Source of the DNA: Henricia sp. BOLD:AAB3569
Lineage: Eukaryota > Echinodermata > Asteroidea > Spinulosida > Echinasteridae
Length of the DNA: 64,000 nt
NCBI GenBank assembly: GCA_037783545.1
Contig: JBBELK010000064.1
Span: forward strand, 2,170,001 to 2,234,000
Direction of reading: 5' to 3'
Shown: positions 1 through 64,000 of the stretch, in pieces
How the letters are laid out: each line of letters begins with the position of its first letter
Position numbering within the stretch: position 1 is the first letter of the stretch
Translations under genes and position numbers: made by a program
Notes under the pieces: model-generated
Databases searched by the model: none
What the model saw: only the letters and a program-made list of their open reading frames with translations
Told to the model about the DNA's origin: nothing

Positions 1-765
1 TTGTTGCCGAAGTATTATTTGCACAGAATTATTAGCTAAATTGACATTTTTATCTCTTGTAAAAAAATAACGCCATCAAACTGTTTTTATAAATAAGAGC
101 ACCCTTTTCAAATGAGGCAAATCTGATATGTGATAAACTGTACATATGCCTTATTATACAAATTAAGTAGAAAACACAAAGGCAATTAAATACCACCCAA
201 AATTGCGAATTTCGGGAAAATGTTGACGGATTTGTTTTTTGTGGGCAGTGTATCTGCAAAACATAGCATATATACAAATAAATTTAACACTTTTACCAAA
301 TATTGCCGTAAGAAGTAAAGAGACTTACTAACTTTATCTAAGAAATATACTACACATAGAAGTAAACAAACAAAAACCATAAACCGAAACAAGTAACCGC
401 CACCACAAAGAAACAAATTGGCAGGATAGAGAAAAATGCAAATATCAAGAAATATGCAGATTGAAAGAGTGATAAAAGCTTCAATGGTAAAAAACAACAA
501 ACACAAAACAAATTATCAATGATTTTGGGAGGAAAAATAAATTGTTACAATTGGAGGAAAGAAGAAATGAATTAGTATCAAAGCTGCAATAGAAAGTAAT
601 TATTTGAAGAACTTGTCTGTAAAAGAGGCTGTAAGAAAAAAGAAAAATATATTGTTAATTCTGTAGCTATGGCAACTCAATATAATAATTTGAGTACCGG
701 ATTAAAATTCTAACACTCCTCAAGCCTTCAAGATTAATGAGTTTTCAGACACATTTAGTAGTGGA
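1..765. other. AT-rich stretch, nothing recognised
   Basis: Presumed intron of the filamin gene downstream of exon A2. No exon with an Ig signature or splice pair was seen on the minus strand, and no clear repeat. Confidence 0.5.
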
Positions 766-1012
766 TTAGGGTGGATTCACACAGATTTTTGCACGAGAAT
801 GCGTTGCGCGTCGCTTTGAGAAAAATTGATGTGGAGGGAATTTGAAGCGAAAAGACGCACTGAAAAATACAATTATTTTGGGCGGAAGGTTCTGTTGTGA
901 TTCTGTGATTTTCAGTATGTCATTTCACTCCAAATTGTCTCCGTGTCGCTTTTTCTTAAAGCAACGCGCGTCAAGATTTACGCGAGAAAATGTTCAGTGT
1001 GAATCCACCCTT
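766..1012. mobile_element. MITE-like foldback, GGTGGATTCACAC family
   Basis: Starts TTAGGGTGGATTCACAC and ends with the inverse GTGTGAATCCACCCTTA; the arms extend inward with CGCGCGTCGCTTT-like sequence. A diverged copy is at 13296-13536. No coding capacity. Confidence 0.75.
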
Positions 1013-1599
1013 AGGGTTAATTAAACCCATTAGTGACCATAGCAGCCCATAGCGACCACTAGCCCAACAATATTTGAATGCTTAAATTCTACACGGTGCA
1101 CTCAACAATTTTTGTAATTTTAATGGCATGAATCTGGGCATACAGAAAGTTGTATGCACAAATACATGGTCTCTAAAGGCCTTTCCCTTCTAGACCAAAT
1201 TGGGGGTTGCAGGGGTGAAAATAAGCCTCTATATTCCCACTTAATAATCTTACTCTCGAGCCACCCCCGAGATTTCTCTTTCCACAAGGCGAGTTCACCC
1301 TGCTTGAGACCAGGGTTGAAAATCCTGAGGCTAGATACTTTCCCTGGGGTGAGATACTTTCTGCGGGGCAAGAACGGTAGTGGGAAAGGGGCAGGGGCGA
1401 GTTCTCACTTGTTCAAGGGAGGGACGAGGTGCCGATCTCCGGTGTGAGTTCGCCCCGGGGGGTGTAGATTGATATGTGTTGATTTCAACACGTTTGAAAT
1501 GACAATGGTGGCGTGAAAAGGCCTCCGAGGGCCACGAGAAATAAATGTTCCTCGACAGAAACCAGCCTGTTTCATATGGGAAGCATTGGGTCTTTCTTC

Positions 1600-2000
1600 T
1601 ATAGCCGTGTCCGCATTGGACTTGTTTTTTGGGGAGGATTTACCGAGATGATGGTACAAAGAAAAATGGCTAAATTTTACTGCTGTCCGCATTTGGACTT
1701 TTTGACACAGTAAAATTTTACCGAGACCGTGGGAGAGCATTCGCAGTGTCCCTTCGCAGTTTGACCTTCACGGCCCGGACGTACACTTCCAAAGCGCTTT
1801 TACCGACTCGCTGTGTCCGCATTGGACTTATCGTCTCGGAAAAAGTTACCTGGGAACTTCTCCTTGGGCAGCAGTTGGCCAGGAAAAGTAACCGCTGGAC
1901 TCTGGGAAAAGTTCCTGAGAGGAAAACGTCCTGGGCTGTCCGCAGTGGACTTAATATGGGAAAAGTACCCATCATCTCAGTAAGTTTTCCCCAGGCCTCT
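1600..2000. repeat. Repeat with four TCCGCATTGGACTT-like units
   Basis: GTCCGCATTGGACTT or close variants begin near 1608, 1686, 1817 and 1938, each near TTACC- or AAAAGTTACC-like words. The stretch 1600-1760 occurs inverted at 17101-17264. Probably a mobile-element remnant with repeated internal units; family unknown. Confidence 0.6.
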
Positions 2001-2290
2001 TGTTGCAAGTGCTCTTCGTTCTACACATCCAAATTTAGAATCTTGCCCAATAGACTGATCCAGGATTATTTGTGCCCCACAGTATGGTGAACTCGACTAC
2101 AACATTTTTTTGATTATCTTGCTTTTCATTAGTAATTCAGTTTTTAGAAGTCCCAAATATTCCAGTTCACTCAAGATGTTAGTACCTTTTGGTTTTAGAA
2201 ATTAGCTTTTTGGATTAAAATAGATAATTGGTGAAGTGTAAAGTGACACTTGTGTGGCCAAAACTGAACTCATTTGGCCCGCTGACTCAC

Positions 2291-2500
2291 CGACCACCTC
2301 GCCATCGCGATCGAAATCTTCCGGCAGCTCGATATCAAAGGATCTATCATTGGGAGTACCAAGTGGGGATACGACTGTCACTCCATTGTTTTCAGAGTCT
2401 GTGGGTTTGTCTTCTGGCTGTTCATCGCCACTTCGCGAGAATGGCTCGGTGAATCGTCGGAAGAGACCCTTCAATGCGGAACCGGGCGAGCTGGGAGCAC
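2291..2500 (-). CDS. Filamin insert exon A2 (KG...TEPF motif), last exon in window
   Basis: 210 bases, 70 codons, phase 1-1: (G)[69 protein letters not shown]. The acceptor is TTCTTCTTTCACAG and the donor GTGAGT, both strong. The first 22 residues repeat the A1 motif. The second half is very acidic with SP and TP sites open to proline-directed kinases. The next exon must lie beyond the left edge; nothing between 1 and 2290 looks like R16. Confidence 0.82.
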
Positions 2501-5500
2501 CTGTGAAAGAAGAAAAGTTGGTGCGTGAACTTTGACATGCCAAGAGTGCCAGACTAAGCAAGACTTGATGAAACCAACTGTTAGCGCCATATCGGACAGT
2601 TTTTCTACATAAGATAACATATTGAGAGAGTACACTGTATTTGCCAAGGTCTGTGCTGAGACCAGCAGCTTTTTTACAAAACATTTTTAAAAGGAATTGT
2701 GTTAACCTTGACCAAACACTTAGGGCTGCGTTTGGGCGTGCAGTTCTCGCTACTCGGGTCATATTACACTCGGGTCACATTACACGAACGGCAAGTTCGC
2801 AGTCCGCATGCGCGAATGGCCACGAGTCAAAATGGCCGTCTCTTGCCACGACTACACAAAAAACGCCGTTTGATTGCTCACAAGAAATTGAAGAAAATAC
2901 AGACCGTAAGTCGTGAGAACCTTTGATGCCGTGTAAAACAAACCTTAGTGAGTTGTTGATTCAGTTATCCAGTTGACACGTTGAGCAAATTCAGCAAAAT
3001 TTTGAATTAAATACCATCCCTTACCCCCAGCCAGCTTTGAAATGTACAATTTCAAATATGACCATTACACATTTTACTCCCTTATAATAAATATTCAATT
3101 ACCTGATTCAACATCCTGTACTTTATCCTTGGTTATCTTTTCATCAATGGGTTCTCCATCAGGTGCGTCCATAAAGGCACTCAAATCGATTCCTAGTGTA
3201 TAGGAGGGACAGGAGAATACAAGGTGCGTTAGGGTCATATACATGTACGGAGTTATCTTATTAACTAAAATCCTTAAAGATATTAACTAAAATGTACTAG
3301 CACTGTTCTAAACAGAAATTGTACCTCCACATTATGTTTTCTTGTTTGTATACGAGCAAGTAACATTTTCGCCCAAAATATACCTTTCAGTAAAAAGCAG
3401 GCATCATTAAAAATGCTATTTATAAAATTGTGCCTGTCCGGATAACTCATTTTAACTTATTCCTGATGTAGGAGTTTCCCAATTTAAAAAAAAAAAATCC
3501 AACGGTAAACAGAAGATAGAAGCTTCTTCTTACCCGATTCAACTAGTTGCACTTCCTGCTTGCCCACAATTTCTTCAACCACCTGGTCTCCATTCTGCAT
3601 CGGGGCACCATTCTCTGACGGTTTCCCTTTGGCTATGATTAAATTCATCAATTGTCAATACAGGCAAATATGTACAGAAACATTTCAACCAATGGAAAAT
3701 GCCATCGATTTCAATACTACTTTTGCAGTGGATGTTGAATGCTCTAAACCTTGATAAAACAAGTGGTTGTTGTAAAGAGACACTTAACTGCATGAGAAAA
3801 AAATGAAAATTGTGATGTTATCTGTGCAAAGACCTTCACACGAATACATATTGCCATTTTTACTATACCACATAATGCCCCATCACTTTGCCTTTACTGT
3901 GTTGCAAGACATGTGATCGTCCACCACATTTATTTTGTAAATTTGCCAATTTTTTGGGGTGAATTCTTTTTGGTGAATTTATTTTGTGAAATTTGGTAAC
4001 TGTAGCTCATAGACTACTAAAGTGAAAACGTCATCCTTTGTGTGTTGCCAAGATTATTGGGTCTACACTGAAACCACTGTGGACAATTTCCATGCGCTTT
4101 AGCAATGGATGTTTCAGATTACCAGCGAATGTTTAGACGCAGTTACAATGGCAACTGACGTCACACTTAATTAGAGATTTTTTTCTTGCCCGAGACATGG
4201 ACAGATTCAGTCAACCGTAACTTCACTTGTAAACATTGTATGAAATTGAAATGAGCATCAATTTGAGGCTTAGATGTTCTTTCTGAAACTGTTAAAACCC
4301 GAATTGAGTTGGAGACGACTTTACAGTCCGGTGGTGGATGGTCACATATTCATGTAGAAAATTTGCACACTATTTGGCACAAGTCACTCAAAAGAACTTG
4401 ATTTTTCTGTTTTTTAAATCAATGTCTGAACTACTGAAATGTTCATCATAGTGATGAAGGTTTCCACAGATGGCATTACATTTCTCAGGTTTTAGAGATT
4501 AAAGTAATCACTACACACTTGCTGCTTAGGGTTTGTTTCGGACGAATCTGGATCCAGATCTGCGCATATCCAAGGTGAATTCGTTCACTTCACGAACTGA
4601 TTGAGATCTGTGATCTCTGAAATCCTTTGAGAGATGGTTCAGCGCACGATCCAAAATGGCGATGTAAACATCGCGAACATTTGTGCGAGTTTCATTTTTC
4701 ATTTGGAACAGAAATTTGACAAATTTGGTAAATAAATTGCAATTTACGTGACTTGAGATCCTAGTTGAGAGCAGTTTCGTTTGTTTATGTACAGTAAAAC
4801 AACTCGGGATCTGGATTAGGATCGGTCATAAAACAAACACGCCCTTAGAAAGTGTAACACAATGATGTTCCTGTTGAAGGTGATGTTAATACTATTCCTG
4901 GTTAGTTAAAAACTAAAGTGAATGAATCATGTTTTGTGGAGTTAGTTGCTCCCGCTGAAGGTGATGGTTAATGCTCTACCTGAAATGTTAAAAACTAAAG
5001 TTAATTAATGTTTTGTAGAGTTAGAGTAATGGTATTGCAACATTTCCGGAACGATTGTTAAAAATCCAAAGATTGTATAAAAAAGTCATGTTTGGGAGAC
5101 TTTGTTGCTCCCTAATAATAATCGTCTTGAGCCATTACTTGGCCCGTAGGCGCTTACTTCTACGAATAAACAATGGTGAACACTTTTGAATTTGGATTCT
5201 TTGGTGTCCAGCTGCCTTAAGTTCATCAATTGAGAGACCACTCCACTTGGTCAGGTTGTCCACCCATCTGGCATTAGGTCGTCCACGGCCTCTTCGTGCA
5301 TGAGCCGGAAACCCTGTAATCACTGCAGCCGTCAGGCCACCACATTGTACTGCATGACCACACCAGTTTGCCTTACGTGCAAATACCGTGTCAGACGAAA
5401 ATGTCCAGCGACCTCCAATGCGTCTTTCCAGTTCCTCATTAGTCACCATATCCTGCCATGAAAGACCAAGAAGGTGCCTCCAAATTTCACGACCGAAAGC

Positions 5501-8500
5501 GTCCAGGCGTTTGGCTTCTGCTGACTTTACTGTCCATGTGCTGCAGCCATACGTGAGGCGTGAGGCCACCAGAGCCTTGACAAGATGGAGCTTTGTTGTT
5601 GCGCTGATGCGAATGGATTTGAGGTATGTGCAACGGTTGAGCGTGTTTTTGGCTAGTGCAATACGGGAACGAATTTCCCTGGCGTCATCCAAGTTGTGTG
5701 TGATGGTAGTGCCAAGGTACTTAAAGTGGGAGACGCGGTTAAGTTGTTTACCCTGAAAGGTGATCGTAGCATCATCCATAGTGGATTGAATGACCACATA
5801 CTCTGTTTTATTAGGGTGTATGTATAGTCCGTAGCGTTCAGCGACATCACCGAGGGTGGTCAGCATTGCTTGTGCGTCCTCTGCCGTGAGTGCCAACAGG
5901 ACCAGATCGTCAGCGTATCTTTGCTCTGCACAAGGTATACCCTCAACATCCGGAGGAGTTAGGTGTGCTGTTTCAACTGTCCATTCACGCATGAGATGTT
6001 CGGTGTAAAGATTAAATAGTGCCGGCGAAAGTGGACATCCTTGCCTTACTCCAACAGGGGTGTTGAATGGGGGCATCTTCATTCCTTTCCAAAGAATGGT
6101 ACCATGGGACTTGCTGTAAAGATCTTCAATCAGTCTTACTATGTCTTCTGGGATGTTCATTTCCTGCAGAATACTGATAAGCTTGCCATGTAGTACACTG
6201 TCGAAATTGGTCTCAATTCGTGTTTGAGTCACATTATTTTGAAACTTGAGAATTCGCATTTGGACTTGATTGGAAACAATTGGCAACAAAATCCACAAAA
6301 TTTCCAGACATGTTGCAGAAACATTATGAACATTTGCTGTGGCCGGAGAACCACTGCACAAAAAAAAGTTACTTTTTGCGTCCTGTAAAAAAAATATAGA
6401 AATGTGCGTGAATTACAATAGATAATGCTATGAACAATGCCATGTTAGTTATCCAATCACCTTTAAGATAAGAGCTGTCTCATTCACTTTATAATGTAAA
6501 AATTTGAGCACTGAAGATCGTTCCAAGTAAAAAATGCTTTATGAAATTCAGAAACGTGGAAGCTTTTAACGTGCAATACGGTATATGTGAATTGTAGACT
6601 TTCTTTACAAGAAATAAAATACTCCTCCAAAAACTAGGGGATATAGTACATGCAGCTGAAACAAGTCGTCCAGTTTTAGCTAGCCCATGCATGTTAAGTA
6701 TACTTCAGGTTCGTATAATGGTTTGGTCCAAACCACTTTGAGATGATCCGCTTTGTAAAAACATGTACGGATACTCTCAACCAAACTTGGGATGAGAGAA
6801 AAATCATAAGGGCCTTATCGGGATTCGAACCCGAGACCTCTGACTCACTAGGCAGATGCTTTACCAGCTGAGCTATAAGGCACAGTTGGTATACTCGCTC
6901 AGGTTTTTCCTATGGACCCAATTTCTCTCTCGGTGTTGCATGGTAGAGACAAAATACATGTGTACAATCAATATTACCACCCACAGTCCAGTTTCAACTT
7001 TTAGCCTTTGTGATCCCTTCTTTAAAAAGCAAACAACAATCCAAGAAAGTTGTACACTTAAAGATAGGTTAACAGCAGTACAACATCTGAACTGATGCCC
7101 CTTATCTTTTTTTTTGAGAGAGATATGTTCCGGCCCATACTTTGTAAATGTCATGTTTTGCTTTAGTTCAACTATGAACATTTTGCAGAAGCATGTGATG
7201 ATCTTTCACACGACAGTGAAACAGAAATAAAAATAATTACTCAAAATGGTGAGTTAGCCGCCCTGTTAAATCTGAACCACCAACTAATGAACCACGGTTA
7301 AGCTTCCTTCCACCAGTTACACAGAAAACCCTGGGACACTCCTCTGGTAATTGTGCAAAACTGGTGACTGTTATGAAATGTTAACGTTATTAAGGGGCCA
7401 TTCAAAATAATCAATGTTAAAAAATTTTGATTTCGTTTTTTCGAAATTATTTCTATTGTCCCCCCCCATGTGTCTCAAACATCCAAGGGATTTCAAAGGA
7501 ATTCCTTTCAGTCCCTTTGTCCCATATCGTGCTGGGCACGGTATTCAGACGAGGTTCACCGAGGTCAAAGGAAGCAAAGCACGAACTTCGATTTTCAGTT
7601 ATTTCTTTTGACCCACACACCAACAATTTTGAAAAAAATTGCAAATGTTTAACATTGACTATTTTGAATGGCCCCTAACTTGTTAGCCTTTGTTTTAATT
7701 ATTCGCTGGCAGAGTGTGACGTCAATTTCCACGCGGACGTGCTCACTTTTTTGACAACTGTTCACGCTACTTGCATGGCAACGCATTTCTCCATTCATTT
7801 TGCACAGGAGCTACAAGGGGAACATTTTCTGTTGAGTTTTTTTATTACAAACATCACAAAATAAGGCGGTAGAATAGCATATCGCTATGAGAGTAGGTAT
7901 GAGCAAACCATTGCAAGTCATTATGGTCATTTTATTACACTTTCTTCTGAAAGAATACTAGTAAAATACACTGTGCGCAAACACAATGGATGTAAAACGT
8001 GAGCATGAACCAGTAACCATAGTTACGGTCCAGCGCCCATAATGTAACATCACGACTCTGCCAGTGAATACAATGTAAACTACATGTGGTATGTGTGTGG
8101 TTTTAGTAAACTGGTAGTGGATGGAAATTTTTTTAATTTACTATTGATATGCATTTAAATTTTGGTCCCTGGCTTTCCACTCCAACCCTTCTTTCTGCCC
8201 AACTACTTCTCTTCGTGTTCCTCTTAACATCCTGTTTTTATGTGCCAATTTTGCATGTCCTAGTTATATTGCCTTTGAAGACTTCTCTGGGGTTGAAATG
8301 TGAGATCACTAATTTGACACTGGTGTTTGTTTAATGAACAACTACACATAAACTTAAAAAAAACCAACCTTACTTAACATTCAATTTCCCCGATGCAAGT
8401 CTAAATCAAATTCTACACATAAACTCCTCAAAAAAAGTTCGGAAAGTCAGGTTTCCCTTGAATTTGGTATCATTGGAAAGCCCCGTTATTCCTCTTTACA

Positions 8501-11500
8501 GTGATGTGTCATTTGTTATGATTAATCAATTGGGGGATGTGCAGTATAGCAGAATACAGGGGTGGGTGGAAAGTGAAATTTCAAACAATTCACTGCTATC
8601 GTCATGCAATGCGTTCCCCTTTTGCTTGGAGGATGGGAATGTGTCAATGCACTTTTTGACAATAGCAATGCATTTTGTGACATTTCACAGCTGTGCTGCA
8701 CATCCCCCAATTGCTTAATCATAACAAATGACACATCATCGTAAAGAGGAATAACAGGGCTTTCCAATGATATAAAATTCAAGGAAAATTATTTTGCAAC
8801 AAGAGAGAAATCGTCAGTCAAACTGGACTTTCCGAACTTTTTTTGAGGAGTTTAGATGTACACTGGGAGAACAAATTTCACAGTATTTTTATTGTGAAAA
8901 ATAGATATGCCTTTGCCCCCAACCTGTGTGGCCTATGTTTGAATCCAATCTAAGCTACATGTACATGTACTTGTGAGTTTGCCAACTTGACTTGCTGCCC
9001 TAGACACTTCAAGACATCCTTGTGCACAGTACATTATTAACCCCTGCTCCTATTTTAAGGCCTGTTGGCAATGCTTCCATTTTGGCCTGGTTATGCCTGC
9101 CACAGAGAATTCTTGCCTACTCCTGATGATTTGGCAATTTCTGAATTTTCTTCAACATTTAAAATGTTTGTTTTTTTAGAACTTATCCCTAAATCTCTCT
9201 AGTATGCATAGCACGGAGCAAAAGATGTTGTCAAGTTAGCACAAAAACAGTCCGGTTAGCACATTGGCTTGCTAAAGTGCTTACTGCTTCAGCAGAAAAT
9301 GGCAATGCTCTTTTAGCGCACCACTAAAGCAGAAAGTGTGCTTACCGTAATTACAGATTTTATGAAATTGAGCCTAGGGTTTAGTTTGCAACCTAAATTT
9401 GTGTGGAGTTCTCTCAACTTTAGTATTTCTTCCTTTATAAACTCTTAATGTCGCTAAGTGTCATAATCGATGAGGACGTTTTGGTAAACATTTAAGTTCA
9501 CTAAAGTCTAAAACTGGTCTTAAGTGTTAAGATAGAAAGTTATTTTCCCAGAGAAACGTGCAAGTTCCAAAATACAGATTAGTTGAACAGTACTCCGTAA
9601 TGTTGTCCTTTTGCAGGCGATGGAAATTAAGTGGTTATTAAGAAATCATGCAGTGTCATGGCCAAAGTGCCCGATGCGGTGAATTTGCCCGGAAGTGAAC
9701 GGAGCTTGGCGGCACTCACCGTTATACTGACGTGCTTCGGGAGACATGCGACCCACGTGGTCCCAATCATCGCTGGCCTCTTTGGCCTTGTCACCTTTGT
9801 CCCCAAACACGTCCCCAAGACGCCGGAATGGTTCGGTAACTTTTTGCAGGAAGCCCTTGGCAAAACTTGGCGATTGCGGTTCTGTTTTGTCGGAGTGGAT
9901 TTCGAGTGTAAAATTTCAATGCAAGTTCTAAGGAGGATCAAGCCTCCTTGCTTGTTACAGTACAATTATTTTACATAAACCTCGACTTCTTTACAATGGT
10001 CAAATTGTATTCTAGGGTTTATAAATTACATGTTTTGTTCCTTATCTTTCTTTCTGGTGAATTGTTGGTTGATCTCATTCAGAAGCTAGTAACTTTGGCA
10101 AACCAAAAAAATTATTCAAATTTATTTGTTAAGGTGAGACTGCCCGATTAAGACTGTACACATTACTATTAACTCAAAATATTAAATTTAAAATTAAATT
10201 TTTTTCACCCCTATATGTGTTAAAATTCAGCCATGATTTGCCAATAAGGGTGGATGCATTGGCCTTTCATATCTAATCAATGGAAGAATCATAATTGTGT
10301 TTTGACATTTATCTCCCTAAAAATCTTGTTCACACTAACTATTCAACCTTTCAAAATTCTGGAAAATGCCTCGGTATCCCCATAAATATTGGATCACTGA
10401 AAAAAAACTTTGGCAGTTAATTTCCCCTTTAGTATTGATTTTCTTGCCTTGTTGTTGAGACAAAATGTTGTTGATTGCAAAGAAAAAATGCACCATTTTG
10501 TTCCATGTTGCAAATGTCATTAAACTACATGTGTACTGAACGTCTGTGTCAAAAGGTTGGCCGGTACTTCTGTGTCAATTAGTACCTGGTTGTTTACATT
10601 GGTGGTGATTACGTGTACATTTTTAGTGAAAGTATTACACCAGAACCTCACCCGATTCCTGGGACCCGATATGATCTCTGCTAATGACCTCTTCTATTGG
10701 TTTTCCATTCTCATCTAGAAAATATTCAGGGGAAAAATTGTCAGCCTAGCAAAAGTTACAATGGAAAACAAATTCCAGTTCTCTGGCATTGTCACTTTCT
10801 ACATTGTATTTTCAGTGTTTTTGCACAATTTCTGATTGAATGTCAGAAGTGCCTAAGGGGGAAACATTGTTGCTGTGTTAGTTTTGGGGGGAAATGGACT
10901 GCAACATGACAAAGACTTTCTGAAAAAGCAAATTTCATGTTGGTAAAAGAAAACACGACATAAAAGTAGTTTGATGAATGATGGAGCACCGTTGATCCAA
11001 AAATGCTGTGTTTTTGCACAATTTCTGATTTAATGTCAGAAGTGCCTTAGGGGAAACATTGTTGCTGTGTTAGTTTTGGGGGGAAAATGGACTGCAACAT
11101 GACAAAGACTTTCTGAAAAAGCAAATTTCATGTTGGTAAAAGAAAACCAACATAAAAGTAATTTGATGAATGATGGAGCACCGTTGATCCCAAAATCCTG
11201 TGAAAGACGAAAAACAAAAATGAACTGTTAAAGCTGTACCGGTCTCAATAATAATGCCCTGGTTCTCAAGAAATCATGTCATTTCTACAAACACAATACA
11301 ACAGACTAAATTTGGCATAAAGTGGATGGCCAGATTCTTTCCTTCTGCACAGGTCAAGAAAAGCTGCAATAGAGAAAAAGTGGCAAGATATGACACTAAA
11401 TTCACAAAACAAAACCACCACAAAACATCACATGGACAGATACATGTACATGTAATCACTTATTACAATTGAAACACATGCAAATCTAAAAAAATAATAA

Positions 11501-14500
11501 TAATAAAAAACAATTATTTGTGTGTTGAAATCACACGCAGTTCTGAGGTACATTGTACACTCTAATGGGAGCAGCATTTTCTAGGTAAATATATTTTGGG
11601 AAAATATAAAGCAAACAAGAGTTGTAAAATAACCGTGTTATAATAATGCTTTGGCTGCAGCCTAAACGTGTAAAGCCATTTGCGAGGTGCCTGTTAATGC
11701 AAGGTTTGGGATTGTGCGACAATTGTTTCAAAATGAGAATAAAAAAATAAAATAAAAAATAAAAAAGGAATGTGCTTCCAAAGAATGGCCAGGAGGGAAA
11801 AGGGTACCAAGATCAGGGGGAATCTTGACACTTTAAGATTTGTACAAGTTGTGACACTGCTCCTTTAGTGTTGATAGTGACAAAGAAGAAAAAATTCGGC
11901 CCAATTTACCTGTTCAGCATAAAAAAAATCTTTGTAGGTAATAGCTATTTCAAACAAAAAAGTCTTATAGAAATCTATAGAAGGGTCTAGAAGTTTGCAT
12001 AGAGCTATAGAGAAACATAGATCGAACTTCTTTTAAAAATGGATTTTACTCTCTGATGACATGTGTAGATAGAGTGCACTTTTCTATGAATTACATTCTA
12101 TTAAGGTTCTATAGAGTTTTATAGAATATATTGCATACACTACAGAACCGTATAGAACTGCCAGAACACATCCATAGAAAAGTGCACTCTATGAAGGTCA
12201 TCATCAGAAAATAGAACCCCATTTTTTTAGAAGAACTTCTAAAGATAATTTATTCTATAAGATTCTTTAGAAATCTATAGAAAGCGAAAGACCTCTTTAA
12301 TAGAGTTTTTCTAAAGAATTTATAAAGATGTATTTTTATAGAAATCTATAGAACATTTTTGTGCGCGAAACATTTTGGAGAACAAGCTAAACCAACTATA
12401 AAAAAAACTGCACAAAAGCAAACTTTTTCAAGCAGGATTGATTAACTCTGACATGTACAGCAGACATACAAGAAAGAGTCGAGTAGGACTTTTCCCAAGC
12501 TTCAGTGCCTTACCAGTAATGCTGTTTGAGCCAGCACCCAACACGGGGAATTGCAGCTCTACGGGTCTACACTCCTGTGGCATGATGGTCTCTGCGTCTA
12601 TCAGGTCTTCTGGTGGTCCTTCGGCAGCCTGTGCATAGAAAAAAACAAAAAGGAAAAAAAATTGCATAACATGAAATAATATAGAATATACGCCTAATGG
12701 CATACAAGGGGCCATCCAAAGTTGTAAACATTTCACGGAATCACAAAGTATAGGAGGGGGCAGGGGGGTGGGGGCTTCGAGGGGGAGGGAGGGTGCTACT
12801 ACGCTCTGTATAACCGTGAAATTTGACATCTTTGGACGGCCCCTAACAATGAATTCAGTTTTTTTTCCTCTGTACAGATGGCCTTAATGGTTAAACAATG
12901 TGTGCAAATGGATAAAAGCATGCAGCTTTTCTGTCCAATGTTTTGAGACACAAAAGAGCCTTGTTCATGATTCAGAGGATGTGGGTTTGAGTCCCACCAG
13001 TGTCTCACATATATGTCCATAGGCAAGACACTTAATCTCAATTGCCTCGTCAACCCTAGCAATATTTGGGGGAATGCCACAATCCAAGTGCCGATACTTT
13101 GCTGCACCTAGTTAGGGCCAAATGGTTCTGGCAATTCCCTATGGGGAGTAATGATGGCAACAGCACCAAGAGTACCCTGCAGGGAAGGCATGTGTGCTAT
13201 ACAAGAATCCACCATTATTAAATGTAAAATCAACCTTAAAAATAAACAATGCTCTTCAGCCAAGCTGATGGTTTTTGTGTAACATACTGAAGCTTAAGAT
13301 GAATTCACACAACCTTTTCACGCAAAAATGCACATCGCTTTCAGAAAAGCTGTTAATAGGGAAATTGAGTGAAATGAGGCACTGAAAATCACAAAATCAA
13401 CTTTGGCGGAAAGTGTTTTTGTAAATTCCGTGTTTTTCAGTGTGTCATTTCACTCCATATTCCTTGCATGCTACTTTTTCTAAAAAGCGATTCGCATCTG
13501 ATTTACGTGCAAAAAAGTTGTGTGAATTCACTCGTGTCATAAAGTGTTCTCACAAATCCAGCAAGCTACATTTAGGCCCACATGTATGTTCTTCTGTAAA
13601 CTACATTGCAGCAACACCATTCACAGTGCTCCTGCTATTTGATAACCCAAGAACTATGTATCCTTAAATTGGTGACCCAATTGAAATGCAATCCTGAAGA
13701 TCCGACATTCCTTTCCTATAAATCACACGAGTCTAGTTTATAAACATGAATGACTAGTTCTTGTACCGTTTGAACTGTCAGCATGTTTAGCTATCTGGTT
13801 TCGTTAGGGGAAATACCAAGCCTAATTGGTTGACTGGGATGCTCCTGGCTATCTCTGATGTTGCGCCGCTTGCGCGTTAGGGCTATCTGATGTGTACGTT
13901 AGGGCTACACCGCCAAAACGTATTCATACTCTGGCTTACTGGCCATACTTTGAGAAATCCAATAGTTACACATCAGGGTTATAGTCAAGTTCATCACAAG
14001 CCAACACAAGCTTTCACAAATCCGTCACAAAATATTGAATTGAACTACAACAAAGACAGTTTGTGCGCGTTTATCCTCTTTTCTTTTAACTGTACTTTAG
14101 CCTAAAAACACTTTATGCATTCCTATTTAAAATTAAAACCACGTGGGTGGTTTTAAATAAACTAAAGGCTCGCTTGGTTTTAAACACTTTCTAGTCTGGC
14201 CTAGTCAGTTTAAGCATGCATGAAAAACAAGCACATACAAAAATCACACAACTGAAGGGAAATCCGACAGTGACACAAAGAGTGCACGCGTAAACTACAT
14301 GTATGCGTGTGCATTGTACGCGTCAAACAATTGTGAAAAACAACTGCAGGAAAGTTCACAAAATTGAGAAACGGCAAGGTTTTCAGTCAAAGAATTTTTG
14401 GGAGTTTTACTGATTTACACAAATCGACGTGGCATCGCCTGAAAGGTTTTTATGATTAGGAATAAAGACATGATTGGCCAGACTTGCCGACAACCTTGAT

Positions 14501-17500
14501 GCTATGGCCCATGCAGACCAATACTGGACCCTACAGCAATTGAAACTAACGTCTGGCTATTTTTATTTATATTCAATACATCTGTAGACATTCTGTTGCT
14601 TTTTACATGTTTAAAGAACATGTGTGTGTACACGCTAAGTGAGAACATCAATCATCGCATGGTTCTTGTCAACACGCCACTCCTTCGAAACTACCAAAAG
14701 CGATATTCCATCTTCCTCAATGTTATTTTACAAATACCAATCAAGTGAACATATTTTGGTGCTGGATGACATTTAATGAGGCTAATGGTACTTAAAGGAG
14801 CCTATTCAGAAAAATGAATTTTGTTTTAACTTAATCATATAAAATTCCTCCCTAAAATACTATCCATGGGAAGAAAACAGGAAATTTGCAATCTCCATTT
14901 TAGATGTGGATGCAAAAAGGTTAGTGTAATTACTGCACTGCTTTTAATATGGAACCAGATAAATTAGTTTACAAAACATCAGGTTTTTTTGGATGATATC
15001 CTTGAAAATATATACTGATTGAGAATGCGAAATTTCAGAATAGTTATTAGAAAAATATGACAACTGATATGACACCTGTGGGGAAAAATGAGGGGCTCAA
15101 AATGTGATATGGACACGCTCTTTTAACCCCAACTCCCTAGGGTGTATGTAAAATCATATTGATTTTGGAGGATTGATGAGTGTTGGGGTTAAAGTAAGGG
15201 GTAAACAAATAAAAAATTGTAGCATTTTTCTTAACCAGTTGACGCCGGGATTATTTTTGGCAAAAAATATTACAATTTTTTTTAAAAAGGCAAATGCGAT
15301 TGGCCAAAAGTTATGACCCGGGGCCAATTTCATAAAGCAATTAAGCAGAAAATTTTGCTTAATCAAATTTGTTTGCTTTATAAAAATAAGTCAATAGTTG
15401 AAATTGCTTGTCAACTTGTGTTTTTCACAAGAATATCTGCTATTCTTGCTAAAAACACAAGTTGACGTACAATTTTGATTATTAACTCATTTTTATAAAG
15501 CAAACAAATTTTTGATTAAGCAAATTTTTCTGCTTAATTGCTTTATGAAATTGGCCCCAGGTCAAGCACCACAAACATTTACTGTATAAATCTTCTCACC
15601 AAAAGATCACACTTTGAAAAATGCCCCTGTGACTATACATTGCCAGAACGTGTTTACACGTCCTCCGGCGTCAAGTGGTTAACTGTGTACACATGCAAAA
15701 ACAGTATATAAAACAAGACAGAATTTAAAATATATATAATTTGAGCAGAGATTGGGCAATCTTATAAAGTGCTCCTGAAACAGATGGACGATTTGGTTCA
15801 GTTTGTCTTTTTTTCTGAGTCAATGGACTTTTGAAAATAATCCTGGCTAATACTTCGGTATGAAATAAATAGCTTGACAATCTGGTGCGCGCGAGGAAAA
15901 TTTACAGCTACCGAACAAAGCTATGAAATGTCCCTCGTAAAACAAATTTATTGGATGTACAGTGTTTGGAAACACAGCTGGCCCCGTTACAAGCGGCTTC
16001 AGCAACACTAGAGTGATAAAATATTTCCGGCAAGAGCTTCGCTAGAGGAATTTTTATGCCTGTTCCCGATCACCATGAAAAACAAACGGATGTAAAGAGA
16101 TAAAAGTGATTTAAGGGTTCGGCTGCAGCTTTTAAAAAAAAGTCTATCACATCGTTATGTTTTTTCCATCACGAAATATTTTGCATTTCCATCTGGGTCA
16201 TTCTATAAATTTGGGGTCCAGTTTTTCTGTCCCCTGTTACGTCTGACATCTTGTAAAATGTTGTAGTTTGTAAATTCAGGACATATTCTTTAAATGCCTT
16301 CTATTTCAAAGAGTGATTACATAAAGTACAATTCATAAAAATGTGTTTTGAAGGCATTTTTAATAATACTTGTACGGCAAATGGCAGTATGTCAGGTGTA
16401 ACAGGGACAGGAAAATGTCACACGTTGGACCCCAAATTTATAGAATGACCCATCTGTGATACAGGGCATGTCTGTTTAGGATCCAATCCAGCTCTGTGCA
16501 GATCTGACTTCACACAGATCCTGATCATAGCTGGTTAATTGTCTTTCCGTCATCTTCTTTTTCTTTCTTCCTGTAAGCGCCTTGCATCCTTGGGTAATTT
16601 GGCGCTTTATAAGTACAGTTATTTATTTATTTATTTAAGATCCAAAATGGCAACATAAACAGTGTAAAAATTTGTGCGAGTAAATTGTGCTGTTCGAACT
16701 CTAGTTTTCATTACGCTGAATGTCATGGGTGAAATTTTGTTTAGAAATTGGATAAATCAGGTAAATAAACAGTAATTCACATGACTAAAGATCCTCATTA
16801 AAAGCAATTTTGTTTGTTTTTACGCAGTGATACTTCTTGGGATCCGATTTCAAATCTGCGATGAAACAAGCATGCCCTTAGTACTAGAGTACTTTTCTAC
16901 TGGTTACATGTACAATCAGGTCATATTGCCTGCTTGTTTGTGTAAATTTGTAAGGAACATTCTGCTCCAACATCCTGGTACATGTTAAATTAATTTCTTG
17001 AATTTGTAAGATGTTATCGTGGAATAAAACTGGTACCCTATAAATATAATCAGTATTATGTCAAATATGACAACTTCATGGCAGCCTAATATTAAGCCTA
17101 ATGCGAAGGGACACTGCGCATGCTTTCCCACGGTCTCGGTAAAATTTTACTGTGTCAAAAAGACCAAATGCGGACAGCAGTAAAATTTAGCCATTTTTCA
17201 TTTTACCATTGTCTTAATAGTAAAACCTCCCAAAAAAAGTCCAATGCGGACGCGGCTTAAGATTCTGGATCTCAGCAAATACAATCCAACACAAACTGGC
17301 CTTGCACCAAAGCTGCTTAGGCTGTAAAGAAGAGTCTGTATCTTAAGCCCTTTACCAAGTGCTATGTAAACAAGTCGTAAATGGGACAAAAGTTGGAGGC
17401 ATATAAGAAACAAAAGCTGATCTTGTCTATCACATGAATGATGCTACTGGAGTGAAACTGGTCTTGAGTTTCATGGATACTAAGACTTGATCTTTGTCAG

Positions 17501-20500
17501 GCAGTTACAGCCAAATGATCATGGTGTACTTTCATTTTCAATTAAAGTGCAAGCAATTTTTTTAATTTTTAGTGATGGTCGGCTGACCATAGCTACATGT
17601 AGAAAACCCCAAGACCCAAAACAACAGGATGTAAAGCTTGAAAGAAATTTTAGCTTAAAGGTGCATGTCAAGATTTTTCCAGAAAATGGATTTCGTTTTA
17701 ACCCAAAAATCATAAAATACCTCCCTAAAATACTATCAATGTGAAGAAAACATTTAAATTGCAATGTGCAATTTTAATGTTGAAAACATTGGTGGTTTTT
17801 TGACGATATCCTTGAAAATATATGGCGTGAGAATGCAAAATTTCAGAATGGTAATGATATCAATGGTCAAAATCTCAATTTGGTGGATAATAAAGTTATT
17901 TCAATACCCAAAAATTGGGGGTCCAAAAATGTGATCTGGACATGCTCCTTTAAATATTACATTGCAAAGGAAGTCTGGAAGAAAAAAATTACCAACACTA
18001 AATCACCAATGAAACTCCAGCACTGATGTAAAGAGTGCTATTGTTAATTATCTACTTGTCGGCACTCTCTGATGACAGATACCATAACCATCGGCTCCAA
18101 GCTGCCAATCACATTCCACTGGACATCGTTATGGCTATGACCTCTGACCCAAGGTCATGCATGCACGATGAACTTCACAAAAACACTGGCGAATCCACAT
18201 GCACTATCCCTCCAAAAACACATACCTTGCTCAAAACAGATCCACAGGGTCAACTCCTATTCCGAAAGAAATTTCCCAGAGAATTATTAAGTTGTCACAA
18301 GTTCACACGTGTATAATTTCCAAGCACGTGGCGTCCTTTACTTCAAGTAATCGGTAATCCAAGAAGTGGTGAATAAGACTGGTTTTTGTTTGTCTAGGTA
18401 ATGTGTTCAAGCAGCAACGCACGTGGCATACGTGAACTTCCAAACAGCGACGCTTGAACCATCAGTCACTTGCAGACTCTCACCACACCGGCCGTAAATG
18501 TCACCGGCTGTCTGGCAAAATGTGTGCGCATCCAAATAAGTCCAGCCGGAATATTTCAAGAAACAGGAGGTAACAGTTGAGCAGCCGGTAATCTTAAACC
18601 ACCTCGGAATACCACACATGCCTTTTGACACAGAGAGAGAAAGAGACGGTGAGGGGGGAATCCTTTGGGCCTAATGATGCCAGCTCTGTAGTCATCAATG
18701 ACTGGAGAAAGAAAATGCCTTCAAATTATTGCCATCGTTCACTAATGATGCCTGTTGCTATGCAACCGTGTCGGCCATGTTGGCTTCCCGCTGATTTGAG
18801 CAACAAGCCCGTTGGTCTGGCTTAAATAGCAAACACGTTCTTGAAAGCATCCCGCACTCGGGATACCTAAGCATCTTCGGCCCAAAGGGATATCGTGTTA
18901 TCACAAAATTAACTGTGTTTGCAAGCATACAACCAAACATGATGAGTCGAACATTACCGCAGTATATCCAATATCTCATACCACAGATCATGTCTGAGCT
19001 CTTTAATGAGAAATCCATATTAAGAGCTTTACATGGATTAAATCCCAATTTCCTGCCGACATATTTGGGTTAATCATGTGCAAATGTTTCAATATTCAAG
19101 CTGAACAGCAGGGCTGTGGCCTTGATACCTAAGCCGTTGATGTATTTCCTCATTTGAGTTTCAAATGTTTTTTTTTAATGAGCTTATGAAATTTAAGTTC
19201 GCAGCCTGAACTGCGTAAGGTTACAAGTATAGTACCTTCCACCTAAACTGGGGTGTGGGTGGCGCCAAACCACTCGGCCTCGGTACCCCACGAGATACAT
19301 AGATGGGTGGTGCCATTGGCAGCTGGCGGACAGACACTGGGTGATCACTTCACATTTGTACTTTTGTGAAATATTTCCATAATTAAAAGCAGTAAAGTTT
19401 GAAATGAAACTTTTTGAAATAGATTCGAATCCCTAGTGGGGTTATAACCCAAAAAGTAGCATATACATGTACAACTCATTTTTTTAAATTCCAAAATAAT
19501 CTTAGAAAAGAAAACCCAACAAGGTCCCGTCTTGAAAGCATGTCTTGGATCATATTCTTTATAATAATAATAACGGCATTTTATATAGTGCACATATCTA
19601 TACTGTGGGATACTCATGGCGCTGTACACATTATTACCTTGGTCATTGGGCCCTACTCCCTGGGAAGTATGCAGCCTGGCACACAAGCACCCAACGGCTG
19701 CAACCCTTGCAGGTACACCCATTTACACGTACTCCAGGGTGGAGAGAGGCAACCTATGGCAAAGTGCCTTGCCCAAGGGCACACTCATCTTGGTTGCAGC
19801 CGGGATTCGAACCCACAACTGTAGATTTACTAATTGTACCAAATCGCTCGGCCATGGTACTCCATATATCACCACACCAAACAAGAAATGAAGAATTCCT
19901 TTGCAAAAACAGGTAAGTGCTTGAAGTACCTCAAGATTTTCTGTTGTGCCTTTTAGAAATACCAAGCAAAATGCAGCTCTGAGGCATTCAATTAGTAGAA
20001 GTGACTTGATTTTACCAAATTAATACCTTTCTTTTACTTTTTGTTGGATATTTTCTGAAATGTGCAAACAAAAATCACAAGGTACATAAACAAAATTAGA
20101 TGGCGCTTAATTATCTGTTTTTGCAAATGAACTCTTTAAATATCACCACACCAAACTAGAAATCCCCCGATTATTAAAAAAACAAAATTAACATGTATGT
20201 ATCGGCATCCTAATTCAAATGGTTCCCTATTACGAACTACTATATGTTCAGATGTCATTATCAATGTCATTACCCGACATGCACCAAGACCTGTGCTTGG
20301 CACAAAAATCAGCTCGAAGTATTCTTGTCGTGGCATCTTTCCAGACTGACAATCGCCGACTTTGCTTTGTCAACACAATGTACACCCTGTTGCTAGCTTA
20401 ATCCAAAATCCAAAGGATTTATTAAAGACCACTTGGGTTTCACATATTGGAGGCCATTTTCCCATTCACCGGTGCTGAAAAAACGAAGTTGCAATACCGA

Positions 20501-23500
20501 ACCAATTCTAGTCCGACGACACAATCAGCCGTACTGGCAAGTGTCTGTATTAATAACATATTAAACTCCTAACCAACCACCGAGTACTTGTCAAGACTTT
20601 TAAACAGACCGGCATTATTGACATGTTAAACTGTAACTTCACACCCCAAAGGGAAAATGTGAACTTTGAGCAGTGTATTCAGAGCATAAAGAGCGAAATG
20701 TGGTACACACTATGAGCAACTAATTGTTAACAACAATAGTTTGTGCCCAATTTCAATTGTTGGCTGCTCATAGTGACAAGTTGATAACTTTGTGGATGTG
20801 CACAGCACAATGCAACCGTCGGTTATAAATTACAAGTATAGCAATCTTAGTCTGTCAAAAAAGACCATTTACAATGAGCTAATCAAAAAACTGCACAATT
20901 GTGATCTACGAACAAGGTCATTTGTTCATGATTGGGCCGTTTTAAAATAATCTGTCAACCACAGTGTCGAGATTCCTAGTTCCACCCTTAAATGACCACA
21001 TTTGTAGAGATTTTAACCCTTCTAACACCGTGTTTACACTGGTCCCGAGCTCGGGATCAAGATTGGTCCCCTGATAAGAATGCATCAGTGTTAACCGCAA
21101 TTATCCAGAGTGCCGCGTTTACATTCTGTAGTTGATCTCGAGCGCGGTGCCAGAAGTTGCAGTCAAAGGTCATGCTCTGTGTGTGCATGTACTGATCCAT
21201 GTGTCCATAGGTTGTGCATACAAGGCCACTTGAATTTCGCGGGCTTTTCCCCCGCTACGGCTGTGGAGCGGATGTGGCAGGTTGCGGTAAAGATTAATTG
21301 CTTATCTAACCGCAAACTGATCCCGAGCTCGGGATCGAACCCTCCGCCAACGCGAGACCAAAATCTCGGGGTCTGATCCGGGGCCAATTTGGTTCCGAGA
21401 GCGTTTACACTCAGTTGTGATCCGGGGCTGATCCCGAGCTCGGTGTTCGACCCCGAGCTCGGGATCAAGTGTAAACAGGGTGTTAGATGCGGCAATGTCA
21501 AGGATAATTTGTTTAGGTGATAGATAAAGTGACAAATCAGCAAAATTGGTGTTACGCATGGGACACTTTTCAGTTGACGTAAAAAGCATTATGGGACACA
21601 CACGAACAAATTGATAAAACAACCATTCCAGAATGAAACCCACATGTGGTTGCAGCAACTTGGTAATGCCAACGCACAATTTCATACAATTTTTGGGTTT
21701 CACTTGGCTTGACAACCGGTTGCTATCCGCCATTACCGTGTCCATACTATGGCACGCCAAAGCGAAAAATAATTAAACACTGATAATTTAATGTTGACGC
21801 ATATTTTCGCAAATGTTGTGCAAGAAAAAAAACTGGCATACCGTGCTTTTGTTGGCAAGTTTCTAAAATTGTTAATATTGTTTTTCAGGGTTGATGGCAA
21901 AATTATTAGTGTTGAATTATTTTTCGCTTTGGCGTGCCATAGTATGAACACAGTAATGGCGGATAGCAACCGTTGTCAAGCCAAGTGAAACCCAAGAATA
22001 TGTGAAATACTTGTAACTGACAGTTATTGCCGTCGAGCAGCCCGAAATTAAATGTCCATTTGAATGTCCATATTATTTTAAAACATGCCAATGACACAGA
22101 GAAGCAAGTTCAGTTGCAATTAATCTTATTGGAATGAATATAAACAAAATCACCAACTTTAAATCTCCCAGGGACCACAAAACCCTCCATGCAAATTACT
22201 AGCATCTGAGAGGACCCTACAGTAGATAGCACACCAATTGGATGAACTACATGTACCTCACTTAGCAATTGGCCACAAATTGAAATGGGCCTGTGGCAAG
22301 TTGTACAAGAATACATACACACATGCATTATATGTGCATCTCCATAAATGGGCCTGTGTCTGCAGTGTGTAGAGTGCATAACTGAAATGCCGGGCTATGA
22401 ACAGCGCATTTCCCAGTGTGTGGGATGCGACCACATTGTCTAGTAGTAGCAGCTTCTTCAGATAATGTCTCCATGGATTTCAACACTGGCAACAAATCAA
22501 ACAGCTGAAATCTTTCTTTTGAATGGTGCTGCACAACTGCACATCTTTTGAATGACATATCTACCAAGAACATTTTAAACGGCATACAAGGATTTGTGAT
22601 CAAGGGTTTTAACTGCGCAACATGCGAGATGACAAGGAGTTTGACAAAAGGTTAAATTCTTCAACTTCTGCATCCTAACTTTCTCCATCATCGCAGCTTT
22701 TAACACATGCACCTCCATAATGTAACTGGTAGATTAATTTTCGAATACAAAAACCAATAACATTTTTTCAAACAAACGGCTTTATCTGGTCTCAAAGATA
22801 AAAACAAAAGGCAAATAAACTTACATTAAGTTGTTTCAAGGAGATTATTTCAGCCCAAGAAAAAGTAAAAAGTAGCAGCAACAACAATTTCTAAAACTAC
22901 AGTACCCTGTACACATTTCCCCATAACATCTGTAACCTGGACAAACAAAAATGTGTCCGTCTCTGTTCAATACCTCACCCAGAAAATTTGTACAGGGAGG
23001 TTTCAGACAAGCATGTTGTTTTTTTTTTTTTTGAGACAAGATAAAGGTACTTGTATGAAAAGAGGGTCTGTTCGCCAAATGTATCCCTTTAGGCCCTACC
23101 ATGCAAAGACAGAAAAATGACACTATCTGAATCAACAAGGTGTAACAGAATGACCTCAACGACAACTTTTAAAACTGGAAAAAACTTGAATGCCCATACT
23201 CAAGCACAGGCTTAAGTTAAGATGTTAGAGCAAAGATTTTCTCAATGACTTTGACAGATGCCCTTTAAAGAAGATGAGCTGGAAATAAATACTTGAATGA
23301 AAGAAATAACTTGACACCATCAACATGCCAGCATGGATTCGCAAGCAGCATGCCGACAGCAGACCAGGGGAGATTCTATTTATGATCACAAGGTGAGGCA
23401 GGGACCAGACAGCTGCAGATACCAAGCTCTACTTTTAACACATTCCGCGGTGTCGCACATTTAACAATGCACTGCCTATTAACGCATTGTCTAGGGAGAA

Positions 23501-26500
23501 ACATGGTTCCCTTCCCACCCCATCCCCTCCAAAAAAAAAACACCACCCCAAATGAGATTTGAGATTTAGAAATTGTATGCAAATGCCGTTTTAGCTACTT
23601 TGGGACATCAGAGTACCCTGCCACCAAATGGGATGTGCCCCCTCTTTGGAAAAGATTTTCAGGTAGAATTTAACACCGGACAAAAAATGAGATTAACTGA
23701 ACAAATTCCAAGTTTTTCTCTAATAAAAACTTATTTTTTTCATTGCTATATTTGAGGTTTTTTTTACTGGCGTTTGACAATTCATTATTTAAAAATGAAA
23801 GTATATCAAGTACTATTGGCTACTTAAACTTTCAACTGCTTGTGATTGGTGCTTTCTGAAAATAATATTTTCATTCCCACACAAGATCGATGGTTTAATA
23901 CACACGAAAGGCTGAAGTCGCACATTTCCGGTTTTGCATCCCGGTGGCGCTACGATGGACTTCGTAGTTAATCCTGGTCAATCCTAGTTTGACCGTACTC
24001 AAACTTAGTGACCCCTAGTAGACCTCTAGGGCCACCGGCATTGAGAAATTTCAAATTGTCATAAAAACGAGGGTCTCAGCATCTGAAACAAGGAGTAGGT
24101 TCGATTCACGACTAGAGTCAGTCATTCTGGCAACATACATGCGCATTAACGTGCAAGTTCGAACGCCTTTGGTTCCGCGCAAAACGCTGCATCAAATTAA
24201 TGTGAGATGGGTACCAGTGACCAGTGACACTGTGGGCTGGTTCCAAATGGTCGACCAGACAGACTAACCATTGTTGAACTAGACTGTGTTCGGTTGGAAA
24301 TAGTCGAACTATAGTCCGTTAACTATAGTCATGAATCAAACTTGCTCAAGGCTGCCATTTGAAATTTGTTAATAGCCGTAGTGCCCCGTAGGGGCCCCTA
24401 ATGCCGCTTTGCACAATCTTATTAAAGCCGGGACACTGCTGTTGCTTTTTGGGGGCACTGTACTTGGTAAAATCGTGAGATTAGAAATCCATCCCAGTTT
24501 GAGGCCAAAACCGTGGTCAACCGTAGCAAAGGGACACCGGGACACACTGAGACTATGTGACAGGGGCCTAACTGTGCTATTAAACATGGTCACTGGTACT
24601 CTTACAGAAGTCGGATGGAAATTTGAAGCAAGTGCAATAAAAGGAACGTTTTCCCAACAGTAGAAATTTATTTTACAAAAGCCTTGTCAAATAAGTAGCA
24701 GCGGCTTTCCACCAGATACAGTTTGAATAACTTGAAATTGTTACAAATCTAAGGTTCTGTTGACATAACATTCTAAATATAAAGCCTACCTCAATTTAAA
24801 TTTTGTTATCGACCAGCATCAATGCGACTTACTTTAGACCACATGGCTTTTAGTAACTCCAAAACAATCTGCGGCATTTATCTCAATCATCAACCGTCTA
24901 TCAATTTTCTGTGACCTTGGTTTTGAGCATTAAAGTGAAAGCATACTAATGCTGCAGTCTTATACAATCCAAATGACAAAGGTAAATATAGGCACCATGT
25001 TCATTGCAAGCACAAATCTGAAAATTTGCCACGCATTTCAGTTTACTTCCATCAGCATTCTTAACTATGAAAGTGACCACTGTTTAGTGTTGCATAACTA
25101 GACTGGATCTGTCAGTTAAATCCACAATATGGAGCACACTGCACAAGGTCCACCCCAAATTACTCATTTGTATTCAGGTACCGTTTACACTACGGCAATT
25201 GCAGGGTTCAACCCTACTCAAGAGGTGAATTAAAAAAGGTAGATCCAACCCGAATCTGATCTGCTTTTTCAATCCACCTTTTGTTCAACTTGGTGCCTAC
25301 CCGGCTTCAACTCGCCCTTTTGAAAAATGCCAAGTTCGATTCGGCAAAACCTAACCAAGTGTAAACTGGCCTTATGTGAAACTCCACAAAACGAACTTGA
25401 AGCAGAAATTCCAACTAAATTGACAGACCCCTGGATGTGTTTAATCTGATTATAAATGAACTGAATTTATTCCATCAATGCCCGAAGGGATTGCTGGACA
25501 TTCTCTTAACCAAATTTGTTCACTTGGTTATGTGTACAATTTTATCTTTCAATGGAATAGGCCTACATCTCTTGAAGAGTTCACATACATAGAACAAGTG
25601 CACAGGACTGCACACCATATTAAGGCCTGTATACAGGATTCGCAATGTCCAAAAATGTTAATCAGCCATTTAACTTGAAAACCTTACAATAATGACTCCA
25701 CCCAAGATGATATATAGAATGCCAAAGTGAATACGTCATCTTTTGTTAGTTGCAATTGGCAAGTTGCAACTAAAAATCACTGAACCATGTCCCTGTACTT
25801 TGCAATGGTACTTTTTCCGATGGCCATGATAGTTTAGAGCCAATTGCCATGGCAACCCACGTCACACTTCGGCTGTCTATTTTTATAAGAAAATTATTTA
25901 TAAATGTGTGCATGTGCATTTCTTTTTACAAGGCACCATCAAGTCAACAAGTTTAAGCCCCCGACTACCATGGTGTTATCATTATGGTTCTGTTTTTCAT
26001 GCAGTATAGCCAGGGAACCAGCCTAAAACGAATGGTGGCTTTGCTCAATTTGTTTAAAGGAGTTTTCCATTGATTTATCGGAAAGTACTGATTGGTTTTG
26101 ACTATGTACGCATTCTCAATCACACACATAAATAACGCTGTTTTTAACAGTTTTCCTAACCTGTAAGCTATCTTTAAAGTTAAACAGAGGAAAACAAAAC
26201 TGCCCAATATGTTGTCAAGTAATATGGGGCAAGTATTTTGCCCCATCTGTCCCAAGTGGCCTCAGAAACTATAAGATGCTATCCCATCTGGGCTCAATGA
26301 CCTCACAAGGTTGCTATTTGCCAGCAGACTGAGCAAGCGTTACTGGTATTCCCAGCTCGATGTGATCAGAGCATTGGACTGCCAGGCTCCAAACCGCAAG
26401 GACCTGGTCCAGCACTGCTTTCAGGAGATCACACCCATGAGATTTCCCTTCTATTCAAGCTTTTCCTGTTTCGCTTTGTGAGCGGTAATTGGCCACATTT

Positions 26501-29500
26501 TTTAAAACTTGGAAAAGCAGATGTTGGATTCGGCTGGAAATGTAATTATTTATTCTGCTATTTGCTATGATGCAAAAAGGGTTCCCTTGAGACTGGAACT
26601 ATAGGGCCTTCATTCTTAAGAATTCATTCGTGCTCCAGGGTTTTGTTCTGACATATATGGCATATCTGTTCTAAGCTAGATCCTGGAAATGCTGAATTTG
26701 TTGAGCGATTAATTTCATTTTGTAAACGAAGCATTTAAGACCCACCCTGAAATCTCTACCAACCAATCATTTTGATGGACAATGGCGATCCACATGGTCT
26801 TTTGGTGATCCAAACAATCTAATAATTCTGCGCACTTTGAAGTTTCTAGACAAGTTGCTTACTGGATCGGTCCATTAAAACTGAAGTCACACAAAAACCT
26901 AACCCACCCCTAAAATATCTAGCCGGTTTTAAACGTATTGTTCAAGACTGGCCAAACCCACTTTTATTCCCATTCATAAATACCTTTTTGTGTAAATCAG
27001 TAAAAAAAATAATAAATGTGCTTGCCTTTTTGCCATTTTTGCATTGTATTTTTTTATGCATATCGCGTTCGTTCAAACTGCTAGCTGTGCGTCAAGTTGT
27101 TTTTGTTCAATCGCGCCCGTTACACAGACATGTTGTACACGCACACACCCACGACTGGGTACTTTGCACATTTTGCTTTCGGGCGCGTGCAGTTTCTGTG
27201 TGTGTGTGTGCGCATGTTCCATACGCTCTGACTAGGGGGGCAGGCACAAACGTGGGCCAGCCGGCCGGTCTTTATTACTGGTCTTTATCATCTGTTTAAG
27301 ACTGGCCATGTGACGTGCTCTCAGCCAATAGGGATGCATAAACTGTCTAAGATATTTATGAATACCAGATAATGCTTTTCATGACTTAGGGTATTTTTAG
27401 GGTAGAAAGCCCCCGGGTATTAACAGCATCGCCATATTTCAAAAATAAAGGATTCACTGCACAAACACATAATGCCGGTATTTGGCATGCTATGCACAGC
27501 AGTTGAAATGTCCCCACTAAAAAAAGCAGTTTCTACTGCTAAAATACATCTACCATTGCATGCATTGGCAAAAACATTTGCTCAAAATTTGCTCATCCCT
27601 GATGACATGTTTTAATTTGCCGTTGCTCGCATCAATAACTAACAATTTAAGGCCGTTTCTACTGGCTTGATAACAGTACTCAGCTTTTCTGAAATGGTAA
27701 TCATGCTTAGCAAAAACATGCTCATATAGTAATATTTGACATTGTGGCTAATCACTGCAAGGTCATCTGGCCACCAAAAATGTTTTTTATATGGGCTTCT
27801 GAAGGGGCAGTTTGTCACCCAGAACCCTTTGTCCTAAACATTTATTTACAAAGAGGAATTTTTCCGACGGAAAAATTGGGTTCAAAGGGAAAACCTTAGG
27901 GAGCATACCACTGGGCCTTATGGCCCAGCCGGTAGAGTGTCTGCCTATTGAGTCAGAGGTCTCGGGTTCGAATCCCGATCAGGCCCTTACTATTTTTCTC
28001 TCATCCCAAAGAGGCAGTACCAGAGGCCATTGAGACGAGTGGTTAATTTAATTGTGAAAACAAAAATTCAGAAGCTTGTGAAATGAAACTCGATGACGTC
28101 ATCATGATGTAACTTTCCAGAACACTACTTTACTATGGGGATAAAAGCCATAAAACAAAACAATGCCTGTTCTGCAATAAGAAAACACAATGGCAATACT
28201 TACGCTGACTGTGATGGGTCCTCCCGTCAGTGACACACCACCAAACTTGATGTCCACATTGTACGTGCCAGGGGCGGGGCATGTCCAGATGATGTCAAAG
28301 GTACCGTCACCGTTATCCACGACGTGGCAATCGGGAACTTCTTCACCGTCGGGGCCGACAATCGTACAGGTCACGTGACCCTTGCCGGCGTCGCGCGAGT
28401 TGACCTTGATGACGGTTTCTTCCTCGACCACGACAGTCTTTGTGATGGTTTCTCCTGTTGCATAAATTGGGGACGAACATTTAAAAAACAAAAGATTAAA
28501 AAAAGTGCAAAAGAAAATTCCTGACATAAATTGACTAAAATGAGAAATTTCTTGCTAGCAAATTGTTTTGAGCCGTTATTGAGATGTGCAGCAGTAAGAA
28601 TCATAGAGTTCAAACATTGTGTGGATAATTTTGGGCCACAGAAAAACCTATTTTGTTTTGATCTCAGTTTTCAAGCATTATTAAGTCATCTTCAGCACTT
28701 GTAGCAGTAAGCAACATTATGCTGCAGCATTGGGGGTAAAAAATTAACTGGGGCCAATTTCATAGCGCTGCTTAACGGCCGATTTTCTGTTAACCGAGCC
28801 TCTGCAATTTCATAGGCATCATTAACGGTAAGCAACTCAAAATGTGCCTTAACTGCAGGGCCAAACTTTGCTTAATATAGTGACGCAATAATAGCAGTCT
28901 CTAAGCGTGCGCATGCTTAAGCATGCCGTGGCCATGAAATAGCGCTTAACTCGTCTGCTACAGTAAGCATGCTGTTACTGCTTGCGCTTAAGCGGCTCTA
29001 TGAAATTGGCCCCTGGTTTACAGTATTACAAACTTTTAAATCCGTTTGTTGAAAACCGCATTTAGCAATAAATTTGACTTCCACATTGATATTGAACTAC
29101 ATGTATTAAACATGTACATGATAACTGTGTTCAAACTGCAAATCAGTTTTAAGAAACAACAGATAAATGATCAATACTGTGCACGTTTTCATGCAGTCAA
29201 AAAAAAACTAAACAAGTCAAATACATTGACAATTATTCACAATTAATAAAAGAAAAATGAAACAAAATGATCAGGGGACTATATGAATCATGACTTGCAT
29301 GTATGATGAAAAATTACTGCATTTACGTTTTGTTCGGAATAAATCCTTGCTGTAAATTTTAGTGACTGTAGTTTTTGAATGCATTTATTTTAGCTTCTAC
29401 AGGGCAATTTATTTTTATTAAACCTGCACTATATTTTTAAGAAAAACCCATCACGGCTTTAAGAAAACAAGTGTGTTTCTCGCCCCCACCCAAACTTCAC

Positions 29501-32500
29501 ATCGTGGTGAAGGGACCATGTTTGATCCAACCACCTTCAAGTACATGTAAAGCTAGTAATGAGCAACTTGGTTTATGCAGACATGCTTTAGTGATTTGTA
29601 TGGGAAATGGCTTTTTCAGGATGTTGATTTTGAGCACAAGCCGTAAGCATTTTTGCAAAATTCAGTGGGAAGCCAAGGCCTGTCCAGGATTTTTGGAGAG
29701 GCAGAGACTCATGAAAATGTAGGCCCTTTCCTAACATTCACATGAAAACAGGAGTGATTGAACACATTGACCTCGATCACACTGCTAGGTAAAACGTTTT
29801 ATTCTATGCCTATGAGCCAGTAGTCCAAGGAAGGAAACTAGTTTCAAACTGGCCGAGTAAAGATTGAGTTGAATTTCAAGTTTTGGCTATAGACCGTATC
29901 GAACAGCTGTCATCTTGTAGGGCAGTATTTTTGTTCCTTGAGGACATGCATGATTGCACATTTTGTGCTTGCATTGTTTACCAATATCCAAAGCTGTCCC
30001 AGAAGATGACAGCTATTCAAAACAATCTATTCTAATAGGATGTATGAAAGATTCTTTAATGCCATATTCATAAATCCAGACAGAATAGACCAGTTATGAG
30101 ATAGATTTGCATAAGTCCTGCCTATATTTACATAAATGCTAGAGTACTGCCTTCGTGCTATATGGCACTTGCATACGAGTGACTCAAGCACCATATTATG
30201 TCTGGCAAATCGGCCCCGTTTCCGTGCGGTACCTGGAATACCTCGCACATTACTCTATGTATTTCCAAGCTGGACCATGTTGATTGAACATGTTGATCAG
30301 CAACTTCAAACCAGTCACATAACCCAAAATCGTTTCTCTACTTTCTTGAATGCATCATTGCAGTTTGGAAATGTTCCAGCTTTCAAAGTTGACGTCGATT
30401 TCAAGTAAACAACGTGTTTTATTTCGTTATTTTGACAAATTCACGATGACTACATGTTTCAACATGTTCATTTCAACATTTAATTTTGGATGGTCCAGCT
30501 TAAAAATGCATAGAGTAATGTGCGAGGTATTCCAGGTACCGCACAGACTTTCGCGCCGGATACTATGGACCAGCTTGCACCCTCTGGAAACAGCCTGATT
30601 TGCCAGGTAGTCTGGTGCTTGACTCACTCGCAGGTGAGCATCATAGCATGAAGGCAGGAGTCTAGGATTTATGCAAATCTATCACGCAACTGGTCTATTC
30701 AATTTTCTAATTGTGTCCTTCTAAAGACTTGTTTATACTCCTAAAGTTTTTTTGGAGAAGCATGAGTTAATTTGTATTTGTTTCTTTAAAAAGGACACAA
30801 ATGACTAAGCCACAATGGAAAAAATTGTTAGAACTGATTAGTAAACTGTTGTTGCATGCTGTGCACTGTAGATTGGTCTGACCTGCTGAAAACGGTAATT
30901 TTTTGGTAACAGGGGTGGAACCTGTTCCGCCTTTCCGCGGAAAAGTCTTTATCACAAACCAGCGAGACAAAGACTTTTCCGCGGAAATGCAGAACAAGTT
31001 TCATCCCTGTGGTAAATAAATCGTACCATACAATCTTAATATGCAAGATGATGCGGAAGCCATGCGGGGAGGACGGCTGGGGAAGGGGAAGGAAGTCTGA
31101 TTGGATGTGGGGGAAGGGGGTAAAAATGTGGTTATTAGTTATTGCGATGGATATGTTGGGGTTTTATGTCCCATCAAATGTGTGTAAAAACTTTGAAGGC
31201 GATCCAGTGAGCATAAATTTGAAGCTGAATGCTTGAACTTAGCAAGAATGAGATGAAAGTTTAGAGCAATGTTTTTCAACATAGGGACATTTTTATGTCT
31301 CAGATATGGGATCCGCTTTTGAATGAATCTCATGATTTTAGTTGGTGGACAAAGTCAAACAATCATTTTTTTTTTACAAATGTTTTGTTTTCAAGTGCTG
31401 CATTTGTTTTTGTGACAATCTTTTCTATTAAAAGCAAAATGCAACTTCCAAAGCTCTACATGTAATGTTTCAGATTGGCAGTTTTGTTTTTAATTTTTGT
31501 CTTTCTTTTTTAATGTCTTTTTGTTGTCACAAACTGTCCTAAAAGTGCACACCAACAATTCCATCAAAATGCACAATCTAAAGCATAACGCCAACAATTG
31601 CAATTTGTTTTTTTGGTCATCTTTTCATTTTTGGTGTTAATTGAATCGTGGGGATGCCATGCCGATTCTCGTAGATTATCCCTTACTTGTGGTGGTGGTA
31701 CGGGTTGTCGTGGTGCGCGTGGTGGTCGTGCTCTCTGAGCTAAGACTACGCCGACGGACAGGGATCTCATAATCGCCACTTTTGACGCCTGCAAGCCAAA
31801 CGGTGGGTCAACCTCACATGGTTAATGGCAGGATGGAGCAACGCTGTTTTTTTGGTAATTTTAATAGGCACCTCTAGGTTAGGACTACTGTTTATTATTA
31901 GGCCAGTATATATGGGGTATTAATGCATCTAAACGTGAATGCTCTGTGTCCTTCACCATTTGATAAGGGGTTGGTTTCTTGGGGGTTTACGAGGGTACAA
32001 CAGTAGTAAATATATCCCACATGCTCGTTCCCAAGAGTACAATAGTACTTATCTTCAAGCAAACTTGAATCCGTGTTTCTGATTGGTGGATCCATGGCAA
32101 CAACAATAGCAGCCATCCATAAAGTACGTACGCACAGAGGGGGGAGGGGGGGATGGGGGGTGGAGCCAATGCGTACACCCAATGTTAAAGCATATGGGTG
32201 ACGTCACGAAATATGGGGGGGGGGGGGGGGAGGGGGGTAAAAAGTTCGCATTTCGTGTGTACGTACTTTATGGACGGCCCCATATGACATTGTCGTACGT
32301 ACCCCATCTGTTTTTTTTTGTCACACTGCGTAATGCATCCAAGTATTCCAAGTGCAATCAGTATGAGTGATTCTTTGCGCATACTTCCCAGCTTGTGTGT
32401 GCGTCGAGTTTGCTTGAAGATAATTTTTTTATCTCACGAGCGCTCATTGACTCAACATAATGTTGTGCATCTGCGTCTCATATACCACTTTACCTCGGCA

Positions 32501-35500
32501 AATCTGAGAGCTAAAGTCCTCTTCTCTGTACGTTGCCATAACTGGGGTCATCCAGTGCCATGATCTGTGCGTTTTGTGTTGATGATAAGCTGTTACATTA
32601 TGATGTCACTTTGAACAATTTTGCGCATTTATTGTAAGCTTGCAAAGCCTGTGTACGTGAAGGGGCGTGTTGTGCGCTGTTCGATTTAACAACAACACAG
32701 AGCGCCCAGTTCATGGCAATGGATGGCCCCCAGTAATGGCGGACGTGCAGTGAAGGAGTCCTCAGCAACCGGATAGACATATACGACACAAATGACCAAC
32801 ATTATGCCATATTCCACTCACGCTCGTGGGATAAATAATAATGTAGATATACCCCACATGCTCATTTTAACAAATGTTCAGGCCGTACCGAAATCAAACA
32901 ATCTATCCCTAACAAGAGTAAAATTGCTGTGTTGAGCAAATTGAATTGAAGATGCATCTAAAAATATCTTAAATATCAAATTTCACATTCAAAATTCAAT
33001 TTGAATTTCAAAACTATAGGATGCTATAGGATCCTTGCACCAGAAGTAAGCAAATACAAATCTCCGACACTAGTTTTCCCCCCCTACTGTCGCTATAAGG
33101 TACGCTCTCACTGATTGGCTATCCTTTCCCATTGAACAATGCTTTCCTGAGATAACCAGACTAATAGGGACTCACCAATGATATCACACTTGCTGGCGTC
33201 ACCAGTGGGGTTAGAGGCGACAGTCCAGGGTGATTTGGGAACCTGTTGGCCGCCATATTTGACCTTGATGGTGTAACGATCGACATCTTTGGGCGTATAG
33301 ATGATCTTGAAGGTGCCGTCGTTGTTGTCGATGACTTCGGGGGTGATGGGCTTCCCGGAGCTATCCTGCAATTAAAATAATTTTGGGGAAAAAATAAAAT
33401 TAAAAAAATAAATAAAAATTAAACCTAAATTCTTGTGAAAAATAGTAATGTTGGTACTGCAGGGATGCAATCCCTTTAATAATAAAGTACAAAAGTAAAA
33501 ACGTCATCATTTGTGTGTTGCCAAGGTTTAACTGGGTCTACACTAAAAACCAGTTAACTGTTTCCCTGCAGAGGGATACCAGTGGCTCTTACCTTCAGGG
33601 CCGGAACAAAAATTCACTGCATGTATGTACATACGTACGTACGTGTGTGCACATGGACTTGTCAGCACATGTACAGTATGTACATGTACATTGACAGTGT
33701 GCAATGTCACCGGCACCACTGCTGTATGGATACAGCGCCCTCTATAGTCTATGTACTTCTGATCAATAGTCTGGTTTCGTGGTACTTTAGCCGTGAATGA
33801 TTATGGCCGGGATACAGACATACTGCATGTGTGCATATCATGTACATAGTTGCTCATAGTGTATGTCATATATGTACAGCCTAACAATAGAAATTGGGCA
33901 CAAACTATTGTTATTAACAATGGTGTGTGCCCAATTTCCATTGTTAGTTGCTCATAGTGATAGGTTTATTTTCGGACATCGTTGATTAGTAAGTGAGACA
34001 ATTTTCCATGTATTTTTGGAATTGAAGAGTTGAAAATAATATTTCCGGCCGTTTATTTTTCCGGCCTGGAAAAAAGGCTTTGCCGGATTTCTTTTTCCAA
34101 AATAAGAAAAAGCTATTCCCGGAAGACTGGCATCCCTGCCTGCACTTTGGCAATGGATGTTTTAGATTACCAGTGAATGCTTAGACCCAGTTACGACGTC
34201 ACACTAGCATGTCAAGTATCTAGCGGGTGAGGTTAGAGTTTGGGTGAACTCTAGGAGACAACAAAAATTGGTGATGATCTTACAGTAATAGTGATTTCCA
34301 GATCAGCATCTCCGGCATCCTTGGTGTCCACGATGAACTCAACGGGCAAGCTGGCCAGGACTCCCTTCTCAACACCAGGCCCCTTCACCTTGACCTTGGT
34401 GGCATCAAACTGGGGAAGCACCTTGGAGTGAATGGGGCTGAAAATCGGGAGAAAGATCTCAAAATCAAAATTCGTTTTATATAAATGTTAAAGCCAATGT
34501 ATTGACCCTTGCATATCATTTGGGGGTCATAAGGCATGATGTCAAAGGTCACGCAATTCAAAGGTCACGCAATTCAAAGGTCACGCAATTCAAAGCTGAT
34601 CTGATCTGACTGGGGATCACATTCCTTATCCAAATGTGCATGCACACAGTGATAGCCACACCCCCAATGTTTTGACGTCAGAGGTCACACCGTCTATACA
34701 ATCGAACCAACATCAACTACATGTATACGTTTATACTCTACTAACCTCTGTGGGATCTGCCGTCCTCCATATTGGATGTCCACCTGCATCTTGCCTTCAG
34801 CTTTGGGCACGTAGCTCACATCATAGGTGCCATCTTTGTTATCCACTACCTTGGCTTTCTCAATTGGGGCTATTTTAAAAACAAAAGTAATATAATCACA
34901 TTGTTTATGCATAAGACATGGATTTTGTATGCATCTACAAACGGCACTAATGTGATAATTTTTACTGGTGCTTTTTACCATGTTTCACGTTATATAATTG
35001 AGCCCAATGACTGGAAATAGGGAGGTTTAAATGCATGTAAAACGCAAACGCGAACGCGAAATGGATTGAGCACTTGTCATATCTTTCGGAGGCCTTAGCA
35101 CCCAGGTTCGAATTTCGGTCACGGCAAGAGAGTTATCTTGCCACGAAAGTCACATTTGTGGATGTTTGTTTTTGTCCGTTTTAAGATTTCCTCAAAGTAA
35201 CGATCAAGATCAAGTGCTCAACGATCAACAATCAAGTGCTCAAAGCATTTTGCGTTCACGTTTTACGTGCATCTAAACCTCCCTAATGTTACACCTGCAA
35301 TGAACTCCTTTGTGGTAAGATTGTCATTATTGCCACAGGATACTCCCCATCCATGTTTTAATAACAAAATGTTAAAATAAATCTAAAATTAGTTTTTTAT
35401 TTGGATTTTTCCTTGTCAATTATTTTTTGACAAGGATACCAAGTTCAGGAGTTAAATAAAATCTCACTCCTCTCTGTCATGATGGTAATGTCCAGTTGGT

Positions 35501-38500
35501 GCTTTACCACCAGCCTTGTTAAGAAGCGGGTGCGGGAGGGGGGTTGAAGGCTGCGTATGGTCTTGAAAAATACTACTCAATGTAGGACTGTGAAAATGTT
35601 GACAACTTGAGATGGCCCCCTTTTGATTAAAGGGCCCCTTATTTAGGATTTTTATCAATGAAATCTATGCTTTAAAACCACTTTACTCAGTTAAAGTCAT
35701 AAAAATCCTATTTGGAGCTTGCTTTGGGGGTTAAAACAAAGGTTTTTAGTTTTTATGCTAATGAAATATGCATATTCATGACCAAGGTCACGATGTCACA
35801 AGAGGCACAGACGGAAAATCACATTTAACTGTGCACAAACGATTCCACTTTTTTCTCAATTTTCCTGAAACTTTTGTAATCCATGGCTGTTGAGTTTGAT
35901 TTACATGTTGCCTGCTGTAAGCCATGATAAAACTGGGGGTAGAAACTGCAGCAATTTGCCACAAGTCCAACTTGAAGTCTTATGTTTTTTCTTAACTTTT
36001 CCCTTCCGTCTTCCTTATGTGATGCACTCAAAACAGCGCCCTCTGTCTGTGATTTATTGCAATGAAATCTTCAAAGTTGCAAAAGGCCACCTTTTATTGA
36101 TTTTACATCCAAACGAACAATAGTATGTCTTGCTGAACAAGTATTCCATCATTATGAAGCAAAGCTTAGGCACAAAGTTATTTAGGATGTCACAGGCCCT
36201 TTAAGGTTAAAATATATCTAAAATTGTTTTTTAATTTGGATTTTTCCTTGTCAATTTTTTTTGGACAAAGATACCAACTTTAGGAGTTAAAGAAAATCTC
36301 ACCTCTCTCTGGCATGATGGTAACCTCCAATGGTGCTTTACCACCAGCCTTGGTAGCGTCCACCTTGAAGCCTGTTGGGACATTGGCTCGGACACCGTTA
36401 CGGTCAAGTCCTGGTCCAGTGGCTGTCACCTTAGTAGCATCGATATGGTCACCTATTTGGGGTCTGAATGGGCTGCCTAAAAACAATGGTAATGTATTCA
36501 GTGGTACTACGATTAAAGGTGTACTAATACCAGATACTGTAGTTCTTTCGACAGCATGTGACAGATTGCATGTACTTGGGTTTTGTGCCATAAATATATA
36601 CTGAAACGCAAAAGAAACTTACCACTTGTTTAAAATGTAATGAAATTGTAACAGTTCAAAATAAAACAAACTAACAATTGCTAATTGAAACATTGGCATT
36701 TTATTGATGACATGTCAAGTTTTTGACCAAGATACACCATCTCATCAGTTTGTTCCACAGTAAAGAACAGAAGAGGGTGCAATGTCAGTCCCCTTTCAAT
36801 AGCGCGTGTGTGGCCACCATTGATTTGTATACAGGCAGTGCATCGTCGGCGCATACTGCCTACCAGTCTTTGGATGGATTGCAGCAGGATTCTGTCCCAT
36901 TTTGCACTGGCCTTTTTAAAGCCAACATTAAGACATCCTGTGCAGCTCATTACAATCATCCCATACCCCTTGGATAATCACTGACAGTCAAAACAGCTGT
37001 TCAACAGCTGTGCCATGAAGTGACCATTGAAGGTTCAAGTGACCTTCAGACACCGTTTGGTCTGACAGTGAGGACACTATTGTCCACAAATAAGTTCACA
37101 CATTACTACACGCAGTGTTATTGTTGCTATTTAAAGGATTAAAAAGGTGGTAAGTTTCTTTTGCGTTTCAGTATGTGTATCCTACTGTACACTAATACAA
37201 CATTTGGTATGGTGCCTAATCACCATTGAAATAAAATAACCAAACATGGGAGGAAAGAAAAATCATATGGTCCTTATCCGGATTTAAACTAGAGACGACT
37301 AACTATCCAGGCAGATGCTCTACCAGTTTAGCTATGGGGCACAGTGGTATACCTTGTAAAGTTTTCCCTCAGAATCCTACTTTTCTCTGCGTTGCATGGT
37401 TGCACAACTATTAAGATCGCATTATTTGTGGAGGACCTCATCAAATCTTGCATACCAATGCCCAAGTCTTTTCAAAATGAAGTAATTTCAAGCAAGTCCA
37501 TGTGAAGTCTCAAGTTGCAAGATATTGTAACAATATGTAGCTCAAGTCCAACTCTGCCTCATACTGTGCATTTGAATTTGTCTCGCATCCAAAATGTTCG
37601 TGCTTAAAATCCTACAATTATATTGTCACTAGGTTCAGGATGTGACCTTTCTAAATTTTCGGCCAAATTCAGATATTACCACGACTAACAACCATGAGTG
37701 TTATTTTCAAAGTTACATTATCAAAATGTTTACCTATATCCCACTTTCAAAAGAAACCAAGAATTTTTGTTTTACAAACTCAAGACGGGTTTTTTTGTTG
37801 AAAAAAATGCCAGTGAAGTCCTTTTGAAAGGTTGTATCAATGCACGCAAAAAAGTGACCTATCCCAACCCAACTGCGGTCCCACAAAGGGATAAATATGT
37901 AAAACGATTTAATTAATCACCTTCACAGCTTTTTATTAGGAACATGTACCCTTCAGCAAAGCATTTCTAAAAAATATATTTTGCAATATATCTAAAACTG
38001 TAAAAAAAACAACAAATAAAATAAAAAAAGGGGGGAGGAGGGCAATTCACACTACTGAAAATTACCACTGACAGGCCATAAAAGTATTTTTTATCTGAAA
38101 ATGCAGGAAATTCTGATGAGCCATAAATTTGGGATCGACGACGATATCTCACCTGGAATAGGATCATCAGCAAACGTGATGTGGACCTCATAGTCCCCAG
38201 GCTTAGTGGGTACATACTGCACAGTACAGCTGCCGTCTTTGTTATCTGTGCATTCCATGGCGGCTTCGGATGGCCCCTCGATGGCCAGGCCCAGTCCGCC
38301 CTTACCGGCACCCTTGGTCTCCACTGTGAATATGGCCGGTTTGTTAGTAACGCCATTCTCCAGGCCTGGACCGTAGGCTTTGCAGCGAGAAGCATCATGG
38401 CCGGGTATGGCACCGACTTTGTACGGGGATTGGCCGAGTGGCTGACCGGCAAATGTTACGTCCACCACATGTTCTCCTAGGATAAAGATAGACAAAACGT

Positions 38501-41500
38501 GGTTTTAAAAGTACAGATTTTCATATTTCAGACGGGGCTTAAATTTAAGGAGGCCACTAAAAAGGCAAATACATGTACCTCCACTGACCCTGGTATAGAC
38601 CGTATGGAATAGACGCCATTTCGTGGGGCACAATATGTGCAACCATGCATGTCCTCAAGGAACAAAGAAACTGCCCCACGAAATGGCGGCTATTCGATAC
38701 GGTCTATTGGTCTTGGTGCCTTTTTATAGTCTTCCCATTTTTGTATTTTGCCCCCTATCCTGTTTCCACCCAATTTGTCTTTTTTCCCGTCTGCAGGTTT
38801 TCAACATTTTTCCCCCATCCCTTAATAGACAGCCGAGGTTGTCATGGTAACTGACTCTAAACATCATGGCCGTCAGAAAAAGTACCATTGCAAAAGCACA
38901 GGGACACAGTTCAGTGATTTTTAGTGTAGAGCCATTGCCTATGCAATTAACAAAAGGTGCTATATTCAATTCGGCAGTCTATACTGTTCTATTACTTCCC
39001 CCACCCCCGAGTTTCTATCCCACACCAATTTCCCAATCGACTGTTCCTTTTTTTTCTTTGTCCTTTTTTTCCCTCTTTCCTGGTACTCTTAATCCCCGTT
39101 TTGTTCTCCCTCCAGCCCCAGACTAGATTGGTTCCCGATCCCTATAGATTGGTTCGCTTATTGCGAAAATATAGGGATCGGTAAAGGGCAGCCATGACGG
39201 GCAGAATTCTGCCCGTCACGTGGTTATTATTATTTTTATATTTTTAGTAAGTGCGCAGATTTTGAATTGACATTTGTAACTTGGCCGTGCGTGTCGAACA
39301 TATCCAATTATGTAAATAAAGTACATTGCCTAAAGCAAACGGCTTGGCCAATTTTTAAATATAAAAAACACAATGCGCACGCGCAAAGACGACCAATTAC
39401 ATATCAAGATGAAGCGCCCTTTACCTGTCCTTATTATTCTCCTGTGTGGAATATGTGGACGGGAACCAGTCTAGCCCCAGACCTTCCTTTTGTTTCCCTA
39501 ACTTGCATTCTACTCCAACCCATCTTTCTGCCCGACTGCTTCTATCTCTAGGTGTTCCTCCAAGCATCTTTTTTAATGTACTGTTTTTGTATACCCTAGT
39601 CATTTTGCCTTTGAAGAAAAACTTCTAGGGTCACATTGTGAGCATCCTTGACGACAGACATTAAAAACCAAATCCTACCTTTTTCTATTGGCGTGAAGCT
39701 GACATCATAGGTATTGTCCTTGTTGTCCTTGATGACGGGTTTCACCTTCTCACCAGATGGGGCAGTGATGTCTGATTTCAAGAGATCCTTATCGAGTGGT
39801 ACACCCACAGGTTTGGCATCTACCTGGAACTCTGACGCACAGTCGCAGAATACAACTGTATACAAACAAACGATCAAGCAAGTTTTAGTGAACATAATTC
39901 AAATAATTTTTTTTTTAATTAAAAAAAATATATGTGCACAAATTTTTAAACTGCGTTTGCTTTATTGAGTTTAACCAATGAGAATTACCAAACATCTCTT
40001 TTTGCCCATGTTATAAATGAATGCCAAAAGATCTCAAAAGGCACACTGTTCCGTATAATTGCTCATGGATTTGTTTTCCTCCACGAAAACAAGTTGGATG
40101 TTGCACATCCTAGGTCAAGTTTTGCGAGCAGACGAAATGTAACTAGAAATCAGTGGTGGATCTAAGTTCATGAAAAAAAATGAAAACCGTAGAAAATCAA
40201 AGCCAAACCAAGGTACCACCTGGAATTGGGTCTTTCTACGGTAAACTTAGGCCCAAAAATTGTTACAAATAGTGTGACAACATGTCTTTCTAAAACCCTG
40301 TGTACAAATTTTCAATATACGCTCGTAACCCGTACGGACACTTGTTACATTTCAGGCCGTCCCGGTTACGAACATATATTGGAAATTTGTACAAAGGGTT
40401 TTTAGAAAGGCATGTTGTCACACTATTTGTAACACTATTTGGGCCTAAGTTATCTCTTCAGAACAACTGAAAATTATTTCTTTTATTTTGAGACCAGACA
40501 AAGGTATTTTATGGAAAATATAGTCTGTGTTGCCAAAATGCCCCCTTTACCGTGGAAAGAATCAATTCCCATTGTATTTTCATGTTTTAACACCAACTCT
40601 CTAGGGTGTATGTAAAATCATACTGATTTTGGAGGATTGAGGAGTGTTAGGGTTAATGAGCCTGGATTTGCCACTGATTTCTACATGTAGTTATGGTTGC
40701 AAAAACTTGGCTTTATAGTCTGTGCAACATCCAACTCATTTTTGTAGAGTGGGTCACATTTGATTTTCGAGACATTGTTCTCAATATATGCCAAAGCAAA
40801 GTTAATATCTGCAAAATGGTATCAGCAGGTTTCAGATATATATATTTAAAAACCTAACTTGGTATTTAAAAAAAAGATTAAGTTAAGTGCTAAATTTGTG
40901 CTAAAAAGTGAGGAATTTATTAGTTCACAGTTGATACCTGGGGCCAATTTCATGGCACTGCTTAAGCGCTAGCTGAAAAGGTGTGCTTACTGTAGCAGAA
41001 AGGTTGTGCTAACTTTAAGGCTTTTTCACGTCCGCGGCGTGCTTAAGCATGCGCGTGCTTAAGCATGCGTGTGCTTGGAAACGGGCATTATTGCGTAACT
41101 AGTATTTAGCAAATTTTGCCTCTGAAGCTAGCAAACATTTAGCAGTGCTTAAGGTTACGGTCTCCATGAAATAGCCGGGGCCTCCGTTAGCACAAAATCG
41201 GCTGCTAAACAGCGCCATGAAATTGGCCCCTGGTTAGGTGCATCAATGTTACAAGACACAAAGGAGACAAAGATTAAATCTCTGACCGTGGGAGACTCAT
41301 GGGTTTTTGCACAGCCAAGTCTGTCGAGTCTGCAAACTGGCTCCCACAACATTTTTCAGTACACTTTAAGGTGTTACAATTCATTGCTGCTAGTATGCAT
41401 TTCCAATTTCACACAATTATGCTATCAAACTGTTCTACGAAGCAGTTATATGAAGGGGCATGTATTTGTGGTCTACGGTATTAAAAGCATTTCACTTCAA

Positions 41501-44500
41501 ACATGATGTGCAAAGTTAAAAACAAGCTTCCTTCTTAAAAGAGGTTTATATATGAACCATTTCAAGACCAAACAAATAAGGGTCAAGATTTTTTTAATGG
41601 CAAAAAAATAGGAATATATAATACATATTTTAGTGGTCACAGAAATAATCAGTGGTGAGACATTTTCTGTGACAGTAATAACCAAACCAAAAATAATGCA
41701 TTTCACTTTTTACAGTGATTATTTCAAGAATCAACGTGCAAGAATGCAGTGCTCGTGCGCTCCAATGACATGCTAGGCATAACCATGTGTTGCAAAAATA
41801 CTTTCGCGCTCCACCAAAAATACCAGTGCATTGCTTACAATGTAATGTAAGCGTCAAACATTTTATGCACGCAGTGCTCTGCATAAATAAATCCATGTGG
41901 GTGGTTCCTGCTTGTACAATTAACCTGGTGTTGAATGTCTAACTAAAGTGTTAGTATACTGATGGATTGGTGTTATTTTTCACACATTCGCAAAATACCA
42001 AAAGTGAGACTGAGATCAATTTGGGAGAATTTTAAAGAGGGTGCCGAAATTAAAGAGATATTGTGTACAAGAGAAGAAAAAGACAGAAAAGAAATTTAGA
42101 AACTGAAATAAAAGACTAAAAACCAAAATAAATTACCATGTCTACAATAAATGTTTAAAAGACTTTAAAGTTGCACTGTCCGATTTTAGGCCGATTTGAG
42201 CGTCAACATTTTTTTAAAAGTTAAATTGCTATTTTTCCAGAACAGAAAAGTTATCAGCTTTCGTTTGGTACCAAGAACGTAAAAATCCGTTTAGGATTAA
42301 TGCATGTCGATAATAAAACCCAGGCCCTGTCTTTTATTCGACATGGTTATGACGTAAATGTACATGTGCGCGTACATGTGTACATACTATGTACATATGA
42401 GCGCCCACATATACAACATGCGAAGCCCATTTCAAGAAAAAGGCTTGTATCTCCAATTCCCGACGTCGGAAATTTCGTTACAGAGACACTTAAGCTTTCT
42501 AAATTTGTTCGTTTGTGTAAATTAATTTTTTAAAAACCTTTCGCACAAACACGGACAGTGCAACTTTAAATACTATAAACCAGTGTAGCCAGTCGAGTCT
42601 CCGAATGTACTCGGTCATACACACGACAAGACGTGCACGACCATGTGTTTTTGTGTTCAAGAAAGCATGACCGAGTAAACTCCGAAAGACCCAATCACAC
42701 TGGTTAAGAGTCTTCCTAAATGTTTGGTGTCGTGCCTAATCGCCACAGATATTAACTCGAATACAGAGGTGGAACAAATATGTGGTCGTTAGGTTTCGCA
42801 CCGGAGACCAGCAACACTGGGCAGATGCTCAACCAGCTGAGCCATGAGATTTCATATTTGGTACAGCATTACCCCTCCGGTTTAAAGGAAAATACCACAT
42901 GGATAGAACTCCCTTTGTACAGTATGTATCTGTGAAAAGAACTGGAAAATCAACTTTCCACGAAAGGGTGCCACAAACCTGTTAGTACATTAGGATGTTA
43001 TTCACCATTTGCCCTCAAAGTTTATCTAATAGAATTTCAGAAGATACGTCTAAGCAAAATGCTGCATAAAAAGCAGAAATGGATGAAAGCTGGAGAGATG
43101 ATGAGTGGTGAACTGGTGATGAGAGAATGGTGCACAAACCACTGCCTGAAGATAAAGCTGCTCTTTGTGAAATGTTTGTGAGTGCCGAAATCAGTGTCGA
43201 CTGTATCATATTTTGTAAGAAACACGCATGTACGTGAGCAAGGGTAAACAGTCCACCTATAAAGAATTATTGTCGGGTTAATTTCACCTTAAATTTGACT
43301 AAATTTTCACAGCAAATTTGACTAAATTATGGGTGTTTTTTTCAGGGACAAACAAAAGTTGAAATTTTATTATAAATTCATGGTTCATGATGTTTCCACT
43401 TGCAGAAAAATGTTACCATCTGAAAGTCGAGTTAATCAGCACTGAAGATTTAAAGTCACAAATTTCACCAGTTTTAATTTATAAATTATATTTGCATATT
43501 TTTTTGTTTGAGAAAATAAGCTCATTTTAAAAGGAGCGTGTCCGGATTTTTGAACCCGCTCACCCCCCACGGCGTTGAGATTTTGATACCATATTTTTCT
43601 CATTACCATTCTGAAATTTCACTCTTAGTTCGTATATTTAAGGATATCGTCAAAAAACCACCAATGTTTTGTAAACTAATCTATTGGTTCCATAAAGCAA
43701 TGCAGCTATTGCACCAATCTTTTTGCTTCCACATCTCCTGTTTTGGGGGAGGTATTTAATATGATTCTTAGGTTAAAACGAAAGATATTTTCTAGAAAAA
43801 TGTGATCAACAAGCTCCTTTGACTCTTTTCCAAAACAACCCTTGCCCTTTATATGCTGTTTCTTACAAAGTGATGCTAATGATCCCCCCACCATGAATTT
43901 GTGGCAATAATGACTGAAGCACTGCGTGATGTTAGGTTCAACTACCATATGACCAGCATGTGAATGCAATTTACCCTTGTCATCATCAAAGCCTGGTCCT
44001 GTAAGCATGACCCCGCTGAGGTCAATCGGCTTGCCAATGTCGGATCGACGAGCGAAGTTGGGTATGGAGTAACCCCCATAGGTGACATGCAGTGTGTGGC
44101 GCCCTTCCTCGAGGGGAGTGTAGCTAAGGTGGTACAGGTCTTCATTGATTGGGTCTCGCTTAACATTGGTGTCAAGGACCTCTCCATCAGGACCAACAAC
44201 GGAGCATTCGACAGGAAGTTTGCCTTCCTGCTCTGGGGCTTTACCAGCGGTGCTGCAGTCCACGGAAAACAAACAAGGCAAGTTGGGGAATCCTTTGGCT
44301 AACCCCAGACCCCACGACTCGACCTCCGTGGAATCAATAACCAGGACAGAAAATGGAGACCCCGGAATATGCTCGTCGGCGTACAGGATGTTGACGGTGT
44401 AGCAACCGATTTTGATCGGCGTGTAGAAAACATCGCAAATGCCATCTTTACTGTCGCTGCACACGATATCGGTCTCGCTCGGACCCTCGACGCTGATGCT

Positions 44501-47500
44501 CAGCTCGCCGCGCCCGGCACTCGATGCATCAATCTCAAACTCGCTCGGTTTGTTGACGTGACCGCGGAGGAGACCGTTACCGGTTACAGTGACTTGTGAT
44601 GGATCGGTCTTCACCACAACGTTGATGACTATTATAGCCCGTTGACCGACGTCAAACCCAGCTTCGGTCATGGTGAATTCGTGCGGACCTTCCTCCTCGG
44701 GAGTAAACGTGACCTTGGTGCAAGATTCATCAACTCGTGCAACTTCCGGTTTCACTTCCTCCCCGGATGGTTTCTTCAGATTGACACCGAGATTTGTAAT
44801 ACCCGCCTCGCTGATATCCACCTCGATAGTGTAAGGTTCCCCAAGCACAACAGCTGGATGACCACAAGAAAACCGGTTAGACCATCGGACCCAAAATACA
44901 ATACCCAAAACATCTCGTCAAAAAAACTTGAAATGATCTCTAACAACATTCTCAAAATTCTTTTCCTGAATAGAATCCACTCCTCTCAAAGAGTGAAACA
45001 ATGGAACAAATGTGATGCATAAATGGGAACACCTGTCTACAATGCACAAATTTAAAAAATGATTAAATGAACAAAATATTAATGGTAAGATGTTATGCTA
45101 GTTATGTTTTGATGCAAAATAAAATACACGTTTTGGGGGAATGTGTTCTAAACACCAAATTCCACAGATGGTTTGGTTTTCATGGACACCTTCAATTGAT
45201 CAGGACAGGAATCAGGTTATAGAGGTACATGACATGTACATGGCAAGAACAGTACTTTGCACTTGTACTTCCCTTCCAAATCTATGGCATGATTCGAATA
45301 CCATCCAAAACCAGTATGTGCCTTTAAGTTTTCATAGTCTCTGCTTGATTCCGTGAGATTCCCTATTGATTGCTTTCCGTGACGTAGAACATCCGGGAAT
45401 GTTCGGTGTTCAACAGTTACGCGCGCGCCAATAAACGCCAATAAACATGAACACGCGTAAAAAATCGCGTTGCGATACGTTCAAAATATTGAGCATGCAG
45501 TCAGCTTGTAAACACGAAAGTGCTTTTACTTGATCGCGATTTTTAGCCTGAAGAAATACGTTTTTATCTTTATCGATACAACAGACATGGCGCAACAACA
45601 TAAAGCAAGGTTAAGCAACAAAGGTAAGTGCAACCAATTCGCTTTTCTTGCTCTTTTTTGCCGGTTATCACTCGAGCCACGTGCGTCATGAAAAATGCCA
45701 ACCAAAATGGTGGATGGAAGGCGTGACGTCCCTGGAAAGCAATCAATAATAATAATAAACATGCATCCACTGCTAAATTGTCCAAGGGAAAATAAACCCA
45801 AGAATGTGCTTGCCAAAGAATTGAAGGCATCCTGAAACACTCGACCAGCTGTGGATATTGGTATAAGGTTCATGATGTATCTCCAATTCACGTGCAATAA
45901 CTAATCACGAAATATTTGAAATGAAAATTTACCACCTACCATGCACTTCATGTATTGGGGGGTGGGGGGCGAAGGGGTGGGAGATAATGACTAAAGGTTC
46001 AAGGAACGTGATCAGACCATGCAATAATAACTTTTTGATTTATCTGATAAAATACATTCGTTGAACTTTTAAACAAGCACAACAAAAAAAGAGAAAACAA
46101 GAAGGCAAACATTTTCTGCCGGTATTTTGCATAGACTCTTGAACACATTTGGTTAATTGTAAAATGGTTGTCTCATATAACATTTAGCTAAAACATGACA
46201 AGAGATCTTGTTTACTTATGTAGCAATGTTAAATGTCTGAAACATGACCATGCCTGTAATTTTGTGGAGTACCATGGCTGAGCAGTTTGGGTCATTGACT
46301 CGCAATATTGAGGTGAAAACTTGGTGTTGTGGGTTCGATACCTGGTCGTGGTACCTCTGCCCACGAGCAAGGCATTTAACCACAATTGCTTCATCCTTTG
46401 AAAGGGATGTAAAGACATTGGTCCAATGGGGTTCATTACCATGCACTGACACCCAGGATTTTCCTTGTTTGATGATAAAAACGCAAAATTAGGAGGGAAA
46501 CGTGTCATAAATTTACTAAAGCAGTACAGTAATTGCACCAACCTTTTTGCTTTCACATCAAAATTGGAGATTGCAATTTTCCCGTTTTCTTCCCATGGAT
46601 AGTTTTTTGGGGAGGTATTTTATTTGATTGTTGGGTTAACACGAAATCTATTTTCTGGAAAAATCTGAACACACTCCTTTAAATGAAAGTGTCGAAACAT
46701 GAAGCCACCGATTTTACAGTGTTACAGTTGGCAAGCAGTTTTGAAACAGTTTTTCTATTAATTACCCAAACAAATTTGAGAAAGCGAATTTTCTACGAAA
46801 TGCTTTCAGGATCTACTGCTCTACCTACTCCTCCTGAATAAAAGATCCTAGCTCTACCAGAAGTCCTTTCAACTGACCTGGCTCCAAGTTCTTGACCTTG
46901 ATCTTGCTGATGTCCACATTAGGGACGACTCTGACGGGGATAGGGCTATTGGGGATGTCCTTGCCAGCAAACTTGACTCCAACATTGTAGTCACCGGGCG
47001 CTTCAGGGGCGTAGTTGACGGCGAAGGTGTTGTTGCCGTTGTCCTGAATCTTGCAGGGGATCTCTTTCTCTCTGGGTCCGTTGACGCCTGGTGCTGACTT
47101 TACACTGACGGCAACTGGGGCTGCGTTAGGAATTGTGAAATGGTTGTGAGCATGTATTATTAAAACTATAAAGTACTCTAGTGTTAAACATACAGTTAAA
47201 CTCCTGTTTTTAGAATTGGGTCTTTCCACAGTAAAAGGGCCATTTTGGCAACACGGACCATATTTTCGAGGAAATATTTTTTGTCTTGTCTCAAAATAAA
47301 AGAAATAAGTTTAAGTTGTGCTGAAGAGATGACCTAGGCCCAAAAAGGTTTACAAATAGTGTGACAACAGTGTGTACAAATTTCCAATATAACGCTCGTA
47401 ACCGGGACGGCCTAAAATGTAACAAGTGTCCATCCAGGTTACGTGCGTTATATTGGAAATTAGTACACAGGGTTTTTAGAAAGGCATGTTGTCACACTAT

Positions 47501-50500
47501 TTGTAACCGTTTTTGGATCTAAGTTGTCACTTAAACCAGACAAAGGTATTTCCTCGAAAATATGGTCTGTGTTGCCAAAATGCCCCATTTACTATTGAAA
47601 GACCCACATTTCATCCATAGATATCTGTAGCTTGTCGTTCGTGCTAAGTGATATGCAAATGACCCCCAACCTTTGCCTGCCTCCTGGCAGTCCACAGTGA
47701 ACTGGGTTGGCTGGCTGGACTTGACCTTGTTGGGTTCAACTCCGGGACCATACACCTTCACCTTGTTGGCTCCTCCACCAATGTTGATCTGTGGAAATAA
47801 CAAAAACGTTGATTTGTCTGGTTTGAATATTTCAAATTTATTTACTATGTGTATACTGGCCTCATGATTAATAAATTCAGTTGCACTGTATAGTAAGCAC
47901 ACTTGTAGCTAGGCTAGTTCTTATTTGGGCGAATCCTAATATGGGTTCGAGTGTACTATAAGGCAAAAAAACACCCTACGTTTAGCGTACCGGGGCAAGT
48001 GTTTCTCCAGGTAAACATTTTACCGAATATCTCATTAGACCCTTAATTTCACAAAACTACCGGTACCTCCTCGCCGAAGGCGGCCCTTTTGCGAGTGGAG
48101 ATAATGCAATTTGTAACAGTTTTCCCAATCCTATAATCTATCTTTAACCCATTAGTCCCCAAAGCGCCCAAAACCGCCCTGCAGCTTTCTCCTCAAAGCG
48201 CCCAAAATCACCCTGTATTTCTTCCATGTTTAACTTAGTGAAATTCAAGTTTCTGCAAACACACCCTCATGTATGTACTCATAGCTTGACTCCTCTTTCA
48301 AATCTTGTGTTCAGTAAGGGTGCTACTATTAGATAACTCTGGTTATTGACCTTGACACGGAACATTACCCAAAAGCTCCGAGGAGTAATAAGACACTACT
48401 TGTTACCACCGAGTACTATTGGGTTAATACCATCACATGCTTCAATTTTTGGAATGAAAAATACATTTACTACTACCCACCTTGAAAGGACTCTCCGGTA
48501 TGGCGACTTCTCCCCATGTCACAGCAACACTGTGTTTCAATGGGCGCGTCGGTGTGTACGACACGGTGTAGGTACCGTTCTTGTTATCTTTGATGTCTGG
48601 CTTGACCGGGACACCTTGTTGGTCGTGGATCAGTACACATATAGGGGCTTGGCCGCACCCTGGTGCCTTGGCATCCACGGTGAATTCGGTGCGCTTGTTT
48701 AGTTCCAGGCCGTCCTTGGCTAGGCCGGGACCAAAAGCTTTCACCTGTCGAGTGATTCGTAAAATTTTTCTTGAATGGTTGTCAAATTGGTAGAATGGCC
48801 ACAAGATCAAAGATACATGTAGGTCAGTTGACATTTGCACAAGTGAACCCGTCGCGAAGTTACAACTATCAAATATTGAAAGTAGATATATGATAGGATT
48901 AACAATTGGAGATGAATTTAGAAACACAAGAAAATTGCAGTGCCCACTGGGATTCGAACCTATGTCTTTGGCATACATGGCCAACTGAGCTATCTGGCAA
49001 GCACAAGATTGTTGTGATGCTCCGATGGGATGCCCAGATAGCTCAGTTGGTAGAGCAGTTGGCCATGTATGCCAAGGACTTGGGTTCGAATCCCAGTCGG
49101 GGTACTGCAATTTTCTCGTGTTTCTAAATTCATCTCCAACTATCAAATAGTTAATTTGCAACTTTGTGAAGAGTTCTGGATCACAACTTGTGATGTTAAT
49201 CACAAGTATTTTGTGAAACGCAACTTTAAAACATGTTGCAAGCTTATGAAAGGCTCGACAAGTTGTAAAGGTTTTAACCCTGCGGTGCACGTGGGCGATC
49301 CAGGTACCTCGTTACAGGAGTGTACCAGTCGACAGCCGGGAGTGTGTAACTCAATCAACGGGGCATATACCCCTGCATAAATGGACTAGCATTTCCAAAT
49401 TCTTTTCGGACGGTCTAGAGATTGTATATAACCAGGTGCGGATCCAGAAATTTTTGCAGGGGGGGAGGGGTGGGGGGTTGGCTAAATGGGCAGTCAAAAC
49501 CTCCCTTTAAGCCATTTATAGCTAGATACGCTAAACAAAAAAGCTTGACTGAAAAGAACGTGCCCAACAGATGACAAACATCACTCCAGTTCCCAATTGC
49601 TCAATTTCATTATCAACTGCATGTGTGTCAAGTTTGCTTGAAAATAAATTAGTTATCCCACTCGCGCTCACGGAATAACTAATATTGTACACGCAAGTAT
49701 TTTAAGTAGTCAGAAGATACTTAACATCTAACAGTAATTCTGCACTCTGTTATGCAAGGTTGGAGCAAAAGAATGTTTGCAAATCTCAGACTAAAGACCG
49801 TAAATCTGACATCAAACATTTCGCGACAAATATTTTTGCGAAAAGTTCAAACTAAGCCGTTTGCAAATTTGCAGTGCAAAAAACTCTTGTGTGACATCAA
49901 TTTCGCAGTCACGTTCACTTTTGCACGAAATACAAGCTGGGCTTAATTTTTCCAAAATTTGCTCTTTCTTGGAGCCTTTTGGTGGGGGTGGGGGGGGGGG
50001 AAGCCACTGGCCCTATGACTGCCATACCTTGGAAGCATCAAATCCACCCTTGTCTGGTACAATCTTGGCAATGTACGGACTGTGCACAATGTCCTCTTCA
50101 TCGCACGTGATGTGGATGGCATACTCGCCCAGTACGGTGGGGTAGTACGTAACCTCACACGAGCCATCTCCATTGTCTTTGCAGTTAATCTTGGCCTCTG
50201 ATGGCCCCTCAATAGAGAAACCTACAGTTGCATAAATTTATAAACAAAATGTCACTAAATAATGTAAAACAAAATACACCCTTTCCATTTTGAGAACCAA
50301 ATTTTTCCCTTTCTGTTTGAAATGCAGTGATGTCCAATAAAATTCCTAGGTAAAATTACAGTAAAACAAATACATGAGGTTTTTTTTAAGAAAGTAGTGA
50401 AAACTTTAGGAGTCGATCAAAATTGATTACAAGTTGGTAATCGTAATCGCAATTCCATCTGTTGTAGAAATCAATTCCAATAATTTTGGTACAAAAATTA

Positions 50501-53500
50501 CAAAATGTTAGGAATTTGGCAGTTTGTTTTTGGATCATTATTTTTTCCTTTTTAGTGTCAAATTGTTTTAAAGATGGAATCAAATTTGAATGGAATCAAA
50601 ATCGATTTAAAAAATTTTGGAAATTCCCAAGCCTAGTGAAAACTAATATTTCCGCTATGTTGGTTGTCTGGGACTTTCTTGGTATAGACGACGTGCCCTC
50701 TGACGTCACAACAAAACAAAACATGCCTGCAGTCGATTTCACGAAACACTGCACAGCTTGCGCAACTTTTGACAAATGGTGCAAGCCCCATAGCCTGCGT
50801 GTTATCTTCGGAAGAATGTTGCGTAACTTACGCAATAAAATGTCACTGCGTAAGTTTTGTGAAATCGGCTGCTGGCGCTATTCGTTGTTGAATGGCACAT
50901 CACCGTAACCGGTTTGGATCACGTGCGCGTGTAGCACCTTGTGTGTTCGAACATAACACACGCGATCGTCACATATGCATAGCAGGATGCGTGCACACAA
51001 CGGCACCCAAATACACGTACCCAATGCTCCAGTAGCCCCATTCGTCTCCACAGTGAAGTTGCAAGGCTTTCCGATCACTCCTCCTTCCAGGCCAGGGCCG
51101 AAGGCACGGACCAGGGCCAGCGGCCCGGTGGCCTCGGGAGCAATGTTGACTGTGAACGGCGCTTTGTTGATCTCCTTCTTGCCGTACATGGCGTTGACGA
51201 TGTAGCGTCCCTGCTTGAGGGGCCGGTAGCTGCACGTAATGATGCCGTCTCCATTGTCCTGGATTTGGCATGGCTCGTCGATACCGCCTGGGCAGCAAGA
51301 TAATATATGGGTTGGGGGACAACTCCACTTTTGTTAATGATTAGGATTTTGCGAGTCATTCAGTGCACAGCTTGTGCACCCGACACCGTTGCATGAAGGA
51401 TATAGAAACACTGTACACTTTGTTCAGTGAGCTTCTACTTGCCAGTAGAGGACAATGTATAACTACGTCACTGTATAAGGAGTGCTAATTTGACAAATTA
51501 TCCTCATTATCCAAACGTTTCTCTGCAGGTAAGCATGAGAAAAATTGCACACCAATTTATCTGCACCCAATATAGCATGAAACTTGGTAGTACAACTGGG
51601 CACGTCTCTATTGAAAGGTCAATTCCAGAAATTCCGACATGTACGTACATTTCAAAGAACACTTGTTTTTCAAGCACCTCCGATAAAAAATGCAATTCCC
51701 AGAAAATTTATTTTAATGCTATTCTCAATAGGCGTAATTTGTTTAAAAACCCTCCAAAAACAACTCCCACCAGTTTCATACTGGCGCAGCAGAGTTGCGT
51801 CGAACTAAATTATCTCCAACATTTGGATTAAGTTTGACGTACGAAACAATTTGGAGCGACTTTGTTAGCCAGAAGTCGAAAGATCGACTGTTCCAGTCAG
51901 TCAGAACGACTGAAGAGCGACTTGGTTTCAGACGTCGATCTTTAGTGTGCGCACGGCTCGCATTAAGTACGCCTGTCCGAAACCAAATTTTAATTGGAGC
52001 AACTCGAATCGCTCTTAATACAATTAGTTGGCGCAACTCTGGTGCGCCTACATGAAACGGGTGTCAGTTTCAGACGTACTCAACAAAAACACTCCCAAAC
52101 CAAGGTTTTTGTTGGTTTTTTTTTTTCTCTCGACCTATCATGCTTATTGAGAATGGCATTACAATTTCTTTTTAAGAAGTTACACTTTTGCCAGAGATGT
52201 TTGAAGAACATCTCTTCAAAATCAAACAACTTGAAGCGTTACAAACTCTCAAAGTCTTTGAAATGTACGCCCAAATTTCTGGAATTGCCCAAAAGCTCTC
52301 TTGAGGGAGTTAAGGCTATTACGAATGTTATCAAGGGACCAATGACCAGGGATAATGATGTTAAGAGCCATGATATACGTGGTGGCTACATAAATATCTC
52401 CACTAATATAGGCACACAAGCACAAATGAAACATGCTTGTTGCTTAGTAAGAAGTGGTCACCAGCAGAATATGGTCAATTGCAAACACTGCCGAGCACCA
52501 TTATTTGCCAACAAGAACTTTCCATAAAACGGGCTTGAAAAATCTTTCAGTCTCCAGGCCAAACAAGGTTTTCAATGGAGGTCGGTTACTCAAACTGGGT
52601 TAAAGTGAATTCTGGGATACCACTAATGCATGGTTGGAGATACTCTTCTTTCACAGTGGTTTGGCACGGTTTGTCCACACCCAACCACTGCTCAACTTCG
52701 CATGAAATCCTGCGAAGCGCGTGCGTGATGTCACCCAAGGCTAGGCCTAACACTTGCCGTCATTGGCCAAATTCTGTCACCTGACACTGTAAATGCGTCA
52801 CTGACACAACTTCATTTAAAGTTCAGCAGTGGTTGGATGTGGACAAACCGCGCAAAACCACCGCGAAAGGAGTGCAGGTTGGAGAGAAATATACTGCCGT
52901 CTTTTTTAGGTCCAGAGCCCACTTTGGCAAACAAGATATTCTCCTACAAATGCTTTTATCTTATCTCAAAATAGAACAAATAACCCGTTCCAAAAAGATA
53001 ACTTATAACATAATATGACAACATTCCTTTCTATAAAAACCTCCCTGTACAAATTCCCCATATAATTTACATGTACGTAACAGGACAGACCAAGATGTCC
53101 CACAAGTGTGTTTCTTTGTTAAGCATTAAAGTTAATGGCAAAGTTGTACAGGGAGGTTTTACAAAGGTATGTTGTCACACTATTTGTAAACCCTTTGGTC
53201 AAGTACGAGCAGACTGTTCTCGACACGGGTAACTAGTTCTCAATTGGAAGGTGGTGTGTAATCCTGCTCCGAGTGCAGTGTTCCCAGGTCGTGTTCCCAT
53301 CGTTCAGGTGTGAGAACGAGTTAACCCATGTCAAAAACAGACCACCCGAACTCGACCTTTGGTGTTTAAGTTATCTTTTACCCACAAGTTAAAGTTGTTA
53401 TTTTTTTTCTATTTTGAGAGAAGATTAGTTTTTGTATTAAGAAAATATCTCGATAAGGCTCTACATGTACGCTCTAGCCAAAATAGGTTTCAGACTTGAA

Positions 53501-56500
53501 AAAGACACATTTTCTGGTCCATGCAAACACCACAATCCTACTGTTTAAGGGGAAGGGAATGAATTAACAAGAAAAAGCACTGAGCATGAAAACTCGGATG
53601 GTTGATCCGGGTGAACCCAATGCAACTGCATACACAGTGCATTGTTATATAAATGCTGTGTGGTGAGCCATGCATTCAGTCTGTTAGTTAATATACATGT
53701 ATACGTACACACACACCGATCAGACTTAATATGTAGGTCATCTTGTCTAATGTCGAAGCTACATGACATATTAACCGATTCAATTAGATTTTCATTTCAA
53801 ATTGAGCAAATCAAGTCTCATGATCAGTGTTGCACCAAATGAGCCATCCAGCCATTACACATGTATGTTGGTGTTGTCTCATCTCAATGGTGATTAGGCA
53901 CCATACCAGACATTGCGGTCGTTACTTCGCCTGGTTGCGCTCCCATGCAACACACAAAACAAATTGGGTTCGAAGGGAAAACCTGATGGAATATACCACT
54001 GTGCCTTACAGCTCAGCTGGTAGGGCATCTGCCCGGTGTGTCAGAGGTCTCGGATTCGAATCCCGATAAGGCCCTTACAATTTTTCTCATCCCAAATTTG
54101 GTTGTTTTACTTCAATGGTGATTAACCACCATACCAGACACTGCATTCGTGGAAAATCTGGTGACTTGATTAATTGACAATTAATTGACTTTGCTTAATT
54201 CAACAATTTGATATTGCACAATTCATGCTTGGTTATTTAAAATTTTGAATGGAAATTCTCTATTGTTATTATACATGTAACATGCATCAGACAAGACTAC
54301 ATACCACTCTGCAACCTTCTCACACACTCAAAATTCTGCCAGATTACAGGCAAGAATGAACAAGTTAATGGTACCACTCCATGCTAATTTTCAACAAGCG
54401 AGATTAGTAGTGAAAACTACATGTAAGAGGTCAGCAAAAAGGTTTATGGGGGGTGGGGGAGGGTGAATGACTGTCTACGTTTTATAGTATATAACCTATT
54501 GATCACGTTTAAATGACGTCTCTTCCTACAAATTGTCACGTGCATCAGGATTTTGAGCGTAATTGTTTGCGACGCGTATCGGTTGCACCGTATTTCAAAC
54601 AAATTTCGAGCAACATGCGCACGTGTTTGGAAAATTTTCTAGAGTGTGTGTGCTCGTATTTGATGGCGTTTAATATGCAGTAGCATTTCTCCCACAAAGA
54701 TGGCATCTGTGAGAGTGGTCAATTGATAAGACTGAATCAGTGATGTCATTTGACTGTCGAAATTGATCTAAATCTGGTTTAAAAATTTGTACATTTTTTC
54801 ATCAAACTTCTTTACATTTCTTGGGACATTTTTCTACATAGAAAAACATGTGGAAATTAAAATTTCATTTCTGAAACTTTTCGGTAACATTCCTCAAACA
54901 AGCAACAGCTATTTTTCAAAACTGAGTTTTCGGCATTGGTGTAATTCTGCTTTTGGCAATTTTTTTTATTTTTAAATTGGTTATTAAATTGTAAATTCTG
55001 GAGTGCAACTATGCCATAGTAAGTTTTGTTAATACGTGTAGTTGCAAATTTGAAGGAATATGCGGAGAATTGAGTTGGAACTACTAGCTTTTTGGGACAT
55101 CAATTTCTGGCAGATTAATTATTGAAGTCCTTATATACTTGACGTACAGTCAAATTTGTCTATAGTGACCACTAAATAAAGAGGCCACCTGCTTATAGTG
55201 GCCATCTGTCTTTGGTCCTAATAGACCGTATCGAATAGCCGCCATTTCGTGGGGCACCTTTTGTTAATTAAACCGTTCAATGGAAGCACAATATGTGCAA
55301 CCATGCATGTCCTCAAGGAACAAAGAAACTGCCCCACAAAATGGCGGCTATTCGATACGGTCTATTGGCATTTGTTTAATGCTAATGCAACCTTTGTAAA
55401 GTGGCCACCTGTTTATAGTGGCCAGCTTTTTTACGGACCTGAGGGTGGCCACTATAGACAGGTTTCAGGGTATTGTTAAAGAAAAACTCCATTAAAATTT
55501 CACCTTCTGTGCAAGGTTCCAAATCACACCAATGGAATCTCTCATGTTCGCTTCACTCTTTTCATGCATCTTTCTTGTAGATACTTCATATTTCTCTTAT
55601 AAAATTACTTCCTCCAACATTACTAAACTCAGATTTTTCTGATACCTTCTCAAGGCAAAGTACCCACATGCCCCAAAGTGAATAAAATCCAATCTCTTTG
55701 CTCCCAGTTTTTGACGAGGATAATTTTTACCAGTAAGAATTAAGGCTATGCATGGTGAAAATCAACATGTGTACGGGTTTGCGGTAGCACCATGTGAATA
55801 ATTATCTCTTTTGCCGCTCGGTAAAAACATCTCTAAGGATGTGTTCACACATGAGCGTTTGGTCACGGCCAAGTTATGACCGGTCATGACTCGGTCGGGA
55901 CTAAGGGCAAGCGTGGATGCATTTCAAAAGTGGCCGAGTGACGGCTATTAAGGATTTCAGAAGTTAGTCCAGATATTCAGTCATGATATATGATCACGCT
56001 TCGTTGTCGAATGTGCGAAATGTACATTTTTAAGTTGACTCGGTCGTGACCAGTCGGGACTCCGTCATGACACAGTTGCGATAATTATTACGTGATGTGT
56101 TCAGACTTTGCGCATGCGTCACATCGTCTCTCTCATCCACAAGAATCAAGAACGCAGAGACTTCATATTTGCCGTTGTGTCTAAAACTTGATTATGTTAT
56201 CTCGTCTCGGCCCATGTGACAAAACCCCAAAATCCTTAATGCCTTGGTCAAATTGTGGGGTACTGTTGCCGAGTGGTTTGGGTCACTGACTTGCAACACT
56301 TGAGTGAAAACTTGGGCTTGCGGGTTCCATACCCGGCCATGGTACTCATGCCCTTGAGCAAGGCACTTAAACACACTTGCTCCATCCTTCGGAAGGGATG
56401 TAAAGCCGTTGGTCCAGTGTGTTGTGTAATGCACTAAACAGATTATAGAGCACTCTTTCATTAAGAGTAAGGGGATTCTCCGGTGTCTCTGGCCGTCGGC

Positions 56501-59500
56501 TGCCAATGGTGCCACCCACCTATGTATCTTGATGTTTAGGTGGAGTATTAGCTTCGTAAAACCCATTTTAATGTGCGGCGCATGTGAACATATCCATATG
56601 GAATGTGCGCTATATAAATGTAATAAATATAAATCTTCAAAATTGCACTGTTTAAATGACCTGTATATGCTAACCACTTGGTCGTGCACCTTTTGTGAAA
56701 CACCGATTTGAACAATTTGCCTTGAACAAGGTTTCAGAAATCACTACTCCCACACACAGACTGCATGCATGGCGGCCCCACTCAGCCACAAACAATGCTT
56801 TGCGAGCAGTCACACTGAGCTCACCAGGACCAATTATCTGAACTTTCAGCGGTGCATCTCCGGCTTCCTTAGTGTTGATGTAGAAGACGCACTCCTCGCG
56901 GACTCTCAGGCCTTTGTTCTGGATGCCGCGACCGTAGGCGAAGGCCCTCTGGGGGTTGAAGACTGTAAAGGAAGGAACGAGAGAAAAGATGTAAACAGGT
57001 CTGTTAACACTAAAATATACGTTTACAAAATCATAATATCGTATGCAAAAAGTAGTGTACATAGTCTGACAGTAGTGTACATGGAATAATAATAATAATA
57101 ACGAATATTTATACTGCGCCGGTATCCGTCATAAATGACACTCATGGCGCATAACAATGAAACAGATTACTTAGACTAACAGAAGAAGGTTAAACATGTG
57201 TGTGTTTTGAGTGCACTCTTGAAATCAGAGAGATTTGTGAGTGAACGGATGGTCTGAGGAAGTTTGTTCCACAGGAATGGACCAGCATGTAAAAATGATC
57301 TATCTCCCCATGTGTTGGTGGTACGTGGGACTGTCAGCTGGCAAGCATGAGAGCGGAGGTAACGAGCGCCATGTTACTGTAATTTAATTATACTGCTGTT
57401 ATATGCTGGTGAAGAGCCACGTACAATATGAAAAACTCATTTCGAGCAAATGAAGCGAATGCAGAATAGGTGTAATGCGAGTTCTACGTGTACAACGAGT
57501 TACAACACATTTTGTAGTTTCTGAAGAATAGTGATTCTGAAGAATAGTGATTTAAACATACACATTTGTATTAAACAAGGATAAACAATTATCCAAAAAT
57601 TTCTGTCCAGTGATAAATGCACCTCATTTAACATTGCAATTTCTAAAAATCACGAACAGTTTAGGTTTAAATTTGATCAATTTTTTAAGAGCTAATACAT
57701 GAATAGACTATCATTTTGTGATGTAATCAATTGCTTTTGCACTATTCAGATGAAAAATGTCTTTAAAAAAATACCCTGTAGTTTCTTCAAAGTCTTATGT
57801 TCATCACATAAAATAACAATTGGGAGTGCCCAATTATAAAATGAGGCAAATTATTTTTTGATTTAGTCACTTTTGTGTCTCACTCTCAGCCTCAGACCCT
57901 ATCCTATTTCTATCACTGCTTTACCCGCTTTTATAGTATATGGCTATTCACATTAGACAAATTTTGGGATTGACGAGGACTGACTCAGTTTTTTCTGCAT
58001 TATACAACAGAACGACGAAAACATTTTTACACATACAGCTTTGGAGACCATGCAGATCATAAAAAAATACCACCTGAGAAAATAAGTGTCATGAACATGT
58101 TTCTACCGGAAATTGATTTAACTTGCGTCGGGGAGACTGAATGTTAATTAGGGTTTGTTTTGCCCTTTTTTGACGTAATTATTAACACTGTATACTCTCC
58201 CAAGACACTATGAATTTAAACCTTCATAGTGTACTTAGATGGGACTTGAAACCACGTCCTGCTGCAAACACGGCAGACGTCTTAACCACTCGACCACTGA
58301 GCTAGCCGATGTTGAATGGCCAGTTCAAATCTTGTTTTCGAACCGGCCATTTAACACCGGCTAGCTCGGTGGTCGAGTGGTTAAGATGTCTGCCACATTT
58401 GCAGGAGGACGTGGTTTGAGTCCCACCCGAGTACAATATGAAGGTTTTCATAGTGTCTTTGGAAAGCACCGAGTATACAGTGTTAATAATTACGTCGTGA
58501 AACGGCAAAACAGACCCTAATTAACGCGTTTCTAGTTATTAAAAACTCACGAAACGCAATCTTGACTTTGTGGGGACTCTTGGGAATATGTTGTCCGGCA
58601 AATCTGATTTCGATGGTGTAGTTTCCGACGACAGTAGGTAGGTACTCGCAGTAGAATACGTTCTTGCCCTTGTCCGTGACCTTCACGCTGGACGTCGTCG
58701 TGTCACCGTTGGGGTCGATCACCGTTACTGTGGGAATGCCTGCTCCAGCACCTGTAAAACAGTCACACAAAAATGAGAAATTTTTGTATCTTTGTGTGGA
58801 ATAGGCTTGTGCCGATATTGCAATTTATCATCACGATATCCAGCACAGAACCAGTAACACGGGTCAATTTTTAAAAAGGGGGATTTTTGGCTCTCTTGAA
58901 GGAGCATTCAATAAGCCTTCTAATGATGTATACATTTTGCTGATAGGACAACATTTTGCAGAGAAATGGAAAAAAGGAGATTATTTTAACATTTTTTTGC
59001 CGTTTCCAAGAGATTGTTATTGATCAGCTAACTTTCTTCATAAAGCATGCTCTTTTTTTATTCTTCAAAACCATTCCGATCAATCGACAATTGATGCACA
59101 CTGCGCAGTAACTCTATGGCTTTGGCACGTTGCGGCGAGGAAGCTAGTACAATATTTGATCGGCACCAATCGAGCGACGTCCATGTAGATACATGTATCG
59201 ATCATGGATGGAGGAAGTAGTCATGTCATGCATGTCGCCGGGCGGAAGGCTGAAAATATCGAGTCTGATTTGGCACAGAAATTGCTTTGTACAGTGCATG
59301 CGACGTTCGACAGTTAAATACAGAGCATTTGTGCAGGTAAAAGAAGTAATTTTGAGTGCGTTTTTGACGTGCAGGAAGCCAGCGCTCTTTCATATTTTTC
59401 ATTTGAAATACGTAAGATGTGAAATCCCGAACAGCTGAGTGAAATGTTCGGATCGATTCGGTTTGGAAGTGCCAAGTTCAGTAAAATCCCGTTCGGTTCG

Positions 59501-62500
59501 TCCGTTCGGTTACAGCATTATTTGTAGGGCACTGCAAACCTACATTCCTTTCTGAAAAAAACAACAACTTACCTGCAGTGAAGATTTCAAAGTGGGTGGT
59601 TTGTTTGACAATCAGGCCGGAGGCTTCCAGTCCAGGTCCCTTGGCAGAGCACTTGGAGGCATCGCCCTTCAGATCACCAATATCAACGGTGTATGGACTC
59701 TTCTGAATCTGTTGTCCTTTGAAGGTGATTGTGATCTATGGGTTTGGAAATAAGGGAAAAGGAGAAATGATAGTAACGATTACATGCAAATTATAACCAC
59801 TGCGTTGCGCTAATGTACTGTTTTAAACGGTCCTTTTAAAAACCTTTTAAAAGTTTTTTGGCCAAGTTTTTTCAAAGTTCACAAGTTACCCTTTTAGTCA
59901 GATCAAAAACACATGAGTGCACATTTAAGCCCCGGTAAAAGCTCGACTAAGATTTTTCAGGGTAAACCCAGATCATCTGGCAGGCCTCTATGTTTGTGCA
60001 ACTATCTGTTGTAGCAGATTACATTAGTGGAATAGAAATGCACAAATTTCAAATGAGGATCCCAGTCAAGACTCGCAGTGCTGAGCCATTGCATTTTTAA
60101 CCCTTTAATGCGCTAGTGACCGCCCAAACAACAAGAGTTCCAAAACAATCTGTGCATTAAAGGGTTAAACCTCATTCCCCCAAAAAAAGCACCAAGACTC
60201 CTCACTAGAATTCTAATTTAAAATTTCTGTAATTCTAGTCACTCCATGTTAAGCCCGTTTCAAACATTCACGCAAAAGCGAACACGAATGTGAATCTGAC
60301 GTAAATCTGATGTCATAACATTTCACAACAAACGTTCCCACAAACTGGAACTATACCGATAGTTCAACTTTATGTGAATTTGTGGCACGAGAACTTCGCT
60401 TTGACATCAAATTCACGTTCGTCTTCACATTCGCCGTGAAGTATAAACCCGGCTTTACAAAGACCACAAATGAGTACCACAGTAAAGGTGGCATTTTGGC
60501 TAAATAGTGGGAAATTACAAATAGTGGGAAAAACATGCCTTTCTAAATAAATTTCCAATATACGCCAGATTACGAGCGTATATTGGACAATTGTACACAG
60601 GGTTTTTAAGGCATGTTGTCACACTATTTGTAACCTTTTTGGGCCTAATAAGTTATCATTTCAGAACTGAAACTTATTTCTTTTATTTTGAGACCAGACA
60701 AAGGTATTTCCTCGAAAATATGGTCTGCGTTGCCAAATTGCCCCCTTTACTGTGGAAAGACTCAAATACAGTTGAAGTCAGAATTATAAATACAAGTGTA
60801 TGCAACCAAGTGTTAAAACTGGTGTGCTTACACCATTTTTGTAACAGTCTTTACTAAAGTCTTGATTTTGTGGAATTCCTCACGTGCATGAAGTACTTAA
60901 AACATAGCTTGTACACCTTGCAATGGTTCGGGTAGTCCCGTTTACCATTTTGGGTGATGATGGTAGTGGTGTACATGTATTTATACTTCCGACTTTAACT
61001 GTAAATACTGTGCAAACAGGCCACTTGATTAACAGTTGAACTTTTTGACGGAGTATACAGTGCGAACCAAGCTACATCGCTTAGGGCAAAACAAACCCAA
61101 ATTAATTTATGTTTTCACTTCAAACAGCCATCGGAGTACTTTAAGAGCATGATCAAATAAGCTCTCACACAGCCCTGCAACCAACTCGTAATGAAATCAA
61201 AGATAATTATGTGCACTTACTGTATGGGTACTAGCAATTTGCGCTGTGTACGTCACGGTGTATGTCTTGTTCCTATCGTTGTTGTACTTGCATTCGTTGG
61301 CAACCACTTTCCCATTCTTGTCCACAATGTGCACCTCCACTTTACCGACGCCGGCGGAGAACGTCTCCACTGTGAAGCTTGTTGGGACCGAGATGACGTT
61401 TCCCTTCTCCAGGCCTGGGCCGTATGCACGAACCTGAAAAAGAAAAATGTTTCAACTTTGGAACGAAACTATTCGACTCTACATGTCGAATACACTTTTA
61501 GTAAGGTTTTTCTTGTCAACTCATGAAAAACAAAATTGAGTCATTGCAAATGATGTTCCAAGGATGAACATAAATCACAAAACACATCACCAACCTTCTT
61601 GGCATTTGAGCGAGGTCGGAGAGGAGCACCTTCCTTCACTTTGCACTTGGGGAACTCGGACAGGTAGGTCATCATACTCAGTTCGTCCACTTTGGGGTTG
61701 CACAATTCTTCGGGCTTCAAAAGCTGCAAGGAAACAGAATAGGTGACGGCTGTATTAACAAACTTCAATTATTTGCGAGAACCTTTGTATAGAATATGAA
61801 AGGTAGTAAATTTTCATAGGGGTACTTTTAGGTAGACCGAACTGATATTGTAGGTGACTGAGATGTACATTATAAGCAATGATACATGTAGAAGTGACAT
61901 GAATCAAGTTCGAGGCTACATACTTGAAGTTTTTAAATTTTGAGATAATTTGACCAATTTCCAGTTTCACAAGTCAATCATCCAATGGATCCGGTGGATA
62001 TGCTGCTTAACATAAAGCCTAGCGTACATCGACCTTGCAACTGGAAGCAACTAGTGGCAACTGGTGTTTCCGGCAACTGGGAGCAACTGATCAGTTGCTC
62101 AAAAAGGTTGATGTACGCGCACTTGCAACTACCGGCAACTAAAAAAATCCCAGTTGCCGCGAGTTGCTCATGTTCTACTTTCTGGCAACTAGTTGTACCC
62201 AGTTGCAGTTAGTTGCGTCGATGTACGCGTACTTGCAACTAGTTGCTGCCAGTTGCTCGCGTGCATTTGATCACGTGCGCGCACATCGACAGCAACTGCA
62301 AGCACAGTTGCTTTCAGTTGCAAGGGCAATGCACTCTGCGCTTTACCGAGTTGCTGTGTCGATGTGCGTGCTCCGAGTTGCCGCTAGTTGCGGAACTAAT
62401 CCATTTCTGTCGATGTGCGCGCTACGCACACATCAACAGCAACTGATCAGTTGAGTTGCTTCCAGTTGCAATGTCGATGTACGCTAGGCTTGAGACTAAA

Positions 62501-63934: not shown

Positions 63935-64000
63935 CTTAAAAAAGAAGTAAAAATAGACTGCATTTAAATAAATAGCTATGTATACTATAGGATCAAGAAT

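What the first reader, a model, noticed from the sequence alone, without database searches (positions are those of the whole stretch)
2291..12628. Array of five frame-neutral exons inserted inside filamin repeat 16
After the exon carrying hinge 1 and the first strands of R16 (12514-12628, ending in phase 1), five exons of 63, 162, 99, 90 and 210 bases follow. All are phase 1-1 and multiples of three, and none has an Ig signature. Their acceptors and donors are standard and all five join in frame with no stop. They would place up to 208 acidic residues between strands of R16, where vertebrate filamins run straight on from GELTG to EVRMPSG. Any subset can be skipped in frame, so this looks like an adjustable, probably alternatively spliced insert next to hinge 1, the region that sets filamin flexibility and the start of the mechanosensing repeats. 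I know of no description of such an array.
Basis: partly seen in the sequence, partly recalled or inferred. Interest (0 to 1): 0.86.

Follow-up and report, generated by a model that had tools for sequence, protein, structure and literature searches.

The report
Cassette exon array inside filamin repeat
An animal's filamin gene, which makes a force-sensing protein that links actin filaments, carries five extra optional-looking coding segments of two duplicated types that would push up to 208 residues into one folded unit next to its main hinge; no RNA has yet been seen to show they are used.

Summary
On the minus strand, a 12.8-kb intron splits filamin repeat 16 (R16) of an apparently intact filamin gene. 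It holds five open, phase 1-1 exons (63, 162, 99, 90, 210 bases; 208 residues). R16 resumes just outside the window, in phase 1, as GEVKRPSGKK. All 32 exon subsets are open and in frame. The skip-all form aligns to human FLNA repeats 16-17 with no gap at the junction.

Chance is a poor explanation: at the same (post hoc) cut-offs the antisense strand and 60 shuffles give 0. New here: the exons are paralogous. E1/E4, with E3 less clearly, form an acidic type. E2/E5 share KG-x5-TEPF-x-R-x-GD, a strongly amphipathic stretch after a Ser-Pro site. So the insert is not uniformly acidic, and it enters inside strand C.

Most likely this is a duplicated cassette array giving R16 a variable regulatory insert. 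It resembles the 82-residue insert in R20 of vertebrate FLNC and hinge-1 splicing in FLNB/FLNC. Alternative splicing is inferred, not shown: no RNA, second species or own-genome copy could be checked, because those tools were off or busy. Verdict: real, a new variant of a known kind.

The parts
28204..28454 (-). Exon of repeat 15, ending ...GGPITVS in phase 0, joined to exon A
   Evidence: Filamin-like translation; its donor (GTAAGT from 28203) read by eye, where the chain had ended it at 28239
12514..12628 (-). Exon A: hinge 1 and first half of R16 ([38 protein letters not shown]), ends in phase 1
   Evidence: aligned to human FLNA 16-17 (2k7p)
10652..10714 (-). E1, 63 b, phase 1-1, A-type exon: [21 protein letters not shown]
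   Evidence: paralogous to E4, 0 of 2000 shuffles reach the score
9720..9881 (-). E2, 162 b, phase 1-1, B-type exon: [24 protein letters not shown]...
   Evidence: paralogous to E5, 0 of 2000 shuffles; amphipathic, 0 of 3000 shuffles; single-sequence AlphaFold2 gives one helix 4-45 of 53 residues, mean pLDDT 80.2, pTM 0.45
3534..3632 (-). E3, 99 b, phase 1-1, A-type exon: [33 protein letters not shown]; an alternative acceptor giving 3626 is possible
   Evidence: weaker A-type similarity: to E1 10 of 2000 and to E4 13 of 2000 shuffles
3103..3192 (-). E4, 90 b, phase 1-1, A-type exon: [30 protein letters not shown]
   Evidence: weak resemblance to the strand C-D part of this gene's own repeats, 4 of 2000 shuffles
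2291..2500 (-). E5, 210 b, phase 1-1, B-type exon: [28 protein letters not shown]...GEVV; the highest-scoring exon of the five
   Evidence: (total score 28.1); amphipathic, 4 of 3000 shuffles; AlphaFold2 low confidence, helix 7-17 only, mean pLDDT 59.1
1..12513 (-). Host intron inside R16, 12,807 b in all; its last 294 b and the second half of R16 (L009, window -294 to -434, GEVKRPSGKK...) lie left of the window

Best explanation
The gene is an apparently intact filamin. The phase-1 intron that splits R16 has become host to five cassette exons built by duplication of two exon types (order A-B-A-A-B). Skipping all five gives a canonical R16. Including any subset puts a variable segment into R16 inside strand C: an acidic, flexible A-type piece and/or a B-type piece with a Ser-Pro site followed by a basic amphipathic stretch, probably a helix. 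The most likely effect is to loosen R16 (the insert becomes a long B-C loop, or R16 fails to fold and the R16-R17 pair opens) and at the same time to display a regulated docking site beside hinge 1, much as FLNC's R20 insert recruits partners under kinase control. Shown: coding-like exons, phases, paralogy, amphipathic stretch, entry point in sequence. Inferred: alternative inclusion, loosening of R16, docking, phosphorylation.
For: The 8 candidates passing in the host intron are all forms of these five exons; antisense 0, 60 shuffles 0.0, next-door 15.6-kb intron 0. 32 of 32 subsets open. The skip-all product aligns to human FLNA 16-17 (2k7p, E 6.2e-65) with no gap at the junction and one single-residue gap about 8 residues before it. 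Paralogy E1-E4 and E2-E5, each 0 of 2000 shuffles, with 5 of 8 and 5 of 9 identical residues written in different codons, and no DNA alignment beyond 26 columns between the two members of these pairs with 300 b of flank: the peptide, not the DNA, was kept. Amphipathic stretch, 0 of 3000 and 4 of 3000 shuffles. A CH-domain-like stretch lies upstream and an R24-like end at a stop downstream. Precedents: FLNC R20 insert and hinge-1 splicing (passages).
Against: No transcript, no second species and no allelic copy was examined. Splice sites do not differ significantly from those of 25 other exons of the gene (acceptors p 0.14, donors p 0.34), and 24 of those 25 were picked by a finder that demands good sites. 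The RBFOX motif TGCATG is not enriched (5 in the 12.8-kb host intron, 14 in the 15.6-kb neighbour). Every exon also has a stop-free antisense frame. No Pfam, NCBIfam or PDB match names a function. E5's structure prediction is of low confidence.
Confidence: 0.66

Rival explanations
1. The five exons are constitutive: every filamin of this animal carries the 208-residue insert and R16 tolerates it as a very long B-C loop.
For: Donor and acceptor scores do not differ significantly from those of the other exons; all frames fit.
Against: The skip-all junction restores a canonical R16. The entry point is inside strand C, where permanent interruption should harm a repeat that otherwise aligns well with human R16 (inference). 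Equal phases and duplicated types are typical of skippable cassettes (recalled).
Confidence: 0.14
2. An alternative promoter in the intron starts a short, rod-2-only filamin using some of these exons as its 5' end, as alternative starts do for C. elegans filamins.
For: E5's frame stays open upstream to an ATG at 2762 (ORF 2202-2762; same frame by arithmetic). C. elegans fln-1c and fln-2c/d arise from alternative starts (PMC3143143, passages).
Against: All five have acceptors. E5 has the best acceptor of the five (6.6), and the coding score falls from 18.2 to 4.7 when E5 is extended upstream to 2650. The ATGs at the start of E1 are out of frame (sequence).
Confidence: 0.08
3. Relic exons: once used, now always skipped.
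For: E1 to E4 have middling acceptors (0.7, -0.5, -1.8, 2.1); the intron holds mobile-element-like sequence.
Against: 208 codons without a stop in the one frame needed, in all five exons; paralogous peptides alike in spite of synonymous change.
Confidence: 0.08
4. Mutually exclusive exon clusters: one A-type and/or one B-type chosen at a time, so that the array is a selector, not a length adjuster.
For: Duplicated exon types of like sequence are the usual raw material of mutually exclusive exons (recalled).
Against: A and B types are interleaved (A-B-A-A-B), not grouped, and all 32 subsets are in frame, so the frame imposes no exclusion.
Confidence: 0.12

Closest known systems
82-residue insert in R20 of vertebrate filamin C
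   Same: A long insert within one rod-2 repeat of filamin; binds partners such as myotilin, targets FLNC to the Z-disc and is phosphorylated by Akt and PKC alpha (PMC7216277, PMC7244511, passages). From recall its place is also between strands B and C. This gene's own R20 has a phase-1 intron in that region.
   Different: R20, not R16; one insert, not an array of two duplicated exon types. Sequence likeness was not tested: no FLNC insert appeared in the alignments shown.
Alternative splicing of hinge 1 (FLNB exon 30; FLNC hinge-1 exon)
   Same: In-frame optional sequence at the R15-R16 junction; hinge 1 governs flexibility and calpain sensitivity (PMC6103745, PMC7216277, passages).
   Different: There one exon carrying the hinge is removed; here hinge 1 sits in exon A and up to five exons are added after it, inside R16.
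Small in-frame alternative exons and alternative starts of C. elegans filamins
   Same: Invertebrate filamin with in-frame alternative exons (PMC3143143, passages).
   Different: Those authors predict little effect on structure; the passages seen mention no duplicated array and no R16 insertion.
Tandemly duplicated alternative exons (Dscam type)
   Same: Exon duplication inside one gene as a source of isoforms (PMC4835542, search listing only).
   Different: Five interleaved exons of two types, symmetric in phase, with no sign of mutual exclusion in the frames; not an adhesion receptor.

Membership tests
Filamin gene | Filamin Ig repeats (PF00630) in order on one strand | tested here: met
   24 of the 39 own-genome matches lie on C64 between 2152322 and 2231436, all on the minus strand; two of the 24 include a TAA
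Filamin gene | N-terminal actin-binding CH domains and a C-terminal R24 | tested here: met
   CH-like [41 protein letters not shown] at about 65.0-65.1 kb and an R24-like frame ending at a stop at about -17.6 kb, found by pattern and read by eye, not scored by an HMM; the ABD was not assembled
Filamin R16-R17 pair | R16-R17 sequence like FLNA 16-17 when the five exons are skipped | tested here: met
   2k7p, E 6.2e-65, residues 5-185 of 186, no gap at SITGEV; second in the table after 2j3s (1.4e-65, two stretches of other FLNA repeats)
Cassette exon array | AG/GT borders and equal entry and exit phase in every exon | tested here: met
   5 of 5
Cassette exon array | Transcripts with and without each exon | not testable with these tools
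   No RNA data at hand; protein database switched off
Cassette exon array | Splice sites weaker than those of constitutive exons | tested here: inconclusive
   Acceptors p 0.14, donors p 0.34, 5 against 25 exons
FLNC R20-type insert | Insert lies in R20 | tested here: not met
   It lies in R16; not filed as a member, only compared for how it may work
FLNC R20-type insert | Extended basophilic motif RxRxx[S/T]xx[S/T] (motif) | tested here: not met
   A looser pattern gave only RMS in E2 and RRFT in E5; SP/TP sites: 2 in E2, 3 in E5; the full motif is absent by eye
Hinge-1 alternative exon | The optional exon itself carries hinge 1 | tested here: not met
   Hinge 1 is in exon A, outside the five exons

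The most novel reading that the evidence does not exclude
A combinatorial splice code in a mechanosensor: exons of two duplicated types, with up to 32 possible combinations, are fed into strand C of R16. Each cell type can then set whether R16 folds, how far hinge 1 extends, and how many copies of a Ser-Pro-gated amphipathic docking helix the filamin carries, so the force response of the actin network would be tuned exon by exon.
Probability: 0.25. Interest if true: 0.82.

Novelty: new variant of a known kind. Interest (0 to 1): 0.6.

Why it matters
Filamins are textbook force sensors. In vertebrates, splicing of hinge 1 and an insert in R20 of FLNC alter them, but the effect of that insert on the R20-R21 pair is stated as unknown (PMC7216277, passages). 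An array that can place 0 to 208 residues into strand C of R16 would be a natural titration experiment: the same protein with graded inserts at one site next to the hinge. It would also suggest that an intron inside a filamin repeat can be a landing place for regulatory modules, arrived at apart from vertebrate FLNC.

Tried and rejected
Tried without result: relatives in other species (search for homologous proteins answered that the database is switched off; these queries could not be made). A search of the own genome for other copies of the exons or a second haplotype (genome search answered busy 20 times). Domain identity of the insert: Pfam 0 families, NCBIfam 0 families, PDB 0 chains at E up to 10 for the 208 residues; of four exons scanned alone in Pfam (E1, E2, E4, E5; E4 also with flanks), one sub-threshold match, E2 to LPD22 at E 0.14, dismissed as chance. 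Further copies of the exons in the 84 kb held in the script: tblastn found the known pairs and, outside the five, nothing better than E 0.079 (E1 against part of R18) and E 0.40 (E2). RBFOX motif enrichment: none. Weaker splice sites: not significant.

Considered and rejected: E5 as part of a first exon from the ATG at 2762; the E1 ATGs as starts (out of frame); the reverse-transcriptase ORF 5135-6361 as part of the array (my gene-finding script picked a piece of it as a false exon; dropped). E4 as a clear filamin-repeat derivative: only suggestive (profile 4 of 2000 shuffles, while E1, E2, E3 and E5 gave 418 or more; the best two of 12 single repeats gave 4 and 11 of 1000). That no such array is in print rests only on seven answered searches of an open-licence library, of which I saw the best 3 to 20 listings each. 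Light 2012 on filamin repeat evolution, van der Flier 2002 on splicing and Heikkinen 2009 on the R16-17 structure are not held, and for Kesner 2010 the look-up only timed out; none was seen, and except for Light (cited) their subjects are recalled.
Full report
WHAT WAS CHECKED. The window is C64:2170001-2234000 of an unnamed 740.7-Mb genome, and the filamin gene runs on its minus strand: 24 of the 39 own-genome Filamin matches lie there, all in that orientation. Re-reading the splice borders gives exon A 12628-12514 and five exons E1 10714-10652, E2 9881-9720, E3 3632-3534, E4 3192-3103 and E5 2500-2291, of 63, 162, 99, 90 and 210 bases, all phase 1-1. The R15 exon before exon A ends in phase 0 at 28204 (read by eye), so its frame fits exon A with no exon needed between them; pattern searches of that intron showed no repeat-like piece. 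The gene has a CH-domain-like stretch upstream and an R24-like end at a stop downstream, both read by eye.

IS IT MORE THAN CHANCE. The host intron is 12,807 bases. With the weakest acceptor, donor and codon scores of the five exons as cut-offs, the sense strand gives 8 candidates, all forms of the five exons; the antisense strand gives 0 and 60 dinucleotide shuffles average 0.0. Without the codon cut-off the counts are 10, 3 and 0.57. The cut-offs come from the exons themselves, so this is a comparison, not an unbiased test. A scan of all symmetric phases over 84 kb kept 17 sense stretches (4 of the five exons, E1 not kept and E3 in a shorter form, and 13 filamin exons or parts of them) and 0 antisense; the neighbouring 15.6-kb intron gave none. 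A stricter gene-finding chain took only E1, E4 and E5 and also two false exons in this intron. All 32 subsets of the five exons join open and in frame; on the other hand each exon also has a stop-free antisense frame, so openness of single short exons means little by itself.

WHERE IT ENTERS. With all five skipped, exon A plus the next exons give an R16-R17 that aligns to human FLNA 16-17 (2k7p, E 6.2e-65) with no gap at the junction...NSIT|GEVKRPSGK, and one single-residue gap about 8 residues before it. In an alignment of this gene's own repeats GEVKRPSG lies under LAVEGPSK of R17, so the split falls inside what is strand C by recalled strand limits, not between strands. Including any exon moves SIT away from GEV; the ends ...VES|GEV (E3, E4)...QES|GEV (E1)...QYN|GEV (E2) and ...EVV|GEV (E5) would have to replace it. 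Whether R16 still folds is open. Strand A of R16 is reported not to be folded in FLNA and FLNB structures (PMC7216277, passages), so this repeat is already unusual.

WHAT THE EXONS ARE. They are duplicates of one another. E1 and E4 ([19 protein letters not shown] / [19 protein letters not shown]) and E2 and E5 ([23 protein letters not shown] / [24 protein letters not shown]) each beat all of 2000 shuffles; E3 is nearer the first type (10 of 2000 to E1, 13 of 2000 to E4); E1-E2 also scored 48 of 2000, and the remaining pairs 450 or more. Of residues identical in the matched blocks, 5 of 9 (E2-E5) and 5 of 8 (E1-E4) use different codons, and with 300 bases of flank these two pairs show no DNA alignment beyond 26 columns; the same comparison for E3-E4 is void because their flanks overlap. 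The peptide was kept while the DNA drifted, which is the best evidence within one genome that the exons are translated; the blocks are short (16 and 19 codons). The whole insert has 46 D/E and 24 K/R, net -22, but E2 is only -1. The B-type core is strongly amphipathic (moment 0.69 and 0.62; 0 and 4 of 3000 shuffles). AlphaFold2 on the single sequence gives E2 one long helix (4-45, mean pLDDT 80.2, pTM 0.45) and E5 only a low-confidence helix 7-17 (mean pLDDT 59.1). E2 has 2 and E5 has 3 SP/TP sites. No family matches the insert. E4 weakly resembles the C-D part of this gene's own repeats (4 of 2000 shuffles, the other four exons 418 or more; best two of 12 single repeats 4 and 11 of 1000), which hints that the A-type may have begun as a piece of a filamin repeat.

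HOW IT MOST LIKELY WORKS. Shown: five coding-like exons, equal phases, two duplicated types, amphipathic B-type, entry in R16 beside hinge 1. Inferred: the exons are included or skipped by tissue; inclusion lengthens the B-C part of R16 or prevents its folding, opens the R16-R17 pair, and presents docking sites that proline-directed kinases may switch. Results against regulated splicing: splice sites not significantly weaker than in 25 other exons (p 0.14 and 0.34) and no RBFOX enrichment. The missing evidence is RNA and relatives; the tools for relatives and for own-genome copies did not answer (see Tried and rejected).

WHAT IS KNOWN. FLNC has an insert of 82 residues in R20 that localises it to the Z-disc, and hinge 1 of FLNC and FLNB is removed by splicing during myogenesis (PMC7216277, passages). 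FLNB exon 30 encodes hinge 1 and its skipping promotes the mesenchymal state (PMC6103745, passages). The FLNC insert is doubly phosphorylated, which protects FLNC from FILIP1-mediated degradation (PMC7244511, passages). C. elegans filamins have small in-frame alternative exons (PMC3143143, passages). That the FLNC insert also lies between strands B and C is from recall; I did not see it in a call. This gene's own R20 has a phase-1 intron in that region. An insert within a filamin repeat and splicing near hinge 1 are thus known kinds; an array of duplicated cassettes in R16 did not show in the listings of searches, which cover an open-licence library only.

VERDICT. Observation confirmed; interpretation partly supported; new variant of a known kind; interest 0.6, held down by the lack of RNA and of a second species.

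Noticed in passing
window 31687-31788 (-): A Thr-rich exon candidate of 102 bases ([33 protein letters not shown]), phase 1-1, near the start of R15: possibly a second skippable exon on the other side of hinge 1.
   Followed up: partly
window 5135-6361 (-): A 408-aa open frame that looks like a reverse transcriptase (YADD box) of a mobile element, in the host intron between E2 and E3.
   Followed up: no
window 6810-6882 (-), 27914-27986 (+), 49032-49104 (+): Three tRNA-like matches in introns; ARAGORN reads an anticodon it can name (Thr) in only one. They may be tRNA-derived short interspersed elements.
   Followed up: no
window 8452-8788: An inverted repeat with 99-base arms, 91% complementary, in the E2-E3 intron, like a small transposable element.
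   Followed up: no
window 10815-11202: A direct repeat spaced about 193 bases in the intron upstream of E1.
   Followed up: no
L009 1998-2956 (-): A short phase-1 intron between the strand B and strand C parts of R20 (KIP|GTDPLDMTAQ), near where vertebrate FLNC has its insert by recall; the symmetric-exon scan kept no candidate in it.
   Followed up: partly
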